From the IMG/VR virus record IMGVR_UViG_3300042505_001173, positions 83,619 to 147,618 of that record: a stretch of DNA of 64,000 bases; one strand, given 5' to 3'. The position numbers and the translations under genes are program-made. Source of the DNA: a virus. Under the pieces are notes generated by a model. It was given only the letters and a program-made list of their open reading frames with translations. It was not told the DNA's origin and made no database searches. Below, piece by piece: positions 1 to 64,000 of the stretch (the first letter of the stretch is position 1; the number at the start of each line of letters is the position of its first letter).

Positions 1-243
1 TTACTCATCCCACTCCCAACCGTTACCGATTTGATCTACTTCTTCACGTGAGTCGTCGAGATACACATCGAGCCATCTATTAACTGTTTGGTATACTATA
101 TCGTTTACAGTATCATGTACCGCATCGGATTCATCAATGGTTATACCATATACATACAACATCTCTTCGCTATCCATGCGTTTAAGATCTTTCCGTACTG
201 CTGTTTCAATTTGTTGCAAATATCTATTATTGTGTTTACTCAT
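1..243 (-). CDS. Small acidic hypothetical protein (80 aa)
   Basis: I do not recognise this protein. The frame is complete: its TAA stop lies on the first three bases of the window and the start codon is ATG. The first 20 residues are mostly basic or amide; the rest is rich in Asp and Glu and ends GWEWDE. There is no signal peptide, membrane segment or cysteine motif. No good ribosome binding site is seen before the ATG. It lies downstream of the vWA gene on the same strand but is separated from it by a strong terminator, so it is probably transcribed from another promoter or by read-through. Confidence 0.6.
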   Translation of the reverse strand: MSKHNNRYLQQIETAVRKDLKRMDSEEMLYVYGITIDESDAVHDTVNDIVYQTVNRWLDVYLDDSREEVDQIGNGWEWDE

Positions 244-284
244 TGGAGAACTTACTGATTATCTAAAAAAATTCTATTTAGACT

Positions 285-317
285 AAAAAAAAGCGTTATA
301 TAAAAATATAACGCTTT
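285..317 (-). terminator. Intrinsic terminator after the vWA gene
   Basis: On the minus strand a 12-bp perfect stem (AAAGCGTTATAT paired with ATATAACGCTTT, 290-317) is followed by a run of eight T residues. This is a textbook Rho-independent terminator placed about 40 bases after the stop of the vWA gene. Confidence 0.9.
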
Positions 318-354
318 GAGGTAGGACACTATATTAAAAACATCTAACAACTAA

Positions 355-1839
355 CTAAAAACTGATACTTTCGTATCTTGGAGAGTTAACAACCTCCATC
401 ATCATACCTTCAGGTGATAAAATCTCATCTTGCTCACCTGTTATATACTTCAAGATATTTGGACTAAAACCTGAAATCATACAGGTATTAGGAGTATTAT
501 GTACTACTGGAAAATTGCCAGAGTTAGCATTAACATTCCAGAATACTAACTTAGGAATTGTATATCCAGCAATTTCAAATGACGATCTAATTGTTTCATA
601 GAACGTTTCAACCGCTGAAGCTTTAATTTGACTACGAGTAATAGCATTAAATTCCATATCAGAAATGATATAAATTGTTCCAACCATATCACTAGGTGAC
701 AACTGATTAGTAATAGCTGCTTGTAGAATTAATTTAAACACTGCTTCAAGGTCTGTTGACATACCCCATTCAGCGTGTGAAAGATTATGAACCTTTTCAA
801 AGATATTATTACCTTTTAAATCTTGAATTCTTGGGGTTTCACTAAACGTAATGAATTTGTCACGATATGGACCTTTTGCTCGTTCAGCAAAATAAATTGC
901 TAACGATATACAAACTTCCATTGGAAGACCTGACATTGAACCACTAACATCAGCTACAACGATAGCGTTACTATCAACATCAATTTTTGGTAAGTTTTTC
1001 CATAAAATTTCTGCTTCATCTGGTTTAATGTCACTTGTCCAATTGTTTAAAATTTTACCAACGATTTGATATGGATATAAAGTACTAGCGTTAACATGAA
1101 CTTTCCCGTCTTTAGCTAATGTAATAAATTCTTCATAACGGGTAGCATCATTTCTTGCAAATGCTTTGCGATGTTTTAGTAAACATTGACTTGGTAACTT
1201 AGAATAAGTAATGGTATCCCATTGTTTAGCACTCATACGATTTTCAGCAACTTCAAGATATCTGTTCAAATTTGAACATAATTTACGATAATCTTTTGAT
1301 GATAGCCCAAAAGCTTTACGCGTTAAATTACCTAATCGGACTGATTCTTTACTTGAAGTATTGATACGTTTTAACCATTTACCTAAAATTGAAATAGGTT
1401 GATTTGATGTGATACCCTCAAGATCTCTACGTGATTGATCTTTCATTAAACTAAAAGCATATGATTCACAAGGTGTACCGACAACTGAATAAAGATCATC
1501 CCATCTTCCGTATTCAGCAACGAGGTCTAATAGGTTTTTTGTTTGATCTGGGTAGTTACGAGCAAGCCATTCTAATTGAATACGAAATGGTCTTCTTTGA
1601 CCTTGACCACCACGAATATCTCTAAACATGTACATTAACCGTACAGCAATTGTCTTTTCTTGTGCAAATGCACGTGTAAACAAACTTAAAATTTCACTTT
1701 CGGTTCTTGATCTAATTGATCCACCTTGAGCAAAGAAATCAACACAATTGTTTAAAGATGAATGGTTAGTAATAGCACCGTTTTGTGTTGTTGAATGATT
1801 CATTTGATTTGAAATCGCTGATAAGAATTTTTCGGTCAT
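355..1839 (-). CDS. vWA-domain protein, DUF2828-like (494 aa)
   Basis: The C-terminal half holds a von Willebrand A fold with a canonical MIDAS metal site, DVSGSMSG, preceded by the YPYQIVGKIL element typical of DUF2828-type proteins of viruses, plants and bacteria. The N-terminal half is basic and probably helical, reminiscent of the HEAT-like part of Ro60/TROVE proteins (inference). The role in phages is unknown; RNA binding or protein assembly are guesses. The frame could start at 1911, but the ATG at 1839 (protein MTEKFLSAIS) has a GGAG Shine-Dalgarno seven bases upstream while the earlier ATG has none, so I chose 1839. It ends at a strong terminator and lies downstream of the stem-loop RNA array. 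Confidence 0.8.
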   Translation of the reverse strand: MTEKFLSAISNQMNHSTTQNGAITNHSSLNNCVDFFAQGGSIRSRTESEILSLFTRAFAQEKTIAVRLMYMFRDIRGGQGQRRPFRIQLEWLARNYPDQTKNLLDLVAEYGRWDDLYSVVGTPCESYAFSLMKDQSRRDLEGITSNQPISILGKWLKRINTSSKESVRLGNLTRKAFGLSSKDYRKLCSNLNRYLEVAENRMSAKQWDTITYSKLPSQCLLKHRKAFARNDATRYEEFITLAKDGKVHVNASTLYPYQIVGKILNNWTSDIKPDEAEILWKNLPKIDVDSNAIVVADVSGSMSGLPMEVCISLAIYFAERAKGPYRDKFITFSETPRIQDLKGNNIFEKVHNLSHAEWGMSTDLEAVFKLILQAAITNQLSPSDMVGTIYIISDMEFNAITRSQIKASAVETFYETIRSSFEIAGYTIPKLVFWNVNANSGNFPVVHNTPNTCMISGFSPNILKYITGEQDEILSPEGMMMEVVNSPRYESISF

Positions 1840-1963
1840 TTTGTACTCCAAGACATTAATTGTTAAATTGCGGATACTGTCTTTATAACTAGATGCATAA
1901 GTCATTTTCAATAATGAGTTGTTTAATTGCTGGAAGCATCTATAAGTGTTTAGGTTTTACCCT

Positions 1964-1996
1964 AAAAATATAAACTTGAAACAAACTTATATTTTT
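1964..1996 (-). terminator. AT-rich stem-loop, probable end of the RNA array
   Basis: AAAAATATAA (1964-1973) pairs with TTATATTTTT (1987-1996) across a short loop. On the minus strand the 3' arm is itself T-rich. It sits just after the last module of the 2006-2580 array in the direction of transcription, so it may terminate that RNA; it could instead be a processing site in the leader of the vWA gene. Confidence 0.5.
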
Positions 1997-2005
1997 AAGA
2001 TCGAA

Positions 2006-2580
2006 TGTTCCAACCAATACACCTCTAAGTCTGTCAGGACTTAGTTTATTTCATGGAGACTATTTTTAATCGCTGTATGTGCGGTTATTGGAACACCCAA
2101 TTTTTAAAAATATAGACCTGTTTTTAGCAACCCACATTCATTCCAATAAGATTAGATATGTAATTGCTGTAAGTGAGTTTTATAACAGGTCTACATCTGT
2201 ACATCAATATGAGGTTTTTCACGATGATCGATCACTTATTGTGACCATCAAACGTTTAACCTCTCTGCATTAAAATTATATGCTGTACTACACCTACTTG
2301 GAGGTGCCATCTTAAACCAAGATGGAGCAAGATCTTATTAACATTTTCGATTATTGCTGTTAAGATCTTTGATAAAAGAGCGGTCACGATCTAAATTTAA
2401 CATTTGCAGTGTTTATAAAATTGCTGTTGAGATCGTTGATTTTACTAATAACTTTCAAGACCTTATTCACGTTTTCGAGTATGAGTCGATTATTGTTGCA
2501 GTTAAGGTCTTACGTAAACTAGATTCTGTTTATGTGTTCAGATTAGAGGTCTGATATTAAATGGTTGCTGTTCGAATCTA
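2006..2580 (-). ncRNA. Tandem array of structured RNA modules with a repeated ACAGCAA motif
   Basis: A stretch of about 790 bases without a credible gene is packed with inverted repeats. Outer stems (plus-strand coordinates): 2520-2526/2574-2580, 2457-2465/2503-2511, 2386-2392/2430-2436, 2329-2337/2361-2369, 2113-2122/2184-2193 and 2006-2013/2088-2095. Compact hairpins lie at 2307-2325 and 2291-2306. Read on the minus strand, soon after the 5' stem arm most modules carry (A)ACAGCAA or a close variant (plus-strand positions 2565, 2496, 2421, 2354, 2280, 2164, 2070). Stems differ between modules but stay paired, for example AAGATCTTA/TAAGATCTT against AAGACCTTA/TAAGGTCTT, which implies selection on RNA structure. 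The same signature flanks the permuted tRNA at 10571-10684. Function unknown. Confidence 0.7.
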
Positions 2581-2588
2581 TAAAACGT

Positions 2589-2617
2589 ATTATAATGATC
2601 TAAAAAAATTAAATCAA
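2589..2617 (-). promoter_or_regulatory. Sigma70-like promoter for the RNA array
   Basis: Minus-strand TTGATT (2612-2617), 17-bp spacer, perfect TATAAT (2589-2594). The predicted start, about seven bases on, falls at or just before the first stem arm of the array at 2580. Confidence 0.75.
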
Positions 2618-2630
2618 CTATATCTTTAAA

Positions 2631-3584
2631 TTAATACGCTTCAAGCCAGCTACCTGACAACCCACCTTTAACATACGAGGTAGGTTTACTTTCAAAGAAG
2701 TTTGTATGCTCAGGTGAGCCAATTAATTCATCAAACCACGGTACAGGATTATCTTTAACATTAAAGTTACCTTTGAACCCCATTTGAATCAAACGACGAT
2801 CTAACAAATATTTCATATATTCTTTAACATCGTTTTTAGGTAAACCTTCAATGTCACCCATTTCATACGCTAATTCAATGAATTTTTCATCTAATTCGTA
2901 GAATTTACGAGAAATATCATAAACTTGTTTTTTAAACTCATCGTTGACGATACGAGGATGTTCATCAATATACGTTCTAAACAGCATAATCAAACCTTCA
3001 CAATGTGCTTGCTCATCAATGATAGACCATAGATTAACTTCACTCATACCTTTAAACAAACCACGTCTTGAGAAGTTTAATAGCATGATGAACGTTCCAA
3101 ATAATGAAACACCTTCAGAAAACACATTCTTAACTAACGATAAAGCTTTACCTTTATGAGTCGAGGTATCGTTATCACCCATAAAATCAATCTTGCTATA
3201 CATTTGCTCATATTCTAAGAATGCTTCAAAATCTGATTCAGGTAAATTTAAAGTAGTCAATAAAGCTGAGTAAGCTCTTTGATGTACACCTTCACGAGCT
3301 GCAAACGATAAAAGCATTTGTTGAATTTCGTTATTTTTAAATGTAGGTATCAAATTATTCGTATACATTGAAGCAACTTGCGCGTCACTCTGAGTAAAGA
3401 ACTTTAAGATCTGATGAATCAGATTCTTTTCTTGAGGAGTGAGGTTGTTTTGCCAATCAGCAACATCTGGACTAAAATCCGTTTCCTCATGTGTCCAATG
3501 TGAACGTTCCGATTGAAGAGCCATCTCAACAGCCCATGGGTAGCTAAAAGGTTTGTATGTTTTACTTACTTCTAATACTGACAT
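2631..3584 (-). CDS. nrdB: Ribonucleotide reductase small (radical) subunit, class I
   Basis: The protein is the NrdB/NrdF radical-generating subunit, which partners NrdA to make deoxynucleotides for phage DNA synthesis. Expected di-iron ligand motifs can be followed: EETD near residue 35, REGVHQRAY (Glu, His and the candidate radical Tyr), SEGVSLFG, and DEQAH. At 317 residues it has the normal length. An AAGGA ribosome binding site precedes the ATG. It is the last protein gene of a minus-strand operon nrdA - deoxyribosyltransferase-like - small gene - nrdB. The presence of the radical Tyr and all carboxylates argues for a classical metal-dependent enzyme rather than a metal-free variant. Confidence 0.95.
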   Translation of the reverse strand: MSVLEVSKTYKPFSYPWAVEMALQSERSHWTHEETDFSPDVADWQNNLTPQEKNLIHQILKFFTQSDAQVASMYTNNLIPTFKNNEIQQMLLSFAAREGVHQRAYSALLTTLNLPESDFEAFLEYEQMYSKIDFMGDNDTSTHKGKALSLVKNVFSEGVSLFGTFIMLLNFSRRGLFKGMSEVNLWSIIDEQAHCEGLIMLFRTYIDEHPRIVNDEFKKQVYDISRKFYELDEKFIELAYEMGDIEGLPKNDVKEYMKYLLDRRLIQMGFKGNFNVKDNPVPWFDELIGSPEHTNFFESKPTSYVKGGLSGSWLEAY

Positions 3585-3613
3585 ATTATTTTCCTTAATT
3601 TACTGTTCGTGTA

Positions 3614-3856
3614 CTACGCGTGAACATCGATAATTTGTGATTGAAAAAACGGCACTAACTGTATGTTACCATTCTGTATTGTGTAGCTGACAATTTCAAC
3701 AGAATTTGAACCATCAACTTTTGGGTGTCCGTTATACCCGAGAACTACATCAGAAAATTGAACTAAATCAGTACTGATGTTTGGCATATAATGACATCTA
3801 ATAGATGGTGAATACATACTCACCGGTAAAACACTAGCATTAATTGCGGTAGACAT
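3614..3856 (-). CDS. Small hypothetical protein in the nrd operon (80 aa)
   Basis: I do not recognise this protein. It lies eight bases after the deoxyribosyltransferase-like gene and about 30 bases before nrdB, all on the same strand, so it is very likely co-transcribed with them. It has no membrane segment or signal peptide. The sequence is rich in Ser, Val and Ile, suggesting a small beta-strand domain. A role connected with nucleotide metabolism is inferred from location only. Confidence 0.6.
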   Translation of the reverse strand: MSTAINASVLPVSMYSPSIRCHYMPNISTDLVQFSDVVLGYNGHPKVDGSNSVEIVSYTIQNGNIQLVPFFQSQIIDVHA

Positions 3857-3864
3857 AACTAAAC

Positions 3865-4287
3865 CTATTTGTTTAAATAATTTGCGACTGATTTAAGATC
3901 TGAAAACGATTTTGCACCGTTTTCAGATACCATTTTAGATACAGCTTCCAATGACTTCAATTGACCTTTATCAAACGTTTTACCACCATCTGATTCAAGC
4001 ACACAAAACACTGTTTTATTTGGTCTTTTGTTTGAATCGTCAACTACTTCTGCTACCGAATAAACACCTGACATTTTCGGTGTTAGTACGTATAATACAT
4101 GATCGCATATTTTACGCTGTTTTAGTTCTTCTTGGTAGCATTCTTCTGTCCAATCATCTACAACTGGATTGAAGTAATCGATTCTTAACAGTTTGATTAA
4201 TTCATCCCGCCATGTACTTTCATTACAAGTACCACCTAAAAATACCGACACCTTTGATTTACCTTCAGCTATATCTGTTAATTTCAT
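3865..4287 (-). CDS. Nucleoside 2-deoxyribosyltransferase-like protein (140 aa)
   Basis: The sequence matches the nucleoside 2-deoxyribosyltransferase-like fold: a first strand VSVFLGGTC, then STWRDEL, YFNPVVDDWTEEC, and a C-terminal strand region with TPKMSGVYSVAEVVDDSNKR and TVFCVL. Proteins of this group bind nucleotide or deoxyribose substrates; whether this one is catalytic is unknown. I chose the ATG at 4287 (protein MKLTDIAEGK), eight bases after the nrdA stop; an upstream ATG at 4317 would overlap nrdA and add ten non-conserved residues. Its place between nrdA and nrdB suggests a job in deoxynucleotide salvage or in handling modified bases. Confidence 0.75.
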   Translation of the reverse strand: MKLTDIAEGKSKVSVFLGGTCNESTWRDELIKLLRIDYFNPVVDDWTEECYQEELKQRKICDHVLYVLTPKMSGVYSVAEVVDDSNKRPNKTVFCVLESDGGKTFDKGQLKSLEAVSKMVSENGAKSFSDLKSVANYLNK

Positions 4288-4295
4288 AATTTGCG

Positions 4296-6188
4296 TTATG
4301 CGTGGCAAGATGTACATTCTACTTTATCTACTTCTTGACTTTCATAATCTTTTAATGCTGTGCGTTGAATTTTACCTGAAACCGTTTCAAATGTATCGCT
4401 TTTATTAGCACGTAAATAATATAGAGTTTTCAATGGGTCACCAGGTAAAGCTGGATCTTTTGAAAACGCTCTCAAATGAATCTGGTTCAATGTACGTCTT
4501 GAAACACCTTCGTTCAAATAAAGATTAACTGAACATGCTTGATCGATATGCGCTTGTCTAATACGAGCTTGATCAACTACATAATTTTGATCAATTTCAG
4601 TAGCAATTTTATACAGCTTTTGCTCTTCAGCGGTAAAGATATCATCCATACCTTGGATAGAACCATTATTTTGTAAAATACTGAGCCAAATATCATTCAC
4701 GTTAAGATTTTTTTCATCAGCAATACGAATAATATCTTGTTCAAGAAATTTATTTTTAACTGTATAACTTCCAATACGTGTTCTATGTACATAAATGTTA
4801 GCTCTGATAGCTTCAATTGACGCACTCGTTTGACAAATAATTGAACTATTAGCATTAGGTGCATACGCAATACGATGAGCGTTGCGTACACCGTAACCTT
4901 TTAAATATTCAGGTTCACCACGTTCTGCTGCTAATTGTTTAGATGCTGCTAAAGATCTCTCATCTATTAATTTAGAATGTGTATGGGCCCACTGTGCAGC
5001 TGAACCAACACCACCAGATTCAAATGGAATTTTATTCTTCATTAGGTAGTTGTGCCAACCCATATAACCAAGACCAATATCCCGTGAATTTCTGGCAGAT
5101 CTTACAGCTTTATGTAATTCATCAGAAGCATAATCAACAAACCATTGTAGTACATTATCTAAGAAACGTGTACAATCTTCAATAATTTTAGAATCTTTCC
5201 ATTCGTCGTATTTTTCACCGTTGATACTTAATAAGCAGCAAATAGCTGTATGCAGCTCATCGATTATTAAAATGATTTCTGTGCATATATTAGAAGCTTT
5301 AACACTATATCCGCGCGCTTTTAGAGCTGGATGTAATTTATTATTAGATTCTTCAACATTATGAATATATGGTTCACCTGTTAAGAATCTTGTTTCTAAT
5401 ATTGATTGCCATAATTCACGTGCTTTAACAGTATGTACTACTTCTTTTGAATGTGGATCAGTTAAGTTCCAATCAGCATCTGCTTCAACAGCATCTAAAA
5501 ATGCGTATGTAATGTTTACTGCGTTGTTAACATTGAATGCTTTACGATTTAAATCTGAACCACCTGATGGTACACGGACACCTAAAAACTCAATTAAATC
5601 TGGGTGTGTAATATCCAAATAACCAGCAACAGTACCACGACGTGTACCAGCTTGATGATAATATAAGATGTTACTATCCATCGTTTTGAGATAGGGAATC
5701 GCACCTGGCGATTTTTCAGTAATACCTCTCATACCTAGATACTGACCGACACCACCACCTATTGTTGATAAATGAGCTAATTCTTTCGCTGACTCAATTT
5801 GACCATTTAATGAATCGGGCACCATTGTAATGAAACATGATATCGGCATCGCACGAACTGTTTCATCTGTAGTGAAAGCAGTTTTTCTATGAACAATATC
5901 TTCTTCTGAATACCCCCATTTATCTACTAATGTATGCCACATTCCTTTTACTGAATTAGAAATAATTGGACTTGAAAAGCATGCATGTTGATCTGATACA
6001 TAATTATACATTCGTTGCGCAAATTCATAATCACCGTAACAGAAATTAGTAGCTGCTCTTGCGAATGCGTACTGAGGACTATTCTCGTCCGGCTTCAAAT
6101 AATGTTTCTTAAGTAGCTCCAATGGAAATTCATCATATGTTTCATCTTTAGATAAGTCAATCTCGATTCCTAGATATTGTTGTTTCAT
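4296..6188 (-). CDS. nrdA: Ribonucleotide reductase large (catalytic) subunit, class I
   Basis: This is the catalytic subunit that reduces ribonucleotides with NrdB. Landmarks in order: SCFITMVPDSL with the first active-site Cys, the glycine turn STIGGGVGQYLGMRG, SNICTEI with the Asn-Cys-Glu catalytic triad, AICCLLSIN with the paired redox Cys, the PNANSS loop, and a C-terminal tail ending CTSCHA that matches the shuttle CxxC. At 630 residues it is short for the family and begins directly in the reductase region, so the N-terminal ATP-cone that gives dATP feedback control is absent, as expected of an enzyme freed from host regulation. It heads the minus-strand nrd operon. Confidence 0.95.
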   Translation of the reverse strand: MKQQYLGIEIDLSKDETYDEFPLELLKKHYLKPDENSPQYAFARAATNFCYGDYEFAQRMYNYVSDQHACFSSPIISNSVKGMWHTLVDKWGYSEEDIVHRKTAFTTDETVRAMPISCFITMVPDSLNGQIESAKELAHLSTIGGGVGQYLGMRGITEKSPGAIPYLKTMDSNILYYHQAGTRRGTVAGYLDITHPDLIEFLGVRVPSGGSDLNRKAFNVNNAVNITYAFLDAVEADADWNLTDPHSKEVVHTVKARELWQSILETRFLTGEPYIHNVEESNNKLHPALKARGYSVKASNICTEIILIIDELHTAICCLLSINGEKYDEWKDSKIIEDCTRFLDNVLQWFVDYASDELHKAVRSARNSRDIGLGYMGWHNYLMKNKIPFESGGVGSAAQWAHTHSKLIDERSLAASKQLAAERGEPEYLKGYGVRNAHRIAYAPNANSSIICQTSASIEAIRANIYVHRTRIGSYTVKNKFLEQDIIRIADEKNLNVNDIWLSILQNNGSIQGMDDIFTAEEQKLYKIATEIDQNYVVDQARIRQAHIDQACSVNLYLNEGVSRRTLNQIHLRAFSKDPALPGDPLKTLYYLRANKSDTFETVSGKIQRTALKDYESQEVDKVECTSCHA

Positions 6189-6590
6189 TATTAGTCTCAG
6201 TAAGGGTGTAAATAATTTATGCCGTTTATAATTATGTATTCCATTACTTAATTATCTGTGTCATCCTTGACGTATAGTATAACATATTTTTATCAAAATT
6301 AAAATATATATTTTGCTATACCTTTAGATAATATGTAGGTTCCTGCAATTGTTAATTCTTGTAATACTATTAACCTATTAGAGATTATAGTATGGATATG
6401 TTATTGTTTTATTACGGTTATGGTGTTAATGATTGTGGTTTTATTTATTGTTCTTTTTACTTGTTTTAACCCGGGTACATCACACGATTTATTTTGATTA
6501 GCTATTATAGTGGTGATGTAACTTGTTTGTGATTTACCGTTTATGGTTTGAGCTATTCTATAGTTATTACTCACGACATTGAAATAATAG
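6189..6590. other. Gene-free AT-rich region between divergent operons
   Basis: About 400 bases between nrdA (minus) and the polymerase-like gene (plus). A plausible nrdA promoter lies at 6276-6284. Further in are imperfect inverted repeats: 6335-6340/6372-6377 (TAGGTT/AACCTA), and TACATCAC/GTGATGTA at 6476-6483/6513-6520, whose interior on the minus strand contains AATAGCTAATCAAAAT. This loosely resembles the interior of the 2006-2580 modules, but the match is too weak to call membership. A 76-residue minus-strand frame at 6401-6631 looks non-coding. Confidence 0.5.
6276..6284 (-). promoter_or_regulatory. Possible extended -10 promoter for the nrd operon
   Basis: On the minus strand TGTTATACT forms an extended -10 (TGn plus TATACT, 6276-6281) about 90 bases before the nrdA start. 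There is no good -35, only AT-rich sequence. Confidence 0.4.
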
Positions 6591-6619
6591 TTGTTAAATA
6601 TCGCTTTCGATGATATAAT
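6591..6619 (+). promoter_or_regulatory. Sigma70-like promoter for the polymerase-like operon
   Basis: TTGTTA (6591-6596), a 17-bp spacer, and perfect TATAAT (6614-6619), about 40 bases before the start at 6660. Confidence 0.75.
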
Positions 6620-6659
6620 ATCATGTACCATAAAATAAAAACAGAGGTTAAATCACTAT

Positions 6660-8378
6660 ATGTTAGATCATCTTGTAAACCGGAAAATTAACGCCATCAC
6701 CTTCAAGTATGACAAGAACAAACAAATGTTTCTTGATCATGTTGCTGAAAAATGGGTAGAAAAGATCCCACGTAACAAAACATACACAGAAACATATGAA
6801 AAATATCGCACATGGTCAATTTATAGATTGAATGACTATGTAGAGGTACTATTAAAAAATAATGCTGTCGCTGAATCGATTGATATTAAGCCACAATCAG
6901 CAAAAGTAAAAGATTCAATAGAAACAGGTAAAAGATTCAAGTTACGATATCAAAATCTTGTTGATTCGTTAAAAGTACCTGACCCTATTAAGTTTAGTAA
7001 TATTCGTGCAAGGTTACCAATCGGTTTATCTGATTCAGATATTATGCAAGCATTAGTTGAGTTTAAAAACAAGACAGGTGATACAAAATTTGTTTTAGAT
7101 ATTGATTATGCTAAAGCTATCTTAAGTACTATTATCATTACGTACTCTCAGTATAAATTATCATTAAGAAAAATGACATATGAGCCAAGATATCGCGAGA
7201 AAAAAGGGTATGTTCAATGTTCATGGAATCTATTACGTCATACATGTTCAAATGGCTACCCAAAATATTTAAAAGCATTGCAAGATGCTGGTATCGTTGA
7301 ATGTGATGGTGTATATGCTAACTGGGGTGATAATAAGAAAGCTTATAGTTATAAAATCAATGATAGGTACTTTGAAACAACAGGTTCGCAAAAATATCGT
7401 TTTGACGATTATAACAATTATCATATCAGATATACACAATTATTGTATAAAATGGAGTATCGCAGAAAACAACGCGAAACAAAAAATGAATTCCATACTC
7501 AAATGATCGAGGATGTAGAAACATTGATTGCTCCTATTGATACAGTACAAATGGCTAAAGATTTTGAATCTAATAAGTATGCGTTCTATAATGTAAAAAC
7601 TGAAGAAGAATTAGAAGCAAAATTAAAAAAATCAGAAACATTAACAATTGAAGATTTCGTTACATCTGTTGAACATATTCAAACTAATGGCGCATATTTT
7701 AATGTTTCAGATGATTTTGGTGGTAGATTTCATAGTCCATTCACTAATCTTAAATCTGTTATTCGTAATCATGTCCAATATAATGACATGAAATATATCA
7801 ATATTGATATTAGCAATTCACAGATGATTGTTTTATCTACAATTATGGATAATCCAAAATTAGCTAAACGTTTGTTAACTAATGTAAAATTCGGTGATCA
7901 AGATTCAGATAAGCTTATCAATGCTGTTGAATTGATTAACGGGTTAGAAGATGTTAAAAACTTTTGCGAAAAAGCAAAAACAGGTGAGATATACGAAACA
8001 GTTGCTGAGCATTTAGGAACAGACAGACAACAAGCTAAAATCAATTTATTGAGTATACTTTTCAGTAATGAAGATCAATTCAAACGCATCAAAACGAAAA
8101 TGCAAGAATTATATCCATCATTGATTAAGTTATCAAATCAATTAAATTGTGTAAACGGTATACATTATCTTCCAATGTTATGTCAACGTTTTGAATCAGA
8201 ACTATTCATCAATACAATTGTAAAAGAATTCTTCAAACATAAAAAATATCCTGCAATTACTATCCATGATTCAATCATGGTTCATCCAGAAGATTACGAA
8301 AAATTCATGTTAGTATACAAAAATGAATTTTCAAAATTAGGTCTTACATCGTTTCAAGTAAAGGTGGAGCAATACTAA
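6660..8378 (+). CDS. Family A polymerase-like protein (PolA / T7 RNA polymerase-type palm), 572 aa
   Basis: The C-terminal half carries the ordered motifs of family A polymerases: GGRFHSPFTNL near 360 (compare the R..S..PNLQ element of PolA), motif A as IDISNSQ with Asp383, an O-helix-like RQQAK at 456-460 (Arg and Lys present, but no following Tyr-Gly), and motif C as TIHDSIMV with His536 and Asp537. The HDS form is that of single-subunit RNA polymerases, whereas PolA has HDE. The first 300 residues are basic and unrecognised, and no 3'-5' exonuclease motif is seen. It is the first gene of a three-gene plus-strand operon with a host-type promoter. DNA or RNA polymerase, primase-like or inactive relative are all possible; the catalytic Asp pair is kept. 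Confidence 0.7.
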   Translation: MLDHLVNRKINAITFKYDKNKQMFLDHVAEKWVEKIPRNKTYTETYEKYRTWSIYRLNDYVEVLLKNNAVAESIDIKPQSAKVKDSIETGKRFKLRYQNLVDSLKVPDPIKFSNIRARLPIGLSDSDIMQALVEFKNKTGDTKFVLDIDYAKAILSTIIITYSQYKLSLRKMTYEPRYREKKGYVQCSWNLLRHTCSNGYPKYLKALQDAGIVECDGVYANWGDNKKAYSYKINDRYFETTGSQKYRFDDYNNYHIRYTQLLYKMEYRRKQRETKNEFHTQMIEDVETLIAPIDTVQMAKDFESNKYAFYNVKTEEELEAKLKKSETLTIEDFVTSVEHIQTNGAYFNVSDDFGGRFHSPFTNLKSVIRNHVQYNDMKYINIDISNSQMIVLSTIMDNPKLAKRLLTNVKFGDQDSDKLINAVELINGLEDVKNFCEKAKTGEIYETVAEHLGTDRQQAKINLLSILFSNEDQFKRIKTKMQELYPSLIKLSNQLNCVNGIHYLPMLCQRFESELFINTIVKEFFKHKKYPAITIHDSIMVHPEDYEKFMLVYKNEFSKLGLTSFQVKVEQY

Positions 8379-8379
8379 A

Positions 8380-8742
8380 ATGACAACGTTCTATAATAAC
8401 AACTCATGGAACTGTACAAAAAATAACGCATTGTTTTATTTGTACTTAAATGATTCAATAATGTTCAAGATAGATGAGCAAACATATGGATGCGAATTTT
8501 ATAATTATGATGCTAGTTTTAAAAACCGTAAACAAGTAGAAGCATTATTTGATACATCGATTGACATGATATCTCCTTATAATATTGTTGAATTATGCGA
8601 AACAATGAAAGGTACTATATACGAGAATAAAGATATGCCAAACGATTCAAATTCAGGAACTTATAAATTTGAAAAATTAAATTTAGATAGTTCTACCTTA
8701 CGTAGAATGATGGATGGAGATATAGCATATTATGCAGCATGA
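8380..8742 (+). CDS. Hypothetical protein downstream of the polymerase-like gene (120 aa)
   Basis: I do not recognise this protein. It starts two bases after the stop of the polymerase-like gene and overlaps the next gene, so it is translationally coupled. It is polar and rich in Asn, Tyr and Asp, without membrane segments. The N-terminal part is aromatic and probably beta-rich; the C-terminal part (SSTLRRMMDGDIAYYAA) looks helical. A partner or regulator of the polymerase-like protein is possible from position alone. Confidence 0.7.
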   Translation: MTTFYNNNSWNCTKNNALFYLYLNDSIMFKIDEQTYGCEFYNYDASFKNRKQVEALFDTSIDMISPYNIVELCETMKGTIYENKDMPNDSNSGTYKFEKLNLDSSTLRRMMDGDIAYYAA

Positions 8743-8971
8743 TATTGATGGACCTAATTACAAAACTGATTACAAAACTGATTACGATAGATTACACGGA
8801 TTAATATCGTTAGGTATTTTAAAGAAAGATGAGCTGTATGATACTGGAACGTATCAAGATGTGATTGATAGCGCAATCGAAAATTTAACGTGCTTGCAAT
8901 CATATGCGACCGATGAAGCTGAAACAATGATATCGAATTCATTTAATCGGGGTTCAGCTTATTTGTGGTAA
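8732..8971 (+). CDS. Small acidic hypothetical protein (79 aa)
   Basis: I do not recognise this protein. It overlaps the preceding gene by eleven bases and closes the operon. Residues 9-17 contain a perfect short duplication (YKTDYKTDY) from a 15-base direct repeat. The remainder is acidic and probably helical. A hairpin follows directly. Confidence 0.6.
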   Translation: MQHDIDGPNYKTDYKTDYDRLHGLISLGILKKDELYDTGTYQDVIDSAIENLTCLQSYATDEAETMISNSFNRGSAYLW

Positions 8972-8979
8972 AGGGGTAA

Positions 8980-9002
8980 GAAGGGCGAATTAATCGCCCT
9001 TC
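8980..9002. terminator. Stem-loop between convergent genes
   Basis: Perfect 9-bp inverted repeat GAAGGGCGA / TCGCCCTTC around ATTAA, between two convergent genes (8971 and 9008). It lacks a clear T-run on either side, so termination efficiency is uncertain. Confidence 0.6.
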
Positions 9003-9007
9003 AAAAA

Positions 9008-9739
9008 TTACTTTAATGATAACGATCTATCAAATGCATCAATATAATAATCGTGTAATTTGTCTAAGTAATTAGAATTTCGTAAATCTTTAAATACTAA
9101 ATTTTCAATTGAGAACTCACCGCCTCGTTCGAGTCCAGCTTGTCTCATATTTTTGATTTTTTTACGAAGTTCTTTAATTTTAGCGCAATTTTTACTATCT
9201 TTAAATCCGTCAATGCGTTGTTTTAAAGCTTGTGATTTTACATTGATAGCGTATTCGTTTACTTCACGTTCAATTCCTTTTTTACGTTTGGGTTGAGTAA
9301 CCCATTCGTCATTTTGCAAGCTGTACACGCCAGTTGAATGGTGTGGCTCATCTTCTAGTTGTGTATAAACTTCAACAGGAAAATTAAAGATTGTAATATC
9401 GTGTAAATCATTCCATATCTGATTTTTATCTTTTAATATATCAGCTAATTCAAACCCGCATTCACCGCAGTCTGAGTCACTTTTATTAATTATAACATGA
9501 ACATCGATATCTGAAAATCTGGTATAGTTATAATTTGCTAAACTACCAGTCATTACGATGTCAGTTATATGATACATAGGATCAAGATCTAAATTTTCAA
9601 AATATAAGTTAGCAATTTTTAACAATTGACGTCTTACTTTTGCTTTTAGTTTGTTGTTGTCCCATAATCTTGAATTTAATTCAGAATGATATTCGAAACT
9701 GTATGATTCGATTAAGAATTGTGTTAATGATTGTTTCAT
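9008..9739 (-). CDS. Nucleotidyltransferase-superfamily protein (243 aa)
   Basis: The motif MTGSLANYNYTRFSDIDVHV around residues 63-82 is the polymerase-beta-type nucleotidyltransferase signature, with the GS helix and the DxD metal-binding aspartates. A downstream strand (ITIFNFPVEVYTQ) could carry the third carboxylate. The C-terminal third is highly basic and helical, suited to nucleic-acid binding. The substrate cannot be told: minimal nucleotidyltransferases modify tRNA, proteins or small molecules. A perfect late promoter sequence lies 32 bases upstream of the ATG, suggesting late expression. It faces the polymerase-like operon tail to tail. Confidence 0.75.
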   Translation of the reverse strand: MKQSLTQFLIESYSFEYHSELNSRLWDNNKLKAKVRRQLLKIANLYFENLDLDPMYHITDIVMTGSLANYNYTRFSDIDVHVIINKSDSDCGECGFELADILKDKNQIWNDLHDITIFNFPVEVYTQLEDEPHHSTGVYSLQNDEWVTQPKRKKGIEREVNEYAINVKSQALKQRIDGFKDSKNCAKIKELRKKIKNMRQAGLERGGEFSIENLVFKDLRNSNYLDKLHDYYIDAFDRSLSLK

Positions 9740-9770
9740 AATTGTTTTTTCTAAATTGTGATAAACAACA

Positions 9771-9778
9771 TATTTATA
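9771..9778 (-). promoter_or_regulatory. T4-type late promoter TATAAATA
   Basis: Perfect TATAAATA on the minus strand, 32 bases upstream of the nucleotidyltransferase-like gene. It matches the -10-only element read by gp55-type sigma factors, one of which is encoded at 31474-31995. Confidence 0.7.
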
Positions 9779-9817
9779 TGAGAATCAGTATAGATAACGT
9801 ATAACTATTAAGCTATC

Positions 9818-10462
9818 TTAACAATTCCATTTTTTTAATGCTAAAGCTTTACGTGTAGGTTTACCATGTTTGTCTTTCATTGGTCCTTTAACACCGCTCA
9901 TTCTAGCACAAAAGCTTTTACGTCTTTTATAAGCTTTACTATCTTTCTTTAATTTACTTGGTTTGGTTGTTACAGCTGTCTGCAATTTACTACCAGGATG
10001 TTCTTTACGGTAGCTTGCTACACCTTTTGCGTTTAAACCACCGTTTTTATTTTTACCTTCTTTACGAGTCCATGCAGCAGCTTCAAAAAGCTCATCATCA
10101 CTTACAGACTCAAAATCATCCCAAATAACATCGCTATCAACACCATGATGAATAGCTAAATTATCTACCATAGTTTCAATCATATCAAACATTTCATGAA
10201 CAGATGGGTTAATACCACGTTGTTCTTGACTTTGCAAATAATCCCAAACTGATACAAGAATATACTCAGCTTTAGCTATTTTTTCTTGAACCCATTCAGG
10301 TAAATTCTCATTTTTTTCAATTGTCTTCATTAGACCCGATGCAGCACGGGCAATCGTGAGTAGATGACCGTGAGCAGTGCCTGCTTCATCATTATACTCA
10401 GAATTCATATTTTCGTTAGCAACCGTGCTAACACGAGTGGTTAATATATCATTTACTTTCAT
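9818..10462 (-). CDS. DUF6321-like protein with helical N-terminus (214 aa)
   Basis: The C-terminal 85 residues form a compact basic domain beginning AWTRKEGKNKNGGLNAKG, with SFCARMSG and ending KKWNC, which I recognise as the DUF6321-type domain common in large marine phages. The conserved Lys, Arg, Trp and Cys suggest nucleic-acid or metal binding, but its function is not established. The N-terminal 125 residues are acidic and helical and appear to be a separate domain. A GGAGA ribosome binding site precedes the ATG and a late promoter lies 26 bases upstream, so it may be a virion-associated protein. Confidence 0.75.
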   Translation of the reverse strand: MKVNDILTTRVSTVANENMNSEYNDEAGTAHGHLLTIARAASGLMKTIEKNENLPEWVQEKIAKAEYILVSVWDYLQSQEQRGINPSVHEMFDMIETMVDNLAIHHGVDSDVIWDDFESVSDDELFEAAAWTRKEGKNKNGGLNAKGVASYRKEHPGSKLQTAVTTKPSKLKKDSKAYKRRKSFCARMSGVKGPMKDKHGKPTRKALALKKWNC

Positions 10463-10487
10463 AGTTGTATCTCCATTATATTAGGAA

Positions 10488-10495
10488 TATTTATA
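10488..10495 (-). promoter_or_regulatory. T4-type late promoter TATAAATA
   Basis: Perfect minus-strand TATAAATA, 26 bases before the ATG of the DUF6321-like gene. Confidence 0.7.
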
Positions 10496-10526
10496 AAAGT
10501 AATATCAGTACTGTTTTTAATGACAT

Positions 10527-10566
10527 AAAAAAAAGACTTAACTGAAAAAACAGTAAGTCTTTTTTA
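10527..10566 (-). terminator. Intrinsic terminator of the permuted tRNA unit
   Basis: AAAAGACTTAACTG (10531-10544) pairs with CAGTAAGTCTTTT (10551-10563) with one bulge. On the minus strand the stem is followed by eight T residues. It lies five bases beyond the outer stem of the permuted tRNA-like element and so closes a discrete transcription unit of about 160 nt. Confidence 0.85.
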
Positions 10567-10570
10567 ATAC

Positions 10571-10684
10571 AAGATTCATTTTAATTTCAATTATTCTACC
10601 AACTGAACTACATAACCTTTCGGTTATGGTGGGAATCGAACCCACGACACATTGATTCCGATTATATATTGCTGTTAGAATCTT
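10571..10684 (-). tRNA. Circularly permuted tRNA-like gene, predicted anticodon CGG
   Basis: Minus-strand order: outer stem AAGATTC (10684-10678); a leader with ACAGCAA; anticodon-stem 3' arm TCAAT (10655-10651); variable loop GTGTC; T-arm GTGGG-TTCGATT-CCCAC (10645-10629); acceptor 3' arm CATAACC (10628-10622); GAAA; acceptor 5' arm GGTTATG (10617-10611); TA; D-arm GTTC-AGTTGGTA-GAAT (10608-10593); anticodon-stem 5' arm ATTGA (10591-10587); tail; outer stem GAATCTT (10577-10571). Acceptor (7 bp), T (5 bp), D (4 bp with one G-U) and anticodon (5 bp) stems all pair. Joining 10617-10587 to 10662-10622 gives 72 nt plus G73 and the loop AUCGGAA with canonical U33, that is anticodon CGG. CCA is not encoded. 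The alternative is a remnant of two tandem tRNAs, but a promoter and terminator bracket it exactly. Confidence 0.8.
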
Positions 10685-10697
10685 AACTTCAAATACA

Positions 10698-10726
10698 ATT
10701 ATAATATGTTATATAGTATTGATCAA
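10698..10726 (-). promoter_or_regulatory. Sigma70-like promoter for the permuted tRNA
   Basis: Minus-strand TTGATC (10721-10726), a 17-bp spacer, and perfect TATAAT (10698-10703). The predicted start near 10690 is about six bases before the outer stem of the element. The layout copies that of the promoter at 2589-2617. Confidence 0.75.
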
Positions 10727-10810
10727 CTGTTTTTATATGGTTCACAATAGAGTTTATCTACTATTGTCATACATACTAATCCTTTATTTTTAAGTGTTTT
10801 TTAGGATTGG

Positions 10811-12010
10811 TTAATAATTAATTTCAATTAACGGAAATAGCAATCTAAATGCTGTACCGTGGTTTGATTCAGCTGTATTTGAGTCGACGATAATATGACC
10901 ATTAGCGTCATGTACCATACCGCTAACGGTTGACAATCCTAAGCCTGTACCTTCACCAATAGGTTTTGTAGTAAAAAATGGATCAAAAATATGATCAATT
11001 ACAGTTTGATCAATACCTGTACCAGTATCTAGAACACGTAATTCAATATAATCATTTGAAATAATATGTTGAGCACACGATGTACAAATTTGATTATGAA
11101 TATTGACTTGTTTTAATGAAACTACAATAGTACCACCATTTTTCATGGAATCACGAGCATTAATAATCAAATTAGTTAAAATTTGATGTAAATCAATAGC
11201 ATCTATTTGAATATCAAGATAGTTGTCGACATTTGTTTCAAGGTGAAACCTACTAGTTAATGCTGGACCTACCATTGATGCAACATCGTATATTACTTCT
11301 TGTGTTGGTCGTATTTCTATATCTTTATCAGCTGAGTTTTGACGTGAATAAGCTAGCATTTTACTAATCAAGCTAGATGCGCGTTTACTAGCAACGTTAA
11401 CTGCGTTTACATTGTATATAAAGTCAGCTTTGCGTTGTTCATCCGGACAATCTTCTGCTAATAATAAGTTGAGTTCGTTGTAACCTAATATACAGTTTAA
11501 AATATTATTAAAATCGTGTGCTATACCTGCTGTTAACCGACTAAGGCTTTCGATTTTTTGCATCTGGTTAACTTGTTTGTTTAATAATAGTAAAGCGGCT
11601 TTATTTTTTTCACGCTCAGTAATATCTTTAAACACACCCATATAGCCAATTATATTACCGTCATCGTCATTAATTGTAGATGGTCTAACAGATACTTGAT
11701 GTTTACCTAACGTCATTGTAAACTCTTGACAGCTTGATAATTTTTTGATTAGTTCTTTTTGATTGTTAGTATTTTTATGAAACATAACAATATTAACGCC
11801 AATCATTTTATTAACGTTAAAAGATGGGAATTTTTTTTGAATCTCTGATTCTGCAGCAGTAAAAATTTTTACTGCGCTATCATTATAATAAACAACGTTG
11901 CGATCTGCATCTGTAATAACAACAGCATCGTTTAATGAATTTAAACCTTTTGTTAGACGAAAATTACATAGACTGAGATTTTCATTGGGTGTAGCTGTTA
12001 TTGTTGGCAT
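10811..12010 (-). CDS. PAS-domain sensor histidine kinase (399 aa)
   Basis: A complete soluble histidine kinase. Residues about 20-130 form a PAS domain (DAVVITDADRNVVYYN, then GYMGVFKDITERE). A short coiled linker leads to the HisKA box LTAGIAHDFNNIL with phosphoacceptor His165. The ATPase domain shows the N box (NLIINARDSM), G1 (DTGTGI), F box (DPFFTTKP) and G2 (GEGTGLGLS). No membrane segment, signal peptide or receiver domain is present, so it should sense a cytoplasmic cue and pass phosphate to a separate regulator, perhaps a host one. No response regulator lies in this window. AAGGA precedes the ATG. Confidence 0.92.
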   Translation of the reverse strand: MPTITATPNENLSLCNFRLTKGLNSLNDAVVITDADRNVVYYNDSAVKIFTAAESEIQKKFPSFNVNKMIGVNIVMFHKNTNNQKELIKKLSSCQEFTMTLGKHQVSVRPSTINDDDGNIIGYMGVFKDITEREKNKAALLLLNKQVNQMQKIESLSRLTAGIAHDFNNILNCILGYNELNLLLAEDCPDEQRKADFIYNVNAVNVASKRASSLISKMLAYSRQNSADKDIEIRPTQEVIYDVASMVGPALTSRFHLETNVDNYLDIQIDAIDLHQILTNLIINARDSMKNGGTIVVSLKQVNIHNQICTSCAQHIISNDYIELRVLDTGTGIDQTVIDHIFDPFFTTKPIGEGTGLGLSTVSGMVHDANGHIIVDSNTAESNHGTAFRLLFPLIEINY

Positions 12011-12088
12011 TCGGTGATCCTTTTAGTTGAAAATGTGTTTACCGATAAACCGCCCCATGTATACCATACAAAACATCCTGATATAATG

Positions 12089-12096
12089 TATTTATT
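12089..12096 (-). promoter_or_regulatory. Possible late promoter AATAAATA
   Basis: Minus-strand AATAAATA, one mismatch from TATAAATA, about 80 bases before the histidine kinase start. The distance is longer than at the other late promoters, so this is tentative. Confidence 0.35.
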
Positions 12097-12104
12097 AATT
12101 ATTT

Positions 12105-12134
12105 TATAGAGGGTTAGCAATGTAACCCTCTATA
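12105..12134. terminator. Strong stem-loop after the HU gene
   Basis: TATAGAGGGTTA (12105-12116) pairs perfectly with TAACCCTCTATA (12123-12134). It lies ten bases past the HU stop codon. There is no T-run, so it may act as a terminator or as a 3'-end stabiliser. Confidence 0.55.
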
Positions 12135-12143
12135 ATTAGCTAG

Positions 12144-12425
12144 TTAATCAATATCGTTAACAGCTACTTTTAAAGATTTACCAACTTTAAAAACAGGTAT
12201 TTTAGCTGCTTTAATTTCAACAGGCTCACCTGATTTTGGATTACGTCCAACACGTGCAGCTCGTTCTCTAATATCCCAAGTACCAAACCCAGTTAAAATA
12301 ACAGGTTCACCTTGACTCAAGACATGAGTAACAGATGAAATAAAACCATCTAATGCACGAGATGATTCACCTTTTGTTAAACCTGATGCTTCTGCAATTG
12401 CGCCAATTAATTCCGATTTATTCAT
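12144..12425 (-). CDS. HU/IHF-family DNA-bending protein (93 aa)
   Basis: Classic HU length and layout: N-terminal helices MNKSELIGAIAEASGL, the core strand VILTGFGTWDIRER, the beta-arm tip GRNPKSGEP, and the C-terminal VFKVGKSLKVAVN. It should bind and bend DNA without strong sequence preference, for genome compaction or recombination. The frame is open upstream to 12503, but those 26 residues overlap the preceding gene and are not part of the HU fold; the ATG at 12425 is the proper start although its ribosome binding site is weak. Confidence 0.95.
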   Translation of the reverse strand: MNKSELIGAIAEASGLTKGESSRALDGFISSVTHVLSQGEPVILTGFGTWDIRERAARVGRNPKSGEPVEIKAAKIPVFKVGKSLKVAVNDID

Positions 12426-12459
12426 TTTTAAGCCAGTACGGGTATATAGGTTGATTGAT

Positions 12460-12750
12460 TTATTCAACAGCCAATGCAAATTTTGGGATGCCGCCACCTT
12501 CATTCATTTCAATGAAAGTAGCGTTTTTAAGAGTTCCATCAACTTCATCATCAAAACATTTACAAACTTCAAAACCATTTAACGTAGTTTTGATAAAAAA
12601 TAATATTTTCTTACCAATTTTTGAGTTATAATAATCTGAAATTTCTGCTTCATTTTGCCCATTTTCGACGCGGTGAGATATCATTTTTGATATTTCATCA
12701 GAATCTAACGGAGTAGCTAATTCTAATTGTGTTTTAAAATACTCTAACAT
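12460..12750 (-). CDS. Hypothetical protein between parvulin and HU (96 aa)
   Basis: I do not recognise this protein. It begins three bases after the parvulin stop and ends 35 bases before the HU start, in the same minus-strand operon. The sequence is mixed alpha/beta, with an acidic helical N-terminus and a strand-rich centre (KKILFFIKTTLNGFEVCKCF). There is no membrane segment. A single close CKC pair is too small for a metal site. Confidence 0.65.
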   Translation of the reverse strand: MLEYFKTQLELATPLDSDEISKMISHRVENGQNEAEISDYYNSKIGKKILFFIKTTLNGFEVCKCFDDEVDGTLKNATFIEMNEGGGIPKFALAVE

Positions 12751-12753
12751 AAA

Positions 12754-13026
12754 TTAACCTGTACGTTTAATGATATGCCAACCAAAGTTGGTTTTAATAG
12801 GTTGACTAATTTTTTCAATATCTAATGCAAATGCTGCTTCTTCAAATGGTCTAACCATTTGATTACGACCAAACGGTCCTAAATACCCACCTTCCTTACC
12901 GCTAGGACACGTACTGTGAACTTTTGCAAGTTCAGTAAAATCAGCACCGCCGTTAATCTGGTTTAAAAGGTTAATAGCTTGCTGTTCATCAGCTACTAAA
13001 ATATGACTTGCTTTAATTACTGTCAT
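12754..13026 (-). CDS. Parvulin-type peptidyl-prolyl cis-trans isomerase (90 aa)
   Basis: A stand-alone PpiC/parvulin domain: ASHILV at the start, FTELAKVHSTCPSGKEGG, LGPFGRNQMVRPFEEAAF, and the closing TNFGWHIIKR. All core family motifs are present, including the first-strand His, the Cys-Pro-Ser loop and the final His. The length equals E. coli PpiC. There is no signal peptide, so it acts in the cytoplasm, probably helping fold a phage or host protein. An open frame continues upstream to 13119 but would run through the tRNA-Gln gene; the ATG at 13026, behind AAGAGAA, is the real start. Confidence 0.93.
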   Translation of the reverse strand: MTVIKASHILVADEQQAINLLNQINGGADFTELAKVHSTCPSGKEGGYLGPFGRNQMVRPFEEAAFALDIEKISQPIKTNFGWHIIKRTG

Positions 13027-13044
13027 TGTATTTCTCTTATTGAT

Positions 13045-13118
13045 TGGAAGGCCTGAGAGGAATTGAACCCCTACTAAATCCGTCAAAGGGACTTGTGCAA
13101 CCACTACACCACAGGCCA
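13045..13118 (-). tRNA. tRNA-Gln (anticodon UUG)
   Basis: A full cloverleaf with encoded CCA: acceptor TGGCCTG/CAGGCCT with a weak U1-U72 pair (a hallmark of tRNA-Gln), D-arm GTGT-AGTGGTT-GCAC, anticodon stem AGTCC/GGATT with loop CTTTGAC (anticodon TTG), and T-arm AGGGG-TTCAATT-CCTCT. Length 74 nt. It lies directly upstream of the parvulin gene on the same strand. Confidence 0.95.
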
Positions 13119-13132
13119 ATAATATTGATTAA

Positions 13133-13312
13133 TTATAATGCATCTTCTTCATTATAATCAACAGGTAATTCACGTTTTTTGTGTTTATGCATTCTTGATT
13201 CCGAACAATAAGCACATGCCCCATGGTTGCGACATGTACGATCAAATGCTTTTGCATTATAAAAAGACTTACGATGATCTTTTCTGTTTGGATAATTTTT
13301 ATCGAATGACAT
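13133..13312 (-). CDS. Small Cys/His basic protein between tRNA genes (59 aa)
   Basis: A short basic protein beginning MSFDKNYPNRKDHRKSFYN with CRNHGACAYCSES, giving three Cys and a His in close array, likely a one-ion zinc site. Similar small proteins (MSFDKN.PNRKD.R, then a C..HG.C.YC cluster) occur in large T4-like phages, but their function is unknown to me. The frame is open up to 13345, but that would run into the tRNA-Pro gene. I chose the ATG at 13312 because conservation begins there; 13324 is the other option. Confidence 0.7.
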   Translation of the reverse strand: MSFDKNYPNRKDHRKSFYNAKAFDRTCRNHGACAYCSESRMHKHKKRELPVDYNEEDAL

Positions 13313-13334
13313 AATAATTACCATATAACGTGTA

Positions 13335-13411
13335 TGGTCTCTCATATTCGGTTCGAACGAATGGCCTCACCGTCCCAAGCGGTGCGCTCTACCAGACTGA
13401 GCTAATGAGAG
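13335..13411 (-). tRNA. tRNA-Pro (anticodon UGG)
   Basis: A full cloverleaf with encoded CCA: acceptor CTCTCAT/ATGAGAG (7 bp), D-arm GCTC-AGTCTGGTA-GAGC, anticodon stem CACCG/CGGTG with loop CTTGGGA (anticodon TGG), T-arm ATTCG-TTCGAAC-CGAAT, A73 and CCA. Length 77 nt. Confidence 0.95.
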
Positions 13412-13417
13412 AATAAC

Positions 13418-13493
13418 TGATCAGAGTGGAGAGAATCAAACTCCCTTAACTAGTGGATTTAAGACTAGCGATCAACCAATGAAACACACTCTA
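13418..13493 (-). tRNA. Atypical tRNA-like gene with a 9-nt anticodon loop
   Basis: The acceptor TAGAGTG pairs with CACTCTG (U1-G72 wobble) followed by ATCA. The T-arm is GGGAG-TTTGATT-CTCTC, and anticodon stem CTAGT/ACTAG encloses a nine-base loop CTTAAATCC. The D-loop keeps GG, but the D-stem TTTC/GATC forms only two pairs. The variable loop is short (TTAA). If U33 is the first T, the anticodon reads TAA (Leu UUA codon). It lies six bases upstream of tRNA-Pro, probably in one transcript. It may be functional but unusual, or decaying. Confidence 0.55.
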
Positions 13494-13629
13494 TAAAAAC
13501 TTATTTATTACGTATAACAATGAGTTAGGAAAACCAGTGTAAATTGACGAGGTATCTAGCTCATGTCAGTAGTATAAATGTATTAACGTAAAGCATCAAC
13601 TTATTTTTTACTATGACAACGTTTGGTAG
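13494..13629. other. Short gene-free stretch with one stem-loop
   Basis: ATGAGTTAG (13520-13528) pairs with CTAGCTCAT (13556-13564) with one G-U, favouring a plus-strand RNA structure, but no plus-strand promoter lies upstream of it. I see nothing else here. Confidence 0.3.
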
Positions 13630-13658
13630 TTGAATTTGCACATTAAATCTTATATAAT
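13630..13658 (+). promoter_or_regulatory. Sigma70-like promoter for the DinG/XPD-like helicase
   Basis: TTGAAT (13630-13635), a 17-bp spacer, and TATAAT (13653-13658), 32 bases upstream of the helicase ATG. Confidence 0.75.
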
Positions 13659-13689
13659 ATTGATTTTAATATAAAAAAAGAATAATACA

Positions 13690-15273
13690 ATGACTATATT
13701 AGACCATTTCGCACTCGATAAACCAAGAAAGACACAAATTGAAACACTAAACTGGGTAGCAAAGAATATAAGTAAAAAATATATTTTTTGTGAGTTACCA
13801 GTAGGTGCAGGTAAAAGTCCAATTGCTGTAACAGTTGCTGATTATCTGCAAGATGGTACTAAAAAATCATCGTTTATATTGACACCTCAAAAAATCCTAC
13901 AGAACCAATATGAAAAAACGTTCATCAAAAAAGATGATGATCGATATTTCAAATCATTATACGGTAAGAGTAATTACCGGTGTTCTGGTAAAGGTACGAC
14001 ATGTGATGTTGGCGCAATTATCAAACCAAAATGTGGGAACTGTCCACATTCAAATGCTGTTATGACTGCATCAAAATCAGAGCATGTTGTAATGAGTTAC
14101 GCATTAGCTATTCGTTCTTTTAAGTATACAAAAGTATTTAAAAAACGTGAAGTACTGATAATGGACGAATGCCATCAATTAGAAGACATATTAACTGAGT
14201 ATAACAATCTTACTATACTGAAATCAGCATGTGATAAACATCATATCAAATGGAATGTTAGCTCATCAATATTAAACACGTATAATTGGTTAGAGAACAT
14301 CTACATACCTGCTATGAAAGATGTATGTACTACGTTAGAAGATGAATGTGGACCATTATTAGAAGATGGTTACAATATTACTGGTCCTGATATTGCACGG
14401 TTAAAGACGTTGGTATCAATGCAGGAACATATTGAGTTGTTATCTGAGTTTGTTAGTCAAACAGTTGAAGAAATAACTGAAAAATATATTTTAAATGTAG
14501 ACGATAAAAATATTAAGTTCAAATACTTATACGGAGCTGAAAACTTTCATAATATATTAGAACCGATGGCGAGTAAATTTTTATTTCTATCTGCAACTAT
14601 ATTTGATCATGAAGAGTTCTGTAAGAATTTAAACATTCCATTAAGTCAAACATGTTTTATATCAATGGACTCAGAATTTGACGTTGATAACAGACCAGTA
14701 TTATATCATCCAATAATGAAAATGAATTACGGATGGAATGATCAAAAGAATTACGAACAGCGTAAAGCAATGGTAGAAGCTATTCTTAATATCTTAAATG
14801 AGCATCCAACAGAGAAAGGTATAGTACATACCGGTAATTTTGCTATTGCGCAATGGTTAACATCTGAGTTGCGCAATTCGAAACATGTAATCTTGCATCA
14901 TAATCCTGGATCTAATCTAAAGCGAGATACAGTAATTGATCAATTTACAGGTATGAAAAAACCTGCATTATTAATATCACCATCTATAACAGAAGGGTTA
15001 GATTTAGTTGACGATAAGGGTAGGTTTGCAATATTCGTAAAAATTCCATTTGGTACATTAGGAGATCCATGGGTTAAAGCAAGAATGTCATTATCGCAGA
15101 AATGGTATTTGCTAAAAGCGATGACAGATGTCATACAAGGTGGTGGTAGAGTTGTACGTACACCAGAGGATTATGGAACAGTGTATATTTTAGATGAGAG
15201 TTTTCAATCATTGTATGACAGAACAAAGCAATATATTCCACAATGGTGGAAATCAGCATTACATAAACTTTAA
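13690..15273 (+). CDS. DinG/XPD-like superfamily 2 DNA helicase (527 aa)
   Basis: An ATP-dependent helicase with Walker A VGAGKS at 38-43 and a DECH Walker B box at 159-162. Four cysteines lie between them, at 98, 105, 115 and 118, where XPD/DinG helicases hold a 4Fe-4S cluster. Motif III-like SATIF, a C-terminal domain with GIVHTGNFA, and motif VI as QGGGRVVR follow. XPD/DinG enzymes unwind 5'-3'; here that suggests a role in replication, recombination or R-loop removal. It stands alone under a host-type promoter, and a late-type promoter for the next gene follows its stop. Confidence 0.88.
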   Translation: MTILDHFALDKPRKTQIETLNWVAKNISKKYIFCELPVGAGKSPIAVTVADYLQDGTKKSSFILTPQKILQNQYEKTFIKKDDDRYFKSLYGKSNYRCSGKGTTCDVGAIIKPKCGNCPHSNAVMTASKSEHVVMSYALAIRSFKYTKVFKKREVLIMDECHQLEDILTEYNNLTILKSACDKHHIKWNVSSSILNTYNWLENIYIPAMKDVCTTLEDECGPLLEDGYNITGPDIARLKTLVSMQEHIELLSEFVSQTVEEITEKYILNVDDKNIKFKYLYGAENFHNILEPMASKFLFLSATIFDHEEFCKNLNIPLSQTCFISMDSEFDVDNRPVLYHPIMKMNYGWNDQKNYEQRKAMVEAILNILNEHPTEKGIVHTGNFAIAQWLTSELRNSKHVILHHNPGSNLKRDTVIDQFTGMKKPALLISPSITEGLDLVDDKGRFAIFVKIPFGTLGDPWVKARMSLSQKWYLLKAMTDVIQGGGRVVRTPEDYGTVYILDESFQSLYDRTKQYIPQWWKSALHKL

Positions 15274-15288
15274 CATAAAAAATAGTTG

Positions 15289-15296
15289 AATAAATA
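15289..15296 (+). promoter_or_regulatory. Late promoter candidate AATAAATA
   Basis: AATAAATA, one base from TATAAATA, 59 bases before the start at 15355. Confidence 0.45.
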
Positions 15297-15354
15297 ATCA
15301 AGCTTAATTACTATACTAATTAGTTCATTTTATTAACACACATACGGAGTTACA

Positions 15355-15621
15355 ATGGCAACAACCACACTTACAATTAAAGATCAAGAAATCGCAGTAG
15401 CTGATTTACCAACGAACATTCAACAAGCAGTCGCTTTTTATGATGAAGCTGAAGTACGTTTACGTAAAGCTGAAGCTGATTTAGTATTAGCGTCATCTGC
15501 TAGTAAATGGTTAGTTTCAGATATTACACGTTTAGTTGATACTTGGATGAACGAAGAAAAAGCTGAAGAAGTAGCTGAAGGTGCAGAAGCTGAAACAGTA
15601 GAAGAAGCTGCTGCTGAGTAA
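15355..15621 (+). CDS. Small Ala/Glu-rich protein, DUF6447-like (88 aa)
   Basis: The N-terminal strand (TTLTIKDQEIAVADLP) followed by a long helix with heptad spacing resembles small DUF6447-type phage proteins (tentative). The C-terminal 20 residues are almost only Ala, Glu and Val, a disordered acidic tail. A CGGAG ribosome binding site precedes the ATG. It is a single-gene unit with its own late-type promoter and intrinsic terminator, fitting an abundant small virion or scaffold-associated protein (inference). Confidence 0.7.
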   Translation: MATTTLTIKDQEIAVADLPTNIQQAVAFYDEAEVRLRKAEADLVLASSASKWLVSDITRLVDTWMNEEKAEEVAEGAEAETVEEAAAE

Positions 15622-15636
15622 TAGCTTTATAATAGC

Positions 15637-15669
15637 AAAAACCTCAAGATACTATCTTGAGGTTTTTTT
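15637..15669 (+). terminator. Intrinsic terminator
   Basis: AAAACCTCAAGAT (from 15637) pairs with ATCTTGAGGTTTT and runs into seven T residues on the plus strand. It ends the unit carrying the gene at 15355-15621. Confidence 0.9.
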
Positions 15670-15682
15670 ATGTTTTTTAGAA

Positions 15683-15690
15683 ACTAAATA
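15683..15690 (+). promoter_or_regulatory. Late promoter candidate ACTAAATA
   Basis: ACTAAATA, a near match to TATAAATA, 34 bases before the first fibre gene. The same variant stands before the 2670-residue structural gene (61934-61941). Confidence 0.5.
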
Positions 15691-15723
15691 TATGTTTGAA
15701 TAATACACCTATGATGAGTCTGT

Positions 15724-18700
15724 ATGTCTCTTACTGATAAAATACTTAAATTCTCTGACACAATTAAACCTATTATAATTGTTAAAGACGATGAAATCGA
15801 CGATACATCGACATCGTTAACATTATGCCCGTATAATAGTTTAAACAGTACTAATATTATCAACACTAGTGCGTTAAGGTTAATGGAACATTTTTGTAGT
15901 CCTACAGTACCTCCTCATTCTACAGCTGGTCAACTATGGGTAGATACTAGTGGTGCTCCAAATGAACCAGATAGACTAAAAGTTTACATACCTCAAAACC
16001 CAGGTGCACTAGTTTATATGGATGTCGCAGGTACTGTAATATCAAGAACGGGTACATTAAGACATACTGGCCAGATTAAAGCTTTTAATGATTACAACAA
16101 TATACTAAAGTATATAAGTGGTGCACCAAGTGCACCACCTTCAAGTACACCTGGTACTGGAACGGTAACAGTGACTGGAACACCAACAGTTGGTCAAGTA
16201 CTAACAGCATCAGTGACTAATTTAGTTGACCCTGATGGTATATCTAGTGCTACATATACATACTACTGGTATTCGGGTATCGTACCTACTTGGTCATTAG
16301 TATCTGTAGGTGCAATACCTTCGGTTCCCACTTACACATTAGCACAATCAGATGTTGGTAATAATATAGTTGTTATTGTAAGTTATACAGATGACGCAGG
16401 TAATTATAATGTTTTAGGTAGTTCGTTTATAGGGCCTGTTACAGCTGCATCAGCTACACCTCCAACGACGCTAACCCAACCATTAGAAATTAGAATAAAA
16501 GGTCTAAGCGTTGCACCAACAACACTATCGGTTGATATTAGTAGTTTAACAGCTGCGGGGTTAACGGTAGGTGGGTATCAATGGTCAAGAAACACAATGT
16601 ACGGGATGAACACCTTAATTGGTGAAAACAATCCGACTTTTGCGACAATTTACTCTGGTAACACCAGTGTTACTATACAGGCAAGTGATAATAACATATA
16701 CAGTGCTAATGTTATTGTTGGTAGTTTTCTTGACCCAAAATATCATTTACCGGAAGGTCCAATATACTTAACAGGAACGTCAGAAGCGGGGACAATAATA
16801 ACAGTTGATACGTCACAGCTTGTAATACAAGAACCGCTTGTATCTGCTCCTAATGATTATGGTCCCCCTAGATTTTATTATCAATGGGAAATGGCTGTAT
16901 CTCCTACCCCTTGGCAAAATGTTGGGACAGACAGTCCAACATTCACAATACCACTCAACGCTGTTGGATCTAAGGTTAGATGTAACGTAACATTTTATAT
17001 ACAAAGTACTGCTGTACCATCTGTACCATCACAAAAAGTCGTTTTAGGGCGAACCACAGGTTTTGTAACAATAACACCTGCTGTAAGTTTGGGAGCTACA
17101 CCTTCAGCTGTATCAGGATTAGGTTTAATAACAGGTACACCAGCTGTTGGATCTGTGTTAACGGTATCGACAAGTGGTATATCCAGTACTAACGGGATGA
17201 CCAATGTTACATTTGCGTATGAATGGCATGCAGGTTTTCCGGGATTTCCAAAGACCGTTATTGGTACAAACACAAACACATATACAGTAGCATCAACTAA
17301 TGTTGGAAAATATATAAGCGTCACTATTAGCTTTACAGATAATGCAAACAACAATATAGTAGTAGGAAGTAACGTTGTTGGTTTAATCCCTGTAGTTCCA
17401 GCAGTACCGTTAGCGCCAGTAGGTTCAAACGCTACAGCGCTACTAGCATATTCTAAATTTGAAACAACAAAAAGATATTGTGATGAAAATTACTTATCGG
17501 GAATGACAGAAGATGATACGTTTTATGTTCGAAATGATAGACGTATTGTATATACTTCAGATGTAGCATATACCGCTCCATTAGCGTCACCTGATAGTGA
17601 TGAAGCTGCATTTTTACCACGTAAATATATTGATGATAATTATTTAAACGGGTTTAATAACCCAGATAATACGTTTACCATAACGGATAATAAACCACTA
17701 TATTACACAGTAGATCGAGTACCGACCGACTTATACGAACTAGTTACAAAAAAATATGTATATGATGTTAACGCTACACTAGTTCAAGCTTATTCTAGTC
17801 AATTTCAAGCGTTATTAGATAGGTTAAATCTTGCGTTCGCTAAGGTATCTGCTGCTAGAGATAGTGCTGAAGCAGCTTACCAAGCATTTCTCGCACTACC
17901 ATCACCTACAGCAGACACTCCTATAGATGGTGGTACAATATTGCGTGAAGACATATCTTTACCGACCGTTGATTCATATTCAGGTGTAAATACAAGCCCT
18001 CCACTATCAGGTACTATTACTACATTACCAGCTTTAACAGCAGGTGCTACATATGAGGTAAAAGTCGATGGTATTCTCGCAACCGGTGTTGTCATATCAG
18101 GTTTTAGATGGTCATTAGATTCAACAAGTTACGCTTGGACTGCTCCATCTACTCATACTATTTTAGTTAAACGTACTGAAACCTCTGGTACAAGTTACGA
18201 AAGTGTCGGTGCAAGTCAGATAAACATTACAGCATTGCCTGTGCCTCAAGTTCCAACGATATCACCAGCAGCTGGAACCACAACATTGCCAATAGAAGTA
18301 CCAGATATTGAAGATATACAAATATCAGGCACAGTAGGTACGACCGTGTTAGGTACTGGCGAACAATTTAATGTTACCGTTAAGAAAGTAGGTGCAGCTG
18401 TGGGTTTAATTATACCATCTACTAGTTTAGTTGTAACCGGTACAACATGGACGTTAGCGTTACCGTTGCTAGCGCTAGGGACCACATACGATGTCACAGC
18501 TACTAGAACTGATGCAGCAGGTGTTGCAACTAGCGACCCAACTTCAGGTGAGTTAGTGGTAACAACACCAGCTAATGTTGTGCCACCAACACTTACACCA
18601 ATGGTAACAAGTAGAAAATGGCCAGTGATTAAAGGAACAGTAGGTACAATACCAATTACAGCTGGTCAAGATTTCAAAGTAAAAATTAATAACCTTGATT

Positions 18701-19356
18701 ACACAGCAGTATTAGATAGTACAAGATTAAATTGGTCTGTAACATTAGATAGAAATGAAATTACTCAAAAATTACCGTTAGGAGCTATTAACGTTATTGT
18801 TAAACGATTTGGTAAACAGTCTACTGAGCGTATAATCAACGTTGTAGATTATTTAAGAGTTTATAACCCTGATTCAATGCGTGGTGCTGCATATATGAAT
18901 TACAGCTTAAAATTCTTAGAAGAGGATTTACAAGTTGGTTATTATATGTACGAAGTACCCGATGCATTAAAAGTAAAAATAACTAATAATGGTGTCACTA
19001 CTATAGTAGCACAAACAGAGAAACCTACCGGTACATATTCAAAAGTATCGTACGGGTACCCATCAGATGTTACAGTGGTATGGACACAAGCTAAAGCAAG
19101 AAAAAATATGCATTATTTTACAATAAATAAAGACTTAATTAACGATGATGCCGTACTAGGAATTTATATCAACGAAGGTGATGCAACAGGTCGCCAAACC
19201 CAATTTGAATACGTTCTTCAAGTTGCAGGGGACTTACAACCAATTGAAGGCAAAGTGTTAAAAGAAGGTAAGCTTGCTAGCAACCCAGATAACTGGGTTC
19301 CATTAGTATTAGGTACTTATACAATTAACTTAGATGGCTCTGTAACATCTCTATAA
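15724..19356 (+). CDS. Tail fibre/adhesin-like structural protein 1 with Ig-like domains (1210 aa)
   Basis: Residues 1-140 form a module shared with the next two genes: a strand-rich start, DDTSTSLTL, MEHFCS..P....GQLWVDTS, RLKVYI, YMDVAGTV, LRHTGQI. This GQLW-DT module is common in structural proteins of large myoviruses and probably anchors the fibre. Next come several Ig-like repeats of about 90 residues (TYTYYWYS, TYTLAQSDVGN and similar). About residues 580-680 hold the KRYCDENYLSG...RNDRRIVY motif, also shared with the paralogues, then a short helix and further Ig-like repeats. Likely a long, flexible receptor-binding or decorating fibre. It heads a three-gene late operon. Confidence 0.8.
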   Translation: MSLTDKILKFSDTIKPIIIVKDDEIDDTSTSLTLCPYNSLNSTNIINTSALRLMEHFCSPTVPPHSTAGQLWVDTSGAPNEPDRLKVYIPQNPGALVYMDVAGTVISRTGTLRHTGQIKAFNDYNNILKYISGAPSAPPSSTPGTGTVTVTGTPTVGQVLTASVTNLVDPDGISSATYTYYWYSGIVPTWSLVSVGAIPSVPTYTLAQSDVGNNIVVIVSYTDDAGNYNVLGSSFIGPVTAASATPPTTLTQPLEIRIKGLSVAPTTLSVDISSLTAAGLTVGGYQWSRNTMYGMNTLIGENNPTFATIYSGNTSVTIQASDNNIYSANVIVGSFLDPKYHLPEGPIYLTGTSEAGTIITVDTSQLVIQEPLVSAPNDYGPPRFYYQWEMAVSPTPWQNVGTDSPTFTIPLNAVGSKVRCNVTFYIQSTAVPSVPSQKVVLGRTTGFVTITPAVSLGATPSAVSGLGLITGTPAVGSVLTVSTSGISSTNGMTNVTFAYEWHAGFPGFPKTVIGTNTNTYTVASTNVGKYISVTISFTDNANNNIVVGSNVVGLIPVVPAVPLAPVGSNATALLAYSKFETTKRYCDENYLSGMTEDDTFYVRNDRRIVYTSDVAYTAPLASPDSDEAAFLPRKYIDDNYLNGFNNPDNTFTITDNKPLYYTVDRVPTDLYELVTKKYVYDVNATLVQAYSSQFQALLDRLNLAFAKVSAARDSAEAAYQAFLALPSPTADTPIDGGTILREDISLPTVDSYSGVNTSPPLSGTITTLPALTAGATYEVKVDGILATGVVISGFRWSLDSTSYAWTAPSTHTILVKRTETSGTSYESVGASQINITALPVPQVPTISPAAGTTTLPIEVPDIEDIQISGTVGTTVLGTGEQFNVTVKKVGAAVGLIIPSTSLVVTGTTWTLALPLLALGTTYDVTATRTDAAGVATSDPTSGELVVTTPANVVPPTLTPMVTSRKWPVIKGTVGTIPITAGQDFKVKINNLDYTAVLDSTRLNWSVTLDRNEITQKLPLGAINVIVKRFGKQSTERIINVVDYLRVYNPDSMRGAAYMNYSLKFLEEDLQVGYYMYEVPDALKVKITNNGVTTIVAQTEKPTGTYSKVSYGYPSDVTVVWTQAKARKNMHYFTINKDLINDDAVLGIYINEGDATGRQTQFEYVLQVAGDLQPIEGKVLKEGKLASNPDNWVPLVLGTYTINLDGSVTSL

Positions 19357-19369
19357 AGGTGGAATAAAA

Positions 19370-22300
19370 ATGGCTGTATCAGATACAATAATCCGGTTTA
19401 CAAATAATACAAAACCGACAATTAGCGTTAAAGAAAATAGAGTAGATAACACATCAACCTCACTATTTTTATATGGTAAATCGACATTAATTCCGTCAAA
19501 GTTCATTAATACTAATTTATTGTATATACTTGAGAACTTCTGTAATGATACTACACCATTAAAACCAATTGAAGGTCAAATCTGGTGTGACACTAGCGAT
19601 TCGGATGCTGGTAATGAGCATGGTAGATTAAAAGTTAACATTAAAGATAATAGTGGTGGGATACATTTCCACGACATTGCTGGTACAGTAATGGATGTTG
19701 ATGGTAATTTACGACATACAGGTCAAATTGAAGCGGTTAATGATTATAACGATATACCTCAAACTGATAAAGCTGTTTACCCTGAAAACCCTGTATATAA
19801 AAAGTACCTAACAACTAAAAAACATTGTGATGAAAACTACTTATCTGGTGAATATTCTACTGATAATTCTACATTTACTGTTAGAGATAACAGAAAAATA
19901 AAAACACCTATAGCGATAAGTTTCACAAAGCCGAGTGTTTATGACGATGATAGATTCAAATTAATCAATAAAAAGTATTTAGATACGCAGTTTTTAACTG
20001 GTCAAAATTTTAGTGATCACTTTATTATACCAACAGATAAAAAATTATATTATTCAGCGGCGTGCGTGATTGATTTACCGTACCAGTTAATAACGAAAAA
20101 ATATTGTCTTGATCAAGATGCTGCTGCTCGCGTAATTTTAGACGCTCTAATGCAGGATCCTAACAATGGGTTAGAAAAATATGTAATTGAAGCTGAAGCG
20201 GCAGCGGAAGCTGCAAGAATAGCAGCTGAAGAAGCTTGGGCGGCAGTAAATTCTGTACCACCACAAACAATACCGGCTGTAATAACAATCACTGGTTCAA
20301 ATACTTGTACAGTTGACACATCAATACCAACCGTAACTGGGTATACAGGTACAACTGTACCACCACAAGTTACTGGTACATTAACAGATTTAGCTGATAT
20401 GGCAACCGGTGCAACGTTTACAGTTAAAGAAGGTACAACTGAGTTAACTGTAACACGCAACCTTAAAAATTGGACATTAGATACAGCTACATTAGGTTGG
20501 ACGGTACCGTCCAACCATACATTAGTAGTTACACGTACAGAATCAAACGGAACACCTTATTCTAGCACCAGTACAGCACAAATTGTTATTACTGCTGCAG
20601 CCACTACTACTGACACATCAATACCGACTGTAACTGGTTATACAGGTACAACTGTACCACTACAAGTTACCGGTACATTAACAGATTTAGCTGATATGGC
20701 AACGGGGGTAACATTTACGGTTAAAGAAGGTACGACCGATTTAACTAGCCACGTAACACGCAACCTTAAAAATTGGACATTAGATACAGCTACATTAGGT
20801 TGGACGGTACCGTCCACCCATACATTAGTAGTTACACGTACAGAATCAAACGGAACACCTTATTCTAGCACCAGTACAGATCAAATTGTTATTACTGCTG
20901 CAGCTATTATTACTATACCTATTACAATGATGGATGTATCTATTCCAACGGTAAATTCGTATGTAGGTGTTGGTACACACCCAACTATAGATGGATTGAT
21001 GTCTACTGAACCAGCATTAGGTTCTGGGACAACATTCACAATTAAAATCGACGATGATATTGTTCCCCAAGCAAAAATATTAGTGGCTCCAATAGTAGGT
21101 ACAGGTGTGGTATGGTCAATTGATACGACATACCTTGGATGGGTCCAAAACAGTATACATGATGTACAGGTCAAACGTATTGAGGATCCGACTCACTCAT
21201 TCGACAGTACTTCAAGTAATCAAATACAAATTACATCATTGATTATACCTACAGTTAACGCTCAGGTTGTATCATCGACTGCTGTGACCATTACCATTAC
21301 TGGTACAATTGGTGATGCTGGATTTGCTGCAGCGCCAGCTAACGATAATATCAAAATTGTGTTTAACAACTTAACGTATTATAGATACAATACAACTAAC
21401 GCTAAGGATTCAAGTAAGTTAACCGTAACAGGTGGTAATTGGACACTCACAGATGTACCAAACCCACCAGTAGGGCAATGGGACGTTATTGCTACCCGTA
21501 ACGATAATGCATTACAGATCGATAGTACAACAAACGAAATTACAGTTGCTGCATTGAAAGATTCAGTTTTACCAACAGTTACAGATCTAACATTAAAAAA
21601 TACCTCTGCAACAATGGCTAATGTAGTGGTTGCTGGTACTGTTGGGTTTAAAAACTTGGCAGACTCATCGAGCACGTTTGCTGTTGTTGTAACTAGTTCA
21701 ACCGGTACAGTAATTACAGGTACATTATTGGTTACGGGCGTGAATTGGACATATACGATACCTACTATTAACACTGGTGACATATATAATGTAGTAGCGA
21801 CACGTACAGATGAATTTAATAATACGTTTGTAGATAACACCACTGATGAATTAGAAATACAACATTTATTAGATATAGCTGTACCAACGGTTACACCAGT
21901 TACTGTAAATGGTGGTTTCACTGTAGATGTTATAGGTACAGTAGGCAGTAAAAGATTATTAGATTCAAATAGTACATTTAATGTAGTTGTAAAAAATACG
22001 TCTTCACCTTTTGCAGAGGAAACAGGTACATTAACATATGACACAACCGGGATAAATTGGACTTACCGTCTTACAGATATACCTGAACGAGTAACATATA
22101 ACGTAACAGCAACTCGAACAGATGAGTACGGGTATAAGTATGTTGACACTACATCTAATGAACTAGTTGTTAACGCTGCTATTATTGCACCGCCTGCAAT
22201 AAAGATGTTTATGGACCCACCGAGTACTGGCGCGTATTACAGTTATACTGTACCTGCAGGAAAAACATCAATTGATGTAACAGTAATCGGTGGTGGAGGA

Positions 22301-23392
22301 GGAGGTGGTGGATGGGATTCTAGACCAACTGTCGGTGGGTACGGTGGAGACGGTGACAAAATACTAGCAACAGGTATACCCGTCACTCCTGGTGAGGTTC
22401 TTCGGGTTTACATTGGTCTAGGTGGCGCCGGCGGGTTTACAGGGGTTAATGACGGTAGTACAATCAGTAAAGGTAGAATGCCTCCAGATATCGGTTTTGG
22501 TAATTTATATCAAATTTTCAACTTAGATAAATTGTTAGCAGTTACCCCAGCTGTGGGTCCAACTCCAGTAAAATATACATATATGACCAAACGTGGTTCG
22601 TTCTTAACTAATCAAAGTTTTTGGGATGTCAATAAATCAGCACCACCAAATGGTACAACTAGAACTTGGGAGTGGGATATTGAAATACCTAGAGGTGGCA
22701 TTTATATAGCTACCTTAGCTGGAGATGATTATTGCTATTTGTATATGGATGGAGTAAAACTTATAACAAATGAAGATAATCGTAACCTAGGTATTCATAT
22801 GAATTTAACACCAGGTACTCATAGGTTAAAAGTCATTGGTAAAAACGTTGGTGGTGGTCCAGCTTGTCTTGCTGTGGATATTAGTGAATTTAGTTCTGGA
22901 TTTACATACGGTGGTGAAGGTGGACAAACAGCAAACACTAATGTTGGTAAAGGTGGGTCAGGTGGTGGGTCGTCTGCTATTGTTAGAGAAACCGGTAATG
23001 AAGTATTGATCGTCGCAGCTGGTGGTGGTGGGGGTGGTGGAGCTGATTGGAACCACGATGGTTATGATGCCACGAAGTTTACATCTGCAAGTTACTTCTC
23101 ATCTGATCCGAAAGGTGATGACACTGCTCGTGGAAATGGTGGGGGAGGTGGGGGAGGATACAATAAACCGGGGCTTATCAATATTGGTAATGGTGTAGGT
23201 GGTACCGCTTCGGCCATTGGTCCAATGTTAGGTGGGTATGGCGGAAATAAAGGCGCATCATATGTTAAGACTGGAATTACATATACGATTGAACCAGCTG
23301 GCAATAAAGGTCCTCCAAGTACTAGTACATTAGTCGGTGATGGTGGACAAGGGTATATAAGAATAAAAGCAATTGGTGGTGTTATCACGTAA
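19370..23392 (+). CDS. Tail fibre/adhesin-like structural protein 2 with glycine-rich tip (1340 aa)
   Basis: It shares the N-terminal anchor (VDNTSTSLFLYG, GQIWCDTSD, RLKVNI, HDIAGTVMD, LRHTGQI) and the KKHCDENYLSG element with its two neighbours. A helical stretch rich in Ala and Glu (about 265-285) leads into a chain of Ig-like repeats, two of which are nearly identical. The last 400 residues are a glycine-rich domain with runs of up to eight Gly (IGGGGGGGGW, AAGGGGGGGA), like glycine-rich adhesin tips of other phages, with an inserted beta-rich section around 1090-1190. GGTGGAA precedes the ATG. Likely the host-recognition protein of the cluster (inference). Confidence 0.8.
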   Translation: MAVSDTIIRFTNNTKPTISVKENRVDNTSTSLFLYGKSTLIPSKFINTNLLYILENFCNDTTPLKPIEGQIWCDTSDSDAGNEHGRLKVNIKDNSGGIHFHDIAGTVMDVDGNLRHTGQIEAVNDYNDIPQTDKAVYPENPVYKKYLTTKKHCDENYLSGEYSTDNSTFTVRDNRKIKTPIAISFTKPSVYDDDRFKLINKKYLDTQFLTGQNFSDHFIIPTDKKLYYSAACVIDLPYQLITKKYCLDQDAAARVILDALMQDPNNGLEKYVIEAEAAAEAARIAAEEAWAAVNSVPPQTIPAVITITGSNTCTVDTSIPTVTGYTGTTVPPQVTGTLTDLADMATGATFTVKEGTTELTVTRNLKNWTLDTATLGWTVPSNHTLVVTRTESNGTPYSSTSTAQIVITAAATTTDTSIPTVTGYTGTTVPLQVTGTLTDLADMATGVTFTVKEGTTDLTSHVTRNLKNWTLDTATLGWTVPSTHTLVVTRTESNGTPYSSTSTDQIVITAAAIITIPITMMDVSIPTVNSYVGVGTHPTIDGLMSTEPALGSGTTFTIKIDDDIVPQAKILVAPIVGTGVVWSIDTTYLGWVQNSIHDVQVKRIEDPTHSFDSTSSNQIQITSLIIPTVNAQVVSSTAVTITITGTIGDAGFAAAPANDNIKIVFNNLTYYRYNTTNAKDSSKLTVTGGNWTLTDVPNPPVGQWDVIATRNDNALQIDSTTNEITVAALKDSVLPTVTDLTLKNTSATMANVVVAGTVGFKNLADSSSTFAVVVTSSTGTVITGTLLVTGVNWTYTIPTINTGDIYNVVATRTDEFNNTFVDNTTDELEIQHLLDIAVPTVTPVTVNGGFTVDVIGTVGSKRLLDSNSTFNVVVKNTSSPFAEETGTLTYDTTGINWTYRLTDIPERVTYNVTATRTDEYGYKYVDTTSNELVVNAAIIAPPAIKMFMDPPSTGAYYSYTVPAGKTSIDVTVIGGGGGGGGWDSRPTVGGYGGDGDKILATGIPVTPGEVLRVYIGLGGAGGFTGVNDGSTISKGRMPPDIGFGNLYQIFNLDKLLAVTPAVGPTPVKYTYMTKRGSFLTNQSFWDVNKSAPPNGTTRTWEWDIEIPRGGIYIATLAGDDYCYLYMDGVKLITNEDNRNLGIHMNLTPGTHRLKVIGKNVGGGPACLAVDISEFSSGFTYGGEGGQTANTNVGKGGSGGGSSAIVRETGNEVLIVAAGGGGGGGADWNHDGYDATKFTSASYFSSDPKGDDTARGNGGGGGGGYNKPGLINIGNGVGGTASAIGPMLGGYGGNKGASYVKTGITYTIEPAGNKGPPSTSTLVGDGGQGYIRIKAIGGVIT
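20315..20905 (+). repeat. Near-identical 99-codon tandem repeat inside fibre gene 2
   Basis: Two copies of one Ig-like unit start at 20315 and 20612 (period 297 bases). They differ at scattered bases and by a six-base insertion (two codons) in the second copy. Similarity at base level shows a recent duplication or ongoing recombination, which would let fibre length vary. Confidence 0.9.
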
Positions 23393-23462
23393 CATGGCGG
23401 TAGGTATAATTTTTAGGTATGCTAAAAATATAACAAATAACAGTTAAAGATGAGATTTACTA

Positions 23463-25004
23463 ATGTCAATACAAGATAAAACAGTTAATTATACAATACC
23501 GACGAAGACTGCTATTACTTTAGTAGAAAATACTATTGATAATACGTCTACCACTTTAGAATTACCATACCAAAACGATGTAAACATTAATCGTATTGTT
23601 AATAATAATTTAATACATTTAGTAGAAAATTTTTGTAGTAATACAGCTCCATCACCAGCTATTGAAGGTCAATTATGGTTAGATACAAGTGACGCTGATA
23701 ATAAGCAGGAGCTCGGTAGATTAAAAATCTATATGTATCAAACAGCTGGACTACAATTTGTAGATGTCGCTGGTACAGTAATGGATAAATTTGGCAACTT
23801 GAGACACACAGGTCATATAGAAGCATTTAATGATCTTAACAATATACCTGTGAATACTAACGAGTTCCCAGACGATCCTGATTATTATAGGTTTTTAACG
23901 ACAAAAGCGCATTGTGATAGCAATTATCTATCTGGGTATTATTCAACAGATAACACAGAATTTTTTATTCGTGGTAATAGACCTGTAACATATACAAAAG
24001 AATTGATATTTGGTTTACCTTTTGCTACAAAAGATTCACGGACATTAATACAAAAGAAATTTGTAGATACATATTATTTGTTTGGTAAAACTAACTTAGC
24101 TACCTCGTTTAATATAACAAACGATAAAAAATTATATTATGACAACTCAATTGAAATGACACAAGATTTTCAATTGATTACCAAGATAAAATGTGATGAT
24201 AAATTTGCAGAATCCATAGCAACCGTTTCAAATTTAGCAGCTAATATTATAAGCACTGCTGAAAAAATAAAGCATATGGCTTACGATCCATTTAACGCTA
24301 ATGATTTAGCTCATTCAGGTGCTATTGCAATCGCGGATGAAGTTAAGCGTTTGGTGGCTGCAAGACCGAGACCTGGTACACCAACACCAACTGTACTAAC
24401 ACAAAATGGTTGTACGATCACTGGCACTGCTACTATTGTACAGCAAGGCTCAGCATCGTTGGTAGGTATTAGTAAGATTCATGTTGGTGTTAAATGGTAC
24501 TTAGGTCCAGTTAATTCACTTGCTGGTGTAGACGCTGATTATGCAGCTACAGGATACAGTTTAGCAGGAGCACAGTTGGTGCGGTTTAATTATAGTGGTG
24601 TATCAGTGCAGGGTCTTGTACCGGGTTCATCATCGACCGCAGTTAACGGTGCTTCATATGAAGATTTAAAAGGATACGGTTTTGATGGTACAAAATACTT
24701 TAAAATTAATGATCCAACAAATGTTGCAAAACAGTTTACGACATTTGAAGCGTGTATTGAAAATGAAGCGTGTGATATTGATTTAACACAAGTAGATGCT
24801 ACTATTGAATACTTTACAATATCGTTAAACGGTAAAGTTAATTTTGGTACATATAGTAAATGTCAACTTGCTGTTTACGACACAACCACTGGATCGACAC
24901 CATTAACAACTATTGATTTAGTTACAACAGCTGCTAATGTATCGACTAAAGATATTGCTAAAATTAAACGTGTAACAGGTGGTTGGACATTTGAAGCGCT
25001 ATAA
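23463..25004 (+). CDS. Tail fibre/adhesin-like structural protein 3, short form (513 aa)
   Basis: It has the same anchor module (IDNTSTTLELP, VENFCS, GQLWLDTSD, RLKIYM, VDVAGTVMD, LRHTGHI) and the KAHCDSNYLSGYYS element, but no Ig-like chain. Instead a short helical neck is followed by a unique C-terminal domain of about 200 residues, predicted beta-rich (TVLTQNGCTITGTATI onward). It looks like an alternative tip on the same base, or a shorter fibre in the same particle. The three paralogues in a row argue for repeated gene duplication with tip exchange. Confidence 0.78.
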   Translation: MSIQDKTVNYTIPTKTAITLVENTIDNTSTTLELPYQNDVNINRIVNNNLIHLVENFCSNTAPSPAIEGQLWLDTSDADNKQELGRLKIYMYQTAGLQFVDVAGTVMDKFGNLRHTGHIEAFNDLNNIPVNTNEFPDDPDYYRFLTTKAHCDSNYLSGYYSTDNTEFFIRGNRPVTYTKELIFGLPFATKDSRTLIQKKFVDTYYLFGKTNLATSFNITNDKKLYYDNSIEMTQDFQLITKIKCDDKFAESIATVSNLAANIISTAEKIKHMAYDPFNANDLAHSGAIAIADEVKRLVAARPRPGTPTPTVLTQNGCTITGTATIVQQGSASLVGISKIHVGVKWYLGPVNSLAGVDADYAATGYSLAGAQLVRFNYSGVSVQGLVPGSSSTAVNGASYEDLKGYGFDGTKYFKINDPTNVAKQFTTFEACIENEACDIDLTQVDATIEYFTISLNGKVNFGTYSKCQLAVYDTTTGSTPLTTIDLVTTAANVSTKDIAKIKRVTGGWTFEAL

Positions 25005-25028
25005 TTAGTATAGCGCTCCACCATATAA

Positions 25029-26384
25029 TTATAAATCTTTAAATTGGTCAAGCAGTTTAGAACGTTTTTCGTTTTGAGCTGCTTTCAGTTCATCATTGGT
25101 AACAGCGAACACTGGTGCAGCATGTTGTTTATCTCCACCTGATGTTATTCTCAATGTTTTACGATTAACTCTCAACGGTACAATAGACCCAACCCCGTCA
25201 CTAGAACGAGTTTTCAATAACTGCAGTGCAATTTCACCTTGTTGTTTCATAACATCTGATGTTATGATAGCGAACATATAATCAGCAGTATTAGCTTTTG
25301 ACATACCACCAGCAATATTAGCAAAGTTCATTACTTCTTTATCAACACTAGATCTATTTAACTGACTAGCTGTTAACATTAAGCAGTTAATACCACCGCT
25401 TGCACCAGATATCAAATCAGTGCTATTTTTACTACCAAGGTTACGCAACGCCTCCGAAACGCTTTTATCTTTTTGGAATATATTATCAGCTGAAATTCGT
25501 TCAGTAGAACCCATTAAATCCATATAATCGACAACAATTACATCTGGAATAAACCCTTGTTTTGTCTCTAGTTCAACTAATAGAGCTCTTATTGAATTAA
25601 CATCGCTACCAGCCGGTAACTGCGATATTTGTAAATCACCCATCGTTTCACGTTTCTGTTTCAATTTGATACGAGCTTCATTATGACGTGCGCGTAATTC
25701 TGTTTGAGGAATATCAGTAATGATACCAGTTATTCGACTTAACACCATTTCACAAGATAGCTCTAACGAAATATACAGTACATTCAACCCTTGAGCCATA
25801 TAATTGATAGCAAAATTACTTAAGAATAACGATTTACCTGTACCAGGAGCACCAGCAACAATAATCAACTCACCTTTACAGAAACCTTTACCAGCGATAC
25901 TATGTAAATGGTTATCTAAATTCTCATAACCTGTACTCATTGCTGGTTGGAAGTCTTGGTCACTAAAGACTACTTCATAGTCCTCAAATAAACTTAACCC
26001 TAATGATCTATGAATAGACGTTGTAACAGCATCTTTAATGATTTTTTCAATGCCACCAAAATCTCCTTTGCGTAATAGATCAGGTGAATCTAGAATAGCG
26101 CATTCGATCGCTTTATTTTTACAAAAAGATTCTACCTCGATGATACAATAATCAACTTTATCTCTTGTTAATTGATGAGTAGATAATGATAAATCTGTTT
26201 CAGCATGAATTTGCTGAATGTCAGGCAGTGCTCTAAAATTATTGTAATATGTTACAATAAAGTGAATAGTGTTTCTAAATTCAGCATCAAAATATTTTGG
26301 TTGAATTATATTTGATGTAATTGTGAAAACATCTGGGCTTGATATAAGATATTCAATTAGTAGTTTTTGTTTTTCTGGTGTCAT
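25029..26384 (-). CDS. gp41: Replicative DnaB-type DNA helicase (T4 gp41-like)
   Basis: A RecA-type hexameric helicase: Walker A GAPGTGKS ending near Lys184, the H1a-type LYISLELS, Walker B with DVIVVDYMDLM, the TASQLNRSS sensor, and a C-terminal KTRSSDGVGSIVPL segment. The N-terminal 160 residues are a DnaB-like helical domain. At 451 residues it is close to T4 gp41. It would unwind DNA at the fork ahead of the split polymerase. It overlaps the upstream small coiled-coil gene by four bases (ATGA), so the two are translationally coupled. Confidence 0.95.
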   Translation of the reverse strand: MTPEKQKLLIEYLISSPDVFTITSNIIQPKYFDAEFRNTIHFIVTYYNNFRALPDIQQIHAETDLSLSTHQLTRDKVDYCIIEVESFCKNKAIECAILDSPDLLRKGDFGGIEKIIKDAVTTSIHRSLGLSLFEDYEVVFSDQDFQPAMSTGYENLDNHLHSIAGKGFCKGELIIVAGAPGTGKSLFLSNFAINYMAQGLNVLYISLELSCEMVLSRITGIITDIPQTELRARHNEARIKLKQKRETMGDLQISQLPAGSDVNSIRALLVELETKQGFIPDVIVVDYMDLMGSTERISADNIFQKDKSVSEALRNLGSKNSTDLISGASGGINCLMLTASQLNRSSVDKEVMNFANIAGGMSKANTADYMFAIITSDVMKQQGEIALQLLKTRSSDGVGSIVPLRVNRKTLRITSGGDKQHAAPVFAVTNDELKAAQNEKRSKLLDQFKDL

Positions 26385-26590
26385 GATGATTTCCGTTGTA
26401 AATGACGAATTTTACTTTCTAGGTCCTGAGACTTAGATTTCTCTTTTTTCAATTTACGGTCAGAATCCATTAACTTTTTTTCTAAATGCATGATATATTT
26501 TTGCATCTTATCGATATACGATTTACTATCGTGTTCCCCATGGGAGACTTGAGGAGATCTAATTTTCATACGCACCATTATACATAACAT
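26381..26590 (-). CDS. Small coiled-coil protein coupled to the helicase gene (69 aa)
   Basis: Residues 25-67 form a highly charged Lys/Glu coiled coil (YIDKMQKYIMHLEKKLMD onward). The stop overlaps the helicase start by four bases, so the products are made together; a helicase partner or loader is possible but not shown. No strong ribosome binding site is seen; the start may be the later ATG that gives MKIRSPQ. Confidence 0.6.
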   Translation of the reverse strand: MLCIMVRMKIRSPQVSHGEHDSKSYIDKMQKYIMHLEKKLMDSDRKLKKEKSKSQDLESKIRHLQRKSS

Positions 26591-26687
26591 TAAAAATATC
26601 GGTCATTGGGGAGACCTAAGGAGAAAAAGGAGAAATTACTAATCTCTCCTCTATATTATAGATCAATATTGCTATATTAACAACTAC

Positions 26688-27638
26688 TCAAACGAGTATT
26701 ACATGAGGGTAACAATCACGTATGATTGATTCACTGACATACAATTCGTTATTGCGTACGTAGTTATTATTAATATTCAATTCAAAAATATTAACAACTT
26801 TATCATACACTTTATCGATATAATTTGAACTATTTGAAAGTAAAATGTACATCATAGGATTCTCTCCTACGTAACGATACGCTGAGAAATTATGAATAGT
26901 TGAGGGTGAATTATTGTTCAGTATTATATTCAATGTGTTAACTGCATAATTGTTACCATACATGTATACTTGATCAACGTCACCCCATGCTTGACCGGGT
27001 AGATTATTACCTAATGGGTAATTCACTTCGACTTCATTCAAAAGAATTGATAGTGCATTGTTGTATACGCCTGTATCATTAGCGACATATAATTTATTAT
27101 GTGTGTGTACACAGAAACTAAGAATACTATTGTTAGATATTTTAATAAAATTATCTGATTGTGCAACAACCTGCTTAACAGATGAAGATGTTCGAACTAC
27201 ACATTGCAAGGTACCACTAAATTTTGGAATTATACCTTGATTATTTGCTGAAAAACTAATTTCTATATATTCATCTGTAAATCTAAATGTATAGTCAGGT
27301 TCGTATAATTTAATATTAGTAGGTTTGTTATCAGCATCTACAGTACTAATATAAACAATAATAGACGGTACAGCAGTTAAGTTATGTTTAAATTTCCAAA
27401 CACTCCTTGCGTGTTTTTGATCAAACGTTGCGACTTGTGGATTGTATTGCCAATCAGGTAACCCAGCTACGGTGTCAGGCGGTAACGGACGTAAAATATT
27501 ATCGTTACGTTTAATAAAAAATAATGTACCTTTGCATTGTTTTGTAATAATACATTTACCAAAGACGTCTAAACTGGTTTTTTTCTCGGTAACATCTATT
27601 GTACGGTTACATACATTGCATCTATATTGAACTGTCAT
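26688..27638 (-). CDS. Structural protein with N-terminal zinc-ribbon-like Cys cluster (316 aa)
   Basis: The first 40 residues contain CNVC and KCIITKQC, four Cys in two pairs that suit one zinc ion. Around residues 75-155 is a beta module of the W.F.HNL..PSI.VYIS ... I.FS....GT type, which recurs at the C-termini of the structural proteins encoded at 44.5-49.8 kb. The C-terminal half is Asn-rich and unrecognised. By this shared module I infer a virion or baseplate component, although it sits among replication genes. It overlaps the following gene by four bases. Confidence 0.6.
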   Translation of the reverse strand: MTVQYRCNVCNRTIDVTEKKTSLDVFGKCIITKQCKGTLFFIKRNDNILRPLPPDTVAGLPDWQYNPQVATFDQKHARSVWKFKHNLTAVPSIIVYISTVDADNKPTNIKLYEPDYTFRFTDEYIEISFSANNQGIIPKFSGTLQCVVRTSSSVKQVVAQSDNFIKISNNSILSFCVHTHNKLYVANDTGVYNNALSILLNEVEVNYPLGNNLPGQAWGDVDQVYMYGNNYAVNTLNIILNNNSPSTIHNFSAYRYVGENPMMYILLSNSSNYIDKVYDKVVNIFELNINNNYVRNNELYVSESIIRDCYPHVILV

Positions 27639-27898
27639 ACATTAATAATGTCGTTATAATTAGCCATTGTTAAAGATTTATTCATATGAAGAATATTTTC
27701 AACAGCTGCATGAAGTTCCATATCGGTTTTTGCATCTTCTTTTGCCCACTCAAGCATACGTATAAACAACGGAACATCCATTGTTATCATATCAGGTGGG
27801 TTTAAAATTTCATTTAGGTTCACAGTTGTACCTGTATATTGGTTAAAAACGTTTAATATATCTTGTAGTGATCTAGTATTTATTGGATATGAATTCAT
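27635..27898 (-). CDS. Hypothetical protein before the resolvase (87 aa)
   Basis: I do not recognise this protein. It overlaps the genes on both sides by four bases and so belongs to a tightly coupled run resolvase - this gene - zinc-ribbon protein. The sequence is helical, with LQDILNVFNQYTGTTVNLNE and a C-terminal amphipathic helix; there are no membrane segments. Confidence 0.65.
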   Translation of the reverse strand: MNSYPINTRSLQDILNVFNQYTGTTVNLNEILNPPDMITMDVPLFIRMLEWAKEDAKTDMELHAAVENILHMNKSLTMANYNDIINV

Positions 27899-28383
27899 AA
27901 TGATTGGTGTGTCCTTGCTAAGTAATACGCATCAGTGATGTCGTAAAGTCCATTTGTTGTTTTATATTTTGTTTTGAATAATGCTTGAATATCTTCTGGT
28001 AAAGAATCAAACATATCTTTTTTTGTTACTTTCTTTTTTGTACCACCGCCAGAACCAGTTGCAAATTTCTTTATAGTTTTTGGTGTAATAATTTGTACAT
28101 CATCGATATGAGTATGATTATAAATCCTATCAATAATAACAAATTGCAAACCCGCTAAATCGCGGGTTGCACTACCTCTAATACCGAATGCTAAACCTTC
28201 AATTGATACTTTTGAATCAGGGTATTTGTTAATTAACTCAATAATATTATCTGCAGAATTACCAGCTCTACGGTATATTAAATCAGATGGATCTGTTTTT
28301 ATAGTACCAAAATCTATAACATCTTGATCTACAACACAATACCCTGTAGATGTGTACGACTGATCAATTCCAATGTAAACCAT
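27895..28383 (-). CDS. RuvC-like Holliday junction resolvase (162 aa)
   Basis: An RNase H-fold resolvase: GIDQSYTSTGY with Asp7, VSIEGLAFG with Glu62, and the C-terminal YDITDAYYLA with Asp148 and Asp151 give the four acidic catalytic residues of RuvC. The length is typical. It should cleave branched DNA made by gp46/gp47-driven recombination, clearing concatemers for packaging; T4 uses the unrelated endonuclease VII (gp49) for this. It shares the strand and region with gp46, gp47 and the helicase. Confidence 0.88.
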   Translation of the reverse strand: MVYIGIDQSYTSTGYCVVDQDVIDFGTIKTDPSDLIYRRAGNSADNIIELINKYPDSKVSIEGLAFGIRGSATRDLAGLQFVIIDRIYNHTHIDDVQIITPKTIKKFATGSGGGTKKKVTKKDMFDSLPEDIQALFKTKYKTTNGLYDITDAYYLARTHQSL

Positions 28384-28651
28384 TATTGTTCCTAAACAAA
28401 ATAGTATATATTAGTACATAATCATGGTAACACAAACACTTTATCCGGGAATATACATTAAACCTTTATCCCAATACAACATTATTTCATTCTCTGAAAA
28501 AATAGCATTTTTTAGGTCTATTGTTTTGTAGCGTGTGTAAGTGTCATAATGTATCAATAATATTAGATAAATCAACACCATCAAAAGATAGTGTTGATTT
28601 ATCATATATATTGAAATGTTGACAGTAGATCCTGATTACTTACATAATAGC
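28384..28651. other. Gene-free stretch with a 13-bp hairpin
   Basis: No credible frame is present. GATAAATCAACAC (28566-28578) pairs perfectly with GTGTTGATTTATC (28591-28603) around a 12-base loop. Neither strand shows a T-run after it, so a plain terminator is unlikely; a small RNA or mRNA-stability element is possible. The rest is AT-rich and unremarkable. Confidence 0.45.
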
Positions 28652-30385
28652 TTACCCGTTGAACGATATTTTACTAAAATCATTTTCCATATACACGTGC
28701 ATAACTTTATCAAATAATGAAGATATTTCATCTTTATGTGTTACGATATACATTGTAATATTATCTTCTTTTGCTTTCTTTTTTAGCATTTTAATAGCTA
28801 ATGACATAACACTAGAATCCAATCCTATATCTAACACTTCATCCAAGCAACAGATATTTACCGGGTTGCACATTTTCTGTCTTACATCTCTAAAAGCCAT
28901 GGTTAATCCAATATTAACACGTGATCGTTGACCATGTGACAAATTTGAGAATGTAATGTTGCGTCCCAAGTATTTGATATCAGCAGTCATATTAGAGTTA
29001 AATGAAACTCTATAAGGTAATTCTAACTCATTCAAATAATGTTCTAATCTTTGATTTAAGAATTTTAAATTAGACGATAGTAGATTTTTGCGTATAAAGC
29101 TATCTTTTTTCGTTAATAATTTTAACAGAAATTGTTGATGCTCAACGATAGTTTTCAATTTATCTAAACTTTCATAATCGCAAGGATCCAAAGTAATTTG
29201 TTCTAATTCAGCTAACTGCTCCAAATAAACGTTATTGCTATTGTGTAAATCGTTAATTTTTTCGTGAATCAATTCAGCTTTATTACGAATGTTAAGTAAT
29301 TCTTCTAGATTTGTAACAGATAATTCACTGATAAGTTTTTTATGCTCTTCAGATTTTTCTATTAATTCTTTATCTAGCTCAGCAAGGTGATCAATCATTT
29401 CGTTAATTGTTTCGTCACATTTCTCAATCGCTTGTTCATTTTCAATAATTTTATCTTCGTTTGTATATTGTTGTTCACAATATGGACATTTATTAGCTTT
29501 CAGTAAAACTAACTCGTTTACATGTTTTTCTTTACGTTGAGTATATTTTACGTATTGAGTACTTAACGCTGATTGTTGCTGCTTTATTTCTGATAAAGAT
29601 GATTTAGCAGATACCGACGCATCGTATAATTCACGTTCTTTATCAAGATCAATTGACTCGATCATTGACAATTGCGATGTATACATCTCCAATTGTGTTA
29701 GTTTTGTCTGATCATATGTTGATGCTTTTGTTTTAGCGTTAAGAATTTGAGTGTCTAATCTACTTTGTTCTTGTTTTATTCTATCAATCTTTGTAATTTG
29801 ATCTTTGATCTGCTCTTCTGTAGATTTTATATGAGTCTTTAATATTGACGCTTTATCCGCAAGAATATGTAAATCAAACAACCGTTCCATAAAACTAGTT
29901 TGCTGTGGAACAGGAATATTTAAAAATGAAGTATTGATAGCAGATATAACGACCATGCGTTTAAACATATCAGCTGGTATATCAATAACATCTACAATTT
30001 TACCGTTCGTGTTACGTGAACTATCTAACGTAACCTCATGTTGATCTAAGAATTCACGATCTTTTGGGTTATGAAAGAATTTTACATAATTTCCTTGTTT
30101 TGTTTTACGACCTCGGGTAATTTTATAAAATCCTGAACCAGCTTTATGAAATGTAACAGAGCATACCATATCTTGTGTATTGATATTATTGATCAATTCA
30201 TCAGCGTTACAGTCTGTTAACGATTCATCATAACAGGTATAATAGATGCCATTAATTAATGTTGTTTTACCAACACCGTTGTGTCCAGATATTAGAATGA
30301 CGCTACCTGTATCCAACGGTATCGTTGTTGATTGGTTTCCGTAACTTAAAAAATTTTTAAGTTCGATCTCTAAAAACGTAAGCAT
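28652..30385 (-). CDS. gp46: Recombination nuclease ATPase subunit (T4 gp46 / SbcC / Rad50-like)
   Basis: An ABC-type SMC-like ATPase: Walker A GHNGVGKTT at 34-42, long coiled coils split by a CPYC zinc hook near the middle, the signature LSHGQRSRV, Walker B ICCLDEVLD, and the D-loop and switch His (TMYIVTHKDE). With gp47 it resects DNA ends for recombination-dependent replication. At 577 residues it matches T4 gp46. It lies 47 bases after the gp47 gene on the same strand, behind AAGGTGA. Confidence 0.95.
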   Translation of the reverse strand: MLTFLEIELKNFLSYGNQSTTIPLDTGSVILISGHNGVGKTTLINGIYYTCYDESLTDCNADELINNINTQDMVCSVTFHKAGSGFYKITRGRKTKQGNYVKFFHNPKDREFLDQHEVTLDSSRNTNGKIVDVIDIPADMFKRMVVISAINTSFLNIPVPQQTSFMERLFDLHILADKASILKTHIKSTEEQIKDQITKIDRIKQEQSRLDTQILNAKTKASTYDQTKLTQLEMYTSQLSMIESIDLDKERELYDASVSAKSSLSEIKQQQSALSTQYVKYTQRKEKHVNELVLLKANKCPYCEQQYTNEDKIIENEQAIEKCDETINEMIDHLAELDKELIEKSEEHKKLISELSVTNLEELLNIRNKAELIHEKINDLHNSNNVYLEQLAELEQITLDPCDYESLDKLKTIVEHQQFLLKLLTKKDSFIRKNLLSSNLKFLNQRLEHYLNELELPYRVSFNSNMTADIKYLGRNITFSNLSHGQRSRVNIGLTMAFRDVRQKMCNPVNICCLDEVLDIGLDSSVMSLAIKMLKKKAKEDNITMYIVTHKDEISSLFDKVMHVYMENDFSKISFNG

Positions 30386-30432
30386 TATTCACCTTAGTAT
30401 AATGTAAAAGATATGATATTATAAATGATAAA

Positions 30433-31455
30433 TCATAGTTTTTTATATATTTTTACAAGGTGTTCATTATCGATTGATGGACTCGATATTGAGTCTAACA
30501 TTGTAATGATAGCGTCATGTGTATTAATATTAGATGTATCTGTTATCTCTTCAACATCATCATTTGTTATTTGTACGGTAGGTTCAGTAATCGTAATAGA
30601 TGCTAAATTATACGTACTTGAAATAGCTGATTTAACTTCCATCATTTTACTATATTCCATATTGATATCAGCTACACATGAGATATATGAATTATCAGGA
30701 ATTTCAACTGTACCGTTAACAATTTCAGATAAACTAGTTCTAATATATTTTGGACACTCTTTCCAGTTTACAAAAGTGACAGAATCAACACTATGATCAT
30801 GAATAGCAAACCCTCTATCGAAATCATTGGCATCTGAAAAATCCATCGGAAACGTGTTTCCAATATAGATAACATTACCTGATTTTTGACGTTTATGAAA
30901 ATGTCCTGAAAAAATTCGTTTGTATCTTTTAAAATCTGTGTGGTCATATCCGCCTGAGAATGTATTTGTTGCACCCGTGAGTACAAACCCGTTAAATTCA
31001 AAATGTCCGTATGCATGCTCAGCATCATATTTGTTGAGAATATCATACTCTTCATGTATTAAGAAAGGACATAACAGAACACCGTTACCAATATTAGGCT
31101 CTAATAACGGTTGATCTATTACGGTAAAGTTAGTAAACTCTTTATATTCAATAGTCGCATACACATTTCTATGTACTTTTGTGTACATATCGTGGTTACC
31201 AATAATGAAATAAATTGGTATGCCTAAATCGTTTAATTTTTTGGCACCATGGTATGCGTAGTTTAGTGTTGAGATATTAATTGCGTTTCTGTGTTCAAAC
31301 CAATCACCTAGAAAAATGATATGATCAATTTTATTAGGTATGATATTTTCACAAACGAAGTTGATAAAATTAGTACAATCATCATTATGTGTGTCAGAGT
31401 TTTGTTTTTTACCCCAATGAATATCTGTAAACAGTAAACCTTTTGTTAAACGCAT
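30433..31455 (-). CDS. gp47: Recombination nuclease phosphoesterase subunit (T4 gp47 / SbcD / Mre11-like)
   Basis: A calcineurin-like phosphoesterase with all metal-binding blocks: FTDIHWGK, FLGDWFEHRN, IIGNHDMY, AYGHFEFNG and FSGHFHKRQ. At 340 residues it equals T4 gp47. It pairs with the gp46 ATPase downstream to process double-strand ends. The gene lies 18 bases after the gp55-like sigma factor gene, so recombination and late-transcription genes share an operon, a neighbourhood also seen in T4-like phages. Confidence 0.95.
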   Translation of the reverse strand: MRLTKGLLFTDIHWGKKQNSDTHNDDCTNFINFVCENIIPNKIDHIIFLGDWFEHRNAINISTLNYAYHGAKKLNDLGIPIYFIIGNHDMYTKVHRNVYATIEYKEFTNFTVIDQPLLEPNIGNGVLLCPFLIHEEYDILNKYDAEHAYGHFEFNGFVLTGATNTFSGGYDHTDFKRYKRIFSGHFHKRQKSGNVIYIGNTFPMDFSDANDFDRGFAIHDHSVDSVTFVNWKECPKYIRTSLSEIVNGTVEIPDNSYISCVADINMEYSKMMEVKSAISSTYNLASITITEPTVQITNDDVEEITDTSNINTHDAIITMLDSISSPSIDNEHLVKIYKKL

Positions 31456-31473
31456 TATAGTACCTTTTGTTGA

Positions 31474-31995
31474 TTAGATTTCTTCGAATAATATAGCTTC
31501 ATCATCTAGATCATCAATATCTGTTTCTTGATCTTCTTGTTTACGTTCCATAAACTCAAAATTGTCACGACGAATATACAATGAAGCGGGATCTACGATA
31601 TGATTATCTTCCATCGATGATTCTATAACGTAAGTATGAGATGGACTCGCTCCATAATCAACTAATAATTTATCTCTAATAGTTCGTTGTTTTTTCTCAA
31701 TTTTTAGGTATTGAATAAATGAGTTTTTTATCGTCTGAGTATAGTAGGCGAACGGGTTACTTGACCTTTCAGCGTCAAATGTTGACCAGGTTTTACATAG
31801 ATTTACTAAAGCATTCATTTTCATATCTTCGAGATATGTATACGATGCAAAATTACCTCTAGTAGCGTAACGATCACATAATAGCGTAAGCATTTTCACT
31901 AACTCGTTACTCATTTGCTTATTTGTTTTACTAATAGCAATCTGTTCTAACAGATTATAATTACTTAAATAATTTCTGGGGGCACGTTTCGACAT
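31474..31995 (-). CDS. gp55: Late-transcription sigma factor (T4 gp55-like), 173 aa
   Basis: A minimal sigma factor: the region-2-like segment TYLEDMKMNALVNLCKTW then FAYYTQTIKNSFIQYLK matches T4 gp55, which directs host RNA polymerase to TATAAATA promoters and binds the sliding clamp by its C-terminus. The acidic, hydrophobic tail (DDEAILFEEI) suits clamp binding. The frame opens at 32019, but the ATG at 31995 (MSKRAPRNYL) has GGAG at the right distance, so I chose it. The TATAAATA sequences listed in this window are its likely targets. Confidence 0.92.
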   Translation of the reverse strand: MSKRAPRNYLSNYNLLEQIAISKTNKQMSNELVKMLTLLCDRYATRGNFASYTYLEDMKMNALVNLCKTWSTFDAERSSNPFAYYTQTIKNSFIQYLKIEKKQRTIRDKLLVDYGASPSHTYVIESSMEDNHIVDPASLYIRRDNFEFMERKQEDQETDIDDLDDEAILFEEI

Positions 31996-32068
31996 ATATT
32001 TCTCCATAAAAGTAAACAATATAACGGATTTTCAACACCATTTACAACTTATTTTTGGCAATTTAACT

Positions 32069-32076
32069 AATAAATA
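32069..32076 (+). promoter_or_regulatory. Late promoter candidate AATAAATA
   Basis: AATAAATA, one base from the late consensus, 31 bases before the first gene of the baseplate operon. Confidence 0.5.
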
Positions 32077-32106
32077 CTAAATGAATAAATTTTACGAGAA
32101 CACTTC

Positions 32107-32700
32107 ATGTTACCTGATGCACAGCAACATCCGTACAAGTTAAGATTAGTTGGTACTATTACCGGTAAGATTGTTACGTTTAATACTATGCCATCGATAT
32201 ACGAAAACAATAGTGCTACATATGAGACACTATCACCTGCTCATATGATTGGTGATTTTCACGTTTTTTCAAAATCACCTAGTAGATCATTTGAAATTAG
32301 TGAGTTAAAATTAGTATCACGAAATCAACAAGAAGCCCGCGCAAACATTGAACGAGTGTTTGCACTTAAAGGTTGGACAAAATCATATTTTGGTAATACA
32401 GATGGTGATGCATCGCCAGAATTAATGAACTGGTTGGGTGCTCCTCCAGAGGTATTAAAATTTTCCGCAATTGGCTACTTTAACGAGATTCCAGTTGTTC
32501 TAGAAAAAGTAAGTATAAACTTTCCAAACGATGTAGACTATATACCGACAGCATCATTAGAAGAAGGTGACCCATTAGGTAATATTCCGTTTCCGCTAGT
32601 AACATCGATATCATTTACTATATTAGAACAACATTCTGCTTCTGAATACGAAATGTTCAATTTACACTCATACCGAACTGGTACCCTACCCTCATTCTAA
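32107..32700 (+). CDS. Probable baseplate / tail-tube-associated protein (197 aa)
   Basis: The first gene of a late baseplate operon. The C-terminal part (VSINFPNDVDYIPT, then IPFPLVTSISFTILEQ) resembles tail-tube-cap or baseplate-hub proteins of large myoviruses; I know the pattern but cannot assign it to one T4 protein with certainty. The N-terminal half is polar alpha/beta with no signal peptide. It is followed after two bases by the gp53-like wedge gene, which supports a baseplate role. Confidence 0.6.
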   Translation: MLPDAQQHPYKLRLVGTITGKIVTFNTMPSIYENNSATYETLSPAHMIGDFHVFSKSPSRSFEISELKLVSRNQQEARANIERVFALKGWTKSYFGNTDGDASPELMNWLGAPPEVLKFSAIGYFNEIPVVLEKVSINFPNDVDYIPTASLEEGDPLGNIPFPLVTSISFTILEQHSASEYEMFNLHSYRTGTLPSF

Positions 32701-32702
32701 TC

Positions 32703-32984
32703 ATGGCACAGAAATTTAGTAGATATACAAAAGGTGGTAAAGTAGATAGTACAGGGTTTTGGACCAGATCTATTTTTATCAAATCATATGATGATATTTC
32801 AATAACAATTAGTAAGAAATACCACAGACGGCCGCACTTATTAGCAAGTGATATTTATGGATCATCTGAGTTATCATGGTTTATTTTACAATATAATAAT
32901 ATTATAGATGTACATACAGAATTCGTTGAAGGTGTTGTATTGACATTACCTACTGCAACACGTTTCACTGCAGGAATGGTATAA
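32703..32984 (+). CDS. gp53: Baseplate wedge protein, gp53-like (93 aa)
   Basis: It contains the LysM-like gp53 motif: the basic KKYHRRPHLLASDIYG, then LSWFILQYNNIIDV, and EFVEGVVLTLP. This element (Leu-Ala-x-Asp-x-Tyr-Gly, Trp, then Asn-Ile-Ile) is shared by T4 gp53 and the small LysM-type wedge proteins that clamp neighbouring wedges together. At 93 residues it is a minimal version; T4 gp53 is about twice as long. It is in the middle of the baseplate operon with two-base spacings on both sides. Confidence 0.8.
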   Translation: MAQKFSRYTKGGKVDSTGFWTRSIFIKSYDDISITISKKYHRRPHLLASDIYGSSELSWFILQYNNIIDVHTEFVEGVVLTLPTATRFTAGMV

Positions 32985-32985
32985 G

Positions 32986-34185
32986 ATGTCAAATGTATAC
33001 AATCCGCTGCATAAGTTCAGAAGTACGCAATATCATTTTGTATGGTTGTGTGCCGCATCTGATGAGGTTATTGCAAACATAGATAAGGAAGAAGATGTAT
33101 CTGATCTAAGTCGGTATTACCACCCTACTGGTGGACCTCAAAACAAATATAATGCAAAGGACATGAATGGTGGAAGCTATGTAGTGTTGTATAACTCTAT
33201 GACTGACGTTGAATTCTCAATTGATTCAGTTACCATAGAGCATATTATTGCAGGTGGTGGCACTTCTCAAAATTACGAGACTACAAATGCACAAGGTACC
33301 GTAAATTTGCGAATTGAGGTGATTGAACCATATACAGCTGATTTTGTTGCTGCTCTATACACAGCCGCTGACGCTGTTGGTACCGATTTAGTTCATTTAA
33401 AATGCGGGTTAAAAATATTATTTGTAGGATACCCTGATGATAATAATGTATCTTCTCCTCATATAATTTCAGACATAAATGCAACTGCATTTATAATTAA
33501 CGATATGACCATTGCATTAACAGCTAGAGGTGCACATTATGATATTGAGTGTACACCGATATTCAATAATGCAGCGTATCATCATAGTGCAAGTAAAATT
33601 GGTGGGTTGACGACAGCATTACCGGAATCGTTACCCGATGCTATTGCCAAATTTGAAACACAAGCTAACGAGCAATCAAAAAAATCACAAGAATCGAACC
33701 CTGAATCAAAACCGTACAAGTATAAAGTTATATTAGATGATGCTTACAAAGATCCAAAATATAAATTAGATATTGTTTCTGATGATCAGCGAAACACATT
33801 TAATGGTGCAAAACCATTAACTAAAAACAATACATCTAGTGATAAAGTCCCAGATTATGCTGACCAAACTGCTGATTCTACTAACGCTACCGGTGGCGAT
33901 ACAACTCAGGGAACACAACAAAACAAAGATAGTAAAGGTGTTGTCGGTGGTTCATCTGATCCAGCACCAGATATGACAGCTGTTCAATACGGTGAGGAAA
34001 AATTAAGATCGTTTGACAGTAAAAACTTTGAAGATTATCAAAAATATCGTGATACATTATTCATTACAGCTATTCAAAAGGGTGCCAATGTTGATAGAGC
34101 ATTACAGGATGCAAGAATTGGTGCCGCCGATAAATTTAGTACAGAGATACAATCATCGATAGATAAAAGTAACGCTATTAAATAA
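32986..34185 (+). CDS. Probable baseplate hub protein (399 aa)
   Basis: The N-terminal 230 residues are strand-rich with an ordered fold (VVLYNSMTDVEFSIDSVTIE, then VNLRIEVIEPYTADF), consistent with a hub/tail-tube-like domain. Residues 235-345 are low-complexity, with many Gln, Ser, Asp and Lys, and the C-terminus is helical. I do not recognise a specific family. Position between the gp53-like gene and the glucosaminidase gene argues for a hub component at the puncturing end of the tail. Confidence 0.6.
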   Translation: MSNVYNPLHKFRSTQYHFVWLCAASDEVIANIDKEEDVSDLSRYYHPTGGPQNKYNAKDMNGGSYVVLYNSMTDVEFSIDSVTIEHIIAGGGTSQNYETTNAQGTVNLRIEVIEPYTADFVAALYTAADAVGTDLVHLKCGLKILFVGYPDDNNVSSPHIISDINATAFIINDMTIALTARGAHYDIECTPIFNNAAYHHSASKIGGLTTALPESLPDAIAKFETQANEQSKKSQESNPESKPYKYKVILDDAYKDPKYKLDIVSDDQRNTFNGAKPLTKNNTSSDKVPDYADQTADSTNATGGDTTQGTQQNKDSKGVVGGSSDPAPDMTAVQYGEEKLRSFDSKNFEDYQKYRDTLFITAIQKGANVDRALQDARIGAADKFSTEIQSSIDKSNAIK

Positions 34186-34213
34186 TTTACATACTTGGTA
34201 ACGATTAAAAGCT

Positions 34214-36217
34214 ATGGCTACGAGTACAGATAAACCTAAATCAACGGAATTAAATCTAGGACCAACATTAGCTGAAAAAACATCTAATGCAACTGATTTA
34301 AATCTTGGTACACTAACAATGGCTGATGTTAATAAAGCCAAAGATCAAAAACCTTCTACAGAGCTTAATTTAGGTACCTTGACAATGGCTGATGTTAATC
34401 AGCCAAAAGATCAAAAACCTTCTACAGAGCTTAATTTAGGTAACCAAAAAGCTTCCGATCTTAACAATCCAAAGCAGAAACAAGATGAACCTATAATATT
34501 TCAAACAAAAGTTGGTAATAAAATTCCTGATGCATTGAATGATATTATGTTGCTAAGTACAGAAGTTCATAATGATTCTATAAACATTGATAGTTCTGAT
34601 CCAAATAATCCTAAAACGTACATACCTCGTATACAAAGTAGTGTTATTGAAGATCCAAAAACAAAAGAACGTACAGTTGTTTACCATATAGGTAAGTTTG
34701 CTAAATTAATGAAGCCTGTAGATGAGGAAGCTCAGAGTGGTAAATCGGTTGAAGGATCAAGCAGTCTTCGTGGGTCAGGAGCAATGGGTATTGACCCAAA
34801 CGGACCTTCAGCTAATACAGGTACCGGGAATCCAGGGAGTATAGGATCAAGTAGAGATAGTTCTGTTTTACCGGATATATTAGAGTACGATTACATATAC
34901 ACCGGTAAAAATGTAGATGTGCTTCAATTTGATATGAGCGTTAAATTAGGATATAACGCTCTTACACAAATACAAGTAAACCATCCTGAACCAAATAATT
35001 CGAATCAAACAATATCACCTGAAAATTCCGCATTATCTCAACCTGATCCAAACGAAGAAGCTGGTGGTGCAAGCAAAGTAACTACATCAAGATTGCGAGG
35101 TACTGATACATCTAGTACACCTAGTGGAAGTCCTATTGGTCCAACGGTGGTAGATCCTTTCCGAATAGGTAGTGGTTCGTTAAGTCCTGAAACATTATTT
35201 GCAGCTAGAAAAAATGTTTCAGATCAAATATCTATTGCGCTATCTAATCAAGTTAGTGTGTTAAAGATTGTTGGGAACCCTCTACTGTTAGCTGGATATA
35301 CAGTGCCGTCCGATATGTTAGGGTCCGGTGCAGAGGAACCGACATCAGAATCGGTAGCGAATGCACAAAAGGAACATGAAGCTAAAACCGGAGGTAAAAC
35401 CGGGATGACACCTACTGTAAAAGTTAATGTACGTTCTCCAAAGCCTTCATATATGCAAGGTGATACCCAGGGTGAAGATGATAATTATTATAGTTCACCG
35501 TTTTGGATTAATATAAACAATTTTAGAATTGATAAAATCACCAGTAAATTTACAAGAGGTGAATTTGTTCAATTTCTTGACCTATACTCATTAGCGGAAC
35601 AAAGCAATACCGATTACCATTCATCTGATCCAAATAGTCCTGCTGCTGAAGGTGGAGGCGAAGGTGGAGGTGGGAGCGGAACGACAAGTCCATCCGATTA
35701 CGGCCCTAATGTTAAGAACAATGGATCAGGTGTTAAACCGGGGTACCAAAAAGACTTTATGGATAAAAACTGGAATGCTGCAAATAAAGCAGCTGATGAG
35801 CTTGGAACAGATCCAAAAATATTGTTAGCGCAGTCAGCTCAAGAAGTCGGTTGGGGTAAAAGAACAATTAAAGATAAAGATGGAACGGATTCAAATAACA
35901 TGTTCAATATTAAAGCTGATAAGAGTTGGCACGGACCAACCGTTACTAAACGTGCACTTGAATATAAAAACGGTAAACCGTATTACTCGGATCAAAAATT
36001 TAGAGCGTATGGTTCACCGGAAGAGTCATTCTCAGATTATGCGAACTTCCTAAAAACAAATCCACGTTATAATAGTATTACAAAAACCCCAACGAAAGAT
36101 GCGTCGCAGTATTTTGGACGGTTAAAACAAGCGGGATACGCTACAGCGCCAAATTATGCATCAGCTTTAACTGGTATATACAACGGTAAAAGCATTAAAA
36201 ACTATAAGCCGGAGTAG
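34214..36217 (+). CDS. Baseplate hub protein with C-terminal glucosaminidase domain (667 aa)
   Basis: The last 160 residues form an endo-beta-N-acetylglucosaminidase domain of the FlgJ type: LLAQSAQEVGWGKR with predicted catalytic Glu544, then NMFNIKADKSWHG and FRAYGSPEESFSDYANFL. It should cut peptidoglycan during tail penetration, the job that T4 gives to the lysozyme domain of gp5. The N-terminal 75 residues contain tandem repeats; the middle is strand-rich and Ser/Gly/Pro-rich. A Gly-rich linker (GGGEGGGGSG) joins the enzyme. T4 hubs use a different fold, so this is a domain replacement. Confidence 0.82.
   Translation: MATSTDKPKSTELNLGPTLAEKTSNATDLNLGTLTMADVNKAKDQKPSTELNLGTLTMADVNQPKDQKPSTELNLGNQKASDLNNPKQKQDEPIIFQTKVGNKIPDALNDIMLLSTEVHNDSINIDSSDPNNPKTYIPRIQSSVIEDPKTKERTVVYHIGKFAKLMKPVDEEAQSGKSVEGSSSLRGSGAMGIDPNGPSANTGTGNPGSIGSSRDSSVLPDILEYDYIYTGKNVDVLQFDMSVKLGYNALTQIQVNHPEPNNSNQTISPENSALSQPDPNEEAGGASKVTTSRLRGTDTSSTPSGSPIGPTVVDPFRIGSGSLSPETLFAARKNVSDQISIALSNQVSVLKIVGNPLLLAGYTVPSDMLGSGAEEPTSESVANAQKEHEAKTGGKTGMTPTVKVNVRSPKPSYMQGDTQGEDDNYYSSPFWININNFRIDKITSKFTRGEFVQFLDLYSLAEQSNTDYHSSDPNSPAAEGGGEGGGGSGTTSPSDYGPNVKNNGSGVKPGYQKDFMDKNWNAANKAADELGTDPKILLAQSAQEVGWGKRTIKDKDGTDSNNMFNIKADKSWHGPTVTKRALEYKNGKPYYSDQKFRAYGSPEESFSDYANFLKTNPRYNSITKTPTKDASQYFGRLKQAGYATAPNYASALTGIYNGKSIKNYKPE
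34316..34443 (+). repeat. 66-base in-frame tandem repeat in the hub gene
   Basis: Two near-identical copies start at 34316 and 34382 and encode units containing TMADVN and KDQKPSTELNLG, preceded by a partial copy. The coding repeat gives a flexible N-terminal arm to the hub protein. Confidence 0.85.
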
Positions 36218-36247
36218 TTGATTGTTTATGTAGTACTATTATATAAT
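36218..36247 (+). promoter_or_regulatory. Sigma70-like promoter for the replication operon
   Basis: TTGATT (36218-36223), an 18-bp spacer, and TATAAT (36242-36247), 36 bases before the DsbA-like gene. It overlaps the end of the late baseplate operon, so replication genes may be read by host-type sigma early and by read-through late. Confidence 0.65.
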
Positions 36248-36282
36248 ACTCTAGTGTTTAATTTATTAAATTGGAGTATTAT

Positions 36283-36561
36283 ATGACTACAGAAATTATT
36301 TTACCTACAAGTCCAGTTGACCGTAAAAAATTATTTGGGAATGTTCAAGAAGCAGCATTATGTTTACAACGTATCGAAGATCAACGTAGTCACTACCGCG
36401 ATATCGTAAAAAGCATTAAAGAAGATTTCCAAATTGGTCCTAAAGCGTCTGGTCAAATGATTAAGACCTATCATAAAAATAACTTCAGAGAAGTCCAAAG
36501 TCAACAACAAGAATTTGAAGAATTGTACCTAGCTATCGTAGGATTAGATTCTGACGATTAA
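36283..36561 (+). CDS. DsbA-like double-stranded DNA-binding protein (92 aa)
   Basis: A small helical, charged protein whose pattern (LQRIEDQRSHYRDIVKSIKE, GPKASGQMIKTYHKNNF, EFEELY) resembles T4 DsbA, a dsDNA-binding protein that favours late promoters. Residue-level similarity is moderate. A TTG codon at 36271 is in frame but overlaps the GGAG ribosome binding site of the ATG at 36283, so I chose the ATG. It is the first gene behind a host-type promoter and is followed by a short hairpin. Confidence 0.72.
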   Translation: MTTEIILPTSPVDRKKLFGNVQEAALCLQRIEDQRSHYRDIVKSIKEDFQIGPKASGQMIKTYHKNNFREVQSQQQEFEELYLAIVGLDSDD

Positions 36562-36566
36562 TTTGT

Positions 36567-36585
36567 AGGGTGCTATACGCACCCT
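36567..36585 (+). terminator. Short stem-loop after the DsbA-like gene
   Basis: AGGGTGC pairs with GCACCCT around a five-base loop, then AATTT. It is probably an attenuating or weak terminator within the operon. Confidence 0.5.
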
Positions 36586-36621
36586 AATTTCATTAAAACC
36601 TTCAAATAAGGAATGTGAATT

Positions 36622-36813
36622 ATGAAAGAAGAATATATTACTATTACTGGATCAAACCAAAAATTTAAATTATTATCAAAGACAGCTATACCTTTTCATA
36701 AAGTACAATTAGTTGTAGAAGACAGTGAAGGTGTACGGTTTGTTTTTACGAGACAAGCAGGCTGCTATATAAGAACAACAAAACCGGTAAATGATTACAC
36801 AGAGGAATCATGA
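36622..36813 (+). CDS. Small hypothetical protein before the DNA polymerase (63 aa)
   Basis: I do not recognise this protein. The sequence alternates hydrophobic and charged residues (YITITGSNQKFKLLSK, VQLVVEDSEGVRFVF), suggesting a small beta-barrel. It has a good AAGGAATG ribosome binding region, and its stop overlaps the polymerase start (ATGA), so it is translationally coupled to the polymerase N-gene. Confidence 0.65.
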   Translation: MKEEYITITGSNQKFKLLSKTAIPFHKVQLVVEDSEGVRFVFTRQAGCYIRTTKPVNDYTEES

Positions 36814-39428
36814 CATATATTAGCGCAATTATGAAACGTAACGATAACGGTTTCGTTACAGGTGATGATGTTTTAGTATGGGAATGCGTGGATGGGAAAA
36901 ACGTATTAAAAACATACCCAGGTATTTTTAAATTTTATGTTAAAAAAGAAGATGGTCCATATAAAAGTGTATTTGGCGATTCTCTCGAAAAATATGAATT
37001 TGATACATTCCAAGAATTTAGACAAGCAAAAAAATACCTGTTGCAAGAGAAAAAACTCAAATTATATGAATCAGATATTTCACCAGATACAAAAGTTTTA
37101 TCAGCTCACTATTATGAGAAGCCATCTCCAAAACTAAATGTACTACTGTACGATATTGAGGTTGATTACTCCACGTTGTCATATGGAAGTGATTATATAG
37201 CTAAAGCTCGAATGGTAGGTAAGGATAAGGAAATTGATACACCATTACATGAAATACGTAACCTTTCACCTAAACAACAATTATCAATTGAAGTTTATGA
37301 TCCTAAAAATAAAAAATGGCAACCATACCCATATTCAAAATTAGCTTATGAAGGTCCTGTAGGGTTCAGTAGTCCTCAAAACCCTTATGCACCAATTAAC
37401 GCAATATCAATTTATAAACAATGGCTTGATAAGTCTATTGTTATGGCAGTACCACCTCCAGGGTTCGATCTTAAAACAGTTGATCACTCGTTACATGAAT
37501 TAACCGAAATTAGATTCTATAAAAATGAAAAAGAATTATTACTCGCATACTTAGATGAGATTGAAGAAGCTAGTGTGCTATCAGGATGGAATAGTGGTGG
37601 CTTTGATGACCCGTATGTAGCGAAACGAGTTGAAATAGTCCTTGGAAATCATCATTTTAAACGGTTAAGTTTCGAAGGTGCAAACGTACCATTATATCGT
37701 GAATTATTCGTTAAAGGCGCTAAGCAATTACGTGTTGATTATAGTGGTCGTATTCAACTAGATTATCTTGAGTTATTTAAGAAATTTGAAGGTGGTGAAC
37801 GAGCTAGTTTCCGATTAGAAGCTGTTGCTGAAGATCATTTACCACATCTTAAAAAGTTAACATACCCGGGTACATTAGAACAGTTATATAGTAATGATTT
37901 TAATCATTTCTTACGATACAATATCCGTGATACAGAAATCCTAAAAGGTTTTGAAAATAAGCTAACGTATATCCAGTTAGCGAATGATATGATTCATTCT
38001 AGTACAAACCAGTTTAATCATATATTTGGTACTGTACGTATGGTTGATAATGCAATCGTTAATTATTGCCATTATGAGATTGACCGTATTGTACCTGATA
38101 GATGGGATACAAAAGATGGTAAAATTCAAGGAGCTTATGTATTATTTCCTCAAAGAGGATTACATAAGTGGATTTGCTCCATTGATATTAATTCTCTATA
38201 TCCATCAGCAATTCGGTCTATTAATATTAGTCCAGAAACTGTTATTGGTCAGTTTGAAAATAATATTAAAGATTGGAATAAAATATTTGAAGGTATCGAA
38301 GATGATATCACTATTAGGTACGATGACGGTTCATTTGAAACTAAGAAAACACAAGAATGGGTTGATTATTTTGCAGAACAATGTTGGGCTGTTAGTGGTT
38401 ACGGTACAGTATTTACACAAAAAGAATTAGGTATTATTCCATCGTTGTTAGCCAAATGGTATTCTCAACGAAAAGTATATCAAGCTGAAATGAGAAAATA
38501 TGTTAAAGAGGCAGAAGCTTTAAAATATGATTTCTCAACAGGTACAGCTGTTGAACGTAAAGATTATGATAAAGATCTTTATTTTGAGTTAACAGAAAAA
38601 GGTAAGTATTACAACCGGTTACAGTATATTTTCAAGATTAAACTGAACTCAACTTACGGTTGTTTAAGTAACTATAATTTTAGATTCTTCAGATTAGAAT
38701 TAGGTGAATCGACAACAGGTACCAGTAGACAAATTCTTAGACATCAATGTAGATATACAAACTATGTAATCGATGGTGAATACAATATAGATTTTCCAAT
38801 TTACGAGAGTATGGCTATTATTGATAACATCAATAAAGAGAACGCTAAGCGGTTAGCTGAAGAAGCTGAGAGTGAATTTGAATTTGAAGAAGTGGACGCA
38901 GTACATAATGATAGTTTGTCACTAGCTCAGTTAGTTGACTATGAACGTCAAGAATATTATCATGCTAATACAGTAACGCATGAAATGGCATTAGATGGTC
39001 CTGTATTCAAAGGTAAGTTTTCATCGCAGGTAGTAGTGTATGGCGATACAGATAGTGTTTTTTACCAGTCTCTGGTTGACATCGACGGAGAAGAAAAAAC
39101 CATTGAAGACCATTTTAACAATTTAAAGGAAAATGATGATACAATGCTGTTACATTATCCTGATAATGTCGAATATTTGTTATTAAACGGTAACTATGAA
39201 TCCCCATGCATAGCTGAAAAAGAATGGGAATATAAACCAGTAAAAGCAATATACAGACATAAAACCAAAAAACGCATGTATAGAGTTACAACATCTTCTG
39301 GTAAAATGGTAATTGTGACAGGTGATCACAGCATGATGCGTGTGAATGACAATAATGAGTTAGAATCGTTAAAAACTACTGATTTACAAATCGGCGATAA
39401 AGTAATTGAATTAAATAATAAACTCTAA
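36810..39428 (+). CDS. gp43: DNA polymerase family B, N-part fused to N-intein (872 aa)
   Basis: The replicative polymerase N-part. Exonuclease motifs: ExoI YDIEV (Asp115, Glu117), ExoII SGWNSGGFDDPY, ExoIII YNIRDTEIL. Polymerase motifs: A as DINSLYPS (Asp459) and B as KLNSTYG (Lys611, Asn613, Tyr616). The extein ends within motif C at YGDTD (744-748). Residues 749-872 are an N-intein: Ser749 opens block A (SVFYQSLVDIDG) and block B is VIVTGDHSMM with the Thr-x-x-His signature; there is no endonuclease domain. The gene stops there and the partner starts 18 bases on. The joined extein would be 1017 residues (748 plus 269), against 898 for T4 gp43. Without splicing the active site lacks its C-terminal half. 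Confidence 0.95.
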   Translation: MTYISAIMKRNDNGFVTGDDVLVWECVDGKNVLKTYPGIFKFYVKKEDGPYKSVFGDSLEKYEFDTFQEFRQAKKYLLQEKKLKLYESDISPDTKVLSAHYYEKPSPKLNVLLYDIEVDYSTLSYGSDYIAKARMVGKDKEIDTPLHEIRNLSPKQQLSIEVYDPKNKKWQPYPYSKLAYEGPVGFSSPQNPYAPINAISIYKQWLDKSIVMAVPPPGFDLKTVDHSLHELTEIRFYKNEKELLLAYLDEIEEASVLSGWNSGGFDDPYVAKRVEIVLGNHHFKRLSFEGANVPLYRELFVKGAKQLRVDYSGRIQLDYLELFKKFEGGERASFRLEAVAEDHLPHLKKLTYPGTLEQLYSNDFNHFLRYNIRDTEILKGFENKLTYIQLANDMIHSSTNQFNHIFGTVRMVDNAIVNYCHYEIDRIVPDRWDTKDGKIQGAYVLFPQRGLHKWICSIDINSLYPSAIRSINISPETVIGQFENNIKDWNKIFEGIEDDITIRYDDGSFETKKTQEWVDYFAEQCWAVSGYGTVFTQKELGIIPSLLAKWYSQRKVYQAEMRKYVKEAEALKYDFSTGTAVERKDYDKDLYFELTEKGKYYNRLQYIFKIKLNSTYGCLSNYNFRFFRLELGESTTGTSRQILRHQCRYTNYVIDGEYNIDFPIYESMAIIDNINKENAKRLAEEAESEFEFEEVDAVHNDSLSLAQLVDYERQEYYHANTVTHEMALDGPVFKGKFSSQVVVYGDTDSVFYQSLVDIDGEEKTIEDHFNNLKENDDTMLLHYPDNVEYLLLNGNYESPCIAEKEWEYKPVKAIYRHKTKKRMYRVTTSSGKMVIVTGDHSMMRVNDNNELESLKTTDLQIGDKVIELNNKL
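39054..39425 (+). other. Split intein, N-terminal half (124 aa)
   Basis: It runs from Ser749 of the polymerase N-gene to its last codon. Block A and block B are clear; blocks C, D, E and H of the homing endonuclease are missing. The first residue Ser and insertion after YGDTD match the PolB motif-C insertion site used by archaeal inteins that begin Ser-Val. Confidence 0.9.
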
Positions 39429-39446
39429 TTATTCAGGAATTAACAA

Positions 39447-39578
39447 ATGAGTGATTTAAAAATTGAAACTGTTGTTTCTATTGAAGACTTAGGGTATGTC
39501 GACGATTGGGTATACGACCTTACAATGGAAGATACAAATATTCCATATTTTTTTGGTAATGGTATATTAGTACATAAC
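39447..39578 (+). other. Split intein, C-terminal half (44 aa)
   Basis: The first 44 residues of the second polymerase gene. Block F is VYDLTMEDTNIPYFFGNG and block G is GILVHN, with the penultimate His43 and terminal Asn44 needed for Asn cyclisation. The +1 extein residue is Ser45. The length is close to the C-halves of natural split inteins such as cyanobacterial DnaE. Confidence 0.9.
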
Positions 39579-40388
39579 AGTACATATTTCACAGTACCAG
39601 CAGATACGAAAGAACAAGCAATTAAATTTGCTGATGCAGTTGCTGAAGCAGTAAACGACTCATATCCAGAATTTATGAGAAAGGCATTTAGATGTCAACC
39701 AGGGTATGATTTGCAAGTTAAATGTGGACGTGAAGTTGTAAGTGACCATGGGCTATTTGTTGAGAAAAAACGATATATCTTACATGTTGTTGACAATGAA
39801 GGTGAAACTGTTGACAAAATGAAGATTATGGGTCTAGATATCAAAAAGACAACATTACCTAAAATAATATCAGCACAGTTAACAGAATTCATTAAACGTT
39901 TATTACGAGGTGAAGAGTGGAATGATATTGCAACAGATATTGTAAACTATAAAGAAGAACTAATGAAGTTCGATAATTTATTAGAAGTAGGTTTACCAAA
40001 AAACGTTAATAATGTTGAAAAATATGATATGTCGTATAAGATCGATGGTGAGAAAGCGAGACTTCCAGGTAACGTTGCTGCAGCGTTACATTTCAATATC
40101 AGATTAAAAGAAAACGATGATAATGATACAGAATTAATAACATCAGGTACAAAAATTAAAGTTTATTACTTAAAAAACAAGATGTTAAACAAATTTACTT
40201 CAATAGCATTACCATCTGATATAGAACACATTCCAGAATGGTTTATGGAGCAGTATGTACCATTAATCGATAAAGATAAGCAATTATCGAGGTTAGTAGA
40301 CAATCCATTACAGAACATACTTAAAGCTATCAATGTAAATGTACCAACAGCACAATCAGTGCATGCACAAGAACTGTTTAATTTTTAG
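39447..40388 (+). CDS. gp43: C-intein fused to DNA polymerase family B C-part (313 aa)
   Basis: After the 44-residue C-intein, the extein begins STYFTVPADT, so splicing restores YGDTD|STYF, a standard family B motif C. The remaining 269 residues are palm end and thumb, with the KKRY element (VEKKRYILHV) and a C-terminal QELFNF resembling the clamp-binding tail of T4 gp43. It has its own ATG and a CAGGA ribosome binding site in the 18-base gap, so it is an independent cistron and not a frameshift product. The clamp gene follows nine bases later. Confidence 0.95.
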   Translation: MSDLKIETVVSIEDLGYVDDWVYDLTMEDTNIPYFFGNGILVHNSTYFTVPADTKEQAIKFADAVAEAVNDSYPEFMRKAFRCQPGYDLQVKCGREVVSDHGLFVEKKRYILHVVDNEGETVDKMKIMGLDIKKTTLPKIISAQLTEFIKRLLRGEEWNDIATDIVNYKEELMKFDNLLEVGLPKNVNNVEKYDMSYKIDGEKARLPGNVAAALHFNIRLKENDDNDTELITSGTKIKVYYLKNKMLNKFTSIALPSDIEHIPEWFMEQYVPLIDKDKQLSRLVDNPLQNILKAINVNVPTAQSVHAQELFNF

Positions 40389-40396
40389 GAAAGACA

Positions 40397-41092
40397 ATGG
40401 TATTAGATACACAAACAATTGAAAACATAATGAACTCTATTAAACTTGCAAAACTATTTGAGGTTGAAAGTTTGATTGTAGAGCCGCATGTTATACGAGG
40501 TATCAATTCAAAATCTACAGCAGCTATATTTACTGAATGTACCAATAATATAGGGTGTGCAGCAGCCGGTATCAATAGATTTGATGTATTAGGAAAAAGA
40601 CTTACATTGGTAGATCCAATCGACGCTTCAATTGAGTTAGAATACGAAGATGAAGAAGACGAAGCTACTATGATCCGGATCAAATCAAAGAAGTTAAACA
40701 TTGCGCATAGATGCGGAACATTACGTACAATTACAGCTCCAAAATCGTTAGCTGTAAAACCAATGTATAAAGTTGAGTTTACAGATGAGTTGTATAAAAC
40801 TCTATCGTCAGCAAAACAAGCTATGAAAACTGATGAAGTTCTATTATTATCTGATGACGGTAACGTGTGTTATGAATTTATTGATCAATCAGACAAACTA
40901 CAATACTTTGATGGAACCGCTGTAAATATTGATGATGAATTTAAAAATGTAAATTTCATCATTAAATTCCCATTAAAATTTTTATTGCATTTGATCAATG
41001 GATTAAACGTTAATGAATTTTTTATTATGGAAAAAGAAATGATACATGGTGTTGTAGACGGTGTTGGAATTTATATACCTAAAAAGAAATAA
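40397..41092 (+). CDS. gp45: Sliding clamp (T4 gp45-like), 231 aa
   Basis: It matches gp45-type clamps in length and layout: an N-terminal ENIMNSIKLAKLFEV helix, a beta-rich core, a domain repeat with LKFLLHLINGLNVNEFFI, and the final MIHGVVDGVGIYIP strand. It should form the trimeric ring that tethers the spliced polymerase and, with the gp55-like factor, activates late promoters. AGGAAAG precedes the ATG. It directly follows the two polymerase genes. Confidence 0.9.
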   Translation: MVLDTQTIENIMNSIKLAKLFEVESLIVEPHVIRGINSKSTAAIFTECTNNIGCAAAGINRFDVLGKRLTLVDPIDASIELEYEDEEDEATMIRIKSKKLNIAHRCGTLRTITAPKSLAVKPMYKVEFTDELYKTLSSAKQAMKTDEVLLLSDDGNVCYEFIDQSDKLQYFDGTAVNIDDEFKNVNFIIKFPLKFLLHLINGLNVNEFFIMEKEMIHGVVDGVGIYIPKKK

Positions 41093-41194
41093 ATCCTTTG
41101 GATACTTAGTTCTCCCTAATGTTCATGTATAGTAATACTACTACCTAAAAACTCTTTCCCATAAGGGACACTCAAGGGAATAAAAGGATACAAT

Positions 41195-41407
41195 ATGATT
41201 CCAAATATATTTAAGAAAAAGAATGAACCGTGGGTTAAAATTATAGAAGCTGTTGATGACCCGATACACGGATACAAATTCAAATTAGACTGGAATGACG
41301 CATTTATTACAGAACTGCGCAACAACGGATACACCGGTGATATCGACGAACAGATAATCGAATGTTGGTTACGAGATTTATGTAACGACAATAGAAGCAA
41401 GGAATAA
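41195..41407 (+). CDS. Small hypothetical protein, paralogue A (70 aa)
   Basis: It begins MIPNIFKKKNEPWVKI and has WNDAFITELRNNGYTGDIDE, matching the next gene (WDDDFIKFLRMKGYSGTSEN) in order and spacing. The two form a tandem duplicate pair, two bases apart. The role is unknown; position between clamp and RNase H genes suggests replication-associated function. About 100 gene-free bases precede it, with only small inverted repeats. Confidence 0.65.
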   Translation: MIPNIFKKKNEPWVKIIEAVDDPIHGYKFKLDWNDAFITELRNNGYTGDIDEQIIECWLRDLCNDNRSKE

Positions 41408-41409
41408 CA

Positions 41410-41673
41410 ATGTTTAAGTGGTTCAAGAAAACAGAAAAAGTACAAGAAATCAAACCATCCTATCAATTTACGATTCAGGTTACATTGCGTCCAGAAAAAG
41501 ACGTTGAAGAAGTAACTTATGAATGGGATGATGATTTTATAAAGTTTTTACGAATGAAAGGGTATTCAGGTACATCTGAGAACCTAGTTGTAAAAAAATG
41601 GCTACAAGTGTTGATAGGTAAACTAGCAACTAACTTGTTTGATAAATCAAACACGCAAAGTGATTTTGAATAA
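41410..41673 (+). CDS. Small hypothetical protein, paralogue B (87 aa)
   Basis: The second copy of the small paralogue pair: MFKWFKKTEKVQ, a central strand segment FTIQVTLRP, the shared W.DDFI..LR..GY.G core, and a C-terminal helix (KKWLQVLIGKL). It is longer than its partner by a C-terminal extension. No known family is recognised. Confidence 0.65.
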   Translation: MFKWFKKTEKVQEIKPSYQFTIQVTLRPEKDVEEVTYEWDDDFIKFLRMKGYSGTSENLVVKKWLQVLIGKLATNLFDKSNTQSDFE

Positions 41674-41682
41674 GGAAAATAA

Positions 41683-42378
41683 ATGTTAACAATTACAGAA
41701 GCGGCTCAACAATTTTTAAACCACGGTGAGCAAAATCAAGTATTGTCGCCAATTGATTATGACGGGGCAGAACATTTGCTATTTGATATTGTTGATTTTT
41801 CTGACCAAAAAGTTAAGTTTTTAATAGACGATAAGTACGTGATTGTTTATGTCGTACGAGATACAGGTCCAGGAAATTGGGAAGAGGTAAAACAAAATTA
41901 CACAGACAAATGCTTAGGTACATCAGCTTTATACCCTGAAGAAATCAGAAAGAAATTAATAAAGAAGTATGGTAAGCAGCCAATATACAAACATCTTGAA
42001 ACAGGTGAGATTGTAACATCGTTTGACTGGGATACACATAAAGATGAGTTTGATGAATCACAGTTTGAGGTAAAACTAAATGCGACATCCGATTATGCGT
42101 GCGCATCAAAAGAAGCTCGTGATATGTTGTGGTCGTCTTTAACTGATGAAGAGATCGCTAAAATACATTCACGAGTAGTAGATCGTATTTCTGATTCATT
42201 GAATGAGTTGATGCAAATTGAAACCTGCGTTGAACGACCATACTCGGTACATGTATTTAACGAGACAAGCGATTCATTTACACGAGTATTTGAAACATAT
42301 GAGCAGTGTTTAGAATTGATTGAAGATATTCATACTAATAAATTAACCGTGTTATTAAACAGTATGGTAATCGCATGA
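41683..42378 (+). CDS. Hypothetical protein upstream of RNase H (231 aa)
   Basis: I do not recognise this protein. It has an acidic, mixed alpha/beta composition. The N-terminal 100 residues look like a small globular domain (FDIVDFSDQKVKFLIDDKYV). An AAGGAAA ribosome binding site precedes the ATG and the stop overlaps the RNase H start by four bases, so the two are co-translated. No membrane segment or metal motif is visible. Confidence 0.7.
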   Translation: MLTITEAAQQFLNHGEQNQVLSPIDYDGAEHLLFDIVDFSDQKVKFLIDDKYVIVYVVRDTGPGNWEEVKQNYTDKCLGTSALYPEEIRKKLIKKYGKQPIYKHLETGEIVTSFDWDTHKDEFDESQFEVKLNATSDYACASKEARDMLWSSLTDEEIAKIHSRVVDRISDSLNELMQIETCVERPYSVHVFNETSDSFTRVFETYEQCLELIEDIHTNKLTVLLNSMVIA

Positions 42379-43382
42379 ACCGTATATTAGTTATGGATAT
42401 GTCAAATATTTTATATAAAACATTTTATGTAAAAGATGACAAAATGTCCAACCATATTGCACATAAATCATTACCTCAAGAAGAGAAAGATGATTTAGAG
42501 ATTCGTAGCGCGTTTCATAGGTCGCTAGTATCATTGAACCGGTATTATCTTGACCATAGTCCTACTACTATGATATGTGTGTTTGATCGATTTAACTGGC
42601 GTGATGATTACTCTAAGTCAGAAGAATGCTATAGTAAACGGGTATATAAAGGTACTCGTAGACAAAAGCAAACCCCTGCAGAGCAACAACAATACCAAAG
42701 ATTCAAACAATTTACAAATGAGTTTGAAGTAATGTTGACAGAAATGACAGCAATCCCGTGCCTATCAGCGAATTTGTTAGAAGCGGATGATATTATCGCT
42801 GGGTTATGTAAAATATACGGTGGAAATGATACCGCTCCTGATAACGGTAGTACATTTGATCATACTGAAGACCATCATGAAGTAACGATTGTAAGCGCTG
42901 ATAAAGATATGATTCAGTTGTTGCGGTACGATAGAGTTAAATTATTAGATCCTGCTACCAAGAAATACCGAACATTAGAAAACACTGGCAATGAATCTGT
43001 TGATTTATATCTATACGTTAAGTATATGAGAGGTGATAGAGGTGATAATGTAGCTTCAGCGTTCCCTAGATATAGATTGAAAAAGATAGTAGAAGCGTAC
43101 GAAGATCCGTATAAGCATACAAATCTAATGAAAAGTGAATGGACTGACCATGAGGGTAATATAATGGTAGTTGGTGAGATATTTAATGAAAATAAATTAT
43201 TAACTAATTTAACTCACCAACCGAAACATATTCAAGATATCATGTTAGAAACAATACTAACAGGTTTAAATTCACCTAAGCGTTTTGATAGGTTTCAATT
43301 TGTAAAATTTCTTAAAAATAACAAATTGAATAATGTAAACCGACTCATTGATTCATATATACCTTTACTAAGTATGAAATAA
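42375..43382 (+). CDS. rnh: RNase H / 5'-3' flap exonuclease (T4 Rnh-like), 335 aa
   Basis: A FEN-type PIN-fold nuclease: MDMSNILYKTFY with the first Asp, CVFDRFNWRDDYSK, EADDIIAGL, VSADKDMIQLL, and the helix-hairpin-helix region RGDRGDNVASAF. All acidic metal-binding clusters are present. It removes RNA primers and flaps on the lagging strand. The length slightly exceeds T4 Rnh owing to a hydrophilic insert (NDTAPDNGSTFDHTEDHHE) before the SADKD block. It is the last gene of the replication operon. Confidence 0.92.
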   Translation: MNRILVMDMSNILYKTFYVKDDKMSNHIAHKSLPQEEKDDLEIRSAFHRSLVSLNRYYLDHSPTTMICVFDRFNWRDDYSKSEECYSKRVYKGTRRQKQTPAEQQQYQRFKQFTNEFEVMLTEMTAIPCLSANLLEADDIIAGLCKIYGGNDTAPDNGSTFDHTEDHHEVTIVSADKDMIQLLRYDRVKLLDPATKKYRTLENTGNESVDLYLYVKYMRGDRGDNVASAFPRYRLKKIVEAYEDPYKHTNLMKSEWTDHEGNIMVVGEIFNENKLLTNLTHQPKHIQDIMLETILTGLNSPKRFDRFQFVKFLKNNKLNNVNRLIDSYIPLLSMK

Positions 43383-43691
43383 TTATTGTTTTGCTTCATC
43401 TGCGCTATTTGTCGCAGAATCAGCTGCGTAACCTGTGGTGAGCCCTATATAAAATATTGTAGAAAGGCTCATTTCAGGTGTAACAACATCATACGATAAT
43501 GCACTCATTGTAGCTAGTAACGATGTACCAAACGAACATAATGTACCAAACACGTTAACACTACCAAACCAATCCTTAAGTGATACTAGAGTTTCTTCTT
43601 TAGCTCGTTTTTTAACGTAGTGACTTATCATACCAACAGCAACACTTACTACGAATGTAAAGTAGTAGTGAGTATGGAAAAACTCTTCCAT
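43383..43691 (-). CDS. Small three-helix membrane protein, holin candidate (102 aa)
   Basis: Three hydrophobic segments are visible (about residues 8-25, 42-65 and 76-93), with a short N-terminal acidic-His stretch, a basic loop HYVKKRAKEE after the first segment, and a charged C-terminus. Size and layout fit a phage holin, but membrane proteins of other roles look alike. The ATG at 43691 has a strong TAAGGAG site; an earlier ATG at 43712 overlaps it. The gene lies alone on the minus strand between two plus-strand groups. No endolysin is adjacent. Confidence 0.65.
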   Translation of the reverse strand: MEEFFHTHYYFTFVVSVAVGMISHYVKKRAKEETLVSLKDWFGSVNVFGTLCSFGTSLLATMSALSYDVVTPEMSLSTIFYIGLTTGYAADSATNSADEAKQ

Positions 43692-43745
43692 ATTAATCTC
43701 CTTATTTTTCAATTATATAGTTTTTTCAACCTTGAAAAATACACA

Positions 43746-43753
43746 TATAAATA
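43746..43753 (+). promoter_or_regulatory. T4-type late promoter TATAAATA
   Basis: Perfect TATAAATA, 49 bases before the ATG of the gene at 43802. Confidence 0.7.
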
Positions 43754-43801
43754 TTTTTGATAACATTTTTAAACCAAATATATTTATTGGAGATACAAAT
43801 T

Positions 43802-44278
43802 ATGGTACAATCAGTTCAGTCACGTTTTAGATTTATTGAATGGTTAGATTTAGACGGTACAGGTGTATTAACCGAATGCGCAATCGTAAAACGTTTCACT
43901 AACGGTGATACTTACTACTTTACGTTAGAATCATTAGATATGATCGACAAACAACGTTTAAAAACTATTTTAGTTAACCGTAATTCATCTTTATACGATG
44001 AATTGTGGAAAGTACTAGAGCAAAACACATTAGGTAACGGAGTGAACGCGTTAGTATATTTTAATCAGCTCGTTAAACAAATTACTCCAAATGGTACAAT
44101 TTTACCATTTGGTACAAATAGACATAGTGCTACAAACTATAATTACACTCCAGTAGGCGCGGAGAATATTCAAACTACACCTGAACCAACTGTTCAAGCA
44201 GCTCCAGCACAAACACCACCTCAAAGCTTTGAACAAGTAACTAAATCAACAGCACCTGGAAAAAGTAAAAATCAATGA
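43802..44278 (+). CDS. Late protein with Pro/Gln/Thr-rich tail (158 aa)
   Basis: I do not recognise this protein. Residues 1-100 are a globular alpha/beta domain (SRFRFIEWLDLDGTG, GDTYYFTLESLDM); the last 45 residues are low-complexity Pro, Gln, Ala and Thr. The perfect late promoter and GGAGA ribosome binding site indicate strong late expression, so I infer a virion or assembly protein. The frame could open upstream, but only the ATG at 43802 has a proper site. Confidence 0.7.
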   Translation: MVQSVQSRFRFIEWLDLDGTGVLTECAIVKRFTNGDTYYFTLESLDMIDKQRLKTILVNRNSSLYDELWKVLEQNTLGNGVNALVYFNQLVKQITPNGTILPFGTNRHSATNYNYTPVGAENIQTTPEPTVQAAPAQTPPQSFEQVTKSTAPGKSKNQ

Positions 44279-44478
44279 TAGATAACCCATATCAACAATT
44301 AGTTGAAATGGAAACTCGGTTAGCACGTGAGGTATACGATTTGTACGTGTATATTTCACGGATAATTTTAGAAGAAGATGATATACCGAGTGATTACGAT
44401 TTGATGGTAACACAGTTATTTTCGATGATAGAATATCGAAAAATTCTTAAGCAGCGAATCGAATTAAACAAGGAATGA
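44275..44478 (+). CDS. Small helical hypothetical protein (67 aa)
   Basis: It overlaps the preceding gene by four bases (ATGA) and is therefore co-expressed late. The sequence is acidic and almost entirely helical (QQLVEMETRLAREVYDLYV). The function is unknown. A strong hairpin follows. Confidence 0.65.
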   Translation: MIDNPYQQLVEMETRLAREVYDLYVYISRIILEEDDIPSDYDLMVTQLFSMIEYRKILKQRIELNKE

Positions 44479-44479
44479 A

Positions 44480-44506
44480 ACAGCGAGGTTAATAGAACCT
44501 CGCTGT
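44480..44506. terminator. Stem-loop between convergent genes
   Basis: ACAGCGAGGTT (44480-44490) pairs perfectly with AACCTCGCTGT (44496-44506). It overlaps the last codons of the convergent minus-strand gene and serves both directions. There is no T-run. Confidence 0.65.
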
Positions 44507-45769
44507 ACCCATTTGTGGTGTTTTAAACCTAATAGTTACTTGATTGTTAGCTGAATTTATTGTACCCGCTTCACCGTACGAAACTTTATAATCAACGTCT
44601 TCAACCAACACAACAGTATCGACAAAAACTAATATTTTAGGTGTATATCCTAACTGGTGGAAAATATTCCACGTAGTTGAAGGTGTAACTGAATTATATT
44701 CAAAAGTGTTTGTTAATCTGTAATCGTTAGGTAATACAAAATCGTGAGCGGTTTTAGCAGGTGTAGGATCAACAGATACAGTTAGTGTATAGGTAATATA
44801 ATAAATGCTATGCTGAGGTTTATCGATTGGATCAAATATGAGATGTGTTAACAACCTAGGAGCTTCAAGTTCAGGATGGTTAGGGTTGTTTTTATCTATT
44901 GCTTGCGCTAGTAGAGTATCATAGCTCTCATTTGTTGTTTGTGTAGCTGTACCTAACGATACATAAGCTGGTAACGTATCAATGAAATTAGAATCTGCTG
45001 TAACCACATTAATAGACGAATATTTACTATAAATGCGTATTTTATTTGTTGATAGTTCAGCGTAGCATTTATATCTTTTTAATGCTCTATTAAATTTCTC
45101 AATCAAGTTTGAAAATGTTGAGTTATCAACAATAAATGACACGACAGTTAGAGTTTCACCAATCTGTAGAGTTAGCTGCAGTGTAGTATTTGTGAGGTAC
45201 GATGTACTCACAAGGTTAGTTGGATCTAAATTTATATCTTGATATCCGGAAATAGGACTATAATTTTGACCTGTATATAAAGCAATTTCATCAAAAGTAT
45301 ATACTTTTGTGTCACTCGGTTCACTCACACCCAATGTACAGCTTACTGTTACTTTTGTATTATCATTGTCAATATAACTAACAACGCCGTCAATATTTCT
45401 ATGAGTTTCAGTGTACACAGGGGTTGTGCTAGTAGGGTTTCCATTGACGGTGGTCTCAATTGTATTATTGCTACCTAATGAATTAGGGTCTACTTGTTTG
45501 CGAAAAGTCTCATGGTATAATGTTGATTTCCAGCCTGCATAATCAGGTGATACACCATCATTAGGTGAGTAATGTTTAAAAGAATTGTCTGGCTTTTTTA
45601 CGGTGGCACCATTACCGAACGCTATACTATTAACCCAATAATTACTTTCATCTGATAAAGATCGTGCAATTACACGAGCAAAATTACCCGGGTGAATATC
45701 GTTTTCACGGTTTAAAATAATATTATCGAATTGATCACGAATTACACAATGTCCTTTTATTGATATCAT
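44489..45769 (-). CDS. Structural protein, ITGHC family paralogue 1 (426 aa)
   Basis: The start (ISIKGHCVIRDQFDNIIL, then HPGNFARVIARSL and IAFGNGAT) is shared with the next two genes, as are DEIALYT and LTHLIFDPI. The C-terminus carries a beta module (WNIFHQLGYTPKILVFVD, then VTIRFKTPQMGTARF) that recurs in several other proteins here. I infer a virion component of tail or baseplate fibres; no T4 counterpart is recognised. The gene is last in the minus-strand late operon 48079-44489. Confidence 0.72.
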   Translation of the reverse strand: MISIKGHCVIRDQFDNIILNRENDIHPGNFARVIARSLSDESNYWVNSIAFGNGATVKKPDNSFKHYSPNDGVSPDYAGWKSTLYHETFRKQVDPNSLGSNNTIETTVNGNPTSTTPVYTETHRNIDGVVSYIDNDNTKVTVSCTLGVSEPSDTKVYTFDEIALYTGQNYSPISGYQDINLDPTNLVSTSYLTNTTLQLTLQIGETLTVVSFIVDNSTFSNLIEKFNRALKRYKCYAELSTNKIRIYSKYSSINVVTADSNFIDTLPAYVSLGTATQTTNESYDTLLAQAIDKNNPNHPELEAPRLLTHLIFDPIDKPQHSIYYITYTLTVSVDPTPAKTAHDFVLPNDYRLTNTFEYNSVTPSTTWNIFHQLGYTPKILVFVDTVVLVEDVDYKVSYGEAGTINSANNQVTIRFKTPQMGTARFY

Positions 45770-45780
45770 TTATTTGACGC

Positions 45781-46497
45781 TCATGTAGGTTGAATAATTG
45801 TTATTGTTGGGTTAGTATCGGTTCTATTAACGTAAACTGTTAGGGTATATTTGATATTAAACGTACGATTTGCTGTTTTAAGAACTGGTGAAAACGTTAA
45901 ATGGGTTAACATACGTTTAAATTCTTTTGTACCATCGATTGGATTATACTGAAAACCGCCAACAGAGTCTAACGGTAAACCATCAGTAAATAAACCTATT
46001 TCGTCAAAAATAAAATTATTACTACCGGGTATATAACCTTTACCTATTGCATTGGTAGCAGTAGGTTTTGTATCATCCTGTATTTGTGTTACTGGTTCAT
46101 ACTTACCTAGTGTGCACGATATCACCACCTGTGATATTCTATCTTTATCTAAACTTGCAACACCGCTACCAGATGTAGATTTATCAGTACTCATAATATC
46201 ACCAGGAGTACCAATATGAGCATATTCAAAATAAGTTTGATTATATAATGTAGCGTCCCATTCTGTATCTTGAACAGGTTTGTATACTATAGATGACGTT
46301 GAGTGGTTATAATCAGTACCTCCATTACCGAAAGCTATTACGTATATGCTATTATTAGCTTCATGTGCTAATCCTCTAGCGATAACGAGCTCCATATTTT
46401 TATAGTTGATGGAATTTAATTGATTTAAATGTACATGACCTAAATCATCAGTTATTAAACAGTGCCCGGTAATTTGAATAGGTAAATTTTCAATCAT
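45781..46497 (-). CDS. Structural protein, ITGHC family paralogue 2 (238 aa)
   Basis: The shortest of three paralogues: QITGHCLITDDLGHVHL, ELVIARGLAHEAN, IAFGNGGT, FDEIGLFTDG, LTHLTFSPVL, ending in a Thr-rich strand (YTLTVYVNRT). It lacks the C-terminal beta module of paralogue 1, so it may be the core unit. Its start overlaps the stop of paralogue 3 by four bases, showing translational coupling. Confidence 0.7.
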   Translation of the reverse strand: MIENLPIQITGHCLITDDLGHVHLNQLNSINYKNMELVIARGLAHEANNSIYVIAFGNGGTDYNHSTSSIVYKPVQDTEWDATLYNQTYFEYAHIGTPGDIMSTDKSTSGSGVASLDKDRISQVVISCTLGKYEPVTQIQDDTKPTATNAIGKGYIPGSNNFIFDEIGLFTDGLPLDSVGGFQYNPIDGTKEFKRMLTHLTFSPVLKTANRTFNIKYTLTVYVNRTDTNPTITIIQPT

Positions 46498-47648
46498 TTT
46501 ATGGTACGCGCTACTACAATGTTCAAAATATATTCAATGATGTATGTTCTATTCATTGGTTTGCGAATTGGGTCAAATATTAAATGTGTTAACATTCTTG
46601 CAGATTCTAAACTAGGTTGATCAGCATTGTTTTGCACGCCAACACTTGCTCCAGATATTGAATCATTTATACCTGCGAATAACATCATATTACCGAATAA
46701 CCAATCAGCGTTAGACTGTTCCGTTTTGATATTCACACTAGAAAATGGACCTGTTGTCTTACTTGAAAAAACCATATACCCAAAATACGAACCCGCAGAT
46801 GAGTCACCAGTTTTCATTGATACTGTTAATTGAGGAATACTATCGTTAAGAATATTGATTAAGTCTATGAACCTTATAGTATACACATCAACAGAAGCAT
46901 TCGTTACAGTATGGTAAGCATATGATTGGTCAGTATATATTTGATATTGATGGTTAACACCATCAATATCGATAGATAAAGTGTACGCTGTATCTACATC
47001 TAATTTTGTATCGACGTATATATTAGGTGTAGAGAAGGTAACTGTTTGTTTACCACTAACCGGTACATCAGTTTCGGTACCACCAGTAAATAGCGCTAAT
47101 TCATCAAACTCAAATGCTGAATCAATTGGTACGTCAGTATCATTTAAATCAGATATGTATTGACTCGTTGGTTCATTTCTATTTAGCACGCAAGATACTA
47201 CAACTTTTGAATTCCATAAGGTAGTAGTGGTATTTTGATATTCGACACTAACAACTCCAGGACCTGCTAAATCGTTTGGCTTAACTAATGGATCATCTTT
47301 AGCAGATGCATTTGCACCTTCACCTATATGTGTATCACTATCGTCAATAATTTCTGAATACGTTTCACTATACAGTTTAGACTTATAACCTGAGATATCA
47401 GGGTATATACCATCGTTCACGTTATTGTACGTTACATTTTGTGCTATATCTACAAACGTTCCACCGTTACCGAACGCAATACGTTTAATAAATTGGTTAG
47501 GCTCGTTAGATAAACCTCGTGCAAATGCACGGGATATATTCATAGGATGAACAGCGTTCTTTTTATCAAGTACAATATTTCCCAAATCATCAGAAATAAT
47601 ACATTGTCCGGATACATCAACCTGGACTGACTGATTATCAAAAATCAT
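46494..47648 (-). CDS. Structural protein, ITGHC family paralogue 3 (384 aa)
   Basis: It carries the same landmarks (DVSGQCIISDDLGNIVL, NISRAFARGLSNEPN, IAFGNGGT, FDELALFTGG, LTHLIFDPI) with a larger insert in the middle (residues about 220-330), predicted beta. The three paralogues differ mainly in this insert and in the C-terminus, as in families that exchange surface loops. It overlaps the genes on both sides by four bases. Confidence 0.7.
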   Translation of the reverse strand: MIFDNQSVQVDVSGQCIISDDLGNIVLDKKNAVHPMNISRAFARGLSNEPNQFIKRIAFGNGGTFVDIAQNVTYNNVNDGIYPDISGYKSKLYSETYSEIIDDSDTHIGEGANASAKDDPLVKPNDLAGPGVVSVEYQNTTTTLWNSKVVVSCVLNRNEPTSQYISDLNDTDVPIDSAFEFDELALFTGGTETDVPVSGKQTVTFSTPNIYVDTKLDVDTAYTLSIDIDGVNHQYQIYTDQSYAYHTVTNASVDVYTIRFIDLINILNDSIPQLTVSMKTGDSSAGSYFGYMVFSSKTTGPFSSVNIKTEQSNADWLFGNMMLFAGINDSISGASVGVQNNADQPSLESARMLTHLIFDPIRKPMNRTYIIEYILNIVVARTIK

Positions 47649-48079
47649 ATACCTGTACCTCCACCTAATCTTGCAGTACCGGACATGGGCGACGAAAATT
47701 CTACCACTGTAGTATTATTATCAGGACATGTAATATTTTTAGGTAAAATTGTTTGATATTGATTATTGAGTAACACTACAACATCGATATTAACATATTT
47801 TGCATTTAAATTATGTGCGATATTCCAAATAGAAGCTGCTGAGTTCTGAACGTGCGAATAACCGTTAGGTTCAACAGTAACTGCTACTCCTCCTACTCGT
47901 GGTTGAGAGAATTGAACACGTACAGTATTTTCATCGACTATAGATATTTCTTTAGGAATAATCATAGTGTTAGTACTAGTTACAGGGTCTGGGATCCATA
48001 CATCAACCAACGGTGATAATGACCGTTGGTTATGCGCAATCGTCCAAATATTTGCTGGAGTTGTTTGTTCGAATATCAT
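47645..48079 (-). CDS. Small structural protein made of two W-x-I-x-H beta modules (144 aa)
   Basis: It consists of two tandem copies of one module: PANIWTIAHNQRSLSPLVDV ending VQFSQPRVGGVAV, and ASIWNIAHNLNAKYVNIDVV ending VEFSSPMSGTARLG. The same module is found singly or in pairs in neighbouring structural proteins and at 26688-27638. It is the first gene of the operon and has a perfect late promoter 29 bases upstream. An interaction domain of tail fibres or baseplate is likely (inference). Confidence 0.72.
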   Translation of the reverse strand: MIFEQTTPANIWTIAHNQRSLSPLVDVWIPDPVTSTNTMIIPKEISIVDENTVRVQFSQPRVGGVAVTVEPNGYSHVQNSAASIWNIAHNLNAKYVNIDVVVLLNNQYQTILPKNITCPDNNTTVVEFSSPMSGTARLGGGTGI

Positions 48080-48107
48080 ATTATTGCAATAGAATGTTAT
48101 AATAGAG

Positions 48108-48115
48108 TATTTATA
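48108..48115 (-). promoter_or_regulatory. T4-type late promoter TATAAATA
   Basis: Perfect minus-strand TATAAATA, 29 bases before the start of the operon 48079-44489. Confidence 0.75.
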
Positions 48116-48127
48116 TTGTTGGCGACA

Positions 48128-49762
48128 TTATAATAATTGTGTTCTACCTGCGACACTACCTGCAAACGTAATAGTGGTATCGCTTGTTGAATCATGTACT
48201 ATAGAATTTGGAATTGTTAGTATGCCGTTAACGTATGATCTAACAATAGGCATGTACCCCAATCCGTGTGATATCTTCCATACCGATGCTGGAGCTGTTT
48301 GAACGTAATTACTAACAACCGTAGGAGATGTCGATGCTGATAGAGCTGTTGAACTAGTTAACAATATTTGAGCTGTACCTGATGCAGGACTATCAAAACT
48401 AACTATTATACGGTCACCGTTTACAATTTTTATTAGTGTTGGAGATAGTACAGAACCTAAATCATCGGTAATTTGAATTACAGCATTAGTAGTGCCTTGT
48501 CCGTGATCTAAAGTCCATTGAATACTAGGAATGGTTTGACGGTATGTAAATCCTACGACTGTTGTACCACCTGACGGTGCTGTTGGTAACGCAGTGGGTG
48601 TCCCAGGAGGTAGCGAAACAGATTCATCATACGATAGAGTCTCAAGACCGTCAGCATCCCATCCACCTAAGTTTAGCCAGTTAGTGTTACTAGGTGAACC
48701 TGAAACAAGTCCTCCAAGATTGGTAATTGAGTTGGATGTAGTGTACAGTTTACCGGTGTATAGGTCAACTGTGACCGGTAAATTTAAAACGTCGTCGGAC
48801 GGCAACTGATATATAATTTGTGGATCAATATCTATAAAAATTGTATCACTTGAAACAATTGTACCAATTTTTTGAATAAATCCTGTAGATGGTATACTAG
48901 TTTGTATTGTACCGTTATTCCCTAGATACACAGCAGTAGAAGGCAGCTCATTAAAATGCCAATTTATATTAGTGATATAACCATTAGATACGACACCGGA
49001 CACTTCTGAATCATATACTTCTGTTCTTATCATACCGATAGCTGACTTATATTCAGGGTCAAAGCATGATGATAATTGGATTTTATTATCTTTATAAAAC
49101 GATACTACACTATATTCAGGTATATGACCTTGAGCTGCAGCATAAAACAACGATGAACTAAAATCAACCGGGTCAATGACAGATTTTGTTGTATACAGAT
49201 TTGATTCAGTAGTAACAAATTGTGAACCATTTTTACGGGTCAGAGGATACCCGTCCGAATCAAAAAGTATATAACCCGATAAGCAGTCCGTATTGTCATT
49301 GACTTGTGTACCGAGCGCATAAGATTGAATACTGATACCATCGTAAATACAAGCAAAAACTCTAATCTTTTCAACCCAATTGTTATTTTCATACACGAAC
49401 ATTATATTGCGTGATGTATCATACCAATGTAATGTGGAGTTTGGGTTATTAGGTTTAGTACTTTGAATCAAAGGTTCAAGAGATGTATGTCCAAATGTAC
49501 GAATACCGGTTTGCATATTGATATCCCAGTACAACCAGTGTCTACCGGATATAGGCGCTAGGAATGGACCCCAAGCATCGTTAACAGTATTTGAATCCTC
49601 ATACAAATAATTTGATTCATTGTGAGCAAATGTAATTAATACCGAAGAGTGGTTTGGATCTAGCGATACATATGTTGGTAGTATATCATCCCGGTAACAA
49701 TTAGGTGAATTGCTAGTATTAACTGAACATTTAACGATACCTTGTCTAAATGATAATTTCAT
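48128..49762 (-). CDS. Structural protein, MKL-FRQGIVK family A (544 aa)
   Basis: It opens MKLSFRQGIVKCSVN, the same start as its neighbour, and keeps AWGPF, HWLYWDIN, TFGHTSLEP, LHWYDTS, VFACIYDG, VDLYTGKLYT. The last 160 residues contain two W-x-I/L-x-H beta modules (SIQWTLDHGQGTTNAVIQI; SVWKISHGLGYMPIVRSYV). The FRQGIVK start is one I know from structural proteins of large myoviruses. Its role in tail or fibre is inferred. It is 15 bases after the paralogue upstream. Confidence 0.75.
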   Translation of the reverse strand: MKLSFRQGIVKCSVNTSNSPNCYRDDILPTYVSLDPNHSSVLITFAHNESNYLYEDSNTVNDAWGPFLAPISGRHWLYWDINMQTGIRTFGHTSLEPLIQSTKPNNPNSTLHWYDTSRNIMFVYENNNWVEKIRVFACIYDGISIQSYALGTQVNDNTDCLSGYILFDSDGYPLTRKNGSQFVTTESNLYTTKSVIDPVDFSSSLFYAAAQGHIPEYSVVSFYKDNKIQLSSCFDPEYKSAIGMIRTEVYDSEVSGVVSNGYITNINWHFNELPSTAVYLGNNGTIQTSIPSTGFIQKIGTIVSSDTIFIDIDPQIIYQLPSDDVLNLPVTVDLYTGKLYTTSNSITNLGGLVSGSPSNTNWLNLGGWDADGLETLSYDESVSLPPGTPTALPTAPSGGTTVVGFTYRQTIPSIQWTLDHGQGTTNAVIQITDDLGSVLSPTLIKIVNGDRIIVSFDSPASGTAQILLTSSTALSASTSPTVVSNYVQTAPASVWKISHGLGYMPIVRSYVNGILTIPNSIVHDSTSDTTITFAGSVAGRTQLL

Positions 49763-49777
49763 GTCGTAATATCTCTT

Positions 49778-51055
49778 TTAATATATGAATAGTGTTGCGG
49801 TACCGCTAATAGGTGTATTAAACATAATACGTATAGTGGAATTAGAAACCGGTACAATAGAAATAGGATTAATCATTTCACCGATAGAGTTAAAGGTTTG
49901 TACCACAAAATTATTTGATCTTGGATCATGGTTTAACCACCAGGTATAGCTTGCGCTCACAAAAACATAATTGGTAGATTGTACATTATAATATAGATAG
50001 CTAGAACTTCCAATATGTTGCGGAGGTGTATAAAATTTACCTGTTTTAAGATTTACAGATACAGGTACCGGACGTTTTGGGTTTGGTTCATAGTGAATAT
50101 TATGAAACGAGGTATCAATATATACAGTGTCTGATGAAATTACATGTCCTACTTTTTGAATAAAACCATGAACAGGAGGATATGATATAAATTTACCGTG
50201 TAGACCTAGATATAGTGGCGACGAGGGTTCAGATCTCCAATAACTAGCATTATCGGTAATATATGATGTAGTTTTGTAATAAAAAGATTCACCAGCTGTT
50301 ACATCATGAGTTGTTATACCTACAACTATACTCTTATATTCATCATCATATGATGCAAGCTTTAATAATCCACTAGGTTCATACGATACCAACGAATTTT
50401 TTGGTAAATCTTCTGTAGCGGTCCCATGAGTAATAGATTGGTTTAAACTAACTGTTGTTGTTATTGATTTACTATCTACAAATGAAGTATCAGATGTTAA
50501 GAATTTATAAGAACCATCTATAGTTGCACGCTGGGTAGGTGAATTTAAGTCATCGTACACGATAAAACCAGCATTACATTCAGTAAAAATAGAAACTTGT
50601 GAAAGTAATGGATATGGGGTTATTGTACCGTTCAGATATTCACTTGCAAAAACGCGTATATTTTGTACCCAAGCGGTTCCGTTGAATACCTTCATGCAGG
50701 TTTCAGTTAAATCAAACCAATGTTGATCTACTTCAGGTAAATTAGGTGCAGCTTTTGAAACTATAGGTTGGTGAACAGTACTACCAAATGTACGGTATCC
50801 AGATAACTTATTGATATCCCAATACAACCAATATCGAATATTTGATGAGAATGGTCCCCATGCGTGATAAATTGATTTAGTCTCTTCAAATAAGAAATTA
50901 GAATCGTGATATGCAAAATTAATTAACACTCTATCAGAATATTTACTAACCTGCAAATTAACGTAGTTATCTCTAGTGTCCGCATCTAAAAAAATAGCTG
51001 TTTTATTATTATCTTCGGTATATTTTACTATACCTTGTCTAAACGGTAATTTCAT
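49778..51055 (-). CDS. Structural protein, MKL-FRQGIVK family B (425 aa)
   Basis: A paralogue of the downstream gene: MKLPFRQGIVKYTED, AWGPFSSNIRYWLYWDIN, YRTFGSTVHQP, QHWFDLTE, VFASEYLNG, VNLKTGKFYT, ending with one beta module (WWLNHDPRSNNFVV, then IRIMFNTPISGTATLFIY). A TTG upstream is in frame, but alignment with the paralogue supports the ATG at 51055. A late-type promoter, GATAAATA, lies 34 bases upstream. Confidence 0.75.
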   Translation of the reverse strand: MKLPFRQGIVKYTEDNNKTAIFLDADTRDNYVNLQVSKYSDRVLINFAYHDSNFLFEETKSIYHAWGPFSSNIRYWLYWDINKLSGYRTFGSTVHQPIVSKAAPNLPEVDQHWFDLTETCMKVFNGTAWVQNIRVFASEYLNGTITPYPLLSQVSIFTECNAGFIVYDDLNSPTQRATIDGSYKFLTSDTSFVDSKSITTTVSLNQSITHGTATEDLPKNSLVSYEPSGLLKLASYDDEYKSIVVGITTHDVTAGESFYYKTTSYITDNASYWRSEPSSPLYLGLHGKFISYPPVHGFIQKVGHVISSDTVYIDTSFHNIHYEPNPKRPVPVSVNLKTGKFYTPPQHIGSSSYLYYNVQSTNYVFVSASYTWWLNHDPRSNNFVVQTFNSIGEMINPISIVPVSNSTIRIMFNTPISGTATLFIY

Positions 51056-51088
51056 ATTTGTCAATTGGTAAACGTTGTTACTATTACA

Positions 51089-51096
51089 TATTTATC
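51089..51096 (-). promoter_or_regulatory. Late promoter candidate GATAAATA
   Basis: Minus-strand GATAAATA, one mismatch from TATAAATA, 34 bases before the start at 51055. Confidence 0.5.
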
Positions 51097-51129
51097 TTTT
51101 CTAATACTAGGATCTTACATATGTTTTTT

Positions 51130-51137
51130 TATAAATA
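51130..51137 (+). promoter_or_regulatory. T4-type late promoter TATAAATA
   Basis: Perfect TATAAATA, 38 bases before the GTG start of the exported-protein cassette. Confidence 0.75.
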
Positions 51138-51174
51138 TTAACATAATAAAAATTCTACTAAGATAAGGAATAAC

Positions 51175-51600
51175 GTGAAACGGATATTCGTTGCAGTTAT
51201 TTTGTCCCTTGTATTATCTATTGCACAAGCAGACGTTATTTTGATTAACAATAAAGTATTAAATCAAACTAAGTTGTATAGATATGAAGTGCAATCAATA
51301 TTTACAATGAGAAAAACATACTGGGAAAACGGGATACCGGTTACACCCATATTCATATCGTTTGACGATCCGATACATTTAATGTTTGTATCGCAAATAT
51401 TATTACTAACACCTTACCACTTTAATAATCTAATAAGTGCAAAGATACAGCAAGGTGACGCTAAGCATTATATTGTTGTAAATAGTATTGAAGAAGCTAT
51501 AGCAACCGTAACAAAAGTTACTGGGTCTATTGCGTACGTACCTTCAGTTGATATATTTACATCTCATTCAAACCTTCAGGTAATTCAAGTAGTGGATTGA
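51175..51600 (+). CDS. Exported PstS-like small substrate-binding protein (141 aa)
   Basis: It begins with GTG (AAGGA five bases upstream) and a clear signal peptide, MKRIFVAVILSLVLSIAQA, with a cleavage site before Asp20. The mature part (VQSIFTMRKTYWENGIPVTP, then HYIVVNSIEEAIATVTKVTG, IAYVPSV) resembles small periplasmic proteins annotated as phosphate-binding, PstS-like, in Vibrio- and Shewanella-type bacteria. It lacks the second lobe of a full binding protein. It is the first gene of a late three-gene cassette and overlaps or abuts the beta-barrel gene. It was probably acquired from a host. Confidence 0.75.
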   Translation: MKRIFVAVILSLVLSIAQADVILINNKVLNQTKLYRYEVQSIFTMRKTYWENGIPVTPIFISFDDPIHLMFVSQILLLTPYHFNNLISAKIQQGDAKHYIVVNSIEEAIATVTKVTGSIAYVPSVDIFTSHSNLQVIQVVD

Positions 51601-51602
51601 GC

Positions 51603-52646
51603 ATGAAAAAGATTCTAATCGTCATATTATTTGGGTTTTGGTCATCCGCCAACGGAAAAACATTTAAGATCGATGATTATGTTTCGACAGTTTCAGGATT
51701 TATAACGTACACGCATTCGTCATACGATTCGATATCTCCTAGCAACGATTACAGTGCAATTGTTAACACTACGGTATCAAACGATTACGGATATATTTCA
51801 GGTCAATTTTCTACAAATAAGTATAATCCTGTACGACGATTATTAGTTGATATTCCTATATATGTACATGGATGTAACCAAATTGATATTGCATTTGGAA
51901 GGTTAACAAATTCGATAGGTTTCATTAATACAAATTTACATAATTCTCAAGTTAACGGTAGTATATTATTACCGTTAAGTACATACGATCCACGTAGATA
52001 TACAAATCTTCCAGATATAACAGATGGTGGACAAATTACGTATACAGCTAGTCTTGAACACATCAATTTAAAAATACGCGGGTATGCTGGTAAACAAGTA
52101 TTAGATAATCCCGTAATAGACGTTTACGGTTCCAATTTTGGACTAATTGGAAAAAGTGATAGAATGTTTGGGGTAGATATATCCGCTGTATTCAATACTA
52201 ATACAACTATACATTACGCATTTACAGATAACGTAGGTACCGCTGAAAGAACAATTCCACCAAATATAATAAATAATATAGATACCAACCTACTTCAACA
52301 AATCCATTTTTTTGGATTTCAGCATTATATTGATGAATTTAAGATTCAGGGGGAAGCAACATACCGTAAATTGAATACTACATCAGACGAAACAGGTGGT
52401 AATCTAAGTTTATCGTATAATTTTAAAGATAATTGGGATATCTATGTAGGTGGGTCGTACGGATCACGAATTAGTGATGATTCAACTATGTGGGATGGAT
52501 ACACAGGGGTATCTAATACGTTCCACGATATCACAATGACGTTAGAACTACATAGAATCTCATTGAATAAATGGTATTTTGATTATAATCAACCAGATAA
52601 AAAAACTATACCAATGGTATTATTTTCGATAACATATTCATTTTAG
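51603..52646 (+). CDS. Outer-membrane beta-barrel (porin-like) protein (347 aa)
   Basis: It begins with a signal peptide (MKKILIVILFGFWSSANG) followed by alternating polar and hydrophobic strands typical of beta-barrels, for example VSGFITYTHSSYDS, YGYISGQFSTNKY and IQGEATYRKLN. It ends MVLFSITYSF, the aromatic-terminated last strand recognised by the BAM machinery. An in-frame TTG at 51597 exists; the ATG at 51603 gives a better signal peptide. In hosts, similar porin-like genes sit beside small PstS-like genes, so the pair was probably transferred together. Surface alteration, uptake of nutrients or exclusion of other phages are possible roles. Confidence 0.8.
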   Translation: MKKILIVILFGFWSSANGKTFKIDDYVSTVSGFITYTHSSYDSISPSNDYSAIVNTTVSNDYGYISGQFSTNKYNPVRRLLVDIPIYVHGCNQIDIAFGRLTNSIGFINTNLHNSQVNGSILLPLSTYDPRRYTNLPDITDGGQITYTASLEHINLKIRGYAGKQVLDNPVIDVYGSNFGLIGKSDRMFGVDISAVFNTNTTIHYAFTDNVGTAERTIPPNIINNIDTNLLQQIHFFGFQHYIDEFKIQGEATYRKLNTTSDETGGNLSLSYNFKDNWDIYVGGSYGSRISDDSTMWDGYTGVSNTFHDITMTLELHRISLNKWYFDYNQPDKKTIPMVLFSITYSF

Positions 52647-52655
52647 GAGGTGTAT

Positions 52656-53072
52656 ATGGCAGTTAATATGGATGCAGATCATTTGCAGTATATCCCCCAA
52701 CTGCAGTTATATTATGATAATAACCGCAATATTTACTTAAATCTAGACGGTACAACTGCTCACACGGTAGCAAATCCGCACCGTGTATCAGATGTGAGTG
52801 AAGAATCACTAAACAACATTAGAGTTAACTTAGCAACAGTATCAAAAATAATAGCGGTTGTCGCGGCAATCGTACTACAATATTCAGTACTAACTAATAA
52901 GATTGCTGATAGCGCTGAAAAAATACAAACAGTTAATACAAATATATCACAAAGTGATAAAAAAATTAAAGAATTAGAGTTGACTATTAATAAACTTGAA
53001 TCTCAATTAACGATTACAAGTGAATTAATAAATCAACTACAAATTCATATGTCAAACGATAGAAAAAAATAA
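52656..53072 (+). CDS. Membrane-anchored coiled-coil protein (138 aa)
   Basis: A single transmembrane helix near residues 63-80 (SKIIAVVAAIVLQYSVL) separates a polar N-terminal domain from a long C-terminal coiled coil (about 85-130). The layout recalls inner-membrane spanins or membrane adaptors, but no partner lipoprotein is visible. A strong AGGAGG site lies five bases before the ATG at 52656. It is the last gene of the exported-protein cassette and ends two bases from the convergent structural gene. Confidence 0.68.
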   Translation: MAVNMDADHLQYIPQLQLYYDNNRNIYLNLDGTTAHTVANPHRVSDVSEESLNNIRVNLATVSKIIAVVAAIVLQYSVLTNKIADSAEKIQTVNTNISQSDKKIKELELTINKLESQLTITSELINQLQIHMSNDRKK

Positions 53073-53073
53073 T

Positions 53074-53880
53074 TTATTTTTCACTATCATTAACAGTATT
53101 TTCACTAAAAGATTTAGACGCAGGTGTAGTAGTAACTAACGTTATTGTTTGGTTAGCTGCACCTGGGTTTGTTATTACTACTACCTCACGCGGCAACGTA
53201 TCAAAATCATCTGTATCAAATAAGCTTTTATCGAACCCAAGAGGAAATTGTCTCGATATGTCGATTATAACATTCTCTGTAATAGTAGATTTAATTGTTG
53301 TGGACGATGGATCTTCAAGATGGTCATCGAAATATTCAGAATTAAGATGAAAATCTCGTAATTTACTTTCAACGTTTTTATTGTATAGCTCAATAGCTTG
53401 TTTATCGACAAAAACAGAATCATATGTGTTGTAATCTAGTGCTGTATCGTCTAAACCTTCATGCAAATCAACTGTATCGTTAACACGTAAATCTAACTTA
53501 GCTCCATCTAAAGTAACATCATCCAATCCGCAAAAATAAACATTGCTAGTTGGATTAGTACCACCGAGTATTCTATCATAAATGCTTTCATTTTCGTACC
53601 GTGTAGGTGAGGGGTCTTCCTGATCAGGAAACTGATCAATCCCTGCAATACCGAAACCGTGTTTTTCAAAACCTTGCTTATCAAATGACCGTTCGTCAAA
53701 CCATAGATCTAATGTCGTATCGTTTGTTTCAATTACCGATGTGTTTATATTCTCAACAAATGAATACTTTACAACAGTGTCGACTATTTTTGTGTGGTAC
53801 GGTTTAATCGTATTAATATATTCAAGAATATTATCAACTTGATCGACTCTTGTTTTTACTTTAGCTTGCGGTCTAAACAT
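53074..53880 (-). CDS. Structural protein downstream of the giant gene (268 aa)
   Basis: The N-terminus (VDNILEYINTIKPYHTKIVD) resembles a motif in structural proteins that accompany the giant baseplate or tail proteins of large myoviruses. The central part is Asp-rich with short imitation repeats (FDKQGFEKHGFGIAG). It starts three bases after the stop of the 2670-residue gene and must be co-translated. There is no enzymatic motif. I infer a virion component that works with the giant protein. Confidence 0.68.
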   Translation of the reverse strand: MFRPQAKVKTRVDQVDNILEYINTIKPYHTKIVDTVVKYSFVENINTSVIETNDTTLDLWFDERSFDKQGFEKHGFGIAGIDQFPDQEDPSPTRYENESIYDRILGGTNPTSNVYFCGLDDVTLDGAKLDLRVNDTVDLHEGLDDTALDYNTYDSVFVDKQAIELYNKNVESKLRDFHLNSEYFDDHLEDPSSTTIKSTITENVIIDISRQFPLGFDKSLFDTDDFDTLPREVVVITNPGAANQTITLVTTTPASKSFSENTVNDSEK

Positions 53881-53883
53881 TGT

Positions 53884-56800
53884 TTATCCAGTTTTAAATG
53901 TCAATTTACAGTCTAATGTCACCATAGATGATTTCATTATACCTTCTATTTTATTGTTTTGAACGTATAAAATATTTAATATTTCAAAAAATATTTCATT
54001 AATGTTAGATGCACTAAAACGATCATACATGTAACTCATCGTTTTTGTTGTATTCTCAACCGTATCAAACGTATAAAGGTCCAAGAAGTTATCTTTATCG
54101 ATAGGTGATATATCAAACTCATCACTATTAAGAATATCGTTTAAAGTAGTTAAAATCAGTTCTCTTGGTCCTAATGTTTGCTGTTTGCCAATACCGTAGC
54201 TTGTAAAGGTGTTATTCGCGTTATCGAATAGTACTCTTGCGTATGACGGTATTGAATCACCATCGGTATTTTGACCATTAATTGATTCTGTTACTTTAGA
54301 CCACAACTCATAAGGAACTTTCGATAATGAGTTTTTACGGATAGTAGACCATTCTGTGAATACACTATGTTCATTAATATCATTGAACTTTTTATCCGCT
54401 TTAATTGTCGGATCAGTAATTATTTGTATCGCATAATCGTCACTCGTAACAACATCACCTACATTTTTAACTATGAATTTTCCATTAGGTAATAAAATTG
54501 AAAATGTATTAGTATTATCTACGAAAGCGCGTTCAATATCAATAGTCGACCACTCATTACGAGCTACTTGGTTTGTAACCCAAAAATAGAACGTTGAGTT
54601 AACAGATGAACCGGATGCATCATATTTGTGAACAACATTATATTTAAATACTTCTTGATATAGTGCAAGATCTGTATCAGATGGTTCTAATGTTAAATCA
54701 GGTTCATCAGCGAAACGTATCACAACAATTTTATCAGCATCTGTAATATTAGGTACTGTAATTGTGTCGATCATTGCCGCATCGACATCATATTTGACAG
54801 TGAACGTGTATGTACGGTTTTTAATACCGTTTACGTATATTCCGTAGCTATCATTTGCATTATCAATAACCAATGTTGTTGTAAAGGTAATTGAATTATC
54901 TACTAATGTATATTCAAATACGTTTACATGTTGATAGGTATTAACTTCATCATACCAATCACCAAATGTATCGTATATTGTTGCACGAGTACGTTTTTGT
55001 AATATGGTTAGAGGTTTACCGACTATTTCACGATCTGCAGCAATATTAATTTTACCAATATTGCTAATCCAATCTGCAGGTGCTACACTTGACGCTACCC
55101 ATTCGTAACAGGTTATATGGCTCCATGGTGTTGTTGTACCCCATGCTTCGATCTGATCATAGATGTTAGGATATACTCTACTGTTATAGTATGGCATATA
55201 TTCTAAATCGTACGTATCAATCCATTTCTCAGATACATGTTCATCAGACCAAAAAGTATCTTGGTAATTAGCAGGGTCATCAGATCGTATAAAATTAACC
55301 GAATTTGCTGTTTTATGGTATACTTCATATGCTGGGTTAAATATAGCATTTGATGAAACAATAATATCGTTAACGGTATCTACAATATTAGATGTGATAA
55401 CATTTGTATTAAATCTGTTGAGATTTATATCTAATATATCAATTTTAGTCCAATCTATAGCTAGTTTTATTAGATCGTTTGACAATACTGTATAGTGGTA
55501 CGGTTGGGACGTGTTAGTACTATCATACGGTACTAACTTACCTCGTCCATAAATTATCACAACTTTCGCATTATGTTTTATAGATGATAAAATCGGTAAG
55601 TTAATAGATGTTGTTGTTACTTCCGTGAATGCTGTATTAGCAACCTTAACACCGTTGATATGAACAGATATCATACCTGTACCAGGTAAATATTCTGGCA
55701 TATTGTCTATCAATGTAGATCCGTTATATGATACAGTATGCATTGTATCGTAATTTAGTTCAACGAATAATTCAACTTCATCAAATAGATTAGGTAATAA
55801 AACATAATTGTTTGGATCTAATGTAGATACAACCATGGTACTAGATTGACTAGAGTGTTTCACATAAGGGTTAACAATATATCTTAGTGTTTTGAACACA
55901 TAATATTCAAACAGTTTAGTGTTGTCAATATCAGGTAAATTTTTCCAACGTGCTACATCATTAGGTTGTATCAATATAAAATCATTGTTGTCTAATGTTG
56001 ATGATATTTGATATTTTAACTTATTTTGTAGAATATCAGATGCAAAAATATTTAAATACATTTCACGAATATTTTCAATATTTCCGTATGTACCTAATTT
56101 GTACATCCACATTTCATCCAATACAACTGATTCACCACTTTGGGTATTAACAAAACGTTCAACACTATTATTGGATCCTTTATGGTGAATCATCCCGTTC
56201 CAAAATAAGAACTTTGAACGAGAATTCATATCGTTTTCATAGCTTTCAGTATTATATCCGAGAATATTACGAGATTCTACAATATGTTTTTTCGATTCAT
56301 CAGCTCTCAAATCGTAGAATTTTGAAAAAGTATTAGTGACTGTTTCAATATTATCAACAATTTTGGACCCAGAAAGATATCCGCCACTTATATGAGGACG
56401 TTTTGTTGTTTCAAAATGTTTTTCAAATGCAAAAATTAACTGTTCATTATTTAAACCTAAGAATGAATCATAAATTAAATTATGGTTTGTTGTGTAATCG
56501 TTAAAGGTGACAACATTTTCATAATAATCTAAAAACAAATGCATCCCACCAATATAGGATGAACCAGTGAGGTGAGTAACATGCGATTCTTTATCTGAAC
56601 GGTATATTTTTAAGTTCTCAATACTTGTGATTGCTTTACCGTAGTTATCGTATACGATTGGTGAAACAGCTATATCTTTAAACGGTGATCCTATGATATT
56701 CGATACTATTCCTTCAGGTGTATTAATCCAAAATTCGTATTTGAATGGGTTAATATCAACATAGTCATATATAGCTACTTGGTTTGTAGTTGTGTTTAAT

Positions 56801-59800
56801 GGTTGATCAAACCGTGTAACGAACCCAGTATATACTTTTGTAATGAACTTCTCTATTTCTGTTTGCCATGATAGGTTTGTACCTGTGGTAGGATCTACGA
56901 AAGGTCTCGAATAATCATTAAATGAGAATCCGTGATCTTCTAAATAGCTTGCGTACCCATCAACAATATTAATCACGTTTTGAATACCAGTTACTACTAG
57001 AGGAACCGTAATATTCTTAACAGGGTTTGCTTTATCGATACTTAAATGGTACCATGTATCAGATTGAGAGCGGGTTCTACTCACTTTAAATGATTCTTGA
57101 CGTTCTTCAATTATTGTATTATCTGGTATAGCAATATTAACAATAAGCGATGTTATATTTTTTAATAACGTTACCGTCTTATATGTCGTATCAACAGTGT
57201 AATCAACATTTTTAATCAAAGGTACATGTTTATCAAATAGGTACACATTGTCGTGCATCACAGGTAGAGTGAATGTGTTATTTGCTTGAGGTAACACTGT
57301 CCATTTACCGGTCGTAATACGGTATTGTGATAATTTATTTGTTGTTAAATCATATTTTAAATCGTAATCACGTATCTGTACAATTGATGTAGATGTATTT
57401 ACACCAGCTGTCATACTATAATCGGTAATATACTCGATAATGTTACCGGTTGTAGCATCAAACGTATACCCGTTATCCGGAATCGATGATGTGTAGCTAT
57501 AGCAGTTGATAGTATCGTACAGGTTTGTTGGTACAAATTGACTTATCAACGGTTCGTACGTCATTAATCTAAATGTATTTGATGGTAATTGTTCAATCTT
57601 GTAGATATACGACGGGTTAAAATTTAAACCAGTGTACTGGATTCGAATATTATTTTCAACATTCCAAGGTATAGTTAATGATGAGTCAATTGTAAACGTG
57701 TTAGATGAAACTGATACATGGTTTATTTTATATTGGCGTACACCATAATACGGTAATGTGTTCCCATCAGGTATAAGTGTATCGATACGAAATTTCCAAT
57801 CGTCAGCTGTTGGTAAATTAACACCGGTTATTGATTTCTCAAAACTACCGTATTCGTTTAACGAAATACGTAATGAGTGTAACCAAATATTATGTGCACC
57901 GGAGGTCTTTTTTAATTTTACACTGTAATCATTATCTGATAGTGCAAATATATTGTTATCAACAGCAACTGTTTGCTCTTTTACCACTGTATTGGTCTGA
58001 TAAGTTAGTTTTGGTACCCAACTGGTCCACGTACTTACGAAATCATCAATACCTGCTTTATTGAAGCTAGTACGCAATGCATGTGAATACCATTGATTAA
58101 AATTATTAATCAAATATGTGTACCCATTATATGACATTCCATGAAATACTGTAGTATTGTAAGATGGTACGTTTTTGGTTATAGGATCTACTAATAGACC
58201 GTTTACATTATAAAATTCATTACTTAATGTAGCATGTAGTGTTTTTACAGGTTGTAATCTAAATAACGCATGGTACATATCGTATGAGTAATCAATTGAT
58301 TCGCGCCATCGTCTTTCTTGTGGACTATGATTACCAAATAGCGCTGCATATTGTACAGAGTTAGGTCTGACAACACTTGAACTATTAAACACGACTAACG
58401 AATTATTTGCCACTAACATAGGATGTGATATACGCGGCGGGAGCAGATCATCAGGTGCATAGGCACCTTGCGTAGTACCGGTATCATTAACGCTAATAAC
58501 CGTATACGTAGGTGGTACTTTAGGTGGAGGTGGTAACGAACTATTAATAACACCATTCCGAATATTGACCCACATTAATGTACGCCATTTTGCACCAGTG
58601 CCAGGAATAGCAGCGTAAACATTATCCCAGTTAGTAGGCTTTTCAATGTAACCTTGTAATTTCCAAGGTTCTAAATGTGGATATGGTGTACCGTACTGAT
58701 ATTCATAAATTTGCCACCAAAACGATCCCCAATTTTGTGATTGTTGATATTTGATAGTGATTTGAGGTTGACCAGCATTTGCAGAACCTACTGGAAATAC
58801 TGGTGTGTCTATACCCCAATAATTCCAAGTAAATTGATTAGATTCACTAAAGGATACCGGTGCATTTATCTCACCTGATGTTTTTAAATATGTTGCATAC
58901 CGGTCAATCATATAATCGATATACAACCCTGTTTCAATACCAATTATATTATTAAAATTTATTTTAGTCGATGCTTGTTTTGCACGCTTATATAATTCAG
59001 TCTCAATAGAAAACACACTCTCATTTATTATATTGTTAATATCAAATGATGTCCATGCAGACGATATAGGTGTGTTAATCCACGATGAGTTAGTGTAGAT
59101 TTTGAGAGTGTTAGTATCAGGTGAATACCACAAATCACCACTAGCAATAATATTTGCTGGGTTCAATGATGGGTCAACGGTTTGATAAAAGTTAACATAG
59201 CACCGTTTAACAACACCTGTAACCTCATCGATCTTAAAATTACCATTATTGATTGTTTTATCAAATGTTAAGGTTTTAATAAAAACATCATACTCAATAG
59301 TATCGATAGAAGCAGATGACATATGACCATCATGGTGTCTTAGCTTGTTTATTCCTAGCTTTGAATCAGTCAATATTCTAGGCTCGTACGCTGGATATAA
59401 ACCTAAAATTGGTAAAGTAACTATCCAATTTTTTACACCGACGCCATTAACAAATGCTGTTGAATCGTGGTATACTAAGTCGGTTTGTAAGTTATTTGTA
59501 ACTTCTGTTACAATACTATTTGCAATTGTAGTATAAATTTGCGAATTAGATAACGATTTGTAGGTATTAGCGTAATACGCAGAACGTTTAAGACACGTAT
59601 TTTTTATAAGGTACAAATTATCAGAATATTTATTTTTTGCAAAATCAATAACTGATTTAAAGTTAATAACATCTTGATGGTTAGATGAGATTAAGTAATC
59701 GAGGTTACCGTTATGCTCTTTAATATTTCCACCGATGTAGTCTAGTTTTGAATTTAATTTACCAATACGATCCGATGGAATATAGTTTTTCAACGGTTGT

Positions 59801-61896
59801 TGATTTGATAATATTTTCGTAAAGTGTGAAAAGAGTTCACTATACGTTAAATCTTGTCTACTTTCATGTTGAATATTACATTTTAACGATTCTGGTAGCT
59901 CCCAATCTTTTTCTAAATTAGATGTACTTTCACGGTACATATCTACTTTTTTAGGAATATATTTGGTGCTACTTTTACGCCAAACAGTATTTAATACTTC
60001 ATTTGGTAAATATTCTTTATAGCACAACAATTCAGAACCTGATGTAAGTAGATTATTGAATTGGTAGTTATTAGCTGTAGTGTTGATACGTTGGTTTAAG
60101 TCAGTGTTTACACGTGTTGTTACATCTTCATGATATTTAAAAATCTCATTTGCAGTGTACCGTGTTGTCCCATCTACATTATAGATATCAAATAAGATAT
60201 GTTGGTTCGTAGAGGTCTTAACTTGTTCATGTAATCTATACTGTATAAGATTTTTTGTACCTATTTGAATATTGCCAAAAATATCTTTATATTGAACTAC
60301 TGCAGTGTATCTAGTATAGTCATCCGCACTTGCAGGACCAACTTTAATAACAATATGGTCACCAGCTGTTAATGACATATTAAAATCGATACTATTAGCA
60401 ATAATCGCATTAGGGTGACGAGGGCTATCAAATCGAGATGAGTTATACGGTTCTGCGTCATATCTACCGTTATTGTCGATATTAAATGACTCAGAGTATG
60501 TACCGTACTGTCTAACACCATTTAAATAAACTTGAATATCATCTGTATCAAAAATATAATCTATAGGAAACGTAAATCTTGATTGACCGTCATATCCAAA
60601 ATTCTTATCTTTAAAACCATCATACATAGATACATCGTACCCGGTATCAGGAACAATATACGAGAATAATTTTTGTTTTAAATTAGAGTTTTGCTGATTA
60701 ATAGGTACAACCGGTTCAACAGAGTCAAGCAACCAATGATTAAACAGTCCTGTGTACGCATCTCCAAATTTTGTAGTGGTGAACGGGATAACAACACCGT
60801 AGAACTCACCTGTAGCGCCATAGTATTCAGTTGAATTAAAGACATCGACGTATACTTTTGTATTAGATATATTATGCAGTGTAACGGTTTTAATAGTTGT
60901 TAGTTTTGTTACACTATCATAAACTACAGCTGTAGCACCGGTTGCAACCGTATGCAACCCATCATTAACTACCGAATCCGTGATACAAAAAACAAAACCA
61001 GGTTTAAACAATAACCTTGCATCACCATAAACAACAAAAGTTTCCTTAGTAGTATCAACAATAGGAAATCTATCAAGTAATTCAGATTCTAATGGACCTG
61101 TATCAACCGATACCCAGGTACTTGTTGTACCTGATTTATATTTCCAGTTATGTTTAGTGTACGTCCAAGTATTAACTTCAATATTGTTAAAATATTCAAT
61201 TATAGGTAGTTTTGCACGCTCAGCATAAGACTGACCAGATAATTCTGATTTATGAACCCATTTATTAGAATTAATCCATTGATACTTTGGTGTAATTACT
61301 TTAGTATGATCACGAACTACATTTAAAGCTTCATTGATTTTATTTTGCGCTGTTGTTTTTTGTTGTTCTGCAAGCGCTAATGATGATGCTTTAGTAGTAG
61401 TTTCCGTACCGTTGTTAATCTCAAATATTAATGAATTTGCTCTTGTTACAGAGTTATCCATTGTAATATAATCAGGTGTTGAATTTTCAGTCCAATAATA
61501 ATCCCGAAAATTGATAAACTTATCTAAATCGATAGGCGGAGCAAAGTTGAATTGATCGCAATCTAACCATTTATCTTGTCTTTCAATATCGACGCCGTGT
61601 ACTGATAACTTATTCAGAATATCGTACCATGAGGTAATATACTCTTGTGTTCCAAGTGATGAATATATTAATGGTTGTAATTGCCAGGTCGTTCTAAATA
61701 AATCATCTTCTTGAATATGAACTTCAGACGGTTTTTGCTTACCTACTTTACCCTGTACAAATACACTATCCTCAGGTGTAAGTAATCTGTCGATACCGTT
61801 AGTGAACGTCGAAACGTTAATATCATTTCTAAAATAATCTGGTAGTAAATCTACAAAATGAATCGAATCTTTGCGATAATCGAAATTGTCGCTCAT
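53884..61896 (-). CDS. Giant virion structural protein (2670 aa)
   Basis: The longest gene of the window. The N-terminus (IHFVDLLPDYFRND, then YITSWYDILNKLSVHGVDI and FRDYYWTE) is of a type I know from very large structural proteins of giant and T4-like marine phages. The rest is mostly beta-sheet with recurrent small modules of the form V-x-hydrophobic-NG-V/I (VYLNGVRQYG, VHINGVKVAN, IYVNGIKNRT). There is no enzymatic motif, signal peptide or coiled coil. A baseplate/tail-fibre network or decorating role is likely, but the exact location is unknown. A late-type promoter (ACTAAATA) precedes it. Confidence 0.78.
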   Translation of the reverse strand: MSDNFDYRKDSIHFVDLLPDYFRNDINVSTFTNGIDRLLTPEDSVFVQGKVGKQKPSEVHIQEDDLFRTTWQLQPLIYSSLGTQEYITSWYDILNKLSVHGVDIERQDKWLDCDQFNFAPPIDLDKFINFRDYYWTENSTPDYITMDNSVTRANSLIFEINNGTETTTKASSLALAEQQKTTAQNKINEALNVVRDHTKVITPKYQWINSNKWVHKSELSGQSYAERAKLPIIEYFNNIEVNTWTYTKHNWKYKSGTTSTWVSVDTGPLESELLDRFPIVDTTKETFVVYGDARLLFKPGFVFCITDSVVNDGLHTVATGATAVVYDSVTKLTTIKTVTLHNISNTKVYVDVFNSTEYYGATGEFYGVVIPFTTTKFGDAYTGLFNHWLLDSVEPVVPINQQNSNLKQKLFSYIVPDTGYDVSMYDGFKDKNFGYDGQSRFTFPIDYIFDTDDIQVYLNGVRQYGTYSESFNIDNNGRYDAEPYNSSRFDSPRHPNAIIANSIDFNMSLTAGDHIVIKVGPASADDYTRYTAVVQYKDIFGNIQIGTKNLIQYRLHEQVKTSTNQHILFDIYNVDGTTRYTANEIFKYHEDVTTRVNTDLNQRINTTANNYQFNNLLTSGSELLCYKEYLPNEVLNTVWRKSSTKYIPKKVDMYRESTSNLEKDWELPESLKCNIQHESRQDLTYSELFSHFTKILSNQQPLKNYIPSDRIGKLNSKLDYIGGNIKEHNGNLDYLISSNHQDVINFKSVIDFAKNKYSDNLYLIKNTCLKRSAYYANTYKSLSNSQIYTTIANSIVTEVTNNLQTDLVYHDSTAFVNGVGVKNWIVTLPILGLYPAYEPRILTDSKLGINKLRHHDGHMSSASIDTIEYDVFIKTLTFDKTINNGNFKIDEVTGVVKRCYVNFYQTVDPSLNPANIIASGDLWYSPDTNTLKIYTNSSWINTPISSAWTSFDINNIINESVFSIETELYKRAKQASTKINFNNIIGIETGLYIDYMIDRYATYLKTSGEINAPVSFSESNQFTWNYWGIDTPVFPVGSANAGQPQITIKYQQSQNWGSFWWQIYEYQYGTPYPHLEPWKLQGYIEKPTNWDNVYAAIPGTGAKWRTLMWVNIRNGVINSSLPPPPKVPPTYTVISVNDTGTTQGAYAPDDLLPPRISHPMLVANNSLVVFNSSSVVRPNSVQYAALFGNHSPQERRWRESIDYSYDMYHALFRLQPVKTLHATLSNEFYNVNGLLVDPITKNVPSYNTTVFHGMSYNGYTYLINNFNQWYSHALRTSFNKAGIDDFVSTWTSWVPKLTYQTNTVVKEQTVAVDNNIFALSDNDYSVKLKKTSGAHNIWLHSLRISLNEYGSFEKSITGVNLPTADDWKFRIDTLIPDGNTLPYYGVRQYKINHVSVSSNTFTIDSSLTIPWNVENNIRIQYTGLNFNPSYIYKIEQLPSNTFRLMTYEPLISQFVPTNLYDTINCYSYTSSIPDNGYTFDATTGNIIEYITDYSMTAGVNTSTSIVQIRDYDLKYDLTTNKLSQYRITTGKWTVLPQANNTFTLPVMHDNVYLFDKHVPLIKNVDYTVDTTYKTVTLLKNITSLIVNIAIPDNTIIEERQESFKVSRTRSQSDTWYHLSIDKANPVKNITVPLVVTGIQNVINIVDGYASYLEDHGFSFNDYSRPFVDPTTGTNLSWQTEIEKFITKVYTGFVTRFDQPLNTTTNQVAIYDYVDINPFKYEFWINTPEGIVSNIIGSPFKDIAVSPIVYDNYGKAITSIENLKIYRSDKESHVTHLTGSSYIGGMHLFLDYYENVVTFNDYTTNHNLIYDSFLGLNNEQLIFAFEKHFETTKRPHISGGYLSGSKIVDNIETVTNTFSKFYDLRADESKKHIVESRNILGYNTESYENDMNSRSKFLFWNGMIHHKGSNNSVERFVNTQSGESVVLDEMWMYKLGTYGNIENIREMYLNIFASDILQNKLKYQISSTLDNNDFILIQPNDVARWKNLPDIDNTKLFEYYVFKTLRYIVNPYVKHSSQSSTMVVSTLDPNNYVLLPNLFDEVELFVELNYDTMHTVSYNGSTLIDNMPEYLPGTGMISVHINGVKVANTAFTEVTTTSINLPILSSIKHNAKVVIIYGRGKLVPYDSTNTSQPYHYTVLSNDLIKLAIDWTKIDILDINLNRFNTNVITSNIVDTVNDIIVSSNAIFNPAYEVYHKTANSVNFIRSDDPANYQDTFWSDEHVSEKWIDTYDLEYMPYYNSRVYPNIYDQIEAWGTTTPWSHITCYEWVASSVAPADWISNIGKINIAADREIVGKPLTILQKRTRATIYDTFGDWYDEVNTYQHVNVFEYTLVDNSITFTTTLVIDNANDSYGIYVNGIKNRTYTFTVKYDVDAAMIDTITVPNITDADKIVVIRFADEPDLTLEPSDTDLALYQEVFKYNVVHKYDASGSSVNSTFYFWVTNQVARNEWSTIDIERAFVDNTNTFSILLPNGKFIVKNVGDVVTSDDYAIQIITDPTIKADKKFNDINEHSVFTEWSTIRKNSLSKVPYELWSKVTESINGQNTDGDSIPSYARVLFDNANNTFTSYGIGKQQTLGPRELILTTLNDILNSDEFDISPIDKDNFLDLYTFDTVENTTKTMSYMYDRFSASNINEIFFEILNILYVQNNKIEGIMKSSMVTLDCKLTFKTG

Positions 61897-61933
61897 TAAA
61901 CACCTTTATGAGTTGAAGTATGTAACATTATAT

Positions 61934-61941
61934 TATTTAGT
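61934..61941 (-). promoter_or_regulatory. Late promoter candidate ACTAAATA
   Basis: Minus-strand ACTAAATA, 38 bases before the giant structural gene and overlapping the stop codon of the upstream gene. Confidence 0.45.
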
Positions 61942-63703
61942 CGTAGATCGCAGCAAAATTTATTTGTTTAAAGTTATTACGAATAGAGGAATACAACATA
62001 CCTAAATGGTTCGCAGTATACTCATTGTCGTTGAATTGTGTACAATGTTCACTCAAAATATTATCGAGTAACAATTTATCATTTAAATCAAATACATAGC
62101 TATTAGTATTATTTGCAAATTTTAAATATGCGTCAAATTTACCAGCTTTTATTATATCTAATCTAAAATCGTTATCATGGGTTAAAGTAATAACAAATAC
62201 AGGGTATGCTCGTTTTTGGGTATTAAGTTTTTCAACAATATCTGTAGTTAGGTAATCATCAATTGTAACTGTATCATCGTTATATGCTCGCTGTAATGTT
62301 TGGTGACTTTCTAACGATGGCATAAAAAACGGAAATTTATGTTTTTTATACCACTTGATGTATTGACTTTGATTTTTTAGATCTCTAAAACTTAATAAGA
62401 TTTTAGCGTCATCGTATGAGCATTTTGCTATATTTGTTCTACTAAGTGCTGAATGTAGGCCTTCCCATTGATTTAGTCTAGCTGCTCGGTTAACATAACC
62501 TACTAGTCCTGGACCTATCTTATTAGCTTCGCGGTACCAATCAGATATGTATCTGTAGTGCGTATATTTTGTTTTTTCAAATAATTCAGCAAATTGTTCG
62601 TGGTTATCGTCTACTTCAGTTAAACCTAAGAAATCACGCCATGATACCCAAGTTCCACGCAACCTGTAAAAACACTCAGGAGTCTTTGGAAAGTTACAAG
62701 GTAGTATTGGAAGTGAGAACCCAGATCGAGTAATAAACGGTTCAGGTGTACAATGTATAATATATCGTTCAAATTCAGCCTGGTTGGTAAACTTATATAA
62801 TTGAATGTACTCACATGCTTCTTCATATGTAAACGCTTGAGTAGGATCAAATTTAATATGTACACTATCTACGCGTTTTGTGCGTGGTTTCGAGTTGGTA
62901 TCTTCCGCGTTATGCATTGATAGGTAGCTATGAAGTGATATCCATTTATCTTTGTATATTAGTTTGGGTTTTGACGGTATAAATGTTGGTTTTCTGCGAA
63001 TAGTTTTACCGGTAGATGTGACAAACCATGGATCACCGGCCTTCTGATAATGAGAATATTCGATCCAATCGTAATAATCATTTATATTTGTAAATTTTAA
63101 TTTTTTTAAGTATTCTTTCGAAACTTCATATTGATAATACAACCTATTATGGTGAGTAATATAGGTTTCTGTATATTTTTTACCGTGTAGGTACTCTTTC
63201 CATGTAGTCCATTTTCTAAATAGAGTTTGCTTTGGTGTAGTTGGTAAACCTTGCGGTCTCTTAGGACATGAAATATTATTGAGGTTTACGTAATTTGGAT
63301 CGCCCGGTTTTTGTTTAGATGAGTGAAGACAATACATCAAATAATCATCTTGATTAGTGAATGCATATGCTTTTACAAAGCTAGAAGACTTTGCGTACGA
63401 CCAAATTGGGTACTTTTCAAGGTTATGCTCACTTTTACGTTTTGCACGTCTACCTAGAACATAATCGTGGATAGTGGTAAACGTTCTACCATAAACCGCT
63501 TCTGGACAATAAGGTAAAAAACTAGGTCTATGAGGACATTCTAGTCCTTTTCGGTTTACGAATAGCGGAGTATCTTCAGTCGCTGTACCACCGTAGTACC
63601 ACCAACGTCTAAAATCTGAAATTGAGTCAAATTTTAACGAGTTTATATACGCTTTTGCCTTTTCAAAAGACCAAAATCTACCATTAATTAATTCATCATC
63701 CAT
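61937..63703 (-). CDS. Protein of repeated W/Y-rich modules, phage-integrase-repeat-like (588 aa)
   Basis: At least four repeats of about 75-95 residues (near 10-85, 105-175, 190-265, 285-365) follow one plan: an aromatic helix with a Y...L.F.N..D/E pattern, a Pro-rich stretch (RKPTFIPSKPK), then a W-x-S/T-W-x-x-[FY]-L element (WTTWKEYLHG, WISLHSYLS, WVSWRDFLG). This resembles the repeat unit found in some phage-integrase-associated and algal proteins that may bind DNA. There are no tyrosine-recombinase catalytic residues, so it is not an integrase. It lies 40 bases upstream of the giant structural gene; whether it is virion-borne is unknown. Confidence 0.6.
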   Translation of the reverse strand: MDDELINGRFWSFEKAKAYINSLKFDSISDFRRWWYYGGTATEDTPLFVNRKGLECPHRPSFLPYCPEAVYGRTFTTIHDYVLGRRAKRKSEHNLEKYPIWSYAKSSSFVKAYAFTNQDDYLMYCLHSSKQKPGDPNYVNLNNISCPKRPQGLPTTPKQTLFRKWTTWKEYLHGKKYTETYITHHNRLYYQYEVSKEYLKKLKFTNINDYYDWIEYSHYQKAGDPWFVTSTGKTIRRKPTFIPSKPKLIYKDKWISLHSYLSMHNAEDTNSKPRTKRVDSVHIKFDPTQAFTYEEACEYIQLYKFTNQAEFERYIIHCTPEPFITRSGFSLPILPCNFPKTPECFYRLRGTWVSWRDFLGLTEVDDNHEQFAELFEKTKYTHYRYISDWYREANKIGPGLVGYVNRAARLNQWEGLHSALSRTNIAKCSYDDAKILLSFRDLKNQSQYIKWYKKHKFPFFMPSLESHQTLQRAYNDDTVTIDDYLTTDIVEKLNTQKRAYPVFVITLTHDNDFRLDIIKAGKFDAYLKFANNTNSYVFDLNDKLLLDNILSEHCTQFNDNEYTANHLGMLYSSIRNNFKQINFAAIYD

Positions 63704-63723
63704 TTCTGTACCTCATTAACATA

Positions 63724-63754
63724 GAAAAACCTAGGTACGTATTATACCTAGGTT
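63724..63754 (-). terminator. Intrinsic terminator
   Basis: AACCTAGGT pairs with ACCTAGGTT (63728-63754). On the minus strand the stem is followed by TTTTTCT. It ends the transcript of the partial gene at the window edge. Confidence 0.85.
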
Positions 63755-63782
63755 CTCTATATATTATCAAAAAAAGAAAAAA

Positions 63783-64000
63783 TTATTTTTCAATTTTTTT
63801 AACAGCTACCGGTTCTTTAACCGCTTCTTTAGCAGTTGTTTTTACTTCTTTTGTAGCTGCTTCAGTCCAATGTTGACCGTCTTTAGTATTGTAACCGCCT
63901 TTGTAACTACTGGCATTTTGTGAATCAGTGAAATAAATTTGACCGACAAATGTATTTCTTTCAACAAAAACCGGAACGTTGCCTGTTTTCAATACGAAAC
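63783..64000 (-). CDS. Partial hypothetical protein with Lys/Ala/Val-rich tail
   Basis: The frame stays open to the window edge (the codon at 63990-63992 is TTG and codons upstream of it are sense), so the N-terminus lies outside. The visible 70 or so residues have a strand-rich part (VPVFVERNTFVGQIYFTD, then SYKGGYNTKDGQHW) and a low-complexity Lys, Glu, Ala, Val tail ending KKIEK. No family is recognised. A strong terminator follows. Confidence 0.6.
   Translation of the reverse strand, partial: FVLKTGNVPVFVERNTFVGQIYFTDSQNASSYKGGYNTKDGQHWTEAATKEVKTTAKEAVKEPVAVKKIEK

What the first reader, a model, noticed from the sequence alone, without database searches (positions are those of the whole stretch)
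10527..10726. Circularly permuted tRNA gene in a phage, with its own promoter and terminator
Seen: T-arm and acceptor 3' strand come first, then GAAA, then acceptor 5' strand and D-arm. The 7-bp acceptor, 5-bp T, 4-bp D and 5-bp anticodon stems all form across the permutation. The rejoined body is 73 nt with a 5-nt variable loop and anticodon loop AUCGGAA with U33. An outer 7-bp stem brings the RNA ends together at the anticodon loop. TTGATC-N17-TATAAT starts just before the outer stem, and a hairpin with T8 ends just after it. Known: permuted tRNAs occur in some red and green algae and in an archaeon, processed by a tRNA splicing endonuclease that bacteria lack. Inference: the phage would need cleavage at the anticodon and another end for ligation, perhaps a self-cleaving RNA or a phage RNA nuclease/ligase.
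Basis: partly seen in the sequence, partly recalled or inferred. Interest (0 to 1): 0.93.

Follow-up and report, generated by a model that had tools for sequence, protein, structure and literature searches.

The report
Phage tRNA-mimic RNA for Ro-like protein
What looks like a tRNA gene with its halves swapped is most likely one of a large family of small phage RNAs that imitate tRNAs, or just their anticodon arms, and that are encoded next to a phage relative of the RNA-binding protein Ro60; it is probably not a tRNA in need of exotic splicing.

Summary
The structure is real. On the minus strand, window 10571-10684, a tRNA body lies in permuted order inside a 7-bp outer stem. A covariance model built from 34 other such genes, window excluded, finds it at 69.7 bits (E 4.7e-14).

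It is not a lone oddity. Pattern scans gave about 270 relatives in unrelated phages, permuted or in normal tRNA order, sharing the 7-bp stem followed by NN-ACAGCAA. A third form carries only an anticodon arm; a cluster of these lies at window ~1890-2580.

Rfam's bacterial Y RNA family YrlA matches the element (41 bits, below its cut-off) with the same order of arms. The only non-housekeeping protein family found in all four phages compared is window ORF 355-1911 (DUF2828/DUF7788). Its model's only significant PDB matches are Ro60/TROVE proteins. Element loci carry this gene in 49% of cases versus 10% without an element, always on the same strand, mostly directly downstream. Starting instead from the protein, 7-8 of 9 isolated phages had elements.

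Where the insert interrupts the anticodon loop, rejoining restores U33 only at chance (18/37), against maturation to a tRNA. Best reading: a Y-RNA-like tRNA mimic bound by a phage Ro-like protein. Anti-anticodon-nuclease decoy function is inferred.

The parts
10571..10684 (-). Y-RNA-like tRNA-mimic element (the reported 'permuted tRNA')
   Evidence: held-out covariance model R1: 69.7 bits, E 4.7e-14; Rfam YrlA 41.2 bits, E 3e-08, below its cut-off of 69
10678..10684 (-). outer stem, 5' strand AAGAUUC (presumed Ro-binding stem)
   Evidence: pairs perfectly with 10571-10577; such 7-bp stems occur in 122 of 144 permuted relatives versus 12.6+-3 by chance
10669..10675 (-). conserved ACAGCAA, two nt after the outer stem
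   Evidence: shared by all forms; for closed anticodon-arm elements 101 with ACAGCAA versus 0-1 for control motifs
10651..10655 (-). anticodon-stem 3' strand UCAAU (nt 39-43); the preceding AUCGGAA is internal-loop sequence in the unprocessed RNA
10629..10645 (-). T-arm GUGGG-UUCGAUU-CCCAC
10611..10628 (-). acceptor stem CAUAACC / GGUUAUG closed by GAAA (7 bp)
   Evidence: 98% paired with compensatory changes across 34 relatives (members were selected for this stem)
10593..10608 (-). D-arm GUUC-AGUUGGUA-GAAU
10587..10591 (-). anticodon-stem 5' strand AUUGA (nt 27-31)
   Evidence: pairs with 10651-10655
10571..10577 (-). outer stem, 3' strand GAAUCUU, preceded by A-rich AAUUAAAAU
10529..10565 (-). 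terminator-like hairpin, followed by a T run to 10527
   Evidence: -14.3 kcal/mol, z -5.5
10698..10726 (-). promoter-like TTGATC-N17-TATAAT
   Evidence: 10 of 12 consensus matches; number of such sites in the region not above shuffles
2520..2580 (-). anticodon-arm-only element (TAGATTC..ACAGCAA..UCAGA-CCUCUAA-UCUGA..GAATCTA)
   Evidence: held-out model R2 27.6 bits, E 1.1e-4
2457..2511 (-). anticodon-arm-only element with variant motif ACTGCAA and a CUCAUAC loop
   Evidence: 7-bp outer stem and anticodon-like arm
2386..2436 (-). anticodon-arm-only element with a CUGCAAA (GCA) loop
   Evidence: R2 26.8 bits, E 1.8e-4
2329..2369 (-). closed ACAGCAA element, short interior
   Evidence: R2 21.9 bits, E 0.0035
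2129..2179 (-). closed ACAGCAA element
   Evidence: R2 19.7 bits, E 0.013
1890..1942 (-). possible further element overlapping the Ro-like start codon (CCAGCAA variant)
   Evidence: R2 22.6 bits, E 0.0022
355..1911 (-). Ro60-like protein gene (DUF2828 + DUF7788/vWA, 518 aa)
   Evidence: Pfam 1.8e-31 and 5e-54; AlphaFold model pLDDT 85; only PDB matches with E<0.001 are TROVE/Ro60 9kop and 9l5y

Best explanation
The element is a Y-RNA-like noncoding RNA that mimics a tRNA. It is probably transcribed as its own short unit and works in permuted form, without splicing. The 7-bp outer stem with ACAGCAA is the part recognised by the phage's Ro60-like protein (window 355-1911). The enclosed module is held out for a partner that normally handles tRNAs; here it has the T-arm, acceptor arm, D-arm and the anticodon stem. 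Sister RNAs in the same phage display only anticodon arms. Inferred, not shown: the likeliest job of such particles is to occupy tRNA-directed enzymes, above all host anticodon nucleases, or to serve tRNA quality control or repair during infection. Shown: structure, covariation, family, genomic association and protein fold. Inferred: binding, expression, function.
For: Rfam YrlA aligns over its whole length with identical order T-arm, loop-closed acceptor, D-arm, closing helix. Two blastp families are shared by this phage, Vibrio phage MS02, Pseudoalteromonas phage J2-1 and Erwinia phage pEa_SNUABM_47: this Ro-like protein and a protein that is DHFR in this phage. Fold match to Ro60/TROVE only. 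Of loci fetched by RNA pattern alone, 131 of 267 with an element carry the Ro-like gene versus 11 of 108 without; element and gene on the same strand in 131 of 131; in 102 the nearest element is upstream, mostly within 400 nt. PF11443 in most records with elements and in none of 6 without; one phage has TROVE instead, with three elements upstream of it. Reverse test: 9 isolated phages chosen by protein; 7-8 have elements near the gene, all on its strand. Anticodon-arm-only elements argue against tRNA maturation. U33 at chance where the loop is interrupted. Published: YrlA pairs its ends into a large stem and mimics D, T and acceptor arms (PMC8394870); its tRNA-like domain may competitively inhibit an anticodon nuclease (PMC7790460).
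Against: No expression or binding data. YrlA score is below Rfam's cut-off (41 versus 69 bits) and the Ro-side stem differs from YrlA's. About a quarter to a third of the records with elements examined showed neither DUF2828 nor TROVE, though records may be fragments. Here the RNA lies 8.7 kb from the Ro-like gene, not next to it. About half the relatives are normal-order tRNAs with the hairpin inserted, some with encoded CCA, which classical Y RNAs do not explain. Relatives of the adjacent ORF 9818-10462 lack any tRNA nearby, so conservation at this site could not be shown.
Confidence: 0.82

Rival explanations
1. A true circularly permuted tRNA gene: the transcript is cut at two places in the anticodon arm and ligated into a circle, then RNase P and 3' trimming open it at the GAAA linker to give tRNA-Pro(CGG).
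For: All tRNA stems form and the rejoined body is called tRNA-Pro(CGG) by ARAGORN. In relatives with the insert between nt 28/29 or 29/30, rejoining gives canonical arms with many anticodons. CCG is used 267 times in this phage's larger ORFs.
Against: In those relatives the anticodon arm is already intact before any joining, so canonical loops need no splicing; where the loop is interrupted, U33 is at chance, 18/37. Anticodon-arm-only members cannot give tRNAs. No ligase found here or in MS02. The rejoined tRNA would have A32, A37 and G1-C72, unlike the phage's own tRNA-Pro with C1-G72 and G37.
Confidence: 0.08
2. The stem plus ACAGCAA unit is a new small tRNA intron class (about 40-60 nt), present in normal and permuted order, excised with help of the Ro-like protein.
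For: Normal-order tRNAs with the hairpin inserted in the anticodon arm rejoin to good tRNAs; 73% versus 48% pairing in a fixed N7-N4-N7-NN-ACAGCAA geometry; dedicated protein partner.
Against: Same U33 test and anticodon-arm-only elements as above; no nuclease or ligase consistently associated; the Ro60 fold is an RNA-binding ring, not a nuclease (general knowledge).
Confidence: 0.06
3. A decaying tandem tRNA pair left by deletion, without function.
For: The 4-nt linker equals the spacing of directly abutting tRNAs; permuted genes can arise by tandem duplication (general knowledge).
Against: Held-out model E 4.7e-14, outer stem with compensatory change across 34 relatives, conserved ACAGCAA and Ro-like gene association.
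Confidence: 0.01

Closest known systems
YrlA, bacterial Y-RNA-like RNA A (Rfam RF02553; Salmonella rsr-yrlBA-rtcBA operon)
   Same: 5' and 3' ends pair into a basal stem bound by a Ro60-fold protein; tRNA-like domain with T-, acceptor (closed by a loop) and D-arm in the same permuted order.
   Different: Score below Rfam cut-off; basal stem is 7 bp followed by NN-ACAGCAA; partner is a DUF2828/DUF7788 protein rather than TROVE; many relatives add a complete anticodon arm, are inserted in normal-order tRNAs, or carry only an anticodon arm.
Ro60 of Thermus phage phiLo (PDB 9l5y) and 'Ro-like RNA binding protein' of mycobacteriophages
   Same: Phage-encoded Ro60-fold protein; window ORF 355-1911 matches it by fold and 682 GenBank phages by sequence, some annotated Ro-like.
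   Different: phiLo's protein is TROVE-type with only 15-17% identity over the fold; the DUF2828 type forms its own Pfam families.
Circularly permuted tRNA genes of red and green algae and an archaeon
   Same: tRNA 3' half precedes 5' half with a short linker at the acceptor ends.
   Different: Those mature to tRNA through a splicing endonuclease and ligase; here the interrupted-loop family does not restore canonical loops.
tmRNA / other tRNA mimics
   Same: RNA that borrows the tRNA fold for another purpose.
   Different: No mRNA-like part or tag; Rfam tmRNA match is only an 18-nt T-arm stretch.

Membership tests
YrlA (RF02553) / bacterial Y RNA | Covariance-model score at or above the curated cut-off | tested here: not met
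   41.2 bits versus 69; not reported at gathering threshold
YrlA (RF02553) / bacterial Y RNA | Ends paired into a basal stem; tRNA-like D, T and acceptor arms in permuted order | tested here: met
   description in PMC8394870
YrlA (RF02553) / bacterial Y RNA | Encoded with a Ro60-fold protein | tested here: met
   same genome and strand, 8.7 kb apart; family-wide adjacency
YrlA (RF02553) / bacterial Y RNA | Bound by the Ro60-fold protein; binds an effector such as PNPase | not testable with these tools
   needs biochemistry
Circularly permuted tRNA gene | 3' half before 5' half with complete tRNA pairing | tested here: met
Circularly permuted tRNA gene | Rejoined anticodon loop canonical across the family | tested here: not met
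   interrupted-loop members: U33 available in 18 of 37, chance level
Circularly permuted tRNA gene | Mature tRNA and circular intermediate in cells | not testable with these tools
   needs RNA-seq of infected cells
Circularly permuted tRNA gene | Splicing endonuclease or ligase available | tested here: inconclusive
   no PF09511, PF09414 or PF01139 in the phage record; host enzymes unknown, record may be incomplete
Ro60 / TROVE protein (window 355-1911) | Ro60 fold (helical-repeat ring plus vWA domain) | tested here: met
   model pLDDT 85, Foldseek 1e-6 to 9kop and 5.7e-6 to 9l5y over about 520 columns
Ro60 / TROVE protein (window 355-1911) | Pfam TROVE match (PF05731) | tested here: not met
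   not among the hits of window 355-1911; profile hits TROVE chains only at E 0.89

The most novel reading that the evidence does not exclude
The ACAGCAA hairpin is a new class of small RNA-splicing element: normal-order members are spliced tRNAs, permuted members are circularised tRNAs, and anticodon-arm members give tiny circular RNAs, with a Ro-like protein as the splicing platform in bacteria-infecting viruses.
Probability: 0.07. Interest if true: 0.95.

Novelty: new variant of a known kind. Interest (0 to 1): 0.6.

Why it matters
Bacterial Y RNAs that mimic tRNAs are known, and Ro-like proteins are annotated in some phages. Here a second Ro60-type protein family (DUF2828/DUF7788), found in 682 of 50,697 GenBank phage records, is linked to a very large set of RNAs that display whole tRNAs or single anticodon arms with diverse anticodons (Lys UUU the commonest among the arm-only form). 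Standard annotation tools miss or misread these genes. If they are decoys for anticodon nucleases, this would be a widespread counter-defence that can be tested in laboratory phages with deletion mutants. It also warns that a 'permuted tRNA' in a bacterium or phage may be a Y RNA.

Tried and rejected
Exact-sequence search for the same gene in IMG/VR: none. Relatives of the adjacent histidine kinase: none. Relatives of the downstream ORF: 26, none with a nearby tRNA or element. Group I intron or other known ribozyme: no Rfam match. RtcB as splicing ligase: 4 of 49 carriers. Rnl2-type ligase: 32 of 49, but absent here and in MS02 and with likely DNA-ligase cross-hits. A first covariance alignment (A1) misaligned the 3' stem and was replaced by one with trimmed linkers (A2). 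The key papers on bacterial Y RNAs (Chen 2014, Wang 2018, Sim 2018/2020) are not held, so how far they already describe anticodon-arm-bearing or DUF2828-linked phage Y RNAs could not be checked.

Full report
OBSERVATION. Neither ARAGORN nor Rfam's tRNA model finds it in genomic order; rejoined by hand it is called tRNA-Pro(CGG). The terminator-like hairpin is strong (z -5.5). The promoter hexamers are no more frequent than in shuffles.

RELATIVES. A blastn search against phages hit unannotated intergenic spots in Pseudoalteromonas phage J2-1, Vibrio phage MS02 and Erwinia phage pEa_SNUABM_47, all with the same permuted layout and a shared ACAGCAA just after the outer stem. MS02 also holds a normal-order tRNA whose anticodon arm is interrupted by a hairpin with the same motif. 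Three IMG/VR scans and one genome scan gave about 270 candidates in the viral loci alone, half permuted and half normal-order. Partner-shuffled controls support the stem: 122 of 144 permuted elements have a perfect 7-bp outer stem versus 12.6+-3; normal-order hairpins in a fixed N7-N4-N7-NN-ACAGCAA geometry pair in 73% of cells versus 48%. In the 34-sequence alignment all helices covary (members had been selected for outer and acceptor stems). The model built from it, window excluded, finds the window element at 69.7 bits, E 4.7e-14.

A THIRD FORM. The same model pointed to window ~2100-2640, where several units have the outer stem and ACAGCAA but enclose only an anticodon-like arm. Across the loci 101 strong cases exist, against 0 or 1 for each of eight control motifs of the same composition; Lys UUU is the commonest anticodon. 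A model of these (all helices covary) finds five units in the window, all at 1890-2580 just upstream of, or at the start of, ORF 355-1911, and others in MS02 and J2-1.

WHAT IT IS. A permissive Rfam scan matches the element to YrlA, the bacterial Y-RNA-like tRNA mimic, over the full model with the same order of arms (41.2 bits, E 3e-08; cut-off 69). Of all ORFs, two blastp families are shared by the four phages compared; the member in this phage is dihydrofolate reductase for one, and for the other ORF 355-1911, a DUF2828/DUF7788 protein with a vWA domain. Its AlphaFold model (pLDDT 85) matches only TROVE/Ro60 structures significantly, including Ro60 of Thermus phage phiLo. The gene accompanies the RNA: 131 of 267 element loci versus 11 of 108 others, same strand in 131 of 131, the nearest element upstream in 102 and mostly within 400 nt. 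Whole-record searches agree, and one phage with a classical TROVE gene has three elements directly upstream of it. Reverse test: nine phages chosen by protein similarity only have elements near the gene in seven clear cases and one weak one, always on the gene's strand, including Listeria phage P100, Campylobacter phage CPX, E. coli phage EC6, mycobacteriophage Faith1 and Bacillus phage FADO.

WHY NOT SPLICING. If the insert were removed to make tRNAs, members whose anticodon loop is interrupted should rejoin to canonical loops. They do not: U33 is available from either side in 18 of 37, whereas members whose loop is intact in the unprocessed RNA show U33 in 83 of 88 and a purine at 37 in 88 of 88. 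Anticodon-arm-only members cannot become tRNAs. No ligase was found in this phage or, for the families searched, in MS02. For members with an intact arm the sequence data alone cannot exclude splicing.

MECHANISM. Shown: structure, covariation, conserved motif, genomic association, Ro60 fold. Inferred: the outer stem plus ACAGCAA is the Ro-side; the tRNA or anticodon-arm module is the bait. Published YrlA work describes the same division of labour (PMC8394870) and suggests that its tRNA-like domain could competitively inhibit an anticodon nuclease (PMC7790460); Ro/TROVE proteins in jumbo phages have been described as a platform for RNA repair with a tRNA-like partner (PMC7824862). Decoy or repair platform in tRNA-targeting conflicts is therefore the leading idea, perhaps 40% for decoy as such. 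I do not file the RNA as a YrlA member, because it fails the curated score and its Ro-side differs; it works like one.

NOVELTY. Tool-held literature shows nothing on bacterial or phage permuted tRNA genes or on DUF2828, but the main Y RNA papers are not held. From memory, Chen et al. 2014 report Y RNAs near Ro60 in many bacterial and some phage genomes. What appears new is the DUF2828-type partner, the ACAGCAA Ro-side, complete anticodon arms with varied anticodons, arm-only members and in-line members.

Noticed in passing
window 36810-39428 and 39447-40388 (+): The family-B DNA polymerase appears split over two ORFs whose facing ends look like the N- and C-terminal parts of an intein (...VTGDHSMMRV... 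and ...FFGNGILVHN|STYF), i.e. a possible split intein. Judged by eye from the translation.
   Followed up: no
L007 (Synechococcus phage S-CRM01) 1461-1576: A strong permuted tRNA-like element (R1 56.8 bits) without ACAGCAA and in a genome without DUF2828 or TROVE: a variant with another partner, or none.
   Followed up: partly
relatives with interrupted loops: They keep loop-like residues at nt 37-38 but not U33, so the interruption lies about where many anticodon nucleases cut; possible mimicry of a cleaved tRNA.
   Followed up: no
normal-order relatives, e.g. L080, L236, L367: Apparently complete tRNA genes, some with encoded CCA, carrying the 7-bp hairpin plus ACAGCAA in the anticodon stem; annotation pipelines call them odd tRNAs or miss them.
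   Followed up: partly
Genome-contig loci L296-L375: Many such tRNAs on Lachnospiraceae, Clostridia, Treponema and Brachyspira contigs; whether these are prophages or chromosomal was not settled.
   Followed up: no
window 13045-13493 (-): Two ordinary tRNAs (Gln, Pro) and a third at 13421-13493 scoring exactly at Rfam's cut-off (29 bits) without CCA, possibly degenerate.
   Followed up: no
window 10811-12010 (-): ORF that looks like a sensor histidine kinase directly upstream of the element, with no relative found among viral contigs; unusual phage cargo.
   Followed up: partly
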